From: a virus
Length of the DNA: 55,954 nucleotides
IMG/VR virus record: IMGVR_UViG_3300034198_020285
Span: 1 to 55,954 of that record
Reading direction: 5' to 3' (one strand)
The translations under genes were made by a program, and so were the position numbers. This document shows positions 1 to 55,954 of the stretch, piece by piece. Within the stretch, counting starts at the first letter, position 1; the number at the start of each line of letters is the position of its first letter. Below the pieces are notes generated by a model that saw nothing but the letters and a program-made list of their open reading frames with translations, did not search any database and had not been told where the DNA came from.

Positions 1-16
1 AATCTGAACTTGGCAC
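1..16 (-). CDS. Start of next late gene (partial; gp22-slot)
   Basis: Only the first five codons lie in the window. On the minus strand an AGGAG box is followed after seven bases by GTG, and the reading continues open to the window edge (fM-P-S-S-D). In T4 the gene after 21 is 22, the prohead scaffold, followed by 23, the major capsid protein, so one of these is expected here. That identity is inferred from position only. The 56 bases between this start and the gp21 stop are A+T-rich and show no clear terminator, so it is probably co-transcribed with gp21. Confidence 0.5.
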
Positions 17-72
17 TGTTTATCTCCTATTTTTTATTATATTATTATTTAGACAAAAATATATTTTGACTG

Positions 73-720
73 TTACAGGGATCTCATAAAATCTTGAAAG
101 ATTTTTGAGGCTGTTTCTTCTAATTTTCGTGAACTTGCCTTTGAAATCATCTTATTGTGTTCAGCAACTTGTGATTCTGGTATAAGACCATTGTCCCATA
201 CCCAGCTTCTACCTTCCCTGAGAGCCATTACATAAGCATCTTGGGCTGATGGATCTGATACAAGATCTACTGCAACAAGCTTGAAATCTGGTTGAACTTG
301 ATTGTAATTATTTACTTTGACTATAGATCCAATACCTCTAGTGGAAACTCCAAGTTTTACACCTTCTCTTAAAAGGCTTTCGGCAATATTGCCCATTGGA
401 GTAGAAGATAAAATCTTTGCTTTACCGTAAAAATCGGAACCATTTTGATACATTGATATTATCTTATGGGATATTCTAGCAAGATCTATCTCACCAGTAG
501 CTGGGTGATTTAATTCACCAACGGCTTTATTTTCATCGATATAGTTCTTTTTATAATTTTGAACTTCTTTTTGCATATGTTCAGAAATATAAAGCCTATT
601 ATTTCTATTTGGCTTATCACATTGGATCATTTTGCCTTCAATAAACCATGATTTAGTGCCGTTGTCTACGGCTTCTGATATTACGATATCAGTATCATTG
701 GTTTCTTTGATTAAATGCAT
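73..720 (-). CDS. 21: Prohead core protease, T4 gp21-like
   Basis: This is a 215-aa serine protease of the T4 gp21 type, which cleaves scaffold, core and capsid proteins inside the prohead before DNA packaging. The family signatures are visible: GELNHP around residues 69-73 with the probable catalytic His72, and GVSTRG around 124-129 with the probable nucleophile Ser126. The length matches the family. An AAAGGA box precedes the ATG. It follows the core-protein gene by 19 nt and the portal gene is just upstream, as in T4 (20-67-68-21). The family assignment is firm; the catalytic residues are assigned by motif only. Confidence 0.92.
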   Translation of the reverse strand: MHLIKETNDTDIVISEAVDNGTKSWFIEGKMIQCDKPNRNNRLYISEHMQKEVQNYKKNYIDENKAVGELNHPATGEIDLARISHKIISMYQNGSDFYGKAKILSSTPMGNIAESLLREGVKLGVSTRGIGSIVKVNNYNQVQPDFKLVAVDLVSDPSAQDAYVMALREGRSWVWDNGLIPESQVAEHNKMISKASSRKLEETASKIFQDFMRSL

Positions 721-739
721 TTATTTTTTCCTTTGTTTT

Positions 740-1243
740 TTATTCGTCTTCGTCAGAATCTTCTTCGAAGTCTTCTTCTTCATCTTGGTCTTCTTCGTCT
801 TCGTCTTCTTCTTCATTTTCAGACTCATATTCTTCCAAGAGCATTTCAGCTAATTCTTGGATTTCTGCTTCTGTCAATTCTTCGCCATTTTCTTCTTCAA
901 TGCTTTCAATAAGTCTTTGAAGATCATCAACCATATTTTCATATTCTTCGGAAAGAATATCTTCGTCCTCATCACCATCTTCTTCTGAAATCATCTCTGC
1001 TGACTCCTTTTGCATTTTTTTCTTGATGGCTTGATTTCTGGCTTCTTTCCAATCAGCGGAATCAACCTTACCATCACCAGTGAGATCTTTTCCTTTTTTC
1101 TCGAAGATTGTTGGTGCATAACCAACCAATTTTTCTTCTAGTATGGATCCAAGGCGTTGGTAAAGCTCATTCTCAATAAGTTTTTTACCAGATACTACAT
1201 CTTGATTAATTAGTTTTATTACTGCTTCATTTAATTGCTTCAT
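740..1243 (-). CDS. 68: Prohead core protein, gp68-like, acidic, with EF-hand loop
   Basis: The protein has 167 aa. The N-terminal 50 residues resemble T4-like prohead core proteins (an EAV...LIE.EL..RL...LEEKL...APTIFE pattern). Residues 53-65 read DLTGDGKVDSADW, a canonical EF-hand/dockerin-type calcium loop. The C-terminal half is almost wholly Glu/Asp, as expected of a core protein that packs in the prohead and is degraded by gp21. A GGAGAAA box lies before the ATG. The gene sits between the portal/67-slot and the protease, the T4 gene 68 position. The acidic repeats create long spurious ORFs on the other strand. Confidence 0.72.
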   Translation of the reverse strand: MKQLNEAVIKLINQDVVSGKKLIENELYQRLGSILEEKLVGYAPTIFEKKGKDLTGDGKVDSADWKEARNQAIKKKMQKESAEMISEEDGDEDEDILSEEYENMVDDLQRLIESIEEENGEELTEAEIQELAEMLLEEYESENEEEDEDEEDQDEEEDFEEDSDEDE

Positions 1244-1264
1244 TACATTTCTCCGTATTTTTAT

Positions 1265-1489
1265 TTATTTTTTTATTATTTTTGTCAAAAATAAAATAAA
1301 ACTATTTTCTGAATATAATAGATTTTTCATGAAAGTTTTATCTTGTTTATCAAAATGTCGAATCATGTCCAAAATGTCTTTTCCAATATTTAAATTTTTT
1401 TCACTTGTAAACTTTATAATCAGAGTTTTATTTGCTTTATTTTTAAGCTGTTTTCTTACATTTTCTTTATCTGAAAATAATACTCTCAT
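1265..1489 (-). CDS. Small basic protein in the gene 67 slot
   Basis: A 74-aa Lys-rich protein whose ATG overlaps the portal stop codon (ATGA), which argues that it is translated by coupling to the portal gene. It occupies the position of T4 gene 67 (prohead core protein PIP), but T4 gp67 is acidic and this protein is basic, with no recognisable similarity. It could be a core-associated peptide or an unrelated small gene. No membrane segment or metal motif is visible, and function is unknown. Confidence 0.5.
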   Translation of the reverse strand: MRVLFSDKENVRKQLKNKANKTLIIKFTSEKNLNIGKDILDMIRHFDKQDKTFMKNLLYSENSFILFLTKIIKK

Positions 1490-3048
1490 TGTGGCGGTTG
1501 ACCTTCAGGCGGCATCGCGGCCTGCTGCTGCATTTGTAATTGCATTTGTTTTTGTCTATCCACTTCAATTTCAGAATCAATCTGAGCAATTTCCTGATCA
1601 GTCATCTTGAGTATATTTTTACGAATATAGTTGGTGGAATAGAATGTTCCAATTGAATTGCTGAGAATATTCAACATTTCTACTTTTTCGCGAAGAATTT
1701 CATTTTCCTTTAGATCGTTGAAATACGAATCTTTGTTAAATTTGAATGAAATATCTTGATGAATTTTTTCCCAATCATTTACAGTCAAAATACCTTTAAG
1801 AATGCATTGTTTCTTTAGAATATCAAGGAATAGAGTTGAGAATTTCATTCTCAATCTTTCTATGAATTTATAGAATTTTACTTCATCTCTGGTGATTTCT
1901 GAACTTCTACCCATGTTAAAACCAGTAGAAGATTCAAGTCTTGAGATTGGTACATTCAATGCTCTATAGAGTTTTTTCTGTAGATAATCCACATCTTCCA
2001 TCTGACCAAGGTTCTGACCACCGCTAAGTGTCTGAATCTCGGTTCCTCGGCTTCCTTCTTTTCTAGGAATCCAATAGTCTTCAAGCATTGAAAGATGATT
2101 TCTATCGTCTTTGATTTGACCAGTTTTTTGATCGTAAATCAGCTTATTGCGATAACGATTCATCATTTCCTTCATATATTGTTCGGCTTTTTGCTTTGGC
2201 AAAGAACCAACATCAATATAGAAAACTCTTCTTTCTGGTGCTCTTGACATACGGTAGATTACAACCGCATCCTCTATCTGACGAAGCATGTTCAGCGGTC
2301 TGATTGCCTTGTGAAGATAGCTAATGACTCTGCGGCTGGAATAATCTACTATTCCAGACGGAGCATATGCGATTGAATCTGGAGCTATTTTAAGTCCAAC
2401 ATTTGATGTTGGCATTATAGAATCTGGATCCATATCAGTATAAACGAAGAATTCTTCTATTTTCTTTACCATAGGGGTAGTTACACCATCCACCATTCTG
2501 GTATCTCTTTCAACTTTTCGAATTCTTCTTATTTTTAATGGATCAATAGGTCTTAGTTCAAGTATGCCTTTTTCTGGTCTATTTGTGTCGATAACACAAT
2601 GGTAATATACTTTACCATCGATATACCATCGTCTAAAGATTTCAAATCCTTTTGATGAAAATTCAAGCATTTTTAGAATAGTCTTGAATTCATTCAACAT
2701 CTTGATTTTAATATTATCCGAAAGTCCATTTACATAATCAAGATTTAATTCCATACATTTATGATTATCATCAAAAACAATGGAGTCATTGATTATATCT
2801 TCAATAGCCAGATCTACTTCTGGATATAGAGCCATTGACCTATAGTGCTGTACAAGGGCATTTTCATCCCTGTAATGGCTACCAAAGTCAAATACGGTGG
2901 AAAGAAAGCCACCCGCATCGACTACGACACTTCCATCGTAATCGTCGGGTGGCACGAAAGATGCGTTTGTCTTCTGATCCTCTAGAGTTGCCTGTAGGGG
3001 ATCATTCTGCTTCTTACCGAATGAAAATCCAAATAATTCAAATGCCAT
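1486..3048 (-). CDS. 20: Portal vertex protein gp20
   Basis: A 520-aa portal protein that forms the dodecameric ring at the unique capsid vertex, through which DNA is packaged and ejected. It shows T4 gp20-family signatures: a YPEVDLAIEDIINDSIV stretch near residue 75, an APERRVFYIDVG segment in the middle, and a conserved block around GGQNLGQMEDVDYLQKKLY leading to ALNVP. Length matches T4 gp20 (524 aa). The C-terminus is Gln/Met/Pro-rich. It lies 13 nt after the tail-tube gene and overlaps the next small gene by 4 nt, in T4 order 19-20-67-68-21. Confidence 0.96.
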   Translation of the reverse strand: MAFELFGFSFGKKQNDPLQATLEDQKTNASFVPPDDYDGSVVVDAGGFLSTVFDFGSHYRDENALVQHYRSMALYPEVDLAIEDIINDSIVFDDNHKCMELNLDYVNGLSDNIKIKMLNEFKTILKMLEFSSKGFEIFRRWYIDGKVYYHCVIDTNRPEKGILELRPIDPLKIRRIRKVERDTRMVDGVTTPMVKKIEEFFVYTDMDPDSIMPTSNVGLKIAPDSIAYAPSGIVDYSSRRVISYLHKAIRPLNMLRQIEDAVVIYRMSRAPERRVFYIDVGSLPKQKAEQYMKEMMNRYRNKLIYDQKTGQIKDDRNHLSMLEDYWIPRKEGSRGTEIQTLSGGQNLGQMEDVDYLQKKLYRALNVPISRLESSTGFNMGRSSEITRDEVKFYKFIERLRMKFSTLFLDILKKQCILKGILTVNDWEKIHQDISFKFNKDSYFNDLKENEILREKVEMLNILSNSIGTFYSTNYIRKNILKMTDQEIAQIDSEIEVDRQKQMQLQMQQQAAMPPEGQPPQ

Positions 3049-3061
3049 ACTTTATATAGTC

Positions 3062-3640
3062 TCATGCGCCAGAGGCTGCTGTTACTGGTTCCCACAAATC
3101 GAAAGACATTGTTACAGTAAATTCTGCAAAACTATTTTCTGAATCGTATGAAAGATCCAGAGGAGATACTTCTACTGGAAAACAATTTATTAATTTTATA
3201 TGTTTGCTGTAATTTCCAGGGAGCTGTCCAGGTCTACCACTTCTATTTTGGTTAGCCTGGATATCATCATAATATAGATCCCAATTTGTAGTTACATTGT
3301 AATTTATTTCATGGGTATTTCTCGTATCCATTTTATTCACCCAACGCTCAAAGGCGGCTTTGAGATTGTGGGATGATTTTTTACCAGCAGCTTCGTAGAT
3401 AACAAGAGTCCAGTCTCCAAAGACTCTTTCACCTGAGAATTTAACTGGTCTTCCTTGCCACATGACTGGAATTACACCGATTGCACTTGGGGGTGCCTGT
3501 GTAGCCTTACAATAAATTGTTTGTGCGGTATCAAGATCAAGACCAGCAGCAACTCCTGTGGGGAAACTGAAGTTAACCATAAAACGGTTTTGTCTTACAC
3601 CGAAAAAGTTATTTCTAAATTCTGATAATCCGTTAGCCAT
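3062..3640 (-). CDS. 19: Tail tube protein gp19
   Basis: A 192-aa tail tube subunit that stacks as hexameric rings to form the DNA channel inside the sheath. The N-terminus (N-FF-G-R-NRF.V.FSFP), the middle FERWV segment and the C-terminal SPLDLSYDSENSF pattern match gp19/T4-tube proteins, and the length is close to T4 gp19 (163 aa). An AAGGAGT box precedes the ATG. It lies between sheath and portal as in T4. A divergent paralogue with the same overall plan is encoded at 43281-43874. Confidence 0.92.
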   Translation of the reverse strand: MANGLSEFRNNFFGVRQNRFMVNFSFPTGVAAGLDLDTAQTIYCKATQAPPSAIGVIPVMWQGRPVKFSGERVFGDWTLVIYEAAGKKSSHNLKAAFERWVNKMDTRNTHEINYNVTTNWDLYYDDIQANQNRSGRPGQLPGNYSKHIKLINCFPVEVSPLDLSYDSENSFAEFTVTMSFDLWEPVTAASGA

Positions 3641-3660
3641 TGTTACTCCTTATTTTAATC

Positions 3661-4857
3661 TCAAAGAGTATCACTTAGATCTTTATTAGTTATAGTGATT
3701 TTTACGAAATTGACTGAAGGAATTGGTTTGATTAGAATATCAGCAACAAATTGCTTGGCTTCAATAACTTCCGAAGTATTGTTTGATTCGTCACAGATTA
3801 CTTTGTAATCGCTTATACCTTTTTGATCTTGAACTTCTCTGAGGACAGAATCTGCGGCATTTGCGAAGCGATTTCTAGTTAAAGCATCATTTTGCTCGAA
3901 TAGAATACCTCTGGCTAATGGAGCAAGAGTCTTCTTCAAGTAAATTACAAGTCTTGCAACATTTATTGAACTGAGTGATGATGTTATAGAATCAAATGTT
4001 CTATCACCAAACAGAATAGTTCCTTCTCCAGTAAAAGTAACTACTGGATTGATTTTATTATCATAGAGATTGTCTTGTTGAGTTTCAGTCAAATTCTTGA
4101 CAAGAGAAACAACATTCAATATTTGACCTCTACGAACTCCTGCGGGTGAGTACCATGGATAGGAAACTCTATCTGTTCTGGCTAAACATCCAGCAACATC
4201 AGCGGCCATTGAAGTTGGGATCAATGAAGTTGTGGTATTTCCAGATGCATTCAGCTGATTCTTTTGACCATATACAAAGCAACCAAGTGATGGTTCACTC
4301 AAACCACCAATGTTTGCATTTATTGTTCCAAGATTTGTTGCATCAAGATTGCTAATATATTCTGGTGCAGCAATGAATACTCCAAAAGCTGGTGATTGTT
4401 GTGATGATCTATGATTGAAGAATGTCTTGGTTATAGCCGAGGCAGCAGTTACACCTTCAAAGATAACATCTGGGGTTAAACTATAGAAACCAGAAAGGCC
4501 AGAGGCATTATTATTGAAACCGACATAACATGGGGCACCATATTGAAGGAAGTTGTATACTGAATACCATTCCTCTGTCCAAACGGTAGCACCAGCTGTT
4601 GCTAAATATGCAGAACTAAAAGTTAGTCCGCTACCTCCATTTAGATTATTTTCAACATTAGTGAAAGTGTTTAATCTTGCAAACCAGTCTGGAATGTCAG
4701 TTACAAGATAATATCCTTGTGCTTTTTCTGCTGTAGTTCCAAACAGGCTAAGACCTTTAACCGAAACCATAGCTCCTATGGTTGGTGATCCTTCTTCTGA
4801 TGTTGGAACAACCAGGGATTCGTCTAATACCCTTATTGATACATTGGGTCGTGCCAT
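3661..4857 (-). CDS. 18: Tail sheath protein gp18 (short form)
   Basis: A 398-aa contractile sheath subunit. The C-terminal domain that forms the contractile mesh is recognisable (SVLREVQDQKGISDYKV, then a VADILIKPIPSVNFVKITI strand). The N-terminus carries the usual ARPNVSI start of sheath proteins. T4 gp18 is 659 aa, so the outer protruding domains are largely absent here. AAGGAG lies just before the ATG. It sits between the large terminase and the tube gene, the T4 order. The assignment is secure from the C-terminal domain and context. Confidence 0.92.
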   Translation of the reverse strand: MARPNVSIRVLDESLVVPTSEEGSPTIGAMVSVKGLSLFGTTAEKAQGYYLVTDIPDWFARLNTFTNVENNLNGGSGLTFSSAYLATAGATVWTEEWYSVYNFLQYGAPCYVGFNNNASGLSGFYSLTPDVIFEGVTAASAITKTFFNHRSSQQSPAFGVFIAAPEYISNLDATNLGTINANIGGLSEPSLGCFVYGQKNQLNASGNTTTSLIPTSMAADVAGCLARTDRVSYPWYSPAGVRRGQILNVVSLVKNLTETQQDNLYDNKINPVVTFTGEGTILFGDRTFDSITSSLSSINVARLVIYLKKTLAPLARGILFEQNDALTRNRFANAADSVLREVQDQKGISDYKVICDESNNTSEVIEAKQFVADILIKPIPSVNFVKITITNKDLSDTL

Positions 4858-4878
4858 TTTTTCTCCTTAAATTATCGT

Positions 4879-4908
4879 CTAAAATATATATTATTTTCAA
4901 TATTTTAG
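4879..4908. repeat. AT-rich inverted repeat between genes 17 and 18
   Basis: A 9-bp perfect inverted repeat (CTAAAATAT / ATATTTTAG) with a 12-base spacer lies in the 61-nt gap between the terminase stop and the sheath start. No T-run follows it, so it is at best a weak terminator. It could instead be a processing or mRNA-stability structure separating the packaging genes from the much more highly needed sheath gene. Confidence 0.35.
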
Positions 4909-4918
4909 TTAAAAAGAA

Positions 4919-6634
4919 TTAAAATAGCCACGATCTTGAATTAAAATCTCCTGATCTTGGATCATCTTTGGCAAACCAGCGGTCTTCTCCATCCCAGGAA
5001 CTTTCATCATCTAGGCCATCGTTTAAAAACATTGGATAAATTTCTGATTCTATTTTTTCAATATCTTTTTCAAATAGTTCAACGCGAACATCTTTGTTTG
5101 TTAGAGCTTCAAAAAAGTCCTGTCTTGTTGCCCATGAAAACAATACGAGCGTCATTACTAGATCATCTGTATGTCCTTCATCCGCCGAAAATGATTGACC
5201 ATCTGCGATAAAGGTTGTAAGTTCGTCAATTGTGTCGGCATCTTCTACGATAAGTTTATCTTGTTCAATTAAATTTTTTAGAACAGCACATCCAAGTTTC
5301 TTGACTGGAACAGTGGTTCGTACACCTAATTGAACTCTCCTTGCACCCATTCCAGTCTCAGTTATTGTCTGGCCTTTATTTCCTTTAAAAGCTGCTTTTA
5401 TCAAATTTTCATATTCTAGGTCATAGTGAAGAATATCAGCTACCTGACTTCCTATGTCATTTACTTCTACAAGAACATGTGCGTTGTTATATTTTTTACC
5501 AACTGAACGAATATAGGATGGTAGCAAAAGTGGAGATATTGTGTTGCTTTTAAATCTGGCGACTATTCGATATGGCATTTCTGAAATATCAAAGACAGTA
5601 AATGCACTATTATCTCCACCCTGACCTCTGGCTACATCCACGGTCATGAAATAAGATCTATCCTGAGTACCCTTTTCCTCATCTCCTTTTATTGGATCTG
5701 AATAAAGCAATAATCCTTCATTATTTCTTTGTTTTGGTTTTCCATAACTCAATTGATTTAGCTTTTGTGCGTCAATCAGAGTATTTGCAGATCCAATGAA
5801 TGAACATTCAAATTCGGCATCAAACTGCCGTTCAGATGTATTCTTGATCTGCTGTTCCTTCCAAGCATCATCTCTCAGAGGACCACCAGGATATTGTGGA
5901 ACTTCCCTCCAGCTTACCTCAAATGGAGCATATTCATTCTGTTTGGAAATTGCACCCTTCCAAAGTTGATAAAACATATTCAAACCTTTGGGGGTTGAAA
6001 TTATTATCATTTGTGTACTTTGGCCTGCTGTAATGGTTGGATATACGGACGAGAAGAATTCTTCGGCTACCGTAGTTGGTACGAATGCAAATTCGTCAAG
6101 AAAGATAATATTATAAGATCCACCACGAATTGCACTTGAGGATGTTGCGGATGCCAATATCTTAGATCCATTTTCAAGCTGAATAGAACCTTTATTCCAC
6201 TCCAATATACCTTGCTGAAGCCACCAAGGAAGATGCTCATACGCTTCTCTGATTCTTCCAAGAATTTCTCTGGCTGTGTTTAGTTTATTCGCCAGAATCG
6301 CCACACTCATATTCTGGTTGAAAAGAACCTTGTGGAGAAGATAGCAACAACCTACGGTCGTAGTTTTTCCAGACTGACGAGCCAATTTTCCAATAACGAA
6401 TCTATTATTGCATAATTTTCGTACAAGATTTTCTTGATAACCATAAAGATCAAATTGAGTAACACCCTTATCCAGAGTTACTACCTTTACATATTTTTTA
6501 GCAAAATATATTGGATCTTTGGCACATTTGAGATATTCTTCAACTTGCTCTTGGGTAAACTCTATTTTTACGCCACCAGGCTTTAGATTTTTATTTCCAA
6601 GATATCCTGGACCTCTACTTTGTTTAATTGCCAT
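4919..6634 (-). CDS. 17: Terminase large subunit gp17
   Basis: A 571-aa DNA packaging motor: an N-terminal ATPase and a C-terminal RNase H-like nuclease. Walker A is ARQSGKTT at residues 85-92 (Lys90), Walker B is IIFLDE ending at Asp180-Glu181, and the coupling motif STPKG is at 213-217. The nuclease domain begins with TVDVARG (Asp333) and has a later TDDLVMTL segment with acidic residues. Length is close to T4 gp17 (610 aa). The start overlaps the small subunit stop by 11 nt, so the two are translationally coupled. Confidence 0.97.
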   Translation of the reverse strand: MAIKQSRGPGYLGNKNLKPGGVKIEFTQEQVEEYLKCAKDPIYFAKKYVKVVTLDKGVTQFDLYGYQENLVRKLCNNRFVIGKLARQSGKTTTVGCCYLLHKVLFNQNMSVAILANKLNTAREILGRIREAYEHLPWWLQQGILEWNKGSIQLENGSKILASATSSSAIRGGSYNIIFLDEFAFVPTTVAEEFFSSVYPTITAGQSTQMIIISTPKGLNMFYQLWKGAISKQNEYAPFEVSWREVPQYPGGPLRDDAWKEQQIKNTSERQFDAEFECSFIGSANTLIDAQKLNQLSYGKPKQRNNEGLLLYSDPIKGDEEKGTQDRSYFMTVDVARGQGGDNSAFTVFDISEMPYRIVARFKSNTISPLLLPSYIRSVGKKYNNAHVLVEVNDIGSQVADILHYDLEYENLIKAAFKGNKGQTITETGMGARRVQLGVRTTVPVKKLGCAVLKNLIEQDKLIVEDADTIDELTTFIADGQSFSADEGHTDDLVMTLVLFSWATRQDFFEALTNKDVRVELFEKDIEKIESEIYPMFLNDGLDDESSWDGEDRWFAKDDPRSGDFNSRSWLF

Positions 6635-7070
6635 CTTCTACTCCCTTATCCTGCGCTCTCTCACGATTTATCAGGTTTTGAAGATCTGTGGTTGAACCAA
6701 CATAAATTGAATTGTTGGTTATATTTGTGATTTTTTCTTTCTGGATATTTGAATTCTTTTCATGAATAGCCATCAAATCCTTATTCATATCGGCTATTGT
6801 CTTCAATAGTAGTGCAGTGACTTCATAGGCTCTTGGTGAATCGCTTGCCTCGGCTACTTTCATGATCCCATCCAAGGCATTCATACCATTGGATATAAGC
6901 TCCTTCATGTTGCTTCTAGCCATGGAAAAATCCACATCTAGTTTCTCTGCCTTCATCTTTTTTATTTCATTTTTAGTTTCCTTGACGGAATCAAGGATTT
7001 GTGAAGGTTCAAATGAAATGTCGAGTGCTTTTGATATTTTATCGTCTGATTCTTCTTCAGGGGTTTTCAT
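6624..7070 (-). CDS. 16: Terminase small subunit gp16
   Basis: A 148-aa small terminase that recognises DNA and regulates gp17. It is mostly alpha-helical. The central segment (ARSNMKELISNGMNAL, then SPRAYEV) and the C-terminal YVGSTTDLQ motif are typical of T4-like gp16; T4 gp16 is 164 aa. It overlaps gp15 by 14 nt and gp17 by 11 nt, a tight 15-16-17 cassette as in T4. Confidence 0.92.
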   Translation of the reverse strand: MKTPEEESDDKISKALDISFEPSQILDSVKETKNEIKKMKAEKLDVDFSMARSNMKELISNGMNALDGIMKVAEASDSPRAYEVTALLLKTIADMNKDLMAIHEKNSNIQKEKITNITNNSIYVGSTTDLQNLINRERAQDKGVEDGN

Positions 7071-7803
7071 AATATGTTATTCCACTCATTGTGCTGGAAT
7101 CTCCAGTATAGCCAATATCGAATATCTTTATGGCAGTGGATATGTCCATTCCATCATATAGACGAATATTTGCATCTTCTATTAGATATACGCTGTTCTT
7201 CTTGATTGGTCCGTAGATATAGGTCTTCACTGTGAATTCAAATACAGTATTGACCGATCTGCGTGTATCAAAATCGCCTTCATAATCTTCTATTATGTTC
7301 GTACTATTGAGAACTATTGGTATATCAACAGCAGGATTCATTTCATTCATATTCACAGTTACTGTAAAATCTGGTGAAAAATATGGAAGTATCTGTTCAA
7401 CAATCTGTAGATTATCATCTAGATTTCTACAAAATAGGTAAAGTCCGAAATTTATATTATATGGAACTTCCATATAACTGCTATTGATTACCCCATCTAT
7501 ACTCTTAACACGCTGATTCATTCTATTGAGTTTTCTAGATGGGTCGTAGTTTATACCACTTATCTCGAATCCCATTCGAGGAAGAGTCATCTTGACATGT
7601 GTGTTGTCTGAAATGACACTTTCTGACTTGAGTCTTTGGATAAATTTTTCCTTTGGGCTATAAATCAAAGGAACTCTTGATGTTTCGGTGACTGTTCCGT
7701 TCTCATCTTTTCTCTGAAAATATATCTGATTGAACAAAGAACCGAAAGCAAGAACAGTCTTTCTTATTGATTCATTGTAATATGGCTCAAATCTACTGAA
7801 CAT
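7057..7803 (-). CDS. 15: Tail sheath stabilizer / tail completion gp15
   Basis: A 248-aa protein of the gp15 family, which caps the head-proximal end of the tail and joins it to the neck. Recognition is from the N-terminus (an FSRFEPYYNESIRKTV pattern), the DRIR-type central block LPRMGFEISGINYDP, and the gp14-15-16 gene order. T4 gp15 is 272 aa. The start overlaps the gp14 stop as TGATG. Confidence 0.92.
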   Translation of the reverse strand: MFSRFEPYYNESIRKTVLAFGSLFNQIYFQRKDENGTVTETSRVPLIYSPKEKFIQRLKSESVISDNTHVKMTLPRMGFEISGINYDPSRKLNRMNQRVKSIDGVINSSYMEVPYNINFGLYLFCRNLDDNLQIVEQILPYFSPDFTVTVNMNEMNPAVDIPIVLNSTNIIEDYEGDFDTRRSVNTVFEFTVKTYIYGPIKKNSVYLIEDANIRLYDGMDISTAIKIFDIGYTGDSSTMSGITYYENP

Positions 7804-8729
7804 CAGTATTTACCTTCCGAGAATGGATCAGTTTCTGTGAAATTAAACAGGCTCTTCTTATTCTGCAATAAATCAAGTTCTTTGTTATCACCAGATGATT
7901 CAAGGATTTGTGGATCCTTCGTAGCGTTAATTGTGGTTTCTTCGGTTGCTGTGACAAAGTACTTGACAGTTTTATTATCCTTCAATATGGTCTGCGTCGA
8001 AGCTCCGAGCTGCAATGTTCCATCTTCATCAGAGACATATAGGAACTTTGTTGCTCCATTGACAAAGTCAGCAACAACAGCTGTATATGTGGCATCTGTA
8101 TAGTCTCCATTGGTTACACCAGCAACTTGATATACAACATCGCCAACCTTGAATACTGTTGTAGCAGAAGCTGAATTTCCAAGTGTTATCTTGGTCAAAT
8201 ACATCTTTCTCAAGTTTTCCACCTCATCGACAGTGTCTATTCCAGTTTCTATGGTTTCATTTGAATATGTGAACAATTCACAGGTCAGCGTATAGGTTGT
8301 CAAAGCTCCATGTTGGTAGAATGGAATTCTGTGTTCAACATAATTAATTTCAAATAAATGCTTTGAGAGAGGAAAATAGATAAGATCACCTTCTCTTGGT
8401 CTAGTAATATCTGGATTCTTTGCTGTGATTTCCTGCTTGAATCTGGTTATCGACACAGCCAGCGTCATCTTATCTGTTATTTCAATTCCAAATTTAGTTA
8501 TGACATCTCTTTGACCTTGAAATCTCATGACATCCTGAACATACATTTCAATCTGGTATGCTAGATTGAATTTAGAGAGAATATCTTCTCCAAAAATTCT
8601 ATCCATTTTTACATATTCGCGAGGAATGTAATAGACATCCCTACCCATTGCGCGGATTGTTTCCACGGTAAGATCGTCTACAAGTTTTTGTTCGTTGGTG
8701 AAATCACCAAAAAATGGATTTATTGCCAT
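7803..8729 (-). CDS. 14: Neck protein gp14 (extended)
   Basis: A 308-aa neck protein that with gp13 forms the collar below the portal. The N-terminal half is the gp14 family: NPFFGDFTNEQKLVDDL, then the DVYYIPRE motif and the REGDLIYFPLSKHLFEI beta-segment. T4 gp14 is 256 aa. Residues roughly 185-270 form a Thr/Val-rich beta-strand region that appears to be an added domain. A 3-nt gap separates it from gp13. Confidence 0.9.
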   Translation of the reverse strand: MAINPFFGDFTNEQKLVDDLTVETIRAMGRDVYYIPREYVKMDRIFGEDILSKFNLAYQIEMYVQDVMRFQGQRDVITKFGIEITDKMTLAVSITRFKQEITAKNPDITRPREGDLIYFPLSKHLFEINYVEHRIPFYQHGALTTYTLTCELFTYSNETIETGIDTVDEVENLRKMYLTKITLGNSASATTVFKVGDVVYQVAGVTNGDYTDATYTAVVADFVNGATKFLYVSDEDGTLQLGASTQTILKDNKTVKYFVTATEETTINATKDPQILESSGDNKELDLLQNKKSLFNFTETDPFSEGKY

Positions 8730-8732
8730 GCT

Positions 8733-9536
8733 TTATCCCATGAAGAAGTCCATCGGGAGTTCGTAAGTTTCTCTCATTTGATTTTCAATTTGTGCTATCT
8801 CTGACATGGCTTCAGAATAAATCTGAGCACCTTTAAGGGTTATTCCACCTGGAAGTTGAACACCATCATACTTCGCCATGTTAGAACCCCATTGTCTTTT
8901 TATTAAAGCAGTCACATATTTCTTCAATAATCTGTCATTGTAAATCTTGGTATATTGTTCTGGATCATTGATGACATATGCTTGAATGACAACATAATCG
9001 CTACTTGTCATTGTTTGCAAGGATCCATCGATGTATATTCTACCAGTTACCTTGCTGAAATTTATTGCTTTTTCTGGTTGGAAGAAATCCTCTATGAGCT
9101 TAATGTAGCTCTTGGTTGCGTCATATGCGGCAAGACCTCTGGCATATCCACCACCCATAGATGTATTGATTCCGAAGTAGTCAACCAGTGCCAGCTGATA
9201 TTTCAAGTCAAACATATCGACATTGGCAAAATGTCCAAATTGAAACATCTTTACCACAGTCAAAATATCATTTCCGTCTGGTCCGTCACCACCTTCGCCG
9301 TTTACTGGACCTATATTTGCAACTTCAATGTATTTGTTGGCAATATCGGCATCTGTTAGTTTATAGCGAAAAAATGCCTTCTCAGCCCCATCAAAATGAA
9401 ATTCAGCAAAGAATTGCAAGGCTTCATCAAGGCGATCTTCGCACTGTTGACGATCAATATTTATTGTAATTACAGGGCTACCTAAAGTCCGTAAAGCGTA
9501 GTCTATTATTTCGTCTCTTGATGTTGGTCCTGCCAT
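8733..9536 (-). CDS. 13: Neck protein gp13
   Basis: A 267-aa neck/head-completion protein. The N-terminus (an SRDEIIDYALRTLGSPVI pattern, then an EDRLDEAL helix) and the C-terminal IENQMRETYELPMDFFMG end are characteristic of T4-like gp13, which helps seal the packaged head before tail joining. T4 gp13 is 309 aa. Its Shine-Dalgarno AAGGAG is inside a 13-bp hairpin immediately upstream (see 9539-9570), so translation or transcription entry here is probably controlled. Confidence 0.92.
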   Translation of the reverse strand: MAGPTSRDEIIDYALRTLGSPVITINIDRQQCEDRLDEALQFFAEFHFDGAEKAFFRYKLTDADIANKYIEVANIGPVNGEGGDGPDGNDILTVVKMFQFGHFANVDMFDLKYQLALVDYFGINTSMGGGYARGLAAYDATKSYIKLIEDFFQPEKAINFSKVTGRIYIDGSLQTMTSSDYVVIQAYVINDPEQYTKIYNDRLLKKYVTALIKRQWGSNMAKYDGVQLPGGITLKGAQIYSEAMSEIAQIENQMRETYELPMDFFMG

Positions 9537-9538
9537 TA

Positions 9539-9570
9539 AAAAACTCCTTATTTATTTATAAGGAGTTTTT
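9539..9570 (-). promoter_or_regulatory. Hairpin enclosing the gp13 ribosome-binding site
   Basis: On the minus strand AAAAACTCCTTAT and ATAAGGAGTTTTT form a perfect 13-bp stem with a 6-base loop. The 3' arm holds the gp13 Shine-Dalgarno AAGGAG, and the stem is followed by a T-run running to TTAATG. The structure could act as an intrinsic terminator after the fibre block, as a switch that hides the gp13 start, or as both. The loop side also contains an exact TATAAATA late-promoter octamer (9553-9560). Confidence 0.7.
9553..9560 (-). promoter_or_regulatory. Candidate T4-type late promoter (TATAAATA)
   Basis: An exact match to the T4 late promoter octamer, on the coding strand 16 nt before the gp13 ATG. 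Transcription would begin at about 9547, inside the Shine-Dalgarno, leaving a leader of only about ten bases. That is unusual, and in DNA this A+T-rich the octamer may occur by chance, so the call is tentative. Confidence 0.3.
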
Positions 9571-9575
9571 CTTTA

Positions 9576-10130
9576 TTATTGCTTTGGTTGTTGCTGCGGT
9601 TGTGCGTGTGTAGTTACTGGAATTTGATTCATTTCATTGAAAGTTATTTTATTTTCAATGTACCATCTTCTAGTAACTGGATCAACACCTTCATCTTCTT
9701 TAGAATGCTGGTAATTGCTAAATCCTGGCATTGCCAGAGGACATGTTAACTTTGGATAATCAAGCTTGGAGTATTTCTCTCCATCTGATACCAACCAAGT
9801 ACCTTCTTTGTCTCCGCAACCACAGCCACCGCAGAAATGTTTTCCTGGAGTAGTAGATTCTTTCAAATGCTCACATGGAGGAAGAACACCATCATGATCT
9901 TGATTGCCAAAGCAAGAAAGAACTCTTAATTGCTTGATTGGTTTCTCTACCTTATTATCCTGAATTCCCCTTGAAGCTATCGCTGTTGCGAAACTTTGGA
10001 GCATTGACATCTTTTTTTTTACAAGACTTTGCTCTTGAATTTCTTGCTTTCTGAATTGTGGTTGATCTTGTGCTGCCTTCACCTGTTCTGGAGTAGGAAC
10101 ATTCTTATTTTTGTTGCAGTTGCATCCCAT
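9576..10130 (-). CDS. Small Cys-rich protein, probably metal-binding
   Basis: A 184-aa protein of unknown function. It opens with MGCNCN, and the middle holds SCFG, PPCEHL, then HFCGGCGCGD, and a later KLTCPL. The Cys/His spacing suggests one or two zinc sites. Residues about 10-60 are Gln/Lys-rich and likely helical; the tail is a Gln/Pro stretch. AAAGGA precedes the ATG. It lies between the giant fibre genes and the neck gene, in the place of T4 wac, but shows no fibritin-like coiled coil. A virion or fibre-assembly role is only an inference from position. Confidence 0.65.
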   Translation of the reverse strand: MGCNCNKNKNVPTPEQVKAAQDQPQFRKQEIQEQSLVKKKMSMLQSFATAIASRGIQDNKVEKPIKQLRVLSCFGNQDHDGVLPPCEHLKESTTPGKHFCGGCGCGDKEGTWLVSDGEKYSKLDYPKLTCPLAMPGFSNYQHSKEDEGVDPVTRRWYIENKITFNEMNQIPVTTHAQPQQQPKQ

Positions 10131-10140
10131 AATATATCCT

Positions 10141-11664
10141 TTATGTTATTACTATTCTTCTGAATAGCAGAAGGTTTACAATCCTATTTATAGGAAATGT
10201 TACTGTTTTTCCATAATTTTCACCACTTACAAATGATTGTCCATACAGCAATACCATATTACTGAATATGTTTTCTCCAGTCGGAAATCCGCGAATATAT
10301 TTGTCTGTGACGAATGTGGATGAACTGAAAGTATCGTTCAGATTAAATATATCCGAAAGAGCCGTATTGTTATTATATTGTTCTGCAAGGAACATCATTT
10401 CAATTATTGATGGAATATAATAATCTATGAATCCATTTCTCAATTTTCCAGCTACGGTATTGATCGTTGCAGATTGTATTGCTTGATTTTGATTCAAATC
10501 ACCATAGCAGTTGAGATATCCATCATAATAAGAACTATTGTAATTCAATATCGGATCAGATGAATATATCAATGGGGTTGTTAAATATGATTTATTTACT
10601 ATTAATGCCCATTTTTTATATGATGATTCGCCCGAAACACTATGTGAAGTTGATTCTGGAGTGCTAAAATTCAGTGAACCATATGTGTTGGAAAATGAAT
10701 CTGCGTTTGGTTTCTTTGGGATGAATGTTCCTATGTAAATACCACCCTGAAATTCATCTCCTACTGAAAGATTCAATGCATCAAATTCTTCCTGTGAGTA
10801 TTGTATGGGATTCAGATAATTTTGTGTTTTTGATGGAGTTTTGGGTGAAAATGCATGATCACAATATGCTATTTCAGAATCTATGGATGCTGGATCAATC
10901 CAATATCCTTGACATAGAAAACTTGGTTTAATTGAACATGAATATTGCAAAGAAGATTCATCCAAATCATAGCATGGACCCATGGGTTCACCTTCAAATG
11001 CCGTGGTATTGGATATCAGTTTTGATGTAAATGCAGAATTTGAGCAATTAACTGCTTGCACCCCAGTTACTATTTCACGGGAGCAGACTTTATTTGCAGT
11101 AAATGTAGTATTTCTATAAGCTGGAACATCCTCATCCTGTACTAAAGCAAGATTGGCACATGCTCTCGGTGTACATACATTCTCACATGTAATTCCACTA
11201 GGAGAGCCATTTTGTATTATAAAGGCGCAACACGCATTTGGTATTCTTGCATCAACAGTTACTGTTTGTCCATCGACCACTACTGGTTTTCTACAAAGAG
11301 TATAAGTTCCATTCGTAGCACTCCAATTTCCACCAATTCTGTCGCACTCACACTTAGTGATATTTGATTGTATTCCAAATAAGCTATTTGAAAAGAATCC
11401 ATTGCTTGTAGAATATGGTAGATGATCTATTACATCCTGTCTCTGCGAGACACTAAGATAAGAACAAGAGCAACAAAATCCCTTTTCTGCTTCTGTTGGG
11501 CATGGAGTATCTTTATCTACAAAAAATGTTCCAGATCTAGAGAAACATTCATAAAATGTTATTTCTTCTGATGTTCCATCTGAAAAGCAACATTTTCCAG
11601 ACTGTTTGAGATCAGTTCCATAATCAAAAGTGCTTCTTATTCTTGATCTGAATTGAATTGTCAT
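10141..11664 (-). CDS. Cys-rich protein with C-terminal DUF1566-like domain
   Basis: A 507-aa protein. The start is taken at the ATG (ATGA overlap with the preceding stop) rather than an upstream in-frame TTG. The first 230 residues are Cys-rich (GKCCFSDGT, GFCCSCSY, NACCAFI). From about residue 300 a DUF1566/Lcl-C-like domain begins at DEFQGGIYIGTF and contains WALIVNKS and the typical IDYYIPSIIEMMFLAEQY block. This C-type-lectin-like fold is common at the tips of phage and bacterial adhesins. It has no collagen-like N-terminus and directly follows the 1655-aa protein that lacks the lectin-like end, so the two may be halves of one fibre. Confidence 0.75.
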   Translation of the reverse strand: MTIQFRSRIRSTFDYGTDLKQSGKCCFSDGTSEEITFYECFSRSGTFFVDKDTPCPTEAEKGFCCSCSYLSVSQRQDVIDHLPYSTSNGFFSNSLFGIQSNITKCECDRIGGNWSATNGTYTLCRKPVVVDGQTVTVDARIPNACCAFIIQNGSPSGITCENVCTPRACANLALVQDEDVPAYRNTTFTANKVCSREIVTGVQAVNCSNSAFTSKLISNTTAFEGEPMGPCYDLDESSLQYSCSIKPSFLCQGYWIDPASIDSEIAYCDHAFSPKTPSKTQNYLNPIQYSQEEFDALNLSVGDEFQGGIYIGTFIPKKPNADSFSNTYGSLNFSTPESTSHSVSGESSYKKWALIVNKSYLTTPLIYSSDPILNYNSSYYDGYLNCYGDLNQNQAIQSATINTVAGKLRNGFIDYYIPSIIEMMFLAEQYNNNTALSDIFNLNDTFSSSTFVTDKYIRGFPTGENIFSNMVLLYGQSFVSGENYGKTVTFPINRIVNLLLFRRIVIT

Positions 11665-14600
11665 ATGGAGCAATCCTGGTATTGACTACAATCTAACGCT
11701 AGACAATCTAAAGGAACACAGATGAAATCAGTTTCATTTATGAATACTTTCTTATATTGGAAAGAATCTCCTATTAGATTTGTTGGACAAGATCCTTGAT
11801 TTACATGCGCAAAAGCACCAAGATAATCATTATATGCATCACTAATACATGCTGTTTGTTGACCATTGTATGTACTTATGATATTTTGAAATACAGTATC
11901 AAGATCTGTGCCTTGATCGTAAATCTGAACAGATCCTTTATTACACGAAGAATCTCTAAAAACACATCTATCTTTGATGCAATCTGATCTATTTCCACAT
12001 CTAAATGTTTGTGCAGTAGCATTATTTGCCGAAGTATTGCATCCTACGCATATTCCATTTTTATTCCAGACATTAAATCCATCTGTTATATTGAAATTAG
12101 AAGTACCATATCCTTCAAGTGGTTTTGCTTTTATCAAGATCCAATCTGTGTATATTTTGTATATTAATTTTTGATTATCAAGCTTTTCAATGATTTTATT
12201 TAAATCAAAATCATAATTTGAACCACAATAGTTTGGTCCAAATACACCACATGCAGGCAAACCAGATCCAAAACATTGTACGATATCTGGATTACCACCA
12301 CGACCACTGCTTTCACCTTTACACGAACATGATGGATTCGTCTCTTGACATGAACAAATTGGGAATATACCTGTAGATAAACAACCACCACAACAGCATA
12401 ACTGAAATGATCCGAGTCCAGAACCATTTCCCTGATTGTAATGTTGAGTGATTGCCACAGTTCCACATGATTTGCCAGATCCAGGGATATAAGCTGCTAA
12501 ATCTCTAAAACCAGATAGAACATAACAATTAGTTTCGTAATCTGCATTTATACCAGCATCACAATACTGACATCCCTCTGGTGATACTGGATTTGTTCCA
12601 CTGCACAAATCTGGATCTTTTATGTTAATGGTATAAGACATTTTTGCTGAAGGTCCAGAATCTGTTGCAATTAGATAATTTAAATAATTTTGTCCAAATT
12701 TTCTAATGCTTTTATCTGATGAATCATCAAGTAAGTTTTGGTTTGAATAAGTCACACCAACCATTGTTGGTTCATGTGCACCAACATATACGACCAATCT
12801 CAGTTTATTGATAAAATTGGTAAATTGTTTTTTTGTTAATGCATCAAATCCAACTTCATCATATAAAAGAGCTTCTGTTGCATCCGCAGCATTTTCTGGT
12901 GTTAAAATATATTTTTTATAATTTTTAAGTTTTACACAGAAAATATATGTTGATGTTGTAGAAAAATATTTACCAACAGTAACCGATACATCTCCCCCAT
13001 CTGGAAGTAATGGATCATTTATGGCACCATTATAAACACCAGATGCATATGGTTCAGCTATATTGATATGTTCTGTTTCATTTGTACTTTCATTGCGCCA
13101 ATTATAATGAGTTATGCGTTTTCCTGTTTTGGTGATTACACCAGAATCAAATATTATTGCAGATTGTTTTGTTAGTTTTTGTGGTGATTCATCCTCTTGT
13201 GTTCCTGCTGGATATGCTGGTCTACTACCGCCTTGAGTTGTAGAGACAAAATCTCCAGGATAATCCATGGTTAATGGATGGCCCGCCGCTGAAGATGGGA
13301 AGTTGTATCGGAGAGTTGGATGAATTGCATCAAGATTTGAGAAATTATTCAGTATAGCATGTTGAATGTATTCACCAACATGTTCTTTTTGATGATAAGT
13401 TTTTTCCGTTTGTCCTGGAATATTTTTTGAAATTCCAAAATCAGTATATCCATTAAATCTATAAGTCATCAATTGCTTATCTGGATCACCGTAATTTACA
13501 AAATATGGTTGATAATTTTTTCCTGGAACACCAAGTTTTGTTGGTATTGTTTTGTTCATTAACATGTAATTTGATTTTGGAATAATTCCAGTTATACTAA
13601 TATAAGTGATTCCTGGTATTCCAATTGCATCACCATCCTTTTTAATGATATTTCCATATCTTTGAGCGCCAAGAGATTCTGGATATTGCATTTCAATTGG
13701 TAATTCAGACGAAGCTGTTGTGTTATATCTAACACCAAGATCTGTTGAATGATAATATCTGGGATGATCTGTTTCAAATGGACCAGGGTATAAATTTCCC
13801 ACATTTGATGTTGAGGCATTTGTTGTTAAAAGTCCAGATATTGTTCCAAGATTTAAAATAGTTCCATCAGTCAATTGAAGTTTATTTTGATCATTATTAT
13901 CAAATTCACAAATACCTTTTCCTCTTGTATTATATCCATACAATGGACAATTCAATTCTTTTCTCAGTGTATCGGTGTTAAAACTAAGATTTGCATTTTG
14001 ATTGAGATAATGGTTTAAAGTAGAAATTCCAGATCCATTGATATAAGTATTTAATACATCTCTTCTGAGAAGATTATTTGTTCCAGAATATGATGGATCA
14101 AGTTCACTCAAATAGCTCCAGTATGGCAATTCTGTGTTACTTCCTAAAGATGTATCTGTATTTAATGGAATTGATTCATCTATAGTAGATGCAGGATCAA
14201 ATCCATCCTTAAAATGTAATTGCTTTCTGGCTGCTAAATTTTGCGCATAAAATTTTGGATACCATGTTCGCAGTAGATAAATTCTAACTGAATTATCAGT
14301 CGTATCAAATTGACCTGTTCCCGAAAAGTTGTTATTTTTTAAGTTTTCTAAATTAACTCTTATACAGAACTGCAAATCTTCATTATTAATACCAGAAGTA
14401 TGGAATCCATCACCAGTTACATCGATATAATAATCTTTTACATGCACTCCAGTATGTGTATTAAATGTAAGATTTAATCCAGGTGGAGATATATTCACCT
14501 TGGCAGTACTTTGTCTGGATGAAGATGCTTCATTTATAATAAATGATACATCACTTGCGGCTGGTAATGTATTTTGAGGGCATTGGCTTATTGGATTGAA

Positions 14601-16628
14601 TTCTGGTCTTACTAGACATTCTCCCGCTGTACAGTTACATGGATTTCCATCGCATGTAGTTGATGATCCAGTGCAGGAATATCCAGCAGGACAATTGTTT
14701 ATATCAGGTACCTGAATACACTTTGGTTCGGTACCAGTTGCAGAGCATTTACAGGCTATACCTGGAGTTATCTGAACACAATCTCCACATGGAGATCCAT
14801 TATTTGATGTACATGGATTACATCCAGAGGTACAATCAACACCCTGACCCCAAACACCACCAGCAGCAGCACATTGGGCTGGAGTTGTAAATGGAGTGCA
14901 AATTGTAAGAGGATTTCCAGCTGGATCTGCATCACAAGCACAACATTTACCAGTTCCAGATGAACAGTTCAACCCAGATATATTTGCGCAAAAAGTACGA
15001 TCTTGGGCTGTACAAACAGAATTTTCAGTTTTGGTTTCATCATAAGTCCATATACCATCAGAACATCCAGCTTCTGTTGTAACTCTACATGTTTGAGAAG
15101 TTCCATCACAATAACAGCATGTTCCAAATCGGAGGATGGGACTTCCTATACATCCACAGTTTACATTTTCACACAATTCGCCTTCTCCCATGAAAACACC
15201 ACCAGAATCTTTACATTCAAGTAGTGTTTTCTGAGAGCAACCTTGGTTTTTACAACAAGCTCCGATCTTGACATTCTGAGAACAACAATCTACTTCGGAG
15301 CAAGATTTTCCTGCAAAAGCAACTCCACCATTTATTTGTTCACATTCTATGACGGTGAATTCATCACCAATACATGTTCCATTCTTACAGCAAGCTACTT
15401 TTTGATTCTGGCATCTGTCATAGCACAATCTAGTGGCATTGCTTGCTGATGATGATGTATCGGCACCAAATGATCCACAAGTAACTCCTCTTAGGAATTT
15501 TCCACCAAAAGCCAGACATTCCGCATAATTTGTATTTTCAATACACTGACCATTAGAACAGCAAACACCAAATGTCGAGCCACATGCAAAATCACACGAT
15601 TGTAATGGATTGAATGTACCAGAAAGTATATCACATTGATTTTTAGTGGTATAATCCAGACACATAGGTCCAGTAACACCAGTATAGCAGCATGATCCAT
15701 AAAGAGAACGAACCTTACAGGACGCAGCATCTACATCAACACCTCTGGCAGCTACAACTGCATACCAAGACTGTCCTTCATCAAAAGATGTTAGATTTAC
15801 TATGGACTTTCCACATGTCAAGTAGTTTTCACCATTTTCAAAGAATACATTTGACGGAAAATTCCATATATCATCACTTTCGGTTATTAGAGTAAATGAT
15901 ACTATTTCACTTGGTTTGAATGTTCCACCAAAAGCAGATATTCCATTTGGTGTTCGTATATAAAATACTCCAGCATCATTGACATTCAATACTACTGGCT
16001 GAGATGTTTCAGTATTATATGTTGGTTGAATATACTTGACTTTGGATCTTGGAAGAAGCTTTGAGAATTTTGGATTTGAAGATGTAGATTCATTCTTTTC
16101 AAAATTCAATACTCCATCGTAATAATTACCAGAAGTTACACCTATTGTAGTGCTTGAAATCTGATTATTTTGCTTAAGATATACTAAAGTATTGTTGAGT
16201 AAACCAAAAGAATCCAAGGAACCACTGCTTGGAGTATAGATGGAGTCTATGTAAATGGCTTCCGAGTCTTCAGTTACAACCAAAGATCCATATGCAGATA
16301 GACCTCTCATCACAAATGAACTTGAATTGTTTCCAGAGGCAAGTAGACTATAGGTACCATCACCAACATCGATTATTTTAGTATAATCGTTTGCTGTAGG
16401 TCCATTGAAATTTCCAGATATTTTATATTCCGTGTTATCGGACATCTGCACAGTTGCAGTATTTCCTGTAAGGAATATGTTTAGAACATGATGTGCATAT
16501 GGTCCTATTGGACCAGTTGCACCAGCTGTTAGACCGTCTGGGCCTGTCAATCCAGTTGGACCAATAGGACCAGTTGGACCAGTCAATCCATATACTATAC
16601 TCTGAAAACCAATTGCGCTACTCGACAT
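11661..16628 (-). CDS. Giant collagen-like, Cys-rich fibre protein
   Basis: A 1655-aa protein. Residues about 13-46 are Gly-X-Y triplets (TGPTGPIGPTGLTGPDG and onward), expected to trimerise as a collagen-like stalk. About residues 312-676 carry tandem Cys repeats of the form G-x-CC-x(2,3)-G-x-C-x(5,9)-C-x3-GG-x-F-x-C-x-C, for example ACCKNQGCSQ with GGVFMGEG. The middle is beta-rich and Tyr/Asn-rich. The C-terminal 500 residues contain further Cys clusters. No DUF1566 domain is evident. It is likely a tail or capsid fibre presented at the virion surface. Confidence 0.75.
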   Translation of the reverse strand: MSSSAIGFQSIVYGLTGPTGPIGPTGLTGPDGLTAGATGPIGPYAHHVLNIFLTGNTATVQMSDNTEYKISGNFNGPTANDYTKIIDVGDGTYSLLASGNNSSSFVMRGLSAYGSLVVTEDSEAIYIDSIYTPSSGSLDSFGLLNNTLVYLKQNNQISSTTIGVTSGNYYDGVLNFEKNESTSSNPKFSKLLPRSKVKYIQPTYNTETSQPVVLNVNDAGVFYIRTPNGISAFGGTFKPSEIVSFTLITESDDIWNFPSNVFFENGENYLTCGKSIVNLTSFDEGQSWYAVVAARGVDVDAASCKVRSLYGSCCYTGVTGPMCLDYTTKNQCDILSGTFNPLQSCDFACGSTFGVCCSNGQCIENTNYAECLAFGGKFLRGVTCGSFGADTSSSASNATRLCYDRCQNQKVACCKNGTCIGDEFTVIECEQINGGVAFAGKSCSEVDCCSQNVKIGACCKNQGCSQKTLLECKDSGGVFMGEGELCENVNCGCIGSPILRFGTCCYCDGTSQTCRVTTEAGCSDGIWTYDETKTENSVCTAQDRTFCANISGLNCSSGTGKCCACDADPAGNPLTICTPFTTPAQCAAAGGVWGQGVDCTSGCNPCTSNNGSPCGDCVQITPGIACKCSATGTEPKCIQVPDINNCPAGYSCTGSSTTCDGNPCNCTAGECLVRPEFNPISQCPQNTLPAASDVSFIINEASSSRQSTAKVNISPPGLNLTFNTHTGVHVKDYYIDVTGDGFHTSGINNEDLQFCIRVNLENLKNNNFSGTGQFDTTDNSVRIYLLRTWYPKFYAQNLAARKQLHFKDGFDPASTIDESIPLNTDTSLGSNTELPYWSYLSELDPSYSGTNNLLRRDVLNTYINGSGISTLNHYLNQNANLSFNTDTLRKELNCPLYGYNTRGKGICEFDNNDQNKLQLTDGTILNLGTISGLLTTNASTSNVGNLYPGPFETDHPRYYHSTDLGVRYNTTASSELPIEMQYPESLGAQRYGNIIKKDGDAIGIPGITYISITGIIPKSNYMLMNKTIPTKLGVPGKNYQPYFVNYGDPDKQLMTYRFNGYTDFGISKNIPGQTEKTYHQKEHVGEYIQHAILNNFSNLDAIHPTLRYNFPSSAAGHPLTMDYPGDFVSTTQGGSRPAYPAGTQEDESPQKLTKQSAIIFDSGVITKTGKRITHYNWRNESTNETEHINIAEPYASGVYNGAINDPLLPDGGDVSVTVGKYFSTTSTYIFCVKLKNYKKYILTPENAADATEALLYDEVGFDALTKKQFTNFINKLRLVVYVGAHEPTMVGVTYSNQNLLDDSSDKSIRKFGQNYLNYLIATDSGPSAKMSYTINIKDPDLCSGTNPVSPEGCQYCDAGINADYETNCYVLSGFRDLAAYIPGSGKSCGTVAITQHYNQGNGSGLGSFQLCCCGGCLSTGIFPICSCQETNPSCSCKGESSGRGGNPDIVQCFGSGLPACGVFGPNYCGSNYDFDLNKIIEKLDNQKLIYKIYTDWILIKAKPLEGYGTSNFNITDGFNVWNKNGICVGCNTSANNATAQTFRCGNRSDCIKDRCVFRDSSCNKGSVQIYDQGTDLDTVFQNIISTYNGQQTACISDAYNDYLGAFAHVNQGSCPTNLIGDSFQYKKVFINETDFICVPLDCLALDCSQYQDCSI

Positions 16629-16649
16629 AATGTTATTTATTCTTTAAAT

Positions 16650-19600
16650 TTATGTTATACAGTTACTTGGACATGAATTGCATGTAGCAAAATAATCATT
16701 GGTTAGGTATGTTTCTATGTTGTCATTTACACAACCAACAATTATTGGAATTCTTCTTACTGGTCTTAATCTTGCATAAGAAGATTTTCTGTTTCTAGAT
16801 GAAATCAATCCAGGATTAGATCCAGTAGTTTTGAATGATTGAGTCAGCATATTTTCCCCAGCCGCAACAGCAAGAGAAAGTTCATATGCTTTCTTATCAT
16901 TCAATCCAGAATAGTCAGACGCAATGAATCTAAATTTTGAATTTTTATTATTTGATCCTGGTAATTCCTGCAATGAATAGCTTGAATAGTCTAGATGATT
17001 TGTAGAACTCCAATCTTTTAGATAAGCTACTGATGTTGAACTCCAATAATCAATGTCAGCCAATGGAACATTATTATCCAGCATAATATTGGCATTCAAT
17101 TCATTTAAATTATTATAAATGTAATTTAATTCAGTTATTGATGGAATATACCAATCATTATAACCATTGTATCCAGTTTGATTTAATATTGAAATTTGCT
17201 TTGTACATGTATTATTGGGATTATTTACATCCCACATTTCTCCATATTTTTGCTTGAATATATCAATATTAGTCTCTACTACCGATTCAATCACCGAATA
17301 ATTCCAGTTAGATCTCTTGGATGGATTTGAATTGTAGAAACAGAATCTGTCATATGCTTTCAAATCTCGAAGACCAGCTGAATCTCTAAACCAGAATTTT
17401 GGTTTTTCCTTCGATGATTCATCGAATATTCTGGTTGCAAGAAGACCATCCACGGCAAATGTCGTTATTGGTTCCGAATTATAACCATCAAGTCTGGCTC
17501 TTCCTTCTTCCATACCCCATAAAACAGGGTCACCTTCATATGCATCTTCTGGAGCAACAATCAAAGCCCAAAGCATATGAACACCATTTGCTCCATATTG
17601 CTGTTCTGCCAGATATTTGTATAGATTTGATGTATTTGAATGTTTTTCAGTTATAATGTAATTGAGATCTATTCCGTCATTTCCAATTGGATATGAGAAT
17701 ATTCCATTTGTTTGATTATATTCAGTTGAACCAACATATTGGATATTATCTCCCCATTGAACGGTTGTAGTATTTCCCTGTATGGTGGTAACATCGGTAA
17801 AAGTCTGTTGTATATAAGGAACTCCATATTTCATCAGACATTTATTCAATGCATTATTATCATAGTTCAGGTCTATTGTGCTAGTAGTGGATTTTGTTCT
17901 ATTGAAATATTCAATATTAACATCTGTTGCAAAAGCACCAAATGATCCAAGATTTGCACCTTTTACACCACCACAATTTTTCAATGGCCAATAATATGAA
18001 TTCGGACCAGATACTTGACCTCTTGGCAGAACTCTACAAACAAGTGGTTGTCCATAGGCTGTTAGTGGATTGGTATATGGTGAGCACGGAGAAGGCATTC
18101 CAATAACACCAACCAGATATCCACCACCCATTTTTGTTCCAATTGGAGAACATGGTTGATTTGAAGTCAACTTACATGCAGTTGAATCATTGAAATAATT
18201 TTCTATGAAATTTTTTCCACAGCATTCAACTTCGGAGCATATTGAATTTGGGCCATGAAATATTCCAGTGCAATTTAAAGGATGTACATTATCCTGGCAA
18301 CTATATTCACCAGTTGATGTATTTAATGTGCAGCAAGCACCATGTATATCTGCGCAGCATTCACTGTCTGTTGTTGAAGTGCAGGCGGCTCCAGCTATGA
18401 AAGTGGCACCTGGTATCAAATCGCATTCAAATCCAGTCAAGGTCAGGCAGAACCCTCTGAAGCAGCATTTTCCTGTATTTGTATTTGGTGTTGTGCATGT
18501 ATCTGGACATACAAATTGGGAATCTGGCTCGCCTGTTAGTGAACACACTTCTCCAGGAAAGAATGTTCCCTTGTATTTTAGACATTTATCCAAGGAGCAA
18601 TTTATACATTTTCCATTTACACAACACGCTCCTTCGGCATAACAGTCTCCAGACGAAATGCGTTCTAAGCAGCTTGTTGTATTGAAACTCCCACCGACAT
18701 TTTCACAGTAAGAATCACTTACATAATCAAGACATTTTATTTCAGTGGTATCACTTTCACAGAAGCAACATGAACCAAAAGTTTCTCTGTTTATTATTTG
18801 TGGTGTGAATGAAGACCCTTGGCTGAAATTTACTCCATAAAACTTAAAAGTCAAATCATCTGACCCAGTAACACCGAGATATAAAGTAGTCTTTGATTTC
18901 TTATTTGCTTCTATGGATTGATACTTATTGTTGTTTATCCCGAATTGACCATAATTCGTTGCAAAGAATGCAAATCCAGTAGGGCCAGAAAATCCAGATA
19001 TATTCTGTGATGAAAAGACAAAGTTTTTAGAACTTAATACCTGTACATTCTGGTTGTTATGTATTGGATGCCTATCGGCAGATAAAGGAACACTTAAAAG
19101 ATTTGTAGAACTGGTATATGATGAAGTATCTACTGGTTTTATTGTCGATGGAGCAGATACATAGAGTATTTCTCCAGTATTTCCAAAAATTCTATTTCCA
19201 GTAGTATATGTGGTTCCTTCAATATAAAGGTAACTTCCATCTGCACTGGATCCTTTTACTGAGGATCCAGTAAATTCAAAAGTTCTTGTAAATAAAGTTA
19301 TGTGTTCAAGAAATGGATTGAAAGACGAACTTGGTTTTACTATTATTTTATTAGCTTGTTCGTAGGAATCAACATAAGAATATAGAATAGACGCTCCACT
19401 ATTCGATCCAGATGTAAGACCTCTTGCTACTAAAATTCCTCTGGGAATATCTCCATCAAATGAAGTTCCAGTCAATCCAGTAAGATTGATATATGAAGCC
19501 TTGCTGTCATAATTATAGAAGCATAGACCCTGTGAAAAATAATTTATAGCGGAAATTCCAAGTCCAGCTGGACCAGGATTGCCTATTATTGTCTCTCCAG

Positions 19601-19706
19601 TTGGGCCTCTTGATCCCTGCGGACCAGTGATGCCAGTAAATCCAGGTAAACCTGGAGTTATATTGGAGTAAACGGGTATTACGGAGCTTCCAGGAAATGC
19701 AGACAT
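16650..19706 (-). CDS. Collagen-like / Cys-rich / DUF1566 fibre protein A
   Basis: A 1018-aa protein with the full three-part plan of this family. Residues about 17-52 are collagen-like (PGLPGFTGITGPQGSRGPTG). About 312-502 hold Cys repeats such as ACCVNGKCINCS. About 525-985 form a DUF1566/C-type-lectin-like domain starting at GGGYLVGVIGMP, with HMLWALIVAPEDA, NDWYIPSITELNYIYNN, DYWSST and a final RLRPVRRI. The start codon overlaps the stop of the gene upstream (TAATG), so the paralogues are translated in series. Receptor binding is the probable role, by domain type. Confidence 0.8.
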   Translation of the reverse strand: MSAFPGSSVIPVYSNITPGLPGFTGITGPQGSRGPTGETIIGNPGPAGLGISAINYFSQGLCFYNYDSKASYINLTGLTGTSFDGDIPRGILVARGLTSGSNSGASILYSYVDSYEQANKIIVKPSSSFNPFLEHITLFTRTFEFTGSSVKGSSADGSYLYIEGTTYTTGNRIFGNTGEILYVSAPSTIKPVDTSSYTSSTNLLSVPLSADRHPIHNNQNVQVLSSKNFVFSSQNISGFSGPTGFAFFATNYGQFGINNNKYQSIEANKKSKTTLYLGVTGSDDLTFKFYGVNFSQGSSFTPQIINRETFGSCCFCESDTTEIKCLDYVSDSYCENVGGSFNTTSCLERISSGDCYAEGACCVNGKCINCSLDKCLKYKGTFFPGEVCSLTGEPDSQFVCPDTCTTPNTNTGKCCFRGFCLTLTGFECDLIPGATFIAGAACTSTTDSECCADIHGACCTLNTSTGEYSCQDNVHPLNCTGIFHGPNSICSEVECCGKNFIENYFNDSTACKLTSNQPCSPIGTKMGGGYLVGVIGMPSPCSPYTNPLTAYGQPLVCRVLPRGQVSGPNSYYWPLKNCGGVKGANLGSFGAFATDVNIEYFNRTKSTTSTIDLNYDNNALNKCLMKYGVPYIQQTFTDVTTIQGNTTTVQWGDNIQYVGSTEYNQTNGIFSYPIGNDGIDLNYIITEKHSNTSNLYKYLAEQQYGANGVHMLWALIVAPEDAYEGDPVLWGMEEGRARLDGYNSEPITTFAVDGLLATRIFDESSKEKPKFWFRDSAGLRDLKAYDRFCFYNSNPSKRSNWNYSVIESVVETNIDIFKQKYGEMWDVNNPNNTCTKQISILNQTGYNGYNDWYIPSITELNYIYNNLNELNANIMLDNNVPLADIDYWSSTSVAYLKDWSSTNHLDYSSYSLQELPGSNNKNSKFRFIASDYSGLNDKKAYELSLAVAAGENMLTQSFKTTGSNPGLISSRNRKSSYARLRPVRRIPIIVGCVNDNIETYLTNDYFATCNSCPSNCIT

Positions 19707-22594
19707 TATGAATTATCTATAATAAATTCCGATAAAACAGGAACATACCATACCTTAAAATTACCATCTCCTGTATTTGCATACCTCTTGTCACAGCGTA
19801 GTAATTTTATCGGTCTTACATAGTATTCATTTGTTCTATTTTGTCTGGAAGCCAGCATATTTTCACCAATACCATCAGCATCAAATTTTATTGCCCATGC
19901 TTCCGAGCCAAAGGTGACACCAGAAGGAGTCAAAATACCTTCATTTTTATCTGTATTGAGAGCACCAGTTGAGGACCAATGCCAATCGTAGAGTGGAGTA
20001 TAGCCAAGTTCAAGCAGTCTTGAATTTAAATTGAAATCTGAGGTATTAAGACATTTAGAAGCCAGGAACGCCAATTCATCTATACTTGGTATATACCAAT
20101 TACTAGTTTTGATTGTTGTTGGTGCCTTTTCAATATTATAGATTGATAAAGCCCTTGCAGCAGTAAGTGCAGACGAAACTGGGGTATAATTTGCCATCGT
20201 CGCACCACTTTGAGAAGAACCGATATTGTAATAGAAATATTCTCCACCAACCAAACGGACTGTATTGTATAGACCATAATTTCTAGTCCAAAGACCTGTC
20301 ATGGACTGTAGAGGTTTGTTTTCAAGATGTGTTATAGTATCCGTATCAAATCTAGCCGAAGAACATGAAAGGAATGTGTTGTTGTATAGACTCAGTTTAC
20401 TTGATGTTTCATTGGAAGAATCGTAGATATATCCTTCCTTGTATGAAAGATTATTGATATCAAATTCAGAAACTACATTTGATGAGATATCCAAGAGTGG
20501 ACCCCATGCATTGGATCCATTTGACCATATAAATTTGCTTGTATTGAGATTTCCATCAACCAATTCTTTAGCATCATCTATATTCACTGGATGTGGAGAA
20601 AGCAAGATGATATATGAATCACCACTCGAATCGCATGTGGATGCAGGATCAAACCCATATCCAGAATAATCATAATTTGAAAGATATTCAGATGAACTCA
20701 CCAATGTAGTACCAGCAAGAACCGAAAATGTATTTGTATTTCCATCAAAAATCGCTGGGCCAAAGCAATTTGATCTGTCTGGATCGAATATTCCAACTAC
20801 TATTCCACCATCATATTCCATTCCTGGTGATAAAAGTTGATTTTCCAATATTGAATAACATGGAATATCAGCAGCAGAACATGTAAAATCACCACATGTA
20901 GTGCCATCACCAAAAAATGTCTTGAATTGTGAAAGGCAATATTGTCCAGAGATTCCTGCTGTACATGTCACACCAGAATCACAGCAGGCTCCATAACCAG
21001 AGACACAGACATTAAGATTATCACTTGTAGTACAATTTACTCCATTACCCTGATAATATCCCTTGATTGAGGCACATTCGGATTCTGGTATTTCCGTACA
21101 TGATCCATTACCATCACAACAAGCACCTATGTTATTCTTGGAATTTGAGCAATTAAAATCAGCACAGGATTTCTTTATTGTGGTAAATGGATTCCAATTA
21201 TAGGAAAGATTGCTTTCATTTGCGATTGTATAACAATTGCAGAAAGTCAATTCCTGGCATGGAATTGATATATTTGTTTCTGTAGAGTAAAGGCAACAAG
21301 CTCCAAGATTCGAACAGATTCCAGTAGCACCACCACAGGTCAGTCCTTCGTAGAAATAACCACTGCATTGATAATCATTTGTCATCTCACATGAACAATC
21401 GGTCTTGCAACATACACCATATCTTGGATTGAATGTAGATTGATAAACTAGACTTCTATACTCTGAATCGCAGGAAAATGCTGGTATTGCTTGAATTGTT
21501 GCTTCTGTATTGGTTCTATTTTTATAATGAGCTGGAATTCCAACATATCTGGATCCAAGACTTATAAAATTGACTACATCATACAATTGTTCTGATGGAC
21601 AGAAGAATGAATCGGATTGCCAAATCACATTTGGTTCAAACTTGGTTTTAAAGAATCTTACATCAAAATTGGTGTCAATGACATCCGAATCATTTGAATA
21701 TGTCGAATAGAAAAGTTTATTGAAGGAATTTGAACAATAGAATTCCTTTGGAAAAATTATAGTGAATCCTTTAGTGGAATCCGTTGTGACATCCTTTTTT
21801 ATACAGATATGATTTCCACTGATGTAATTCGAAGAAGCCGATGTCAATGATGAAAAATCAGCAAGGTAAAATACAGATGCTTGTGTTGGATCTATTTTCC
21901 ATACATTTACAGTTCCAGAACCAAATCTTGCTTTATGGATTACAGCAAGTTGTTCGGCTGCATTCAATATTCCAAATCCAGCGGAATTCAATGATGGATT
22001 GTATGTTGTTCCTGTCAATCCAGATTGAATATCACCTGGATTATTAATAACCAATGTATTAGTTGAACCTCCACCAAGAATAGATGCACTTAAATTAAAT
22101 ACACTATAATCAATCTGTATAGTCTGTCCAGGTTGCTGTAATGAAGATTCATCATTTCTATCTGGTGGATAGACATAACTTATAGTTACAAATGGAGAAG
22201 AGTTTGTTTTTAAATTTTTAAAATTCAATCTTCTAACTACTGGGAATGTGATTGCATTTCCCAACACGGTTTCAGTCAAATTAGAAACCAATTCTGTTGA
22301 TTTTAACGGAGAAAATCTTCCAGAAGTCGCACCAGTCAATTCAAGATAATAATTTCCAATAGAAAGGTTTACTGGATTTGATGATTCGACATATCCATCA
22401 GTGTATATTGTATTAACTACTGAATCTATAAAATTTAAATAGGTTATACCATAACCAGTTGGTCCAGTTGGACCATAACCAGTAATTCCTTGTGGACCAG
22501 TTAATCCTCTTGGCCCCCTTGGTCCTTGTGGTCCTCTTTGAGAGGTAAAAGAAAAAATTTCGGATGGGAATGGTGATGAACCGTATACAGGCAT
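19706..22594 (-). CDS. Collagen-like / Cys-rich / DUF1566 fibre protein B
   Basis: A 962-aa paralogue of the 1018-aa protein. Collagen-like triplets lie at about residues 18-52 (RGPQGPRGPRGLTGPQG). A 340-residue beta-rich segment precedes the Cys-rich zone at about 393-578 (GVCCKTDCSC, GACCDGNGSC). The DUF1566-like domain runs from about 588 (MEYDGGIVVGIF) through SNWYIPSIDELAFLASKC and WHWSSTGAL to YYVRPIKLL near 928. Divergence from protein A is greatest in the middle, as expected for adhesins under selection. It ends one base into the start codon of protein A. Confidence 0.8.
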   Translation of the reverse strand: MPVYGSSPFPSEIFSFTSQRGPQGPRGPRGLTGPQGITGYGPTGPTGYGITYLNFIDSVVNTIYTDGYVESSNPVNLSIGNYYLELTGATSGRFSPLKSTELVSNLTETVLGNAITFPVVRRLNFKNLKTNSSPFVTISYVYPPDRNDESSLQQPGQTIQIDYSVFNLSASILGGGSTNTLVINNPGDIQSGLTGTTYNPSLNSAGFGILNAAEQLAVIHKARFGSGTVNVWKIDPTQASVFYLADFSSLTSASSNYISGNHICIKKDVTTDSTKGFTIIFPKEFYCSNSFNKLFYSTYSNDSDVIDTNFDVRFFKTKFEPNVIWQSDSFFCPSEQLYDVVNFISLGSRYVGIPAHYKNRTNTEATIQAIPAFSCDSEYRSLVYQSTFNPRYGVCCKTDCSCEMTNDYQCSGYFYEGLTCGGATGICSNLGACCLYSTETNISIPCQELTFCNCYTIANESNLSYNWNPFTTIKKSCADFNCSNSKNNIGACCDGNGSCTEIPESECASIKGYYQGNGVNCTTSDNLNVCVSGYGACCDSGVTCTAGISGQYCLSQFKTFFGDGTTCGDFTCSAADIPCYSILENQLLSPGMEYDGGIVVGIFDPDRSNCFGPAIFDGNTNTFSVLAGTTLVSSSEYLSNYDYSGYGFDPASTCDSSGDSYIILLSPHPVNIDDAKELVDGNLNTSKFIWSNGSNAWGPLLDISSNVVSEFDINNLSYKEGYIYDSSNETSSKLSLYNNTFLSCSSARFDTDTITHLENKPLQSMTGLWTRNYGLYNTVRLVGGEYFYYNIGSSQSGATMANYTPVSSALTAARALSIYNIEKAPTTIKTSNWYIPSIDELAFLASKCLNTSDFNLNSRLLELGYTPLYDWHWSSTGALNTDKNEGILTPSGVTFGSEAWAIKFDADGIGENMLASRQNRTNEYYVRPIKLLRCDKRYANTGDGNFKVWYVPVLSEFIIDNS

Positions 22595-22605
22595 TTAAGT
22601 ATTTA

Positions 22606-24867
22606 TTATAATTTTTTCATAATAACAAATTCATCCAAAGCCAAATGAGCAAATGTTGAACCGTAATCTGGACCAAATTTTAAAAATATTTGTTTTATAT
22701 TATTTAAGTCTAAAGATAGATTATTTAGATAAAAATCACCAGCTCTAAAAAATACTGTTGTCGGCATTGATGGTATTTGCGGTGGGTTACTAGTATAAAG
22801 TATTCCTCCCGTTTCTCCTGTAATTAGACAAGGTGGTTTTAAAAAATACCCATCATATTGTGATGAATTTATAGTATAATTGTTATTATTATTATCATAT
22901 AAAGTCAATGAAAATTTAGCATCAAAAGTATTTCCATTATATGAAGGAAAATATTTCAAAGCTCCCTTTAGTGCGATATAATTATCTTCAGTCAATCCAA
23001 GAGATGTTGTGAATGTATATCCTAAAGTGCAATTAGCTTCTATTGGAAGATATAAAACTTTATATGTTAAATTTGTAAATCCGTTTTTATCATATACAAC
23101 AGCATCATATCCAACTGAAGTTCTATCAATTTTTCCTTCCAAAAATGCATTTAAAAAAGTTACACCAGCACCAAATGAAATAATTTCGTCACTGAATACT
23201 GGATCTAACCCATAGGTATAACCAAATCCTGGACAATTAAATGTAAAACCAGTTGCTCCAGCCAAACTAAAAGTAGATCCCATAAAATTATCAATATAGT
23301 ATAATACATCATTATCATTAGCAAAATAGATATTATTTAATGGATTTTGCTTATCTGATATTACTTTTGGATTACTTGTATTTTTATGATGATATCTTAA
23401 TTTTTTAAGTTTATTTGAACCATTTACTATTGAAATATATTTAATAATTTCACTTATCAAATAAGAATGACCAACGATAGTTGTATTATAATTATAAACT
23501 TCATCATTTCTAGTTTCTGGATATTGATTAGCATTACTTTCAGAATTTCTAACATTTACATATGTTCCGCGTAAATCTTCATGACTAAAATAGCTGTGAA
23601 CTGTTGTTTGTACATCTGTTATTATTCTTTTGGTATCATAGCAAAATCCAGCGGTATATGTATTAATTGCAAATGAATTATTAGAATCTGTATCATTTTG
23701 TGCTCTTATATGCAAAAATGGAATAGTTGTAAATTTTTGAAAATAATTTAACATACTTTCTTGTATGTTTTTTATACTTACTGGAGCAATAGTACCAAGC
23801 GATAATATTTTTCCATCATCTCCAACACAATAAGTTCCCAAGCCAGCAATTGAAATTATGCATAAGATATCATCTTTAGCTATAGTAATATCTGATAAAA
23901 CAGATTCTGCGGTATTTTTTTTCTGCAATAAAATCGGCACAGCTTCAACAGTAAGTCCACCTCTACTATGCCCCATACAAATAATTTTATTGAAATTTAC
24001 ATTCGAGAGTAAAGAAGAATTTATTTTTAATTTATTTCTTTTTAAATGATCTAAAAGTCTTATTAAATTTGTGGGTAAGACATTTACAGTCGTAGCTGCT
24101 GACGCAGAATTTGGACCATCATAAACTTCTAAATATCCACAAAAACAAAAATATCCATATGAAGCAATATGTGAAAGATAATGATCATAATCCTCGACAA
24201 AATGCCCAGCACCAGGAACCATTACTAATATTGGTACAGCAGATAAATCTTGAATATTTTTTGGATAATATGCTCTAATTATTTCACCGCCAGCCATTCT
24301 AATGTTTTTAGTCAATTCATCTATAATTTCTGGTTTTGCAAAATCATTTGAATTTAATACATCAATAATTTCATGCTTTACTTCATATGGACCAGACTCT
24401 ATTGTGTTTAAAACAATATTTAAATCTTGAACAAAATCATTGCTTTCAACGGTATTTTCGTTAGTTAAAGTACCAGAAAATATTCTAAAAATTATTTTAA
24501 ATGATTTAAATAAATTTTTTATTTCATTTTCAGAAGATTCTACCATAAGATAGTCATGACTGATATTATCACTTAAATCTTTAAAATTTACATGAAAATA
24601 AGAATTAACTATGTTTAATGAAGATAAATTATAAATTTTTGAAAATCTAATATTATTTACTGTTGAACCATTTATTTGATCACATATTCTAACATAGAAT
24701 TTAAAATTTGAAATATTAAGAGAACTAATAGAAGATACCAATAATGAGTTTAAAGATGCAAGAGGACATATAAAAGAAATATCACTATTACAAATAAAAG
24801 TATCATTAATTGAAATTTTTGTTAATGTATCATTTAATTTCAAGGATGTTAAAGTTTTTGAAATCAT
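22606..24867 (-). CDS. Virion-type protein with alpha/beta-hydrolase domain
   Basis: A 753-aa protein. Residues about 211-310 look like an alpha/beta-hydrolase: a buried strand ILVMVPGAGHF (oxyanion region, about 213-223) and the nucleophile elbow GHSRGG with Ser301. Candidate acid and His residues follow (HIRAQNDTDSN; HSYFSHEDL). The spacing resembles cutinase/PAF-acetylhydrolase-type esterases. About 210 residues precede the hydrolase and a beta-rich region of about 250 follows it. It overlaps the gene upstream by 4 nt inside the fibre block, so a tail-borne esterase that removes acyl groups from host surface polymer is the favoured inference. The substrate is unknown. Confidence 0.7.
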   Translation of the reverse strand: MISKTLTSLKLNDTLTKISINDTFICNSDISFICPLASLNSLLVSSISSLNISNFKFYVRICDQINGSTVNNIRFSKIYNLSSLNIVNSYFHVNFKDLSDNISHDYLMVESSENEIKNLFKSFKIIFRIFSGTLTNENTVESNDFVQDLNIVLNTIESGPYEVKHEIIDVLNSNDFAKPEIIDELTKNIRMAGGEIIRAYYPKNIQDLSAVPILVMVPGAGHFVEDYDHYLSHIASYGYFCFCGYLEVYDGPNSASAATTVNVLPTNLIRLLDHLKRNKLKINSSLLSNVNFNKIICMGHSRGGLTVEAVPILLQKKNTAESVLSDITIAKDDILCIISIAGLGTYCVGDDGKILSLGTIAPVSIKNIQESMLNYFQKFTTIPFLHIRAQNDTDSNNSFAINTYTAGFCYDTKRIITDVQTTVHSYFSHEDLRGTYVNVRNSESNANQYPETRNDEVYNYNTTIVGHSYLISEIIKYISIVNGSNKLKKLRYHHKNTSNPKVISDKQNPLNNIYFANDNDVLYYIDNFMGSTFSLAGATGFTFNCPGFGYTYGLDPVFSDEIISFGAGVTFLNAFLEGKIDRTSVGYDAVVYDKNGFTNLTYKVLYLPIEANCTLGYTFTTSLGLTEDNYIALKGALKYFPSYNGNTFDAKFSLTLYDNNNNNYTINSSQYDGYFLKPPCLITGETGGILYTSNPPQIPSMPTTVFFRAGDFYLNNLSLDLNNIKQIFLKFGPDYGSTFAHLALDEFVIMKKL

Positions 24868-27116
24868 ATTGTTTGTTGCTCAAATGTATTATCATTAGAA
24901 TTAAATTTATAAATTGCTCCATTCAATTTAAAAAATTCACCATCAGAATTACTCCAAAAAGATGCTTTATCAAAATTATCAACATTTACTATTGTATAGC
25001 TATTCAAAGAATAATTGTAGATTAAACATTTTGTTGAAGTAAATATAAAAAATCTAGTATCGTTACCAATAAAATTAAAATCATTGATTTGGTCTATATT
25101 TATTTGTGTAATTTGATTATTATTTGTAGAAAATGATGGATATTCTGTTGATGCAGTAGAAATAGATGTGCTAGCGGAAAAAAAATAGTCCCCAGAACTT
25201 TCTGTATCTGTTTTTGTATAAAATGAACAAATAACACCATAACCAGAACCATTATTTGAAATGTTCGGTACAGCTGGTTCATAATAATTAAAAACATTTA
25301 AATTATCAACTGCATTAAATGGAAATTTTATAATAACAATTTTTCTTAAAAGTTGATTATCAGATACTCGTTTAAATTCATATAATAAGCAATAATAAGA
25401 ATTATTTTCCGTACAATAACATTTTGAATTTTTTGCATTCTGTAAAAATTTAAAAGTAAAATCTATTTCTGGAGAAAGACCAGGACTAACTGGCATATTT
25501 GGTGGGATGATATTCATCTTATCAACAGAAATTAATTTTTTTAGATTATTTCTGGTAGAAGAATTCATACTTGATGAAAAAAGAGATGGATATGGAGCAA
25601 AAAAACGAATACCACCTGGCATTTTATGAATTAAATCTTCACAATAATAATTGTTAATTTTATTTAATATTCTAAATTGCTTTAATCCAAAATTACATTT
25701 ATATTTTTTAGTTTCAGCAGTATCTTGAGAAATATCATTATAATCAACTATACTTGTAAATCCATTGTAGGTGATACCCATAAATGTTTGAAAGCCATAT
25801 ATTTGGGATGCTGTTATACCAATGCCATCAATTTGCGAAATAAAATTTCCACACGGTAATTTAGTTGAATCTATAAAAATTTCTTCTTTTATTCCTTGGT
25901 ATTTTGAATTAAAAAAACCACTAGTTTTAGATTTATAATCAATTTGGTCTTGTATCGAACATGATGTAGATAAAACAAAATTTTTATCTTTACATTTAAT
26001 ATCAGATAATCTGAAAACACCAGGTGTCAATGCTAATTGCGATGGTGGGTATGAAATGTATTCTCTGGGTATTGATTCACAATAACCAAAAGCATGAGTT
26101 TCATGTGTTCTCCTCCACACATAAGGAGATGGTGAATTCATGTTTCTTTTATAAAATTGGATTTTTGATGACACTTGATGCGCATTTATTTTACAATCAG
26201 ATATATTAGATCTGCGATCAAGAGATTTTGTACCAATTGTAAAACATGACAATTCATTATCTACATCCCAGATAATGTCCTGTGGATTTCCGACAATATC
26301 AAGATCAATTACATGTTTAAGAGAAGCATTACCAGGAGAAACAATGTGAATATAATATATTTTTTTAATAAATTTATTGAATAATAAAACTTCTTTTCCA
26401 TCATCCGACACTTTGGCATCACAATTGCTACTGGAAAAATCAAAATTTATCTCAATTTTTGAATCAAATTCGAGAGTTGTTTTATTAAAATAAAATAAAT
26501 TTCCCTTTAAAAATCCAGTAGAATCATATCTTAATGTTTTTACATAAAATTGTTTACTTAGATCAGAATACTCTAAAGCTTTACTCATGTTTTGCGAAAA
26601 AGTAATTAAATTTGGTGTTGGATCTATAACACTTTGAGTATTTGCATTATATCCAAGATAATTTCTAACCAATCCAGTAAAAGATCCATGTGGTGCTTTA
26701 TAATAAATTGGTTTAACTACATTTCCTGTTTCGATTGGGCCTATATTTTCTATAGCACCAGCAGTAGTAGCACTTAGAAAAAATATATCATCACCACCTT
26801 CATTTTCAGAAGATGTATTTGAAATAATAAAAGTATTTGGAAGATTTATTGAACCAGCAGTTACCACTTTTAAAGAAGAGTTAGTAGAATCTATTGATTC
26901 AACAATACCAAATACCTCAGCGTTCGAGGGACTATTGGCTACTGATTTTACATAACGATTACCAACAGTATCATAATGTATTACATGGCCAGCTGATATA
27001 CCAGTATCATACCTATAAGAAGGAATAGTGACTAATATTCTGGATGATATCGCTTCATCTGTAGATGTAATATAGTTTGCTTGATTTAGTGTTGAATAGT
27101 TTCCGTCAAGAGCCAT
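24864..27116 (-). CDS. Fibre-locus protein with shared N-terminal adaptor module and beta-propeller-like body
   Basis: A 750-aa protein. Residues about 20-155 are the adaptor module also seen in the two upstream genes (AEVFGIVES, a glycine-rich DDIFFLSATTAG step, VVKPIYYKAPHG, NYLGY). The remaining 600 residues are a long run of beta strands, many ending in Asn/Asp turns, with occasional Cys; a beta-propeller or solenoid is plausible but no family is recognised. Its stop overlaps the hydrolase gene start (ATGA), suggesting the two products work together. Confidence 0.6.
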   Translation of the reverse strand: MALDGNYSTLNQANYITSTDEAISSRILVTIPSYRYDTGISAGHVIHYDTVGNRYVKSVANSPSNAEVFGIVESIDSTNSSLKVVTAGSINLPNTFIISNTSSENEGGDDIFFLSATTAGAIENIGPIETGNVVKPIYYKAPHGSFTGLVRNYLGYNANTQSVIDPTPNLITFSQNMSKALEYSDLSKQFYVKTLRYDSTGFLKGNLFYFNKTTLEFDSKIEINFDFSSSNCDAKVSDDGKEVLLFNKFIKKIYYIHIVSPGNASLKHVIDLDIVGNPQDIIWDVDNELSCFTIGTKSLDRRSNISDCKINAHQVSSKIQFYKRNMNSPSPYVWRRTHETHAFGYCESIPREYISYPPSQLALTPGVFRLSDIKCKDKNFVLSTSCSIQDQIDYKSKTSGFFNSKYQGIKEEIFIDSTKLPCGNFISQIDGIGITASQIYGFQTFMGITYNGFTSIVDYNDISQDTAETKKYKCNFGLKQFRILNKINNYYCEDLIHKMPGGIRFFAPYPSLFSSSMNSSTRNNLKKLISVDKMNIIPPNMPVSPGLSPEIDFTFKFLQNAKNSKCYCTENNSYYCLLYEFKRVSDNQLLRKIVIIKFPFNAVDNLNVFNYYEPAVPNISNNGSGYGVICSFYTKTDTESSGDYFFSASTSISTASTEYPSFSTNNNQITQINIDQINDFNFIGNDTRFFIFTSTKCLIYNYSLNSYTIVNVDNFDKASFWSNSDGEFFKLNGAIYKFNSNDNTFEQQTI

Positions 27117-27124
27117 GATTATCC

Positions 27125-27628
27125 TTAATTCACTATTGTATATCCAACATAATTCATCATAACTCCAGTATATTCATCATTTGTTCCATTTGGAGCAGTC
27201 TGATATACTGGTTTTACAATTTGTCCTAATTGACTTGGTGGTAGATTCTGCAAGTATCCAGGTTGATCTGCACTTAAAAAATAAACATCATTTCCACCAA
27301 AATTAAATCCACTCATATTAATCAATCTATCCGATGAAATTCGAATTGATCCGTAAGTTACAACAAATAATGTCCCATTTGCGTTTATTTTTTCTACTAT
27401 ACCAAATACTTCTGAATTTGGTGCAGAATCAGCAGAGGCTCTAGTATATCCCTGTAAAATAGCATCATATCTGATAACATCACCAGCTGTTAAACCTGGT
27501 GCAAGAAATCCTGGTTTCTCTTGAGATAATACTACTGACAATCTGGAACCAACTGCTTGTTCTACATTCACTGAGAATGTTGATGATCGTATGTTTGAAC
27601 TATTACTTGTATTGTTGGCTGATGGCAT
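27125..27628 (-). CDS. Stand-alone adaptor-module protein
   Basis: A 167-aa protein that is essentially a single copy of the module shared with the neighbouring 750-aa and 832-aa proteins: GDVIRYD, NSEVFGIVEKI, a GSIRI strand, GGNDVYFLSADQPG, QIVKPVYQTAPNG and MMNYVGYTI. Such a domain without a distal body could be a cap or adaptor that fixes a fibre to the baseplate. It is preceded by the 832-aa gene and followed after 8 nt by the 750-aa gene. Function is unknown; a structural role is inferred. Confidence 0.6.
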   Translation of the reverse strand: MPSANNTSNSSNIRSSTFSVNVEQAVGSRLSVVLSQEKPGFLAPGLTAGDVIRYDAILQGYTRASADSAPNSEVFGIVEKINANGTLFVVTYGSIRISSDRLINMSGFNFGGNDVYFLSADQPGYLQNLPPSQLGQIVKPVYQTAPNGTNDEYTGVMMNYVGYTIVN

Positions 27629-27636
27629 ATTTTATC

Positions 27637-30135
27637 TCATATCGTGAAATCTGCATCTGCTATTATATGAAAGTAAACTTCATCATAATTTACAACACCA
27701 TTAGTTATACAAACATTAACACCATGTGTTGTTGGAGTACCATCAATAGTGGCATCTTTACCATTTCTATATTCACCACCATATCCTATGGTTCCAGATG
27801 TTTGTATAGTATCTAATATTGTAGTTGATGTACTTGCAGTTTTATTATATACTCTATTCTGCAATCCAGTTCCAGCAGAATAAAAAGATACAGTGGGTGT
27901 AGTTCTCATCTTGACTGGCCACTTTATCAGATTACATGTTTTATTTGGCTGAATAAAAATGGAATGTGAATTTTGTGTTGGTGTCGTACTATCTGTAAAG
28001 TTTACAGATCCTGTATTTTGATCTAAATCATATGAAGTATAATAGAATTGTTGGCAATAATTCAATTGATCATTGTATTCTGGATATAAAGAATATGCTA
28101 CCGATGATCCAACATTAGTAGAAAACGAAGCTAGACTAAAATATAAATCTTGTCCTAGAGTTATTCCATTTATATTTGCCAACTCAATTGATCTGATAAA
28201 ATCTATTCCTATTTCACAATAATCATTGTTTAAATCTATATCAATTCCATTGTTTGTTAGGGCTGGAACATATGCAGATATTGTATATGGTTGCCACGAA
28301 GAAGTTAAAACAACAGTTCCAAGATTATTATATTCCAGTAATTGCCCACCACTATAACGATTGAAATATATGTCTACTGGATATGATGTGGATGATGATT
28401 TACCATAAAATTTAATATTAATTGTATTTAAATCAAATGTTTTTGCCCCAGGGACAACATGACCAATCAGATAATGATCTGACAAAGTATAACCACCACC
28501 ACTTATTCCAGAAATTCCTTGTGCTGATAATCCAAGAGCTTTGATATCGATATAATATTCTGGATTACCTTCAATTTCACTTTGATATTCATCGAATGAT
28601 CTACGAATCAAATAATAACTTTTTGTTGCATCTGATCCTGTTACTCCATCATGTCTTTTCCACAAATCAGCAAAAGCAATATTTCCAACAGAAGTATACT
28701 GCGAAGATCTTCCGACATTATCTCTTTGCCACACAGCAAAATTTCCATTTACCAGATAATTTTTATTTGTATTGGTACCAGAAACTGTTGTGGATCTAAG
28801 TTGTGCTCCAGCTCCCGCATTAAGATCAAGTTTTCCATATGCTGAATTCTTTACAAAATATTTATTTCCATAATAAACAATACCAATATGATTATTATTA
28901 GGATTAGCACCATCGTTTACATCAGCGAAAAGTTGTGCATTTGTCACAAAATAATCTGGTTGATCTGGCGAATTAGTAGAAGTTGGTTCTAGAGTAGTTG
29001 GTTTTCCAGGATCATATGCAACATTTAAAAACAAACAACCAGTATTACTAAAAGCTAAAGCTTCATCAAAATATTTTGGTTTTGTTGTAGTATATCCACC
29101 AGTATTTATTGTGTAATAATGATAAGTTCCATCTGTTGTTATTGATTCTATGTAACCAATAACATGCGAAGAATGGGAGGTTGTTAAATCAAGTTCTCCT
29201 AGTTTTTTATATCCAGTTTCTGTTACAGTTGGTAAAGCTGGAACAAGGTATGAACTTTTACCGAATAATTCACTTCCTATTATTCTTGTAACTGGTACAG
29301 GAAATTTTCCTTGGAGGACACCAGCCACATATACTCTGCGATTTGTAAAATGATTACTTATTTCAGTGGTATTTAAATTATAAATTGAAGCAAACATTCC
29401 AACATCTAAAGTTGGTCCTAGATTTTTATCACATTGTAATATTAACACATTAGAACCAGTAATACCTGGAGATGTAGTAACTGGATTCAAGTAGTTACCA
29501 CGCATCTGCAATACAAGACCAGAATTTCCAGTAAGTCCCATTATGACTGGTTTTGAAACATGGCCTGTTGCTGTTGGTTCCACATCCGTTATGGCACCAG
29601 TAGTTCCTGGATCTACGAAATAAATCCATCCTGCTGTAAGTCCTATACCTCTGACATTGACAGCACTGAAATCACCATCTATCTTACCAAGTAAAGTAAC
29701 ATATGAATGCGTTGATGTTATTTTAGAAATAACACCCATGACTTCAGCTTGATCTGGATCACTGCCTTTTGCTGGTTCATATTTTACAGTATTTGTATCG
29801 ATATCCCAATATACACGAACAGGAGTACCAAAAGTAAAACCACTGACTGTAGAATTGATCTGAGAAACTTTTACGGCAACATTTGGAATTGCAGCAAAAT
29901 CATTGAAATATGCTGGGCCGTTGAAGGATATTCCGAGATCTACCTTTCCACTCAAACCAATACTTGCTTTTCCATTTGTATCAATAGGTGCAGTAATACC
30001 ATTGGTACCTTCTATGGTAAAGGTATTAATCAAATTCAATTTTGCAATTATCTCGTCATTCTCCTTTAAGAACCAATCATAAAAGGAACTAGATGAATTT
30101 AATTGCGATATTTGTGTATCTCTACCTATTGTCAT
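27637..30135 (-). CDS. Tail fibre / baseplate-attached structural protein
   Basis: An 832-aa protein. The N-terminus has a baseplate-binding pattern common in T4-like fibres (FYDWFLKENDEIIAKLN near residues 18-35). Residues about 105-220 carry the adaptor module (AEVMGVISKI, WIYFVDPGTTGAI, HVSKPVIMGL). From about 470 comes NYLVNGNFAVWQRDN, the start of a domain widely found in the distal parts of phage tail fibres, probably a jelly-roll carbohydrate-binding unit. It lies near the position of T4 gene 10. The receptor cannot be inferred. Confidence 0.7.
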   Translation of the reverse strand: MTIGRDTQISQLNSSSSFYDWFLKENDEIIAKLNLINTFTIEGTNGITAPIDTNGKASIGLSGKVDLGISFNGPAYFNDFAAIPNVAVKVSQINSTVSGFTFGTPVRVYWDIDTNTVKYEPAKGSDPDQAEVMGVISKITSTHSYVTLLGKIDGDFSAVNVRGIGLTAGWIYFVDPGTTGAITDVEPTATGHVSKPVIMGLTGNSGLVLQMRGNYLNPVTTSPGITGSNVLILQCDKNLGPTLDVGMFASIYNLNTTEISNHFTNRRVYVAGVLQGKFPVPVTRIIGSELFGKSSYLVPALPTVTETGYKKLGELDLTTSHSSHVIGYIESITTDGTYHYYTINTGGYTTTKPKYFDEALAFSNTGCLFLNVAYDPGKPTTLEPTSTNSPDQPDYFVTNAQLFADVNDGANPNNNHIGIVYYGNKYFVKNSAYGKLDLNAGAGAQLRSTTVSGTNTNKNYLVNGNFAVWQRDNVGRSSQYTSVGNIAFADLWKRHDGVTGSDATKSYYLIRRSFDEYQSEIEGNPEYYIDIKALGLSAQGISGISGGGYTLSDHYLIGHVVPGAKTFDLNTINIKFYGKSSSTSYPVDIYFNRYSGGQLLEYNNLGTVVLTSSWQPYTISAYVPALTNNGIDIDLNNDYCEIGIDFIRSIELANINGITLGQDLYFSLASFSTNVGSSVAYSLYPEYNDQLNYCQQFYYTSYDLDQNTGSVNFTDSTTPTQNSHSIFIQPNKTCNLIKWPVKMRTTPTVSFYSAGTGLQNRVYNKTASTSTTILDTIQTSGTIGYGGEYRNGKDATIDGTPTTHGVNVCITNGVVNYDEVYFHIIADADFTI

Positions 30136-30143
30136 TTGTTATC

Positions 30144-30854
30144 TTATCCAGTTATTGTTGTTATTAATGAACCATCTTGGAAATTGATTGTATAAGTTCC
30201 AGATGTGTTTAAAACAGTACATATATCTGAAAATAATGTCTGCGATGAAAATTGAGCAAGACTGAAATTTTCAATTAATATTCTATCGGCACCTGGAATA
30301 GACATCAAAACATTGTTTGAATTTGAATTATCGTATAAAGTGCCATCATCCAGGGCATTCACTGTGGTTGTATCGTATATCAATCCAATTCTAGTTGGGG
30401 CCGAAGAAACAGTCGATATTGCAGATTTTGATATACTCAAACTTATATCTGTATCGTTATAGCACCAATATCCCATTCCACTATTCACGGAAATGCTATT
30501 TGATGTATATGTCTTATCCATGATGTAGCACCATCCAGCAGATAATGTAAATGCTATGGAAGATCCATTATTGGAGGCTGTGAATTGACCTGGCGAAAAT
30601 GGTGTTGTTCCATTCCAAAAAGGAACTCTATTATTTGTTGATGACAGCCAATTGAAAACACATCTATTGGAAAGTGTCTGTTGTAAATAAAATTGCTCTT
30701 GCAATTCATTTAATTCCGATGCTTGCAATGCATAGCCTGGTTTAAAACCAGTTAAAATGTAATTTACTGGTCTAGAAATAAAATCAGATATTCTAGAGCC
30801 ATAAAGACTTGTGTTAGCCAGAAGAAATTGATCACCAAAAGGTGCTGTTGCCAT
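30144..30854 (-). CDS. Baseplate-proximal protein in the gene 9 slot
   Basis: A 236-aa protein located directly after gp8, where T4 has gene 9, the connector for long tail fibres. No sequence similarity to T4 gp9 is apparent. Residues about 37-55 (FKPGYALQASELNELQE) resemble a segment found near the N-terminus of some phage baseplate and tail proteins; the rest is Ser/Asn-rich beta structure. AAAGGG precedes the ATG. A fibre-connector role is inferred from position only. Confidence 0.55.
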   Translation of the reverse strand: MATAPFGDQFLLANTSLYGSRISDFISRPVNYILTGFKPGYALQASELNELQEQFYLQQTLSNRCVFNWLSSTNNRVPFWNGTTPFSPGQFTASNNGSSIAFTLSAGWCYIMDKTYTSNSISVNSGMGYWCYNDTDISLSISKSAISTVSSAPTRIGLIYDTTTVNALDDGTLYDNSNSNNVLMSIPGADRILIENFSLAQFSSQTLFSDICTVLNTSGTYTINFQDGSLITTITG

Positions 30855-32612
30855 TTAAAAACCCTTTACGATATTTATACGAAATATTCTTGTATTTTCA
30901 CTTGCGGCTGATTCAGTTCCCAATAATAATGGACTGCTTAATTTTTTGGCTTGAGCCACTTTTCCAGTATATTGTTTTATAGGTGGAAGAGTTACATTTT
31001 GTATTGCATATACATCATTTCCAACTTTTATGCTATTGATATATGGAGCTGAATTATATTCCGACCCAGTTGTGCTTATTTCATAATACTGTTCATAATC
31101 ACCAGGAGAACCAACGCTTTCTCTAGTTTTGGATACTGTCGAGATGATCGACATATTTGTTATCTGTTTTCCAGTTGTAGTGGTTGCTGTTGTCAATCCA
31201 GTATTTTTGGTTGGGCTGACATAAAGAGTCGTATCCAGTTTTACTGTATTTGGTTCTATGTATGAAAGATCCTTGGCATATTGGGATCCAGCCACTATGG
31301 TGGTGGCTGAATCTATCTCTTCCAGAGGATTTTCAACCAATCCATAGAAATTTATTTCATCTGGAATTTCAATGCTATTTTGTTTTAGATAATTTGTTTC
31401 TATTCTGATATCAAAAACAATGTGCTCTGCGGACAAAGCAGACACAGGATCAAAATTTAAGCCATCAAGAGTATCTACATTGATTTCAATAGCCGACATC
31501 AATGCATCTACCTGTGTTGATGTTAGGTATGGGAACTTGGAATAGCTGATGGAAACTGATATATCTTTGTAATCCTGACCATTTGAAACCACCTCAATTC
31601 CTTCAACTATGTTTTCTCCATCCGCGTTTTTATATGTCTTTAATCTAATAGCACCATTAGAACCAGAATTACTGGCTATTGTTAGGCTTGGATTTGATTC
31701 TGTGACAACTAAATTCTCTGATGTAAATTCCGATAGATCTATTATTGCTGATACTATGGCACCATCAGCCAATCCATTTGCTGAAATATTATACAAGGCA
31801 TAATAAGGAGATGATGGAGATATTGCATTTCTTGATACCAGATCGGCAATCTCATCGAACTTATCCATCACCTGAATGGTTGATGCTGGTGTCGATGTGT
31901 AGAACTTGGAGATGAATCTATCGTCATTTTCAAAAAGATAATAACAATCATAACAAGTAGTTTGTAGTGTACTTATCAATGCGCCTGCTGAAAAATTCTC
32001 AAAACTTGATGTACCATCTGGAATTTGGTATCCAGTTTTTGTGTAGACTCCACAGTATCCAGTTTGATTTTGATTGTTTGTGCAAAAAGACTGTGCTTTT
32101 GAATATCTTGAGGTTTCTGTGGTTCTATAATCATCAAACGAGATTACTGGAATCCATGATGTATTGACAAACCTCAGAAGATCGGCTGTTATTTTATATA
32201 AAGGAAGCCATGTATAGCCATCAGGATATTTCTTCAATCCAGCTGAATGAGAAGGAACCTCGGTTGAATTGACTGTTCCTTCCAAATCTGTTCTATTTAA
32301 ATCATTATTGGAAACGCAAAGATAGACAATTCCATTTGTTTTATTCCATGCATAATAGTTTCCAGTATTTTGAGCATAAGAAGACCATGAAGTGTATATG
32401 TTTCCAGAACTCCATGTCACATTTGGAACAACAGCGACCGAATCTTTTCTTGCAACACGATAAGACATGCTGGAATTTTTCCATACATCTATCGCTTGAT
32501 CGTCTGTGTTGCTGCTTACTGTAGTTGGTGTATTTCCAAACAAAAAGAATAATTGATTGTTTGTACCAATATCCTTTAGATAATTCTTTAGTGTAGTAGA
32601 TTTATTTCCCAT
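30855..32612 (-). CDS. 8: Baseplate wedge protein gp8-like
   Basis: A 585-aa protein. The N-terminal region resembles T4 gp8 (QLFFLFGNTPTTV, then VWKNSSM, and later the DGYTWLPLYKI block where T4 has DGYVWEYLFEI). T4 gp8 is 334 aa; this protein has a long beta-rich C-terminal extension. gp8 dimers sit in the baseplate wedge with gp6, gp7 and gp10. The gene order 6-(7)-8 supports the call. Confidence 0.75.
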   Translation of the reverse strand: MGNKSTTLKNYLKDIGTNNQLFFLFGNTPTTVSSNTDDQAIDVWKNSSMSYRVARKDSVAVVPNVTWSSGNIYTSWSSYAQNTGNYYAWNKTNGIVYLCVSNNDLNRTDLEGTVNSTEVPSHSAGLKKYPDGYTWLPLYKITADLLRFVNTSWIPVISFDDYRTTETSRYSKAQSFCTNNQNQTGYCGVYTKTGYQIPDGTSSFENFSAGALISTLQTTCYDCYYLFENDDRFISKFYTSTPASTIQVMDKFDEIADLVSRNAISPSSPYYALYNISANGLADGAIVSAIIDLSEFTSENLVVTESNPSLTIASNSGSNGAIRLKTYKNADGENIVEGIEVVSNGQDYKDISVSISYSKFPYLTSTQVDALMSAIEINVDTLDGLNFDPVSALSAEHIVFDIRIETNYLKQNSIEIPDEINFYGLVENPLEEIDSATTIVAGSQYAKDLSYIEPNTVKLDTTLYVSPTKNTGLTTATTTTGKQITNMSIISTVSKTRESVGSPGDYEQYYEISTTGSEYNSAPYINSIKVGNDVYAIQNVTLPPIKQYTGKVAQAKKLSSPLLLGTESAASENTRIFRINIVKGF

Positions 32613-32613
32613 A

Positions 32614-33804
32614 TTAGCAGCTCGTACAGTTCTTTGTTTCGTTTGGACTTGTTATTCCGTCACCAACACACAAATATATGAAATTTAAAATATTTATGTC
32701 AAAGAATCTTCTTTCATTTATATCAGCCCATGTTGGTAAAACATAAGTTGGGCCAGTGAATCCAGTATATCCATGACAACCACAGCAACCAGTAAGACCA
32801 TATAGACTAAATCCATATAAAGACTGTAGATATGGATATGTCAGGGTTGGTGCATAAGGAGCATAATTCTTCAACATTGGATATTCACATATTCTTGAAT
32901 CTTCGTCTGCTGCTCCAGCTCCCTGATAATCGCTTATTTGTTTTCCAAAAATTAATCTAAGGCCAGCTGGGTGTAAGGAATCAACATATGCTTGCTTCAA
33001 TGATTGATGGTCTTGTGTATGGCCTAGGTATACGAGGTAAGACCAATCGTGAAACCAATCATTATCCTGGAATCTGGAAATGTTTAGTGCTGAACCAAGT
33101 ACATTTGTTTTTTCATAATCTCCAGTTGCAGACACGAATTCAAAGAATTCATTATTAAACATTCCTCCATTTAGACGGAGTATATCCTTCTTTGGAAAAT
33201 ATACAAGAATGTCATTTTCATCTATTGCAAACAACTTGGTGAAAAAGTACCTTATTGCTTCTCTATTTGTCTTTCTCTTGTGGAGTGTATTTCTTATGGA
33301 AACTATGAAGTCCCTAGCATTCTGTAGATCGAATACTATGTTTGGATTATCATTTACACTTTGATATGGAAATGAATTGAAGTATGTGTTGTATATTCTC
33401 TGAAGATATTCTTCGCGAGTTTTCTGAACATCAATTATATCCAATAGATCAGAACTCAGAGAATACTGAGCACCATCCTCTGCGTCACAGTATAGCCAAT
33501 CATAATATTTTTGGATGAAATCAAATACTGAAATTACATTTGTTTCTCCATTGTTCTGGCGATCAAGCTTCTCGGCAACAACCCAGTTTGGTATGAGCCT
33601 ATCTATGTCGAAATTTGTGACACAGGATGTTCCTTTAATATCATCAAGATTTAAAGTAGGATCACCAGAGGCGGCTTTAAATTGTATTGCTTCCTGGGTT
33701 TGAGGAGTAAATTCTGCATCATAATCATCTGTTATTAGCGTTAAAAAACTCGCTAATGTATGATTGATGTTTTTTATGGCATTGTTGCTAAAACCTGAAA
33801 TCAT
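32614..33804 (-). CDS. Baseplate wedge protein in the gene 7 slot, with Cys-rich collagen-like tail
   Basis: A 396-aa structural protein between gp6 and gp8. Recognisable blocks are IQKYYDWLYC near residue 100 and a conserved YFFTKLFAIDENDILVYFPK segment near 205, seen in baseplate-associated proteins of T4-like phages. It is far shorter than T4 gp7 (1032 aa). The last 70 residues are unusual: YGLTGCCGCHGYTGFTGP, a Cys-rich collagen-like patch reminiscent of the fibre genes, and a CTSC end. The start overlaps the gp6 stop by 1 nt. Confidence 0.6.
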   Translation of the reverse strand: MISGFSNNAIKNINHTLASFLTLITDDYDAEFTPQTQEAIQFKAASGDPTLNLDDIKGTSCVTNFDIDRLIPNWVVAEKLDRQNNGETNVISVFDFIQKYYDWLYCDAEDGAQYSLSSDLLDIIDVQKTREEYLQRIYNTYFNSFPYQSVNDNPNIVFDLQNARDFIVSIRNTLHKRKTNREAIRYFFTKLFAIDENDILVYFPKKDILRLNGGMFNNEFFEFVSATGDYEKTNVLGSALNISRFQDNDWFHDWSYLVYLGHTQDHQSLKQAYVDSLHPAGLRLIFGKQISDYQGAGAADEDSRICEYPMLKNYAPYAPTLTYPYLQSLYGFSLYGLTGCCGCHGYTGFTGPTYVLPTWADINERRFFDINILNFIYLCVGDGITSPNETKNCTSC

Positions 33805-35570
33805 TACTTGAATTCTACCGTATTGGTGGTAAATACTACCTTATTGTTGGTTTTTGTTGCGAAATAACTATTCTTGAAATCTATGGCAACAGTCACTTGA
33901 CTTCCTGCCAATCTGTCGGAATAAATCTCAATTATTCCTTTCTTTACATTTATTCTACCCAAAACCTGAGTACTGGATGTAAATGTTCCATCTTGCTGCT
34001 TTCTTAGCGTCTTTAAATTGAAAAATTCATATTTGTTTTGACTTGGAAGAAGATATGCTGCCAGTTTTACGACTTGTCCAAATTTATTCTGGAATTCGCT
34101 TGTTAATTCATAATCGATGAAATATGGAATATCAAGCTCATTTTCTAAATTTATTGTTATCTTTCCAGATGTAGTGAATGTTTCTGTGTAATAAATTCTA
34201 AAATCGCTTGGTTCTATAACAACATCGGGATATGTTGCAATAATTTCGGATATTGCATCTGCGGCATTAAATGTATAATTATAGGAACCAGCAGTGTCAT
34301 AATTGGTATTCAAAATGCTCTTGATTCCATTTCGTATCAATTCATTTGAAGTTTGATTGTTTGTCTGTGCCAATCTATTTGTATTCAATGTAAATGCCAC
34401 TTGATTCTGTATTGCCAATGATTTTGGATTTGTAAATTCTGGAAGAACAGTGACAACACATTTATCGGAAAGAATATTGTAAATATTCTGTATGACTAAT
34501 TGATCATCGGAATTGTTTGGATTCAAATCTGCGGTGAAAAATACTCTTCCAAATCTTTGAGGAAACAATTCTTCTCCACCAAACACATTAAAATCACTGG
34601 GTGATTCGAAGAAAGGAGCAATAAGTGCCTTTATATCATCTTTTGTAACTGCTCTATTTTGTGCTCCGAATGATTTTGGAGCAGCAAATCTCACCAGATC
34701 AAGATCTGGTTCATCAAGTCCACCGTGAGCCTTCTTGACAAGACCTATGTTTATATTTGTGCCCAGATTATCAATCAAGGAAAATGCAACTATGTCGTTT
34801 GCAGCTTTTCCACTGGAAGAGAGGTAATCAAGAAATATTCTATCATTTGTGGTATCAACGGAATTTCCCAGACTGTTTATTTTTCCAAACAGCACATAAA
34901 CGCCATTGTTTGCTCTTTCAAGATAAAATACATTTTGATCTGCAACTGAATAACTTCCAAAATTATCTACAAGAGTCCAAGGCTCCTTTACATTATCTGG
35001 ATTGATCGCACCGTTCTTTTGAACTCTGACTTTGATTGTAGACGCATCTATATTTGCATCATTTATAAAAAATCTTTGTTTTTGTGTATTGATTAGATTG
35101 GTGACATCCAGACCAGAAGTGAGTCGTCCTTCAACTATTTCAACATTCATTGCTTGACTATCTTCGTTTGCATATGATTTTAATGTGTAGAAATCATAGA
35201 CAACGCCATCTGTATCAAGTCCTCTGAATTTGGCATATTCTGGTATATCACTGGTAAGACCAGATACATTCACAGTGGCTCTAGCGGAAGTTCTCAGTGG
35301 AACAAAATAGCCGAGTGGTTTTGTCAATGAAATCAAAGAATCGATTCTTTGGGCTGAATCAAGAAAAGATTCATTTGCAACCATATTTGAGTAGAATGCA
35401 TAATAATATGTGTTGTATGCCAGTACATTTATCAAGGTCTGCATCACCGATCCATCAAAATTGAAATCCTTCAGGGTATCCTGGGATTTCATATAATCGA
35501 TCATACTTTTCTTGATATCATCAAAGTTTATTTTACCTAAATTTGGAGTTATATTTGGATATGACGGCAT
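33804..35570 (-). CDS. 6: Baseplate wedge protein gp6 (gpJ-like)
   Basis: A 588-aa gp6/baseplate J-like protein that forms the inner ring joining the wedges. Recognition comes from the N-terminus (NFDGSVMQTLINVLAYNTYYYAF, shown here by its core LINVLAYNTYYY), the ANESFLDSAQ step, and the central RAVTKDDIKALIAPFF motif of the J-like family. T4 gp6 is 660 aa. It overlaps gp25 by 1 nt (TAATG), matching the known gp6-gp25 partnership in contractile systems. Confidence 0.92.
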   Translation of the reverse strand: MPSYPNITPNLGKINFDDIKKSMIDYMKSQDTLKDFNFDGSVMQTLINVLAYNTYYYAFYSNMVANESFLDSAQRIDSLISLTKPLGYFVPLRTSARATVNVSGLTSDIPEYAKFRGLDTDGVVYDFYTLKSYANEDSQAMNVEIVEGRLTSGLDVTNLINTQKQRFFINDANIDASTIKVRVQKNGAINPDNVKEPWTLVDNFGSYSVADQNVFYLERANNGVYVLFGKINSLGNSVDTTNDRIFLDYLSSSGKAANDIVAFSLIDNLGTNINIGLVKKAHGGLDEPDLDLVRFAAPKSFGAQNRAVTKDDIKALIAPFFESPSDFNVFGGEELFPQRFGRVFFTADLNPNNSDDQLVIQNIYNILSDKCVVTVLPEFTNPKSLAIQNQVAFTLNTNRLAQTNNQTSNELIRNGIKSILNTNYDTAGSYNYTFNAADAISEIIATYPDVVIEPSDFRIYYTETFTTSGKITINLENELDIPYFIDYELTSEFQNKFGQVVKLAAYLLPSQNKYEFFNLKTLRKQQDGTFTSSTQVLGRINVKKGIIEIYSDRLAGSQVTVAIDFKNSYFATKTNNKVVFTTNTVEFK

Positions 35571-35953
35571 TATCTGACTCTTTCTACTGTTAGATACACA
35601 TTATCTTTGATCGAAAAGTCGCCTATTCCATATTGAATGTCTATGGTTACTGTTTTATCGTCAAATGAGGATGTTATTTTGGTCAATTTGACTCTTGGTT
35701 CATATCTGGTGATTGCAGCTGCAATTGCATTTTCAACATAAAATCCAAAATCAGATGGATTTTCAAATAAAGAAGCTGCTGCTGGAGTTCCAAATTCAGA
35801 ATCAAATGGTCTTTCATAATTTAAAGTGAGAACAATATTCTTTATGGATTCCTTGATTGCATTATTGTCCTTTTTCAAATTTATATCGCCAGTAAAAGTA
35901 TTTTTACTGAAAAACATAGGTATGTCGGTATAAATGTTTTTGAACAATTTCAT
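35570..35953 (-). CDS. 25: Baseplate wedge protein gp25 (GPW/gp25 family)
   Basis: A 127-aa protein of the gp25/GpW family that nucleates sheath assembly on the baseplate. Typical features are AIKESIKNIVLT, NYERPFDSEFG, the NAIAAAITRYEPRV helix and the short VTIDIQYGI strand. Length matches T4 gp25 (132 aa). In T4, gene 25 lies apart from gene 6; here it sits directly before gene 6, as in many other contractile phages and secretion systems. Confidence 0.95.
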   Translation of the reverse strand: MKLFKNIYTDIPMFFSKNTFTGDINLKKDNNAIKESIKNIVLTLNYERPFDSEFGTPAAASLFENPSDFGFYVENAIAAAITRYEPRVKLTKITSSFDDKTVTIDIQYGIGDFSIKDNVYLTVERVR

Positions 35954-35970
35954 ATTTTTATTTATTCATT

Positions 35971-38900
35971 TTACTGCAAGTTATTTGCTATTTGCTGTTG
36001 TCTTGTATAGCTCATGCTCGGCTCGCCTTCTGATGTAGAATTGGTATTCATTATTGAATCTCTAGCCAAAACAACATTCATTACCTCTATATTCGTGGAT
36101 TTGAAGATTCTGTTTATTCCAACAATCATCCAATGACCACTTATTCTGTCTTGAGTTGTAATCGATACTGGTCTTTCGACATGAATTATCTGACCAATAT
36201 AAAGAGAATCATCTGGGAAAATAGACATGATTGCTTTCTGAGCATTGAAAAGCGACATCTGAGCCTGACGACGAAGCGGAGTTTTAGGTGGAGTCACATA
36301 GAAAGTAGCATTTGAGCGTATCATGTTCAGGAATGTTGGATAATATTTGCCTTGCTCTGGGCAATTGCAAGACGCTATATTATCTGGATCCGAAAGCATG
36401 CACCCGAGGAATTCCTTACCCAGATACTTTTCAATCAAGGTACATTCCTTTGTGTTTTCATAAAGTTGAGCCAGCTGTTTATACGAAGGTTCTGATTCTT
36501 TTGGCATCAGATTCTTTGCTGGGCAGTTGCAATATGGATCAGATTCTGGACAACTTGAATTATCTGTGCTTCCTTTTGGATTGGCACATTTCAAATTAAG
36601 GTCTTTGCATATCGCGCTTCCGTTGCTTCTTCCAAAAACTATGAACTGCGCGGCAAAATTATTGTCAAATAGATCGTATTCTGGTGGTAGAGTGGGTGGA
36701 GAAGTCAGTCCATATTCGGATTCACCAAATATATCGTATTTCCAGATCTGTGATGTAAGAAGTCCTGGTCTATAAAGAAGAAGATCTCCAGCAAGATATT
36801 TTTGAATATCATCGCTAAAAATTGAATTTGTACTTGTAGATGCTTTTATGTGTTCAAGTTGTGAAATCTCAAATATATCAGTCGTGTGTAGATTTGTTAT
36901 TTCATTTGTATTGAGGAATGAACTCAATGTAGATGTATTCTTCAATTTAATTGAATTTTGTAGATTGTTTATGAAATCATTGCCACCGAAAGCTATGAAA
37001 TCATTTCCTTTCAACAAAGTCTGTGGTGCATTTATATAAAATGAAGATTGTTGCAAATTATTGTAATTTGCTATATTCTTAAGTAATGCATCAAATTGAA
37101 TCTTGGAAGGATATGAAAAATCATACCAGCTTCTTCTTGAATTGAAATGAAGATGAGATCCTATGAGATTATACGATCCATATTTTGCCTGATTTATGGT
37201 TCTGGTATCTAAATTCTTGGATATTTGAATTGTTGCGCTTGAATTATAGACATCGTCAGTTGATATAAAATATGAAGATGGATCTGTTATATTGTCGATT
37301 GCTTCATTTAATCTTGAATAATATGTCGAATCAGAACCTTTTGGATAGAATCCACCTCTTTGGTAATTGTATCCATTTTTGAAAATTCCACCTATAGCAC
37401 CAGAATAATAATCAAATTCTGTATAATCATCTCCTATGTTATAAAGATATTCTCCATTATTCTGGAAATAAGTGTATTCATTTTCAAATCCAGTTTCTGC
37501 CCAGAGCGAAAGATCATTTATATCCTTAGTCTTGTTTCCAAGACGAAGTTTATTCAATGGTGTATGCCACCAGTAGTTTCCCCACTCCTTATAATCTGTG
37601 TAATTATTTTTTGTTCTGGTTTTCTTTACAGCAACATCAAAGCCATACGGGTCAATTCCAATTACAACTGCATTGTTTTGAATGGTTTGTCTGCCATTTG
37701 GACCATCTGTTAGCTGAACGATATAGGGGAGGAAGTATTCGCTTCCTGCATCCCTGACAAATCCTGTTGGAAAATCAGATAATCTATCCAGCCCAATTGG
37801 ATTGATAAATTCAATTCTTACATAAGAACTTATTTTTTCTTTTTCCAGGGATGGTATTTTAGTTGATGTAGTATTGAATTGATTAAGTCTATTGGTGTAA
37901 TTGGTTAGATCTTCCTCACCATTTATGAAATAATTGGAAAGTGTTCCATTTATATCGACTGTATGTGGTTTTGGATATTGTATGTCAAGTGAATCATATA
38001 CAAGGAATCCGCCCTTATCTTTAGGAAGACTCTCCATCTTTAATCCAGGAGGTCCAACGAAATCAGTAAATTGATCGTCGTAGTAGTAGAAATCTTCAAA
38101 ATCTAATTTGTATGCATTAAATCCTGGTTTCGTTGCATAGTTTCCACCACTAAATCCCTTGAATTTCTGATCGTAGTATGGGTGATTTCCAGTAATTCCA
38201 ACTTTTCTGGTGGCATTATCATCAAAAAATACATTGTAAACATAGCTGGCAGCACCACTTGTTATTCCAACTCTGTTTGCCAATATTTCATATCTACTTC
38301 CACGAATTGGTTTTCTCTTGATTGATTTTATGTTATGAAGAGAAAGTTGTGATTTTTTATTCAGTATATTTCCTGGAACCTCTGGATCGAATGGATTTTT
38401 CGATATGAAAAATGCCTTTCTATTCAAAAATTCTTGATATCTTTGTTGATAAATTGGCTTTAATAAAGTCAACTTGCTAATTAATTCATTCAACACATAT
38501 TGTCTTAATTTTAATTCTTTCAATATCTTTTGATATTCATTCTTGGCTAATTTCAATCCGATTGGATCTATGCAAGTCTCACACCAGATCTTTCCATCAT
38601 TTACACCGTTCAATAGATCTTCATTCAACCACGATGATTCGTCATTTACCTCAAATTCTGTAAATTCACCATATTCATGAGTTGTGAAATACTTTCCAGT
38701 TAGTAATTTTGTTTTCGTACAATCGTACAAGAATGATGGTTTCTGGAAAGGCAATTCAAATGCCCTGGGACCATCCACCAAATTTGGACACTCAACTCCA
38801 GCATTTTCAAGTTCTTTTGATAACTTAGACACATAATATGGATAATTTGTTCCAGAATATGAATTATACTTCACAAAAGAATCCCAATGACCAGTGAATG

Positions 38901-40998
38901 TAACTGGAAATTCATCATATGAATTATATCTCAAGTTGACATATAATGGCAATTTTCTTACTTGACATTGGCCGACTCCAAAGTCAAATTGCATCTCATC
39001 ACCACCATATTGGCTTAATTTATAATAAAGCTGTTCATCGGATGTTGGATATTCGTATGCTCCATAAGCAGTGCATGGAATGCATCCATTTACAGTATTG
39101 CAGCAAGTATTGTTTCCTGGAGCACCGATCTCATGGTTATCTCCATCATTATTTTCTTCACATTCATCATGACATAATTTCTTGAAATCGGGTGTCAAGT
39201 TGCTATACGCAAAATCAGTTGCTTCTACTATCCAGCCATCTACACTTGATATGAAATTTTCTACTTGTGGAATGAAAGTTTGAATTTTATTCAGCTCAAC
39301 GACATAACCAGTCAAAGCATTGTCAATATATTTGTTTACACTTTCAAGATCACTCTTGAGATTGTAGAACTGTGCTATTGTTTGATTATATGGATATGAA
39401 TTTAAATTATAAGATAAAGTCAATCCATTTCCAGAAGTTATTCCCCTATCGTAATTTACGACATCGGAGAACGATCCTGCCGCAACTACTCCATAGTCAT
39501 CTGAAAGATCTCTGAATGCTCCAGTTGGACCAAAGTAATAAAGATAATCAGAGGAATTTAGATTCTTTAGAATAGCCTGATCTGCTGTTCCGCCTATCTG
39601 GTCAGTACAGCAAACAGTGCATCTATAAACTTCCCATTTTTTCTTTATATTTCTTAGTCTTGCATAATCTTCTCTATTCTTGGCAAGATTTTTCTTGATG
39701 AGTTTGTCATATGCATATAAAAATTCTGGATAAACTTCATCATCAATATCAAATTGATTTTGCCATACGACATTTGAAAGACGAGTATCGGCAGACAATC
39801 CAAGATATTCCCAGGATTGTGCAAATGGAGTGTTGTATCTATTCTTGGAGAAGAATCCATACACATCATCATCTATTCTGTGACTTTGTGCAAGATTGGT
39901 GTAAGATGATTCATACTTCAATCCAGTTGGTATTATACTTCCAGATTCAATATGCGAAGTTTTTGAATATTCTTTTGTTAGATCAAAAACTATGTTTTGC
40001 CTAGTAAGACCTAGAGCGGTATCCACAAAATCAAGATATGGATCCGCATAGTTTGGTAGAATTCTTTCATACCAAGAAAAATAAATCTTTGAATTCAATA
40101 GATTGAGAAAATCAAATTCGGATGTAGTGTAGAAATTATGAATACGATTGGACAACAGGTTGCCACGACCCATAACAAATATCTTTGGTTCATCATCCTT
40201 GCTTTTTATTAGCGATTCTATTGATTTGAAATGATAACCATTGAAATCTTGCCAGAACAAGTAATTGACAGCAGCATTGTTTTCAAGACTAACAGCATGT
40301 TCGGACAAATATTGCATTGTCTGGAGTATCGTCGGCTGTCCTTTTATCTTACCCCATGGGTAGGATATATTATTCTTTTTCAAATAACAATAATTCCAAG
40401 TATCATCTCCATCTATTTTAATTCCCAGTTTGTCGTTTATGTACTGATTGAATCCCTTTAATTCGACACCAACTGGTTCTGATCCTGTCAGCTCAAATTT
40501 ATGAGATTCATTTGCAAAGATCGGTCCTATGAAATTCTCATTTTCAAGAATAGAACCAATGAATTCCTTATTCAGTATACTTTGACTGACAAATTCTATC
40601 GTGATGGACTTTATATCTTCATTGTAGCTTTGAAAATCATTCAAAGCTAAATCAAGAGTATTCTTAACATTTGTTATATCAAATGTAAAATTATATGTTT
40701 TTGTGGTGGTAGTCCTGGAATCTTGCATATTCAGCGTTCCGCTGGATTCCTGACCCTTTAGGGTTACCACTACTTCATCAAATGCATTCAAATTGTTCTG
40801 TTGAAACCAAAGACCAGATTCTCTGATGACTAATTGACCAGTTATGAGAGGTTCGTATATACTTTCCTTTAGAACAAAAGAAATTAATGGATTGGTGACC
40901 CCACCACTCCATGGAACGATTGATAAACTTGATCCGTTCTTTTTTCGAACAACCAGTGATTCGAGGGATTCAACTGCAAACGGAAATTTACCAGGCAT
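35971..40998 (-). CDS. Very large baseplate hub-like protein (gene 5/27 slot)
   Basis: A 1675-aa protein in the position of T4 gene 5, after gp53. The N-terminal 350 residues (SFVLKESIYEPLITGQLVIRE pattern; a later VNYLFWQDFNGYHFKSIESL block) resemble gp27/VgrG-type hub domains. The C-terminus has a matching small beta domain (SLYIGQIIHVERPV, then GHWMIVGINRIF). The middle holds several Cys clusters at about residues 463, 609-640, 808 and 1466-1546 (for example NTCCNTVNGCIPC). No lysozyme motif of T4 gp5 is visible. Hub function is inferred from fold-like ends and position. Confidence 0.6.
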   Translation of the reverse strand: MPGKFPFAVESLESLVVRKKNGSSLSIVPWSGGVTNPLISFVLKESIYEPLITGQLVIRESGLWFQQNNLNAFDEVVVTLKGQESSGTLNMQDSRTTTTKTYNFTFDITNVKNTLDLALNDFQSYNEDIKSITIEFVSQSILNKEFIGSILENENFIGPIFANESHKFELTGSEPVGVELKGFNQYINDKLGIKIDGDDTWNYCYLKKNNISYPWGKIKGQPTILQTMQYLSEHAVSLENNAAVNYLFWQDFNGYHFKSIESLIKSKDDEPKIFVMGRGNLLSNRIHNFYTTSEFDFLNLLNSKIYFSWYERILPNYADPYLDFVDTALGLTRQNIVFDLTKEYSKTSHIESGSIIPTGLKYESSYTNLAQSHRIDDDVYGFFSKNRYNTPFAQSWEYLGLSADTRLSNVVWQNQFDIDDEVYPEFLYAYDKLIKKNLAKNREDYARLRNIKKKWEVYRCTVCCTDQIGGTADQAILKNLNSSDYLYYFGPTGAFRDLSDDYGVVAAGSFSDVVNYDRGITSGNGLTLSYNLNSYPYNQTIAQFYNLKSDLESVNKYIDNALTGYVVELNKIQTFIPQVENFISSVDGWIVEATDFAYSNLTPDFKKLCHDECEENNDGDNHEIGAPGNNTCCNTVNGCIPCTAYGAYEYPTSDEQLYYKLSQYGGDEMQFDFGVGQCQVRKLPLYVNLRYNSYDEFPVTFTGHWDSFVKYNSYSGTNYPYYVSKLSKELENAGVECPNLVDGPRAFELPFQKPSFLYDCTKTKLLTGKYFTTHEYGEFTEFEVNDESSWLNEDLLNGVNDGKIWCETCIDPIGLKLAKNEYQKILKELKLRQYVLNELISKLTLLKPIYQQRYQEFLNRKAFFISKNPFDPEVPGNILNKKSQLSLHNIKSIKRKPIRGSRYEILANRVGITSGAASYVYNVFFDDNATRKVGITGNHPYYDQKFKGFSGGNYATKPGFNAYKLDFEDFYYYDDQFTDFVGPPGLKMESLPKDKGGFLVYDSLDIQYPKPHTVDINGTLSNYFINGEEDLTNYTNRLNQFNTTSTKIPSLEKEKISSYVRIEFINPIGLDRLSDFPTGFVRDAGSEYFLPYIVQLTDGPNGRQTIQNNAVVIGIDPYGFDVAVKKTRTKNNYTDYKEWGNYWWHTPLNKLRLGNKTKDINDLSLWAETGFENEYTYFQNNGEYLYNIGDDYTEFDYYSGAIGGIFKNGYNYQRGGFYPKGSDSTYYSRLNEAIDNITDPSSYFISTDDVYNSSATIQISKNLDTRTINQAKYGSYNLIGSHLHFNSRRSWYDFSYPSKIQFDALLKNIANYNNLQQSSFYINAPQTLLKGNDFIAFGGNDFINNLQNSIKLKNTSTLSSFLNTNEITNLHTTDIFEISQLEHIKASTSTNSIFSDDIQKYLAGDLLLYRPGLLTSQIWKYDIFGESEYGLTSPPTLPPEYDLFDNNFAAQFIVFGRSNGSAICKDLNLKCANPKGSTDNSSCPESDPYCNCPAKNLMPKESEPSYKQLAQLYENTKECTLIEKYLGKEFLGCMLSDPDNIASCNCPEQGKYYPTFLNMIRSNATFYVTPPKTPLRRQAQMSLFNAQKAIMSIFPDDSLYIGQIIHVERPVSITTQDRISGHWMIVGINRIFKSTNIEVMNVVLARDSIMNTNSTSEGEPSMSYTRQQQIANNLQ

Positions 40999-40999
40999 T

Positions 41000-41968
41000 T
41001 TATCCTTCGGGTGAAATTATTCTAAAGCGAATAGTGCCGTCAGAAATCAAGTTATTGAAAGTCTTTATAAACGGCTTGATGAAATTCTTATTCAATATCT
41101 TTATTTTTCTATACTTTTCATTATTTATTCTTATTTCTTCACCTAAAGTAAAGATGGATATATCTGATATGGTTGCATTATTCATCAATTTTTGATATAG
41201 AAGAGACGATCTAAATGCATTCTTGTCTGTGGAGCTGGTGAATGCACCAGTTGCATCAAGATCAACGAATGAAGTATCGTCATCATATCTTTGATATGCA
41301 GATACTATTTGATTTTTCTCTACATTGAAGAAATATTTTGGTGATGATGTATAAGAATCTATTGTTTTAATAGGAAGAACGCAAGCATTTTGTTCTCCTG
41401 CACCAGAACTGAGTTCCTTGGTGAAGGTTATAAGTGTCATGATATCGTTTATTTTTCTATATGGAATAACTTTACTTGTCGTGGAGAAAGAGCCAACTAT
41501 ATTCGTTACTCTTGCATATCTGAATTCATTGCTGTAATCATTAACAAAACAGTAATTACTAGTATTCAGGGTTCCTTGTGTTATTCCGCTCGGATCAAGA
41601 TTTGCAGTCACTCCACTTGCTGTTGAGATAAGAATATCACCTTCCTGTAGATTGACATTTTCCTCGAAGTAAAACACTGATCCAGCATATTTTTTATTGA
41701 TCAAAGAATCCAATTGCTCAGATGATCGAACAAATTCATTGACTGGATCAATAATATTATTGCAAAGTAATATTACCCAGGATAATTTTGGATCTCCATA
41801 ATATTTTTCTGCAAGAGATTCCAAGGAATCGGCATCTTGTACCAGTTCTTCGACAAAGATATTATCGGTATTTTCAGATGATACTATGACTTTTCTGAAA
41901 ATATCAACTACTGTCTCGGTTTTTCCAGCCAATGTGTACTTTGTTGTTGGAAATGCATCAAAATACAT
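41000..41968 (-). CDS. 53: Baseplate wedge protein gp53
   Basis: A 322-aa gp53 homologue that ties adjacent wedges together. The N-terminus MYFDAFPTTKY and the LysM-like block SLAEKYYGDPKLSWVILLCN followed by IIDPVNEF are diagnostic. The start is placed at the ATG at 41968: an upstream in-frame TTG would lie inside the Shine-Dalgarno TTGGAG, which is correctly spaced six bases from this ATG. T4 gp53 is 196 aa, so the C-terminal part is extended. One base separates it from the gene upstream. Confidence 0.93.
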   Translation of the reverse strand: MYFDAFPTTKYTLAGKTETVVDIFRKVIVSSENTDNIFVEELVQDADSLESLAEKYYGDPKLSWVILLCNNIIDPVNEFVRSSEQLDSLINKKYAGSVFYFEENVNLQEGDILISTASGVTANLDPSGITQGTLNTSNYCFVNDYSNEFRYARVTNIVGSFSTTSKVIPYRKINDIMTLITFTKELSSGAGEQNACVLPIKTIDSYTSSPKYFFNVEKNQIVSAYQRYDDDTSFVDLDATGAFTSSTDKNAFRSSLLYQKLMNNATISDISIFTLGEEIRINNEKYRKIKILNKNFIKPFIKTFNNLISDGTIRFRIISPEG

Positions 41969-41969
41969 A

Positions 41970-42827
41970 TTATTCTCCAAAGACCGAATTTAAGTTTCCA
42001 ACTTGTTGGAAAGCCTGTGAACGAGACAAAATACTCAATGTACCATCTTCTCTGTAGATTGGTTCTATTTCGGTGAATTCCAGAGCTATTGTAGTGACAC
42101 TTGGTTTAAGACCATATTTGGTAAACACAGTATAAGTTCCATTGTCTGGGGCTGATCTATTTACGGCAACATTGGCCAAAACACATAACTGTGGATCTGT
42201 GAGCCATGTGAAGTCTATGGATGGACCAGTACCTGGTCCTACTCCAAACAGCCACATAGGTGGATGTTTGAATGCCAAAATATTACTTCCAGTTGATGGA
42301 ATGCTAAAAGCCTCGAATGATCTAGCAATCGCAAAAGCAGCAAAGCTATCTTCGTCTGTTAGACACGGTAAAACCAAACTAAATCTATAGACTCTCTTGG
42401 TAGTACCACCGTAGATATTATCATTGAAATCTGGAGGTACTATTGAACTAAAATAGCTACTCAATGTATAGAATGTCGATACAGCATCTCCTATTCCAGC
42501 GATTATACCAGCAGTGGCTTTAAGAGGATTTATTGCACCTTTTGGTGTCTTGATAAAGTTTCCAGCTCCTCCGATAAGATTCACCAAGGAATCAAATATA
42601 GTCTGAACTGGACTTGCATTAAATTTATTGGATACTCCACTCACCAAGGAAGATGGTGCTGGGACATATATTGTAGCCAATTGATTGGGTGGAGTTGGCT
42701 GAACACCATCAAAAGTACCAGAAGCTCTTCCGAAGAATCCCTGGTATTCAAATGCCCTGAACTTAAGCCAAAGTGGAACTTCAGCTCTTAATTTTTGATT
42801 TGTTGGATATATTTGTTGAACTAGCAT
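41970..42827 (-). CDS. 48: Baseplate tail-tube cap protein, gp48-like
   Basis: A 285-aa protein that matches the gp48/gp54 type by layout: an N-terminal fibrous part, a Gly/Ala-rich helical middle (GGAGNFI, ATAGIIAGIGDAV), then a tube-like beta domain (KRVYRFSLVLPCLTDEDS, TWLTDPQLCVLANVAVNRS, EFTEIEPIYREDGTL). These proteins sit on the hub and start tail-tube polymerisation. The gp48 label rather than gp54 rests on position and the separate tube paralogue at 43281-43874. It is divergent from gp4, with only 19 nt between start codons. Confidence 0.68.
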   Translation of the reverse strand: MLVQQIYPTNQKLRAEVPLWLKFRAFEYQGFFGRASGTFDGVQPTPPNQLATIYVPAPSSLVSGVSNKFNASPVQTIFDSLVNLIGGAGNFIKTPKGAINPLKATAGIIAGIGDAVSTFYTLSSYFSSIVPPDFNDNIYGGTTKRVYRFSLVLPCLTDEDSFAAFAIARSFEAFSIPSTGSNILAFKHPPMWLFGVGPGTGPSIDFTWLTDPQLCVLANVAVNRSAPDNGTYTVFTKYGLKPSVTTIALEFTEIEPIYREDGTLSILSRSQAFQQVGNLNSVFGE

Positions 42828-42846
42828 TTTTTTGATAAATAAATTG

Positions 42847-43281
42847 ATGGCTTATAAAAATAGATTTTTTCCAAAAAACACATCAAAATATATAGGCGAT
42901 CCATCTAGCATTCTCTGTAGATCTCTTTGGGAAAGAAAATTCTGTAAATATTTAGATGAAAATAAAAATATTTTAAGATGGTCGTTTGAAAATATCCGTA
43001 TTCCCTATCTTTCCCCGATGGACAACTCACTTCACCATTATCTCCCCGATTTCATGGTGGAAAAGAAGAACAAAGATGGATCAATCTCTACTTTAATAGT
43101 CGAGGTAAAACCTTATAAGCAAACAAAGGAACCAGTTCTTACAGAATCTGTTTCCAAGAAAACATATGCTAAAAATCTAGAAATGTATCTTGTGAATCAG
43201 GCCAAATGGAAAGCTGCTAGAAAATTTTGTGAGGAAAATAGCATCCAATTTCTAGTACTAACTGAAAAAGAACTACTTTGA
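42847..43281 (+). CDS. 4: Head completion protein gp4 (TnsA-like nuclease fold)
   Basis: A 144-aa gp4 family protein, needed to finish packaged heads before tail joining. The start at MAYKNRFFPKN is chosen over an upstream in-frame TTG because T4 gp4 also begins MAYSG...PKN. Motifs are SKYIGDP, RSLWERKF, the LPDF step (Asp68) and IVEVKPYKQ (Glu86-x-Lys88), the arrangement of a TnsA/restriction-like nuclease core. It is the first gene of the rightward operon; its stop overlaps the next start (TGATG). Confidence 0.92.
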   Translation: MAYKNRFFPKNTSKYIGDPSSILCRSLWERKFCKYLDENKNILRWSFENIRIPYLSPMDNSLHHYLPDFMVEKKNKDGSISTLIVEVKPYKQTKEPVLTESVSKKTYAKNLEMYLVNQAKWKAARKFCEENSIQFLVLTEKELL

Positions 43282-43874
43282 TGGCAGAAAAACCCCAATT
43301 ACCAGAAGATTTCATATCAGGATCGATCACCAACTTCAGAAACAATGTTGTTGATCGCGGTGGTGTCCAGATCTCAAGCCGATATATGGTTGAATTCTAC
43401 ACACCATATGGAAATTTTGCAACCTATCCAAATGAAGTAAACATACCACAAAGAGCATTCATGACATTTGATGCTGGTCAACCTTTGTCGTTGTGGGGAT
43501 CAAGAAGGCATATTCCAATTCAAAACGAATATGATGAATTAACCATGTCATTCGTAGTATATGAAGACTGGGCTGAGAAGAAATTCTTTGAAAGATGGAT
43601 GGATAATATCATCAATACTGGAAAACCAGGACAACAATACTATGAATACGCGAACATGTATTACAAATATGTCGGTAAAATCTACATAAGCACATTTAGT
43701 GCAAATACACAACCAGCATCTGGTGGTCAAAATTTCACATCAAGAGTTCTAGTCGATGAAGCCTATCCTTTGTCATTGCTTCCAATAAGCATGTCAGCTG
43801 ATGGTACTGGATATACCACTTTCGTATTGAACATAGCATATAGAAAATATTATAGTTTGAAATTAAACAGATAG
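43281..43874 (+). CDS. Tail-tube paralogue, probable baseplate-tube junction (gp54-like)
   Basis: A 197-aa protein starting at the ATG that overlaps the gp4 stop (the in-frame TTG one codon earlier is rejected). It follows the plan of gp19: an N-terminal RYMVEFYTPYG strand, a FERWMDNIIN helix in the middle and a DEAYPLSLLPISMS C-terminal segment. A second tube-fold protein next to hub genes is the expected tube initiator, the role of T4 gp54. The family is well supported; the exact gp54 equivalence is inferred. Confidence 0.72.
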   Translation: MAEKPQLPEDFISGSITNFRNNVVDRGGVQISSRYMVEFYTPYGNFATYPNEVNIPQRAFMTFDAGQPLSLWGSRRHIPIQNEYDELTMSFVVYEDWAEKKFFERWMDNIINTGKPGQQYYEYANMYYKYVGKIYISTFSANTQPASGGQNFTSRVLVDEAYPLSLLPISMSADGTGYTTFVLNIAYRKYYSLKLNR

Positions 43875-43888
43875 ATTGAGGTACATTT

Positions 43889-44575
43889 ATGAATTTAAAA
43901 AATGCAATAACTGGTGCTCTTCCGACATATGGATGTTTTTTCCCTTATAGCAAGATAAAAACAAAATTCAGACCATTTCTGGTAAAAGAAGAAAAAAAGC
44001 TGCTGATACTGGAAGAAACATCCACTAATAGGGAAAAGTATGAGGGAATAATAGAAGTTTTAAATGAATGCTTCGATGGGGTGGATTTCACCAGACTTCC
44101 TTTATTTGAAGTAGAATATGCTTTCTTGAAGCTTAGAGCTAAATCTGTTGGAGAAATAGTAACACCAAAAATCATATGTCCAATTACTGGTGAAAACCAT
44201 ATGGTAGAAATAGATCTCAATCAAGTAGAGATGAAAATACCAAAAAAAGAAAATGTAATTCAATTAGCCAAAGATCTTAAAATTTATATAAAATATCCAA
44301 CTATTCGTGAAATAGAAAACCAATACGAAGATATAAATGAACTTGTAGCTGAATGCATAACATATTTTGAAAATACCGATGAAAAAATAGAAAGGAATAA
44401 CTTCTCAAAGGAAGAGGTTCTTGATTTTCTGAACCACCTAACGGTGGCACAATATGGAGAAATTCTAGATTTCTTTGAAAAGATGCCTTCAGTCGTAATA
44501 GATGCTTATTATAGAACATCGGATGGAGTAGAAAGAAAAATAGAAATAAAGGGATTAAAAGATTTTTTTTCCTAA
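43889..44575 (+). CDS. 26: Baseplate hub assembly protein gp26 (0-frame product)
   Basis: A 228-aa protein of the T4 gp26 baseplate hub family: KFRPFLVKEEKKLLILEE near residue 26, ICPITGENHMVEIDLN in the middle and a C-terminal helical segment (FLNHLTVAQYGEILDFFEKMP). GAGG lies before the ATG. The frame closes as KDFFS-stop right after an eight-T run; the heptamer T_TTT_TTT is in register for -1 slippage onto the gp51-like frame, which would give a 284-aa fusion. This resembles lambda gpG/gpGT tail chaperones, which also precede the tape-measure gene. Confidence 0.88.
   Translation: MNLKNAITGALPTYGCFFPYSKIKTKFRPFLVKEEKKLLILEETSTNREKYEGIIEVLNECFDGVDFTRLPLFEVEYAFLKLRAKSVGEIVTPKIICPITGENHMVEIDLNQVEMKIPKKENVIQLAKDLKIYIKYPTIREIENQYEDINELVAECITYFENTDEKIERNNFSKEEVLDFLNHLTVAQYGEILDFFEKMPSVVIDAYYRTSDGVERKIEIKGLKDFFS
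44548..44569 (+). promoter_or_regulatory. Candidate -1 ribosomal frameshift site
   Basis: The zero frame reads GAT TTT TTT TCC TAA. The heptamer T TTT TTT (44563-44569) has the X_XXY_YYZ form, so both tRNAs re-pair after a -1 slip. An AAAGGG that could pair with 16S rRNA lies nine bases before it (44548-44553), the kind of stimulator known from dnaX. The zero-frame stop follows one codon later. No strong stem is obvious downstream. Confidence 0.75.
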
Positions 44576-44742
44576 ACCTCAGCCACATATCTCTTAAAAA
44601 TTATTTTGAAATGATGTACATTCTGACCAAAAACTATGGATTTGGATTGAATGATCTTGAAGGAATGCTACCTTGGGAAAGAGACATATATGTGGAGCAA
44701 CTGAGGGTTGATATAGAAAAAGAAAAAATCAATAGGACATAA
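44569..44742 (+). CDS. 51: gp51-like segment in the -1 frame of gene 26
   Basis: Reading from the slip site, the -1 frame encodes 57 residues: FLNLSHISLKNYFEMMYIL, then NYGFGLNDLEGMLPWERDIYV and a charged helix ending in NRT. The PWERDIYV signature is what I recognise from gp51 hub-assembly proteins of T4-like phages. No start codon or Shine-Dalgarno precedes the protein-like stretch; the first ATG (44611) would omit its first 14 residues. The open frame reaches back to 44515 without a start. Synthesis by frameshifting from gene 26 is the best explanation. A short product from 44611 is the alternative. Confidence 0.72.
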   Translation, partial: FLNLSHISLKNYFEMMYILTKNYGFGLNDLEGMLPWERDIYVEQLRVDIEKEKINRT

Positions 44743-44744
44743 AG

Positions 44745-45695
44745 ATGGAACTCACGATATCAAAAGAAAAAACTTCAGAAGAACAAAAAGAAAAGTTAAA
44801 GAATTTGTTTGAATCTAACGATATTGAAAAAAATATCGTAAAAAATAATATAGATTCAGAACAATATAAAGTAGAACCTAAAAAAACATTTACAGTAGAA
44901 CAGCCAAATAAACCATTATTTTCGTCTATTCGAAAAGATGTAGGCTCCGTACTTGAAAAAATATTACAAGAACAAAATGAAGTAAATAATTACTACATGA
45001 ATTCAACAAACAATTCGACTGCTAGAAAAATAGAAGAAAACAATACCTTCATTTCACCGAAGACAATCAAGAATTCATCTACAGATCTATTCAATCAACA
45101 AAAGAATGTTACTAATATTGAGAATAATTCAAGTAATCAACAGAAAAACATAGATTTTGGATCTATATTCAAGCCATCGAAAAATGTATTGAATGAAATA
45201 AATCAAAAATTCAATACTTCCTCTGATTTGAATGTAAACAATGTATTAAAGACATCACCAACCATACCAGCATTGAAGGATGGTGGAATTGTCACAAAGC
45301 CAACAGTTTCCTATCTCCATGAAAATGAAGCAGTTATTCCTCTGAATAAAACAGAAAAGGTGAATAAATTCATAACTTCATTGACAAGAAATAATGCTAA
45401 CAATATGGTAAAGAACGAAGGATCGGAAAATATTTCACAAATTAGAAATCACACAAATTCAAAAGCGATAAATCAACAAAATTACCAAATGACAATGATG
45501 GAGCATGCGCAAAAAGTGCAAAAGATGCAACCACAAGTCATCAATGCTGGTTCTGGTGGTGGTTCAACTCAAGCACCAAATTCTCTTGATCAAGGAACTG
45601 CCGATGTTGGAGCAGTATATGCTGGTTCCACTTCAAGATCTGATTTCATGATGAGTACATATAGGTTCCCGACATGGAGAACCGCAATGGGATAA
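44745..45695 (+). CDS. Putative tape-measure-like protein (short)
   Basis: A 316-aa Asn/Gln/Lys-rich, largely helical or disordered protein. Residues 179-200 (DGGIVTKPTVSYLHENEAVI) match the C-terminal signature of many tape-measure proteins, and it directly follows the gp26/gp51 pair as tape-measure genes follow their frameshifted chaperones. It has a Gly/Ser-rich linker and a conserved-looking TYRFPTWRTAMG end. T4 gp29 is 590 aa, so it is short for a tape measure; another hub-core protein is possible. It starts 3 nt after the -1 frame stop. Confidence 0.55.
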   Translation: MELTISKEKTSEEQKEKLKNLFESNDIEKNIVKNNIDSEQYKVEPKKTFTVEQPNKPLFSSIRKDVGSVLEKILQEQNEVNNYYMNSTNNSTARKIEENNTFISPKTIKNSSTDLFNQQKNVTNIENNSSNQQKNIDFGSIFKPSKNVLNEINQKFNTSSDLNVNNVLKTSPTIPALKDGGIVTKPTVSYLHENEAVIPLNKTEKVNKFITSLTRNNANNMVKNEGSENISQIRNHTNSKAINQQNYQMTMMEHAQKVQKMQPQVINAGSGGGSTQAPNSLDQGTADVGAVYAGSTSRSDFMMSTYRFPTWRTAMG

Positions 45696-45700
45696 ATGAA

Positions 45701-45722
45701 AACCCCCTCTTTCGAGGGGGTT
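45701..45722. terminator. Bidirectional intrinsic terminator
   Basis: A perfect 9-bp stem (AACCCCCTC / GAGGGGGTT) with loop TTTC lies between the convergent tape-measure-like gene and gene 32. On the plus strand it is followed by CTTTTTT and on the minus strand by TTTTCATTT, so it can end transcription from both sides. Confidence 0.92.
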
Positions 45723-45727
45723 CTTTT

Positions 45728-46627
45728 TTAGTCTTCGCCTAGACTTTCAAAAAGCTTCATAGGATCAATATCCTCTTCAGCCTCATCCTCCGACTTGATT
45801 GGCTTACGCTGCTTCAGAGAAGGCTGCTTCTCAACAAAATCGGACTCATCCATGTCTTCAGCAGTCTTGCTCATCGCTGGTGCTGTACCACGAATATCAC
45901 CGCCAAGAACTTCGTGTAGACGCTTCTTGAGGTCATCGTAGGGCTTGAATGCATCTGCTGCAACAAACTCCTTCAGTGACTTCTCCTGCCGCCAAATCTT
46001 CTCAATCTTGACATCGTCACCACCAAGAAGAGCAGATGGAGAATCAAACTCCGACTTATCGTAATTGGTGTAACCACCAACCTTACGAATCTTCAGCTTG
46101 AAGTTGCAACCAGCCCAAAAATCAAATGGATTGATCGGCTCCTCGTCCTTAAACTCAGGCTTCATCTTCTCCTGGATCTTCTCAAAGATCTTGGTTCCAT
46201 ACTTGAATAGGAATACCTTGCCTTCATTCTGTGGATTAGCTTCGTCCTTGAGGACCAGAATATTGGAAATATAAGTGGTCTTGCGCTTACGCGAACGGGC
46301 AATATTCTTGTCTTCCTCCGAACCAGTATTCCAAAGTTCACTGTTCAGTTCGCTGACAGGATCCTTCTGATTCATGGTAGTGAGAGAATTCTCAATATAC
46401 CAACCACCTGGTCCCTGGAAAGCATGCGAATACACCTTTACCCACGGGCAATCCTCACCATCAATCTCTGGAAGGAAACGAATTACGGCAAAACCGTTAC
46501 CCATCTTATCCTGCTCTGCACGCCAGAAGCGATCATCCTTGTAATCCTTCTTGGTTCCATCCTCAAGCTTCTTCATGAGGTCACTAATACTATTCTTCGA
46601 CTTGTTCTTGAAATCCTTAAAACTCAT
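45728..46627 (-). CDS. 32: Single-stranded DNA-binding protein gp32
   Basis: A 299-aa gp32 that coats ssDNA in replication, recombination and repair. The basic N-terminus (cooperativity), the OB-fold core (FRFLPEIDG-like FAVIRFLPEIDG, HAFQGPGGWYIEN, RKTTYISNILVLKD, NPFDFWAGCNFKLKI) and the acidic C-terminal tail are present. T4 gp32 binds zinc through one His and three Cys; here His68 remains but the Cys positions are replaced in the NSLTTMNQKDPVS stretch, so no zinc ribbon should form. Codons end in C or G far more often than in the structural genes, as in highly expressed genes. Own promoter and structured leader lie upstream. Confidence 0.96.
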   Translation of the reverse strand: MSFKDFKNKSKNSISDLMKKLEDGTKKDYKDDRFWRAEQDKMGNGFAVIRFLPEIDGEDCPWVKVYSHAFQGPGGWYIENSLTTMNQKDPVSELNSELWNTGSEEDKNIARSRKRKTTYISNILVLKDEANPQNEGKVFLFKYGTKIFEKIQEKMKPEFKDEEPINPFDFWAGCNFKLKIRKVGGYTNYDKSEFDSPSALLGGDDVKIEKIWRQEKSLKEFVAADAFKPYDDLKKRLHEVLGGDIRGTAPAMSKTAEDMDESDFVEKQPSLKQRKPIKSEDEAEEDIDPMKLFESLGED

Positions 46628-46685
46628 ATGTATCCTCCTCGGAGATCTCCTCCGATCTTTACTGACTTAGCGGGAACTCCCCACT
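46628..46685 (-). promoter_or_regulatory. Structured gp32 leader
   Basis: From the predicted start near 46685 the transcript can fold into GTGGG-GAGTT-CCCGC at its very 5' end (46670-46684) and TCGGAG-GAGAT-CTCCGA (46639-46655), which directly abuts the Shine-Dalgarno GGAGG (46634-46638). T4 gp32 represses its own translation through a structured leader; a similar role is inferred here. Confidence 0.55.
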
Positions 46686-46691
46686 TTTGTT

Positions 46692-46719
46692 ATTATAGCT
46701 TATAGCAAGAGATTGTCAA
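46692..46719 (-). promoter_or_regulatory. Sigma70-type promoter for gene 32
   Basis: TTGACA and TATAAT, both consensus, are separated by 16 bases. The TGA inside TTGACA is the stop codon of gene 33. It should drive early, host-polymerase transcription of gene 32 independently of gene 33. Confidence 0.88.
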
Positions 46720-46943
46720 GCAAATGGTAGCTTGTTCTTGCTCTTTTTAATTAAATTAAGATTTTTTCCTTCAGTCTCAAGCTTCTCAACTAATGGTTGA
46801 GATAATAATTTAGCAACAAGACTATAATCTAATCCGCACTGTTCTTGCAGCTCAATAACTGCATCCAGATAGGATATCTTTCTTTTCAATACTGTATTTT
46901 CTATTTTTTTACAGAATTCTTCTTTTGTTATATTGGTTAGCAT
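46716..46943 (-). CDS. 33: Late transcription coactivator gp33
   Basis: A 75-aa protein resembling gp33 of T4-like phages, which links RNA polymerase (beta flap) to the sliding clamp at late promoters. The helical pattern YLDAVIELQEQCGLDYSLVAK and the C-terminal PLVEKLETEGKNLNLIKKS match the small gp33 proteins of the group; T4 gp33 is 112 aa. In T4 the order is 33-59-32; here the helicase-loader gene 59 is missing from between them. Its final codons overlap the gene 32 promoter. Confidence 0.78.
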   Translation of the reverse strand: MLTNITKEEFCKKIENTVLKRKISYLDAVIELQEQCGLDYSLVAKLLSQPLVEKLETEGKNLNLIKKSKNKLPFA

Positions 46944-46990
46944 AATAAATTCATCAATCGTTCAAATATATATAAAAATAAAGGATAAAC

Positions 46991-48268
46991 ATGGCAGAAG
47001 ACATTACCAGTAATATTTCAATTACTACTTATGATGGAAATGCTATTTTGGCAACCGATTATGGAACCAGTGGTACTGGAGTATCAGCCGCACATGTTCA
47101 ATTGGCAAAATTAGCATGGGGTTCAGAATCCATCACAAAGAGAGTAAGTGAAACATATCCTCTCCCAATCTATTTATACGGTACAACTGGATCTGCTTCC
47201 ATAGGAATCACTGGTTATGTGAATGGTGTCAATGGCACCTTTCCAGTAAAAAATATAACCAATAGTTATCTTGTGGTTGGTGGCCCAGCATCTGGATACA
47301 CATATTCATATAATCCCGTTCAAGTCTCTGGAAATGTACAAGGTGTTACAAATGGTATTCTACTTGGTGTGACTGGTTCCGTATTTATTGCAAATACGCT
47401 TGCAATACAGGGAATTACTAATTCCGTTCTTGTTGGAATCACAGGTGGAAGAGTACTTAGCAAAAATACAGATAGTATAACTGTTTATGGTAATGTTGGT
47501 ATTTCTGGTGGTCTTGCTTTATCAGCAGGAACAAATTCAGTTGCTGTCTGGGGTTCTGATCTTGGTGGAAAAGTTCTTTCCAGAATATACGCAAGTGATG
47601 GAACTACCCTTGGTTATTCTGGAAATGCGTTGAATGTTAATATAGTTGGTGCTGGAATAACAGCAACAGTGAGCATCAATCCAGTTGTCGGAATCACAAA
47701 CGGTTATGGTCTTCCATTGAAGATATGTGGAAGTGGCATTACAACCGATGCTGCGGTTATCGTTCAGGGTAGATTGTCTGGAGGTGCACTGGAAGTAGGA
47801 GCCATTACAGCAATTCCTGCGACCGTTTCTGGTACTGTAACAATCGATGATACAGACATAATAGATTCACTTGAATCTACAAATAAACCACTCATCACCA
47901 ATCTTGCTGCAATAAGAACAAATACCGCAGTAATTTCAACAATAAACGATAAGTTGAATACTGGTATTGTTCAATCTAAAGTTACTGAAATAGTAAAACC
48001 AGTAAAATTCATCAATGGAAGCAAAGGTCTGTCAACCACAGCAGTTCCGATTGCAAGCACCACAACAATCAAGGTTGGTGTTCATATCAAGGCTCCATTG
48101 ACTAACACTGACACGGTCTACATTGGTTCATCAACTCTATTGACTTCACCAAATGACGGTTTCCCATTGGAACCAGGAGAATCAATATTCATCGAAATAG
48201 ACAATCCAAGTAAAATCTATGCAAGATCCGCTCCCGTAGGACAAACAGTAGCTTATATCGCATCATAA
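46991..48268 (+). CDS. Beta-repeat virion structural protein
   Basis: A 425-aa protein. The N-terminus is Thr/Ser/Gly-rich; residues about 90-300 are short beta repeats around GVTNGILLGVTG, QGITNSVLVGITG and NVGISGGLAL. The C-terminal 90 residues (DTVYIGSSTLL, DGFPLEPGESIFIEID, SKIYA) form a domain often seen in phage decoration or fibre proteins. AAGGA lies seven bases before the ATG and a TATAAAAATA stretch (46971-46980) could be a weak late promoter. The role (head decoration or fibre) cannot be settled. Confidence 0.65.
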   Translation: MAEDITSNISITTYDGNAILATDYGTSGTGVSAAHVQLAKLAWGSESITKRVSETYPLPIYLYGTTGSASIGITGYVNGVNGTFPVKNITNSYLVVGGPASGYTYSYNPVQVSGNVQGVTNGILLGVTGSVFIANTLAIQGITNSVLVGITGGRVLSKNTDSITVYGNVGISGGLALSAGTNSVAVWGSDLGGKVLSRIYASDGTTLGYSGNALNVNIVGAGITATVSINPVVGITNGYGLPLKICGSGITTDAAVIVQGRLSGGALEVGAITAIPATVSGTVTIDDTDIIDSLESTNKPLITNLAAIRTNTAVISTINDKLNTGIVQSKVTEIVKPVKFINGSKGLSTTAVPIASTTTIKVGVHIKAPLTNTDTVYIGSSTLLTSPNDGFPLEPGESIFIEIDNPSKIYARSAPVGQTVAYIAS

Positions 48269-48269
48269 A

Positions 48270-49328
48270 ATGGCATCAAGATCTTCTTACATAAAAAGTA
48301 AAAAGCGCGTAAGAGGAGAGAACGCAGAACTTGTTCCCGTGCGTAGCAATGTCTTCTATGGATTGCAAACCAAATTGGTAGATCAACAGAAAACTAGCAT
48401 AGAAAGAGACATAATTGTCACTCCGAATATAACATTCTATGACAATTATACCAAGGCTTTTATAGATTTTTCCGATTATCTGAACAATCCAGATAAAAGT
48501 AATATAAAGCCTTTCTTTGATTTACTTACAAAGGAATCTACATTTACCATGTCAAATGGAACATGGTTGAATCCTGTGGTGGATAAATTGACATATGATC
48601 TCAGTGGAACATATAAATTTTCAAAAATTGTTGATGGGATAGTTTTCGTGGAAGTAATTTCCTTGGAAACATATTCCACAACCATAACAAGATATGATAA
48701 GAAATACTTTGCAGAAACTCCAATAATATCATTTACCACTACAGTTTTGCCAGATAAAACTGAAGTCAAAAGCTATATAAACAATTTTCTTGGACAAAAT
48801 AGCAAAAATTCATTTGCATATCTTGGTATAAGAAAAGGTGATTATCTACAAATTCAGAATACTGATATTCGATATAAAGTGGATTCCATTTCAATTGATG
48901 CTGAAGGAAAAGAAACAGTTGTTGTATTTGGTGATTTGGGAATAAATGATTTTATCGGCACACCAATTCTAATCACATTGCAACAAATCAATACTGATAA
49001 AAAGCAGATAAATTATGACAACACTATACTCGGAAAATGTGAACTCACTCAAAATTCAGCAATTATAGAGTGCCTTGACAATCATACTCTTCTTCAATCT
49101 AAACTGAGAGAAGACACATTCAATGGTATTACAAGTAGATTTGTTGCTGGTGAATATTGCACTAAGTTGATGACAAACACCGAATTGGTAAATAGTCAGG
49201 CAATTGTAAACAAATTGAAAGCGGAAAATCTGGTTCTTACCAACATAAAAACACAACCAACTGCTACAACCACAAATTCTTCATTATTCTCAAGCACAAA
49301 TTTAATCACCAATTTATTTTCTAGTTAA
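48270..49328 (+). CDS. Unknown, probably virion structural protein
   Basis: A 352-aa protein with a basic N-terminus (SYIKSKKRVRG) and a body of alternating beta strands rich in Thr/Asp/Ile. There is no signal peptide, membrane segment or metal motif. It starts 1 nt after the stop of the beta-repeat protein, so the two are co-translated and likely function together. I do not recognise the family. Its 3' end overlaps the convergent small gene by 15 nt. Confidence 0.6.
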   Translation: MASRSSYIKSKKRVRGENAELVPVRSNVFYGLQTKLVDQQKTSIERDIIVTPNITFYDNYTKAFIDFSDYLNNPDKSNIKPFFDLLTKESTFTMSNGTWLNPVVDKLTYDLSGTYKFSKIVDGIVFVEVISLETYSTTITRYDKKYFAETPIISFTTTVLPDKTEVKSYINNFLGQNSKNSFAYLGIRKGDYLQIQNTDIRYKVDSISIDAEGKETVVVFGDLGINDFIGTPILITLQQINTDKKQINYDNTILGKCELTQNSAIIECLDNHTLLQSKLREDTFNGITSRFVAGEYCTKLMTNTELVNSQAIVNKLKAENLVLTNIKTQPTATTTNSSLFSSTNLITNLFSS

Positions 49329-49535
49329 TTCCTTTTTTGGAAATATCTCAAAGGCTATTGCTAAAAATCTCTTAAGTTTATCTGCAATATCCTGGGTTGT
49401 GCATAGAACCACCAATTCAACAGTATCATCTGAAACTCCATAAAATAGAATCTTGCATTCGTCTATTTTCTCTATTTCTCGTTTTGGTTTTGCACCGAAT
49501 AGATTGTAATTGTATTTGAAATGAAGTTCTAGCAT
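49314..49535 (-). CDS. Small hypothetical protein
   Basis: A 73-aa protein starting MLELHFKYNY. The in-frame start further upstream (49592) is rejected because it would read through the terminator at 49554-49582. The sequence has an alpha/beta pattern (ECKILFYGV, VELVVLCTTQDIADKLKRFL) like a small RRM- or ferredoxin-sized fold. No clear Shine-Dalgarno is visible. Unknown function. Confidence 0.55.
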   Translation of the reverse strand: MLELHFKYNYNLFGAKPKREIEKIDECKILFYGVSDDTVELVVLCTTQDIADKLKRFLAIAFEIFPKKELTRK

Positions 49536-49553
49536 GTAATTATTTAGAGATAT

Positions 49554-49582
49554 AAAAAAACCTGGCCGATTTCTCGACCAGG
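49554..49582 (-). terminator. Intrinsic terminator after the 120-aa membrane protein
   Basis: On the minus strand CCTGGTCGA-GAAA-TCGGCCAGG forms a 9-bp stem (one G.U) closed by a GAAA tetraloop and followed by seven T. It ends the tRNA-Arg transcription unit. Confidence 0.92.
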
Positions 49583-49601
49583 CTTCCAACACTTACATTT
49601 T

Positions 49602-49964
49602 TTACTTCTTGTGCTTGCAACTAAGTTCGCCACGAAGAGTGTCGATATCACGGCTTAGATCAATCGACTCATTTTCAATACGACGATTGAGTCGATCATA
49701 TTCTTCATAGAAACTACGCTCGGTGTCCTCAAAACGCCGCCATACACTATCCTCAAATGCAAGCTTCTCTGCACGGCACTTCATCTTGCATTCTGCCGAA
49801 GGAAGTGAATTTGCAACAAGAAACAAAGACACTGTGATTAGGATGCCATAGACAAATGTGGTGGCCTTTGCCAGCACTGGATCCGCGATCCAGAAAGACA
49901 TCACTGTACCAAAAACAAGAAATGCAAATCCTAAAATAGACAATACAATACTAAAATTACGCAT
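49602..49964 (-). CDS. Small two-TM membrane protein with coiled-coil tail
   Basis: A 120-aa protein. Two hydrophobic segments lie at about residues 5-26 (SIVLSILGFAFLVFGTVM) and 37-53 (TTFVYGILITVSLFLVA), followed by a charged, heptad-like helix (about 60-115) with a few Cys. This is a holin-like topology, but the location in an early-type transcription unit after a tRNA argues for another envelope-directed function, such as superinfection exclusion. Both are inferences. AAAGGAGG precedes the ATG. It is co-transcribed with tRNA-Arg. Confidence 0.65.
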   Translation of the reverse strand: MRNFSIVLSILGFAFLVFGTVMSFWIADPVLAKATTFVYGILITVSLFLVANSLPSAECKMKCRAEKLAFEDSVWRRFEDTERSFYEEYDRLNRRIENESIDLSRDIDTLRGELSCKHKK

Positions 49965-49986
49965 AGGTTATATGCCTCCTTTAAAA

Positions 49987-50060
49987 CATTCCTGACAGGA
50001 TTCGAACCTGTGACCATCGGTTTAGAAAACCGATGCTCTATCCAACTGAGCTACAGGAAT
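49987..50060 (-). tRNA. tRNA-Arg (UCU)
   Basis: A complete cloverleaf: acceptor ATTCCTG/CAGGAAT, D-arm GCTC...GAGC, anticodon stem TCGGT/ACCGA with loop TTTCTAA (anticodon TCT), T-arm ACAGG-TTCGAAT-CCTGT, discriminator G, no encoded CCA. It reads AGA, a common Arg codon in this AT-rich genome. Its own promoter is 12 nt upstream. Confidence 0.95.
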
Positions 50061-50071
50061 ACAGTGGTATT

Positions 50072-50099
50072 ATTATACCACCAATTACCGATTAGTCAA
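50072..50099 (-). promoter_or_regulatory. Sigma70-type promoter for tRNA-Arg
   Basis: TTGACT, 16 bases, TATAAT. The -35 box overlaps the TAA stop of the upstream gene. The -10 lies in a 7-bp inverted repeat (GTGGTAT / ATACCAC, spanning 50064-50081), which could be an operator or an mRNA end structure. Confidence 0.82.
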
Positions 50100-50433
50100 T
50101 AGTCAACTTCAACTTTGATTCCGAACCTGGCTCAACAAGCTTACGAGCAGGAACAGTCAAGTTGTTCACGATTGTCGTGATATAATGTTGCTTTAGATCT
50201 TCAGTAGGCTCGGTGATAAACATAACAAACTTGGAATCGATTGTGATTCCACCATCAGACTTCACATAAGGAAGCCAACGACCAAACATCAATCGTCCAT
50301 CGACTGGGTTTGGCATCAGGATAGCAGCTTCCTTGATATTGTATAGGGTTTGACCGCCATTCTCAATAGTGGTCATCTGACAAACAATTTCCTCGCCTGT
50401 GGTCAGGCGAACGATATTAACATTCTCTACCAT
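50092..50433 (-). CDS. Conserved small phage protein, possibly Sm-like
   Basis: A 113-aa protein. The opening NIVRLTTGEEIVCQM followed by LYNIKEAAILMP is the strand pattern of Sm/Lsm-like barrels, though no Sm signature is complete. The rest is polar beta structure. GAAAGGAT lies before the ATG. It belongs to the unit running from the tRNA-Ile promoter. RNA binding is a guess from the fold pattern; function unknown. Confidence 0.6.
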   Translation of the reverse strand: MVENVNIVRLTTGEEIVCQMTTIENGGQTLYNIKEAAILMPNPVDGRLMFGRWLPYVKSDGGITIDSKFVMFITEPTEDLKQHYITTIVNNLTVPARKLVEPGSESKLKLTID

Positions 50434-50451
50434 AATAATCCTTTCAAATAA

Positions 50452-50670
50452 TTATTTCTTACATTTATTCATTATCATATCCCAGAATGAACATGCTGGG
50501 GGTTTTTCAACAGGCCAACAAGTATTTGCATTTGCAGGAATGAGGTTGGCATTCACTGGATCATATGCTCTTTTTGAGGCTCTGGCAATTTCCGTGTCTG
50601 TAAATAGAAGATCTATACATCGTCCATCAACTTCAACTTTTGCGTATGTTAGGTGTTTTGGGGGTTGCAT
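50452..50670 (-). CDS. Small hypothetical protein (LFTDTE family)
   Basis: A 72-aa protein with the pattern DLLFTDTEIARASKRAYDP near the N-terminus and CSFWDMIMNKCKK at the end. The LFTD-E-ARA-RA stretch resembles small proteins I associate with T4-like phages of aquatic bacteria. No Shine-Dalgarno is visible, but a TATAAATA octamer lies 31 nt upstream. The C-terminal Cys and aromatic residues may contact a partner or membrane. Confidence 0.55.
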   Translation of the reverse strand: MQPPKHLTYAKVEVDGRCIDLLFTDTEIARASKRAYDPVNANLIPANANTCWPVEKPPACSFWDMIMNKCKK

Positions 50671-50803
50671 AATAGGAATAGAAAGAGTCGAACTTTCTAG
50701 TATTTATATTAGATCTTTTCTTTATGACGGTCCTAAGATCATCCGAAATTGTCGCATGAAGGAAGCGTAATTCACTCTCGGTGAAATCAAAAGGTCTGAA
50801 AAT
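50633..50803 (-). CDS. Candidate small ORF without a canonical start
   Basis: This frame reads FDFTESELRFLHATISDDL, then RTVIKKRSNINTRKFDSFYS, a convincing amphipathic helical sequence, and stops inside the 72-aa gene (overlap 38 nt). There is no ATG, GTG or TTG in frame before it; the ATT at 50803 is the nearest conceivable start. It may be a gene with a rare start, a remnant, or chance. Confidence 0.3.
   Translation of the reverse strand: MFRPFDFTESELRFLHATISDDLRTVIKKRSNINTRKFDSFYSYYATPKTPNIRKS
50701..50708 (-). promoter_or_regulatory. Candidate late promoter (TATAAATA)
   Basis: An exact late-promoter octamer placed so that transcription would begin about 25 nt before the 72-aa gene. The leader would contain a small hairpin (GAAAG / CTTTC, 50681-50697). 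It lies within the candidate small ORF, and chance occurrence is possible in AT-rich DNA. Confidence 0.3.
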
Positions 50804-50808
50804 AAATA

Positions 50809-51147
50809 CTAACCCATATTCCCATCATTATTTATTTCACTTTTTTCCACAATATTGTATTTAATAATAGCCACTGGAATTCCATGGTCGTATGTTATAC
50901 CAAGGGTTATGGCATACTTATTGGCTAATACCTCATCACCAACACCAATGTAAGGTCCATTTTCAAATTCAATAACATCAAGTCTTTCCTGAGATTTATC
51001 AGAAAATCCTTGACGGATAAATTTAGACGGTCCAAACACATACAAGGTATTATTTAATTCATCTTCAAAAAAACAACGATCATCACCTTTGCTGGTTTTT
51101 GTATTCAGTATAGGTCTATATTTTTCTATAATATTTTGAATCGTCAT
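50809..51147 (-). CDS. Hypothetical protein directly after tRNA-Ile
   Basis: A 112-aa protein starting MTIQNIIEKYRPI. A longer frame (start at 51219) would lie inside the tRNA and is rejected. It contains RCFFEDELNNTLYVFGP and a second half GPYIGVGDEVLANKYAI, a mixed alpha/beta protein with no known motif. The ATG is only 2 nt after the tRNA discriminator base and no Shine-Dalgarno is available outside the tRNA, so translation may begin on a nearly leaderless processed RNA. Confidence 0.6.
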   Translation of the reverse strand: MTIQNIIEKYRPILNTKTSKGDDRCFFEDELNNTLYVFGPSKFIRQGFSDKSQERLDVIEFENGPYIGVGDEVLANKYAITLGITYDHGIPVAIIKYNIVEKSEINNDGNMG

Positions 51148-51149
51148 AA

Positions 51150-51224
51150 TACGCCGTCTTGGATTCGAACCAAGTCTTAATCGATTATAAGTCGATCTGA
51201 GGTAACCAAGACCTCCCACGGCGC
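51150..51224 (-). tRNA. tRNA-Ile (UAU)
   Basis: Acceptor GCGCCGT/ACGGCGT (one G.U), D-arm GAGG...CCTC, anticodon stem ATCGA/TCGAT with loop CTTATAA (anticodon TAT), T-arm CTTGG-TTCGAAT-CCAAG, discriminator A, no CCA. It would read AUA, which is frequent in the phage and usually rare in hosts. Confidence 0.94.
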
Positions 51225-51235
51225 GTTGTGTGAGT

Positions 51236-51264
51236 ATTGTATCAACTCACTATTATTTTGTCAA
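51236..51264 (-). promoter_or_regulatory. Sigma70-type promoter for tRNA-Ile
   Basis: TTGACA, 17 bases, TACAAT. It starts one base after the TGA stop of the upstream 115-aa gene. Predicted start lies just before the tRNA 5' end. Confidence 0.88.
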
Positions 51265-51265
51265 G

Positions 51266-51613
51266 TCAAATCAATCCAAGTTCTCTATCCAATTCAGCCA
51301 AAACATCAAGTGGATCTACGATACCTTCTCCATCGCTTGTCTTAAACATTTTATTGTTTTGATCAGCCTCTTCCTTGGTTGGAAAGGAAATCTTACACTT
51401 CTTATTGTTAACATGGCCATTTTCATTCTTCATCAGATAGTTTGACTTCTGACGATCATCGTCATGACCAAGACGATAATTCATACTTTCAATTCCTAGA
51501 CTTTCCATCAGATTGTTTTTCATAAACAATTCAATGATCATATTACCCTTCTTAGTTGCCTCTTCTTCAGTGAAGGGCATCGGAATATCGATATGCAATC
51601 TGTACTGACTCAT
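51266..51613 (-). CDS. Hypothetical protein
   Basis: A 115-aa protein opening YRLHIDIPMPFTEEEATKKG, with a polar middle (YRLGHDDDRQKSNYLMK) and a C-terminal helix DPLDVLAELDRELGLI. No catalytic motif is visible. The ATG overlaps the stop of the deaminase-fold gene (ATGA), so the two are coupled. Function unknown. Confidence 0.6.
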   Translation of the reverse strand: MSQYRLHIDIPMPFTEEEATKKGNMIIELFMKNNLMESLGIESMNYRLGHDDDRQKSNYLMKNENGHVNNKKCKISFPTKEEADQNNKMFKTSDGEGIVDPLDVLAELDRELGLI

Positions 51614-51975
51614 AGTTTCTTAAATCCTTCGTTATCAGTATAGTAGATCTTGTCAAAAACTTCAATACACCATCCACTACAAACCTCGCACGGGCGAGAC
51701 ATTCTCAATTCTCCATCTGCATTCATGCGAACATTGACAAGAGTCAACTTCTTATCACGCAGATGCTTAGGAACCTTTCGATATGCATCCAACTCAGAAT
51801 GCATTTCATTATACAGATACCCAAGCTTTTGTGCCTTTGGATGCGTCTTAAAGTAATTCGCACCAACCGAAATAAGCCTATTCTTGTTGAAGATCAAGGA
51901 AATATGCTTCTTTTGCCTTGGCACATTAAGGCAAAGAGGAAATGCATATTCAAGAATTTCTTTGTTTGGAATCAT
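51610..51975 (-). CDS. Cytidine/deoxycytidylate deaminase-fold protein
   Basis: A 121-aa zinc-dependent deaminase-fold protein. The active-site motifs are in place: HSELDAY with His59 and catalytic Glu61, and SRPCEVCSGWC with Cys96 and Cys99 as zinc ligands. It is shorter than T4 dCMP deaminase (193 aa) and lacks an obvious allosteric insert, so it may act on free nucleotides, on nucleic acid or on another base. A role in pyrimidine supply is a reasonable inference. It lies 2 nt beyond a terminator-like hairpin. Confidence 0.8.
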   Translation of the reverse strand: MIPNKEILEYAFPLCLNVPRQKKHISLIFNKNRLISVGANYFKTHPKAQKLGYLYNEMHSELDAYRKVPKHLRDKKLTLVNVRMNADGELRMSRPCEVCSGWCIEVFDKIYYTDNEGFKKL

Positions 51976-51977
51976 AT

Positions 51978-52006
51978 AAAAAGAAAGAGATGAACTTAAT
52001 CATCTC
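51978..52006 (-). terminator. Terminator-like hairpin between HTH and deaminase genes
   Basis: On the minus strand GAGATGA and TCATCTC form a 7-bp stem with a 6-base loop, followed by TTTCTTTTTAT. The T-run touches the deaminase ATG and no promoter is visible between them, so partial read-through must feed the downstream genes. Confidence 0.6.
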
Positions 52007-52015
52007 CATCCTGGA

Positions 52016-52297
52016 TCAGCGGCTTGCGCCAACTGCACGACGAGAACCATCGGTGGTAAACGAGAACTTACGCTTACCAGTATGAGTATCACGCATGAAA
52101 TAGCGAGTTCCACCAGTGCGAGTCTCTTCCGTCTCGACTTCCCAATTACCGTAACGCTCAACCAGAGTGCGAATATCACTCATCATAGCACGAAGATTCT
52201 TAACACCAAAACGGCTACGGGCCTCTGCTGCGGTAATACCGCGACCACCAGCAAGATAATTGATTACTCGACGCTTCTTCGAAATTACATTTGACAT
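52016..52297 (-). CDS. Helix-turn-helix (winged) DNA-binding protein
   Basis: A 93-aa basic protein. Residues about 9-50 (RRVINYLAGGRGITAAEARS, then FGVKNLRAMMSDIRTL) form the HTH type found in small regulators of T4-like phages, followed by a predicted wing (WEVETEETRTGGTRYFM). The Lys/Arg content and the C/G-ending codons suggest a well-expressed DNA-binding protein. TTAGGAGAA lies before the ATG. It is co-transcribed with tRNA-Lys. The target is unknown. Confidence 0.75.
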   Translation of the reverse strand: MSNVISKKRRVINYLAGGRGITAAEARSRFGVKNLRAMMSDIRTLVERYGNWEVETEETRTGGTRYFMRDTHTGKRKFSFTTDGSRRAVGASR

Positions 52298-52363
52298 AAC
52301 TAATTCTCCTAATGACTCTTGTTTTGATCATTGCGCTGAGTCAAACACAATGACTGACATTAA

Positions 52364-52437
52364 TGCCCCCAGTAGGATTTGAACCTACGACCAATAGCTT
52401 AAAAGGCTGCTGCTCTACCAAACTGAGCTATAAGGGC
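52364..52437 (-). tRNA. tRNA-Lys (UUU)
   Basis: Acceptor GCCCTTA/TGGGGGC (two G.U), D-arm GCTC...GAGC, anticodon loop CTTTTAA (anticodon TTT), T-arm GTAGG-TTCAAAT-CCTAC, discriminator A. The anticodon stem GCAGC/GCTAT has one C-A mismatch and a G.U, so it is a little weakened. It reads AAA. Confidence 0.88.
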
Positions 52438-52453
52438 TTATTTGTATGTGCTT

Positions 52454-52482
52454 ATTGTACCCAAAGGGTTCTGTCTTGTCAA
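52454..52482 (-). promoter_or_regulatory. Sigma70-type promoter for tRNA-Lys
   Basis: TTGACA, 17 bases, TACAAT. The TGA of TTGACA is the stop codon of the HNH gene. It should transcribe tRNA-Lys and the HTH gene. Confidence 0.9.
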
Positions 52483-52826
52483 GGGATCACGCCGAATTTT
52501 TTCAAGAGATCTTTATTTGTGTGTTCAGCGATATGACAATTTGCACACAAAAGAACGCACTTCTTTGCCTCTTCATAACGATCAGCACGAAGAAGATTCT
52601 TGGAATATAATGAATACTTCTTTGTTGATGGATCTACATGATGAAATTGCAGAGATGCTGGATTTCCAAAAAATCCACAATGAGTACATTTACCACCAAG
52701 CATCTCAATCAATTCCTTGCGAGATTCCCAACGCCTCTTTGTCGTATCACATGATCCACAAACAGTACATCCTTTTTTATTTTTTTGATTGAATTCACGC
52801 TGACAATACTTGCATTGACATTGCAT
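52479..52826 (-). CDS. HNH endonuclease with Cys-rich N-terminus
   Basis: A 115-aa HNH-fold nuclease. The N-terminus has a Cys cluster (CQCKYC; GCTVCGSC). The HNH core is CTHC (Cys47, Cys50), LQFHHVDP (His62-His63) and CVLLCANCHIAEH (Cys94, Cys97, His98). GAAGGAG lies before the ATG, which confirms the 32-nt overlap with the upstream gene. Free-standing HNH nucleases of this size in T4-like phages are often homing enzymes, but packaging or host-DNA nicking roles are also possible. Confidence 0.85.
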   Translation of the reverse strand: MQCQCKYCQREFNQKNKKGCTVCGSCDTTKRRWESRKELIEMLGGKCTHCGFFGNPASLQFHHVDPSTKKYSLYSKNLLRADRYEEAKKCVLLCANCHIAEHTNKDLLKKFGVIP

Positions 52827-53322
52827 TTTTTACTCCTTCACTAAACCACAAAGGTGGATTGGTATTCTTCCACTTGGCAAATCGCGCCTTTTCATGAATA
52901 TAATAATTACGATAAGCCTGTACTGGATCTGCGTTCTTATACTTATCTGGCATTGCCTGTGCAAACTTAGTCAATGCCCTATTGGGAATTCCACAAGGAA
53001 TGTAATTGCAAAAAGCAACAGTCATATCATGAGCCTTGTGAATTTTTCCATACCTATTCGTGTATTCCAAGGACAATGCATGTGTATGCGTAGCAAGCCA
53101 TAGATAATTATCTTTACTTGATTCAGCCCAAATAGTGCATGGATGATTTTCAAATGCCTTCTTGTAAAGCTCAAATTTACCAGCATAAAAAAATTGGCTT
53201 GAATATTGCCAATGAACCGTAGAGAGCATCTGACAACCTTCTACGATCATCTTTACCACATGCTTATCACATAGATTAGAAGCAGAAATAATAGGATCAT
53301 TATCAACGACAAAAATGTTCAT
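52795..53322 (-). CDS. Conserved phage protein of unknown function (CDKHVVKM family)
   Basis: A 175-aa protein of a family common in large phages, recognised by MNIFVVDNDP, LCDKHVVKMIVEG, ENHPCTIWAES, NYLWLATHTHALSLEYTNRY and AYRNYYIHEKARFAKWKN. Invariant His, Cys and Trp residues suggest an enzyme, but I know no assigned activity. The start is the family's usual one. A promoter ends only six bases before the ATG, so the message is probably leaderless; no Shine-Dalgarno is present. Confidence 0.78.
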   Translation of the reverse strand: MNIFVVDNDPIISASNLCDKHVVKMIVEGCQMLSTVHWQYSSQFFYAGKFELYKKAFENHPCTIWAESSKDNYLWLATHTHALSLEYTNRYGKIHKAHDMTVAFCNYIPCGIPNRALTKFAQAMPDKYKNADPVQAYRNYYIHEKARFAKWKNTNPPLWFSEGVKNAMSMQVLSA

Positions 53323-53328
53323 GTCTGT

Positions 53329-53357
53329 AGTATATCACATCACGGTTGATTACTCAA
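53329..53357 (-). promoter_or_regulatory. Sigma70-type promoter giving a leaderless mRNA
   Basis: TTGAGT, 17 bases, TATACT, with six bases (ACAGAC) to the ATG at 53322. The -35 begins four bases after the TAA of the large repeat protein. Confidence 0.72.
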
Positions 53358-53361
53358 GACT

Positions 53362-55954
53362 TTACGATATCAAAACTTTTAGTATTGATGCTTTCAAACT
53401 TTCTTTTACTACAGGCTTATTTTCTGATTGAAATATCTGTGCGAATTTTCTTATGTTTTCGTGTGGATTTTTCATTGCACTTTCCAGATGTTCTGGCTTT
53501 CTATTTGGATGCATTATTGTAGTCATTCCTGCGGTCACATCATCCGTAGTTGCAAGAATATCATGCATTCTTTCGCTTGAAAGATCTGGAGAACGAATCT
53601 CGGCAAATTTTCTTACTTGTGGATTTCTATGATTTTTCAAGGCTTCAATATGCCGTGGAAGCAACGGAACATCGTGATTTGTAACAACATTTACCAATGC
53701 ACCAGATTCGTTATGAACCCAATGATTTGGCATTTCATCGTCACCTATCATTCCTAGTTTTTTTGCTGGTGGAAGTTTAATGATCTCGTCTATATTTTCT
53801 GGAGTTATTGATTTATTTTTAATGAGATTGCTAGATGCTTTTGCTAGTGCAGAATCAGGAATATTTTTAGATTTCAACATATGAGAAAGATGTTGTGATT
53901 TCAATGTAGGATTTTCTGCAAGATATGACACCCAAAGCTGCATCTGTGATAAATTTCTTGCTTTATTCTCATCCTGGAGTTCTGTGCGTGTTTCTTTATT
54001 ATTTTCAGCCGTATATGATGCATCAAAATCACTTATCAATCGATGAATATGATCAGAAGAGAGTTTTGGGTGCATCATTGCAATTCTTCTAACATTTGCT
54101 GGTGCCTGTATAGAAGCTAAATCAGCAATGTGATGTGATTTGATTCGTGGATTTTCCAATAAAGCAGTACCAATGAAAGTTCTATCTGGACCATTGACCG
54201 AATATGGTCCAGATCTTGTATGTGCGACATGCTTGACCAAAGAATCAAAATCATTATCACTTAGATGTTTGTTTTTTGCATAAGGTAAAAGTCCTGGTTG
54301 AGATGAACCACTATTTCTTGCTTTATCCAAGTTATCCTGCAAATCTTTCGAATCATATGATGGATGCATTTTTTTTGCCATCTTTCCAATTCCCGTATTG
54401 CCATAAATACGCATGGCTGCTTCAAGATGCTCATCTTTTATATTTGGATTGTCAAGAGCGGAAATAGCCAAAGTTAAATGTGGCTCGATAAGACCCAGTT
54501 TCAATTCATGAGAAATAGCTGCATGTAAATTTTCATCCGAAACATTTTTACTATTTTTCATAATGTATTGCAATGCTGGAAAAATATTTCTTGCTCTGGT
54601 TGCTGCTTTATCTTGTTCATAATGACGATTTATTATTGCAGATGGAGATTTATTTTCTTCAGGATAATTTGAATTTATTTGTTTTTTTATTTTGTCAGTA
54701 TCTGTTAAATCTAAAAGTTTTTCTACATGAGCTGGTGTTAGGTGTTTGGATTTAGCAAGCTGATGCATTACATCACCATTGTCATGTTTGATTGCTACAT
54801 CAAAAGCCTTATCAAAAGTTTGCTTGGAGAATTTTTCATATCCATGCATAGCTGCGGTTACATGCAATCTGCCATTAGAGAAATGATCCATATCAAATAC
54901 TTTGAAATATAATTCATCATCCATTTTTGGGTTTCGAATTGCCGTGCCCCGTATGTTTTCGTTTGGAATATCCAATGCCCTTGAAAGTGTGGCTTTTGAT
55001 ATTCTTGGAGAAGCAACTGCGGTTGATGCCATATCTGAATATACTCTTAATTTATCATTATCTGGATCAAATAGCCGTCTTGGTTCAGTATTATATACTG
55101 CATTTTTCTGTTTCAATCTTTCTCTAACAAGTTCATACTGATTAATGATATGTTGAATATGTTCATCATTAAAATTAGGATGTTTTACCAATGCATCTGC
55201 AATTTGTCCATATGCTCGCTGACTTGCATTACCAGTATCATTTATTATTCTCTTCAAAAGATGTGGATGTGTGTTCATCTTTGGATCAAGGAAATGTGCA
55301 ATAGCATGTTCCTTTCCAAATTCTTGATACATTTTCATCTGTTTTTCTGGTGACATATCTGGAGTTTTTCCAGTGAAAAAGTCATATGCTTCCTTCTTAT
55401 CACCAGTTAACAATGAACTTGTTTTTTTCTTTATATCTTCTGCTTCATGTTCATCAACAACACTATTATCTGGTCTTACTATTCCACGATCACCGAATCC
55501 ATGACTGAGAACTGGTTGACCATTCTGATTTACATAAAAAAATATTCCATGACCATGCGAATAATGCTTTAGATGGGTTGGTCCATGTCCCTGTGGAAGA
55601 ACACACCAGCTGCTCCCTGAGCATGTCTTTCTAAGAATAGATGAAGCATTTTCATATTCCTTATCATCTTTTATATCTTTTTGCCGTATGTTATAAACAG
55701 ATAGATTTCCGTGCTCTGGGTGTTCTATGGAACCAATCTTATATTTTTCCATTCCCTGGAGAGCTTGCGATTGTCTTTTCTGCATGTTCAGTTGAGGGAT
55801 GTCTCTGAATACAGCTGATATAGATTCATGTGTATGATCACTGAGTTTACCGCCAACCAAACCTTGAGTCTTGGCTTTTCTCCATTTACCCAATACTGAT
55901 TGTATAGTAGCATCGTCTTCTTCTGGACGATAAGAACCATTCAATAGTTCTTTG
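53362..55954 (-). CDS. Large repeat protein, 5' end outside the window
   Basis: At least 860 residues. The frame is open to the window edge; the first in-frame TTG (55944) is preceded by coding-like KEL, so the true start lies beyond. Residues about 95-175 form a domain with SSWCVLPQG (Trp113, Cys114) and GIFFYVNQNGQPVLSHGFGD. From about 200 the protein is built of helical units near 30 aa with NP/HP turns and EHL (NPNIKDEHLEAAM; HPKLSSDHIHRL; HPNRKPEHLESAM), like variant leucine-rich or HEAT-like repeats. Such a solenoid suggests protein binding. Function unknown. Confidence 0.7.
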   Translation of the reverse strand, partial: KELLNGSYRPEEDDATIQSVLGKWRKAKTQGLVGGKLSDHTHESISAVFRDIPQLNMQKRQSQALQGMEKYKIGSIEHPEHGNLSVYNIRQKDIKDDKEYENASSILRKTCSGSSWCVLPQGHGPTHLKHYSHGHGIFFYVNQNGQPVLSHGFGDRGIVRPDNSVVDEHEAEDIKKKTSSLLTGDKKEAYDFFTGKTPDMSPEKQMKMYQEFGKEHAIAHFLDPKMNTHPHLLKRIINDTGNASQRAYGQIADALVKHPNFNDEHIQHIINQYELVRERLKQKNAVYNTEPRRLFDPDNDKLRVYSDMASTAVASPRISKATLSRALDIPNENIRGTAIRNPKMDDELYFKVFDMDHFSNGRLHVTAAMHGYEKFSKQTFDKAFDVAIKHDNGDVMHQLAKSKHLTPAHVEKLLDLTDTDKIKKQINSNYPEENKSPSAIINRHYEQDKAATRARNIFPALQYIMKNSKNVSDENLHAAISHELKLGLIEPHLTLAISALDNPNIKDEHLEAAMRIYGNTGIGKMAKKMHPSYDSKDLQDNLDKARNSGSSQPGLLPYAKNKHLSDNDFDSLVKHVAHTRSGPYSVNGPDRTFIGTALLENPRIKSHHIADLASIQAPANVRRIAMMHPKLSSDHIHRLISDFDASYTAENNKETRTELQDENKARNLSQMQLWVSYLAENPTLKSQHLSHMLKSKNIPDSALAKASSNLIKNKSITPENIDEIIKLPPAKKLGMIGDDEMPNHWVHNESGALVNVVTNHDVPLLPRHIEALKNHRNPQVRKFAEIRSPDLSSERMHDILATTDDVTAGMTTIMHPNRKPEHLESAMKNPHENIRKFAQIFQSENKPVVKESLKASILKVLIS

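Follow-up and report, generated by a model that had tools for sequence, protein, structure and literature searches.

The window analysed here, a stretch of 55,954 nucleotides, comes from an uncultured T4-like virus record in IMG/VR, and no near DNA relative of it was found in the phage collection searched. On its plus strand, a tail tube gene (43278..43874; phrog_45 tail tube, E 7e-15) lies directly upstream of gene 26 (43889..44575), whose 228-aa product matches the gp26 'baseplate hub' family (phrog_150, E 1.8e-52; PF12322, T4_baseplate in Pfam, E 1.5e-49) and is the putative short form (TAC-N) of a chaperone. The gene closes with the codons AAA GAT TTT TTT TCC TAA (stop at 44573-44575), giving the C-terminus GLK-D-F-F-S. 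A run of eight T (44563-44570) near this end contains the slippery heptamer T_TTT_TTT (44563..44569, plus strand), which is in the gp26 register required for −1 slippage and is followed by TCC TAA, as described in a sequence-only reading of this DNA that had gene 26 ending one codon past such a site. Read from 44569, the −1 frame gives FLNLSHISLKNYFEMMYILTKNYGFGLNDLEGMLPWERDIYVEQLRVDIEKEKINRT, and these 57 aa plus stop (44569..44744, plus strand) match phrog_634, the gp51 'baseplate hub assembly catalyst' family (E 2.3e-14), as a candidate C-terminal chaperone domain (TAC-C). The same reading had ended the region at 44742, where the −1 stop codon (44742-44744) begins; with its stop, the frame ends at 44744. 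A virtual fusion of gp26 and gp51 is 284 aa in length, and the junction peptide expected in the fusion protein of the window would be DFFFLNLSHISLK.

A 316-aa ORF (44745..45695, plus strand) follows, and it was called tape-measure-like from a match to phrog_15478 'tail length tape measure' (E 3.8e-7) that covers 38 residues only, making the assignment weak. The gene order is thus tail tube, gp26, gp51 and tape-measure-like; the lambda G-GT-H plan proposed from the sequence is supported for the putative chaperone and frameshifted chaperone behind a clearly assigned tube gene, while the tape measure depends on that 38-residue match in an ORF that is unusually short for one. The corresponding ORF is 298-344 aa long in close relatives of the window (L009, L012, L014, L017, L020 and L022), and the tape-measure-like protein of a sister clade (L018, L019 and L021) has 1012-1243 aa. 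Only the first ~85 and the last ~230 residues are common to the short and long proteins, the middle being mostly missing from the short ones.

An AlphaFold2 model of the gp26 of the window (pLDDT 90) was compared with solved structures using VIA-align. The top PDB match was the HK97 tail assembly chaperone 2ob9 (Z 7.6), followed by 3fgx (Z 7.3), with the third-ranked match at Z 4.9; values of Z < 8 can reflect a common arrangement, and the two leading matches cover residues 1 to about 90 of the model (1-87 for 2ob9). Foldseek alone gave no significant match of the model in the PDB, and the structural match to 2ob9 and 3fgx is therefore supportive, not decisive. A sequence search of solved structures returned chance matches only.

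Conservation of the slippery heptamer

In order to compare the T-run and both frames across related phages, gp26 loci were gathered from IMG/VR and GenBank phages. The gp26 gene was complete in 214 of them, and dereplication at 90% identity left 141 representatives; the loci are related to one another, and the counts below are not independent trials. Scans with T4 gp26 as the query added few further loci, and those with Pootjesviridae gp26 added none. An in-register T_TTT_TTN was present in 137 of the 141 representatives, the four without it all being Ackermannviridae, and thus in every representative outside that family (137/137). The comparison supports the frameshift proposed from the sequence. 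T_TTT_TTC was the most frequent variant (86 of the 137), followed by T_TTT_TTT (43), T_TTT_TTA (7) and T_TTT_TTG (1), and the heptamer usually lies one codon upstream of the gp26 stop. In some loci (L024, L027, L028, L037, L054, L055, L070, L078, L093, L103, L106 and L109) the stop is several codons beyond the heptamer, which is still in place, and the short form carries a divergent C-terminal tail.

Phe-Phe is a conserved end of gp26, and the heptamer could be a by-product of codon bias in AT-rich phages that keep these residues for the sake of the protein. The codons argue otherwise. The six T are constant while the last residue encoded by the heptamer switches between F and L, and the codon ahead of the first Phe, be it for D, S, N, A, H or T, always has T as its third base. 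The first Phe is encoded by TTT in 137/137, against 1062 TTT and 471 TTC in the rest of these genes; likewise, their other F-[FL] dipeptides are encoded by TTTTTT in 25 of 447 cases, compared to 137 of 137 at the heptamer. The heptamer is kept even in GC-rich loci of 0.54-0.64 GC (0.59 in L145 and 0.64 in L036), and Straboviridae such as T4 retain Phe-Phe but write it TTC TTT. We give a by-product of codon bias practically no chance: judged by codon choice, the conserved feature at the gp26 end is the nucleotides of the T-run, not the protein. The two reading frames, the in-register heptamer and a T-run that stays the same where the amino acids change can all be read directly from the sequences.

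A run of T could also yield the −1 product by transcriptional instead of ribosomal slippage. The eight consecutive T of the window fit such an origin, since a T8 run is long enough for some polymerase slippage. However, the run has only six T in 94 of the 137 representatives and seven in another 24, too short for efficient transcriptional slippage, and the codon register is kept, which leaves a transcriptional origin highly improbable compared to slippage of the ribosome.

The −1 frame extension

A gp51 domain was found near gp26 in 211 of the 214 loci with complete gp26, and its frame was −1 relative to gp26 in all 211; the other three were one truncated contig and two T4-type phages. Since phrog_150 reaches into the gp51 region, in-frame gp26-gp51 fusions were suspected, and none occurred among the surveyed loci. 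In the window, the open −1 segment begins at about 44515 without an ATG, GTG or TTG ahead of the conserved LSHISLKNYF block, and the first ATG in this frame is at 44611; the 57-codon gp51-type extension had been described as lacking a start before its conserved part, and this is borne out.

The main competing explanation is that ribosomes terminate at the gp26 stop and reinitiate just past it (translational coupling) to make a separate small gp51, in which case the T-run would be incidental. About 40% of the representatives (55/141) do have an early in-frame ATG just past the slip site, among them S-PM2 (L005), Cr30 (L003, TGATG) and KVP40 (L124, TAATG), and GenBank records annotate gp51 as a gene of its own. 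Yet the conserved L(S)H.(S)L..YY block has no ATG, GTG or TTG ahead of it in the window or in 58 further representatives, and 55 of these 59 also have a −1 stop at most 12 codons upstream of the heptamer. Where an ATG is present, T_TTT_TTN is retained all the same, and gp51 annotations that begin at a downstream ATG (Syn33, HTVC008M and C48C1) lose conserved residues. The clade of the window (11 loci) gives a further measure: over the 13 codons from the slip site to the first ATG, mean dN is 0.077 and mean dS 1.04 (dN/dS about 0.07), which shows that purifying selection acts on the −1 frame upstream of any start codon. AUG reinitiation cannot explain this pattern. Within this clade, we found neither an independent start codon with a Shine-Dalgarno for the gp51 frame nor loss of the T-run. 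Reinitiation as the source of gp51 is very unlikely overall, and phages with an early ATG might make some free gp51 from it in addition to a fusion. The conserved T-run and the constant −1 frame across relatives strongly support the −1 fusion.

In the GenBank records inspected, gp51 is begun at a downstream ATG, with conserved residues lost, or is omitted altogether (L002 2241, L004 2250, L121 2079, L122 2049 and L125-L128). None of the inspected GenBank records of these loci carried an annotated join or frameshift.

Sequences flanking the heptamer

An AAAGGG motif had been put forward as a stimulator nine bases upstream of the heptamer. The motif is present (44549..44554, plus strand) as a weak Shine-Dalgarno-like candidate, but it ends 8 nt from the heptamer, and it is absent from close relatives such as L008 and is not a conserved element. 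The energy of the anti-Shine-Dalgarno duplex is −5.1 kcal/mol in the window, and the family mean is −6.0 compared to −4.6 for synonymous randomisation; the upstream stretch pairs with the anti-Shine-Dalgarno better than its randomised versions in 77% of the 137, a modest excess. The RNA just 3' of the heptamer is somewhat more stable than shuffled sequences (mean z −1.52), but values of −1.2 and −1.06 occur at other positions, and a search for a conserved structure downstream of the heptamer across the family gave no consensus. Because of this, and because other positions come close, we do not claim a downstream RNA structure, and both upstream and downstream stimulators of slippage are unproven.

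The Ackermannviridae loci

In Ackermannviridae (bering, Vi01, 3M, and Dickeya and Klebsiella relatives), the same gp51-like domain lies in the −1 frame across the gp26 stop (L118 3141-3330, L119, L129-L143 and L223-L225). The stop, usually TAA but TGA in 3M, is read within −1 leucine codons (TTA / CTG), and most of these loci lack a start codon upstream of the domain's conserved part. In the records we examined, the domain has either no annotation or the label 'hypothetical'. Changes ahead of the first ATG fall mostly at −1 third positions (4, 2, 9). No canonical slippery heptamer was found in the Ackermannviridae loci, where TTTTCAT around the site is invariant; U_UUC is the candidate slip site. 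In Vi01, the slip must fall within ATT TTC ATT, since the −1 frame has a stop three codons upstream. On balance we lean, by a little, to the view that the frameshifted chaperone predates the T4-like phages and is common to the Vi01-like Ackermannviridae, which would slip at a non-canonical [A/G/C]TT_TTC (a candidate single-tRNA slip on U_UUC). The −1 reading of a gp51 domain at a site other than a canonical heptamer is possibly new. Vibrio phage D531 (L222 1465-1720) has a related −1 arrangement with CTT TTC AAG TAA, early in-frame ATGs and an unannotated domain.

Comparison with T4, lambda and other phages

T4 gp51 (249 aa) aligned by hhalign to residues 15-275 of the 284-column virtual fusion (E 9.4e-19; E 7.6e-14 for its match to the whole fusion profile), and its residues 207-246 match the C-terminal gp51 domain profile. 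T4 gp26, in contrast, aligned to the first part of the fusion only (E 1.2e-24; E 7.6e-23 against the gp26 profile). Nearly full-length matches to the fusion profile were also obtained for five of six additional gp51 proteins, with hosts of the gene ranging from Gaprivervirus to Aeromonas phage 44RR2.8t; the sixth, from Proteus phage Pm5461, matches the second half of the profile. Since T4 gp51 corresponds to the whole fusion and T4 gp26 to its first part, T4 has the short and long forms as two genes. The statement that T4 genes 26 and 51 are separate was thus right as far as it went; what it left out is that gp51 is the long form at full length, with homology to the whole of the fusion. None of eight Straboviridae gp26 genes has an in-register slippery site, with Phe-Phe kept in half of them (GAG TTC TTT in T4), and wherever gp51 is annotated among the eight, it has its own gene on the opposite strand. 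T4 therefore resembles the window in that its gp26 and gp51 are homologous to the gp26 and the fusion, and differs in having the long form as its own gene on the opposite strand and a gp26 free of the slippery site.

Lambda gpG/gpGT are likened to the chaperones of the window by gene arrangement, not by sequence similarity. Both systems have a short chaperone with a −1 slippery site at its 3' end and a C-terminal extension in the −1 frame. In lambda the chaperone genes lie between those for the tail tube and the tape measure (gpH); in the window they lie between the tail tube gene and the weakly assigned tape-measure-like ORF. They differ in the heptamer, which is G_GGA_AAG in lambda and T_TTT_TTT here, and in that the window comes from a myovirus and lambda is a siphovirus. 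Another similar system is the TAC locus of Vandenendeviridae/Andersonviridae (phage Adele), for which PMC12846349 describes a conserved −1 frameshift with a T-run at the TAC-N end and a C-terminal part annotated as hypothetical; its motif is GTTTTT, and it belongs to another phage lineage than the window.

Discussion

Very probably, a programmed −1 frameshift on the T-run fuses gp26 to the gp51 domain, producing a chaperone pair like lambda G/GT. Gene 26 would encode the short tail assembly chaperone, and most ribosomes would terminate at its stop (44573-44575). In a minority, both tRNA-Phe would re-pair one base back on T_TTT_TTT, and translation would go on in the −1 frame to yield the 284-aa long form with the gp51 (TAC-C) domain. 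In the manner of lambda gpG/gpGT, the two forms may then coat the tape-measure protein and bring in tube subunits. A chaperone pair of this type, acting in tail assembly, is the most likely function. That ribosomes slip in vivo, how often they do so and that the products act as chaperones are inferences from the arrangement and conservation described above.

Work by Vladimirov and colleagues reportedly found frameshifting to be conserved in several T4-like groups, with T4 genes 26 and 51 as separate forms. That study of chaperone genes in T4-like phages (Vladimirov, Gautam and Davidson, Virology 2022, 566:9-15) is cited in PMC12846349 for poly-T −1 slippery sequences in T4-like TAC-N genes and in PMC10885494 for T4-like phages with a short gene and a fused long gene instead of frameshifting, and the entries for these proteins in a T4 review (PMC3004832) list gp26 and gp51 as hub assembly chaperones. 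The sequence-only reading tied gp26/gp51 to the tail-chaperone frameshift system; our data support this link, which had already been published, and the window, with the same gene families in an uncultured lineage, is a well-documented new example and not a new mechanism. As the principle is known, what is gained here is scale, evidence at the level of codons and the extension to Ackermannviridae. Since gp51 calls are wrong or missing in the GenBank records examined, annotations of these phages should include the fusion.

If the 316-aa ORF is the tape measure, the tails should be much shorter, or their length should be set elsewhere. Overall, a deeply conserved frameshift that fuses homologues of gp26 and gp51 supports the reading of these proteins as tape-measure chaperones, with the separate gene 51 of T4 being the full-length version of the frameshift product.
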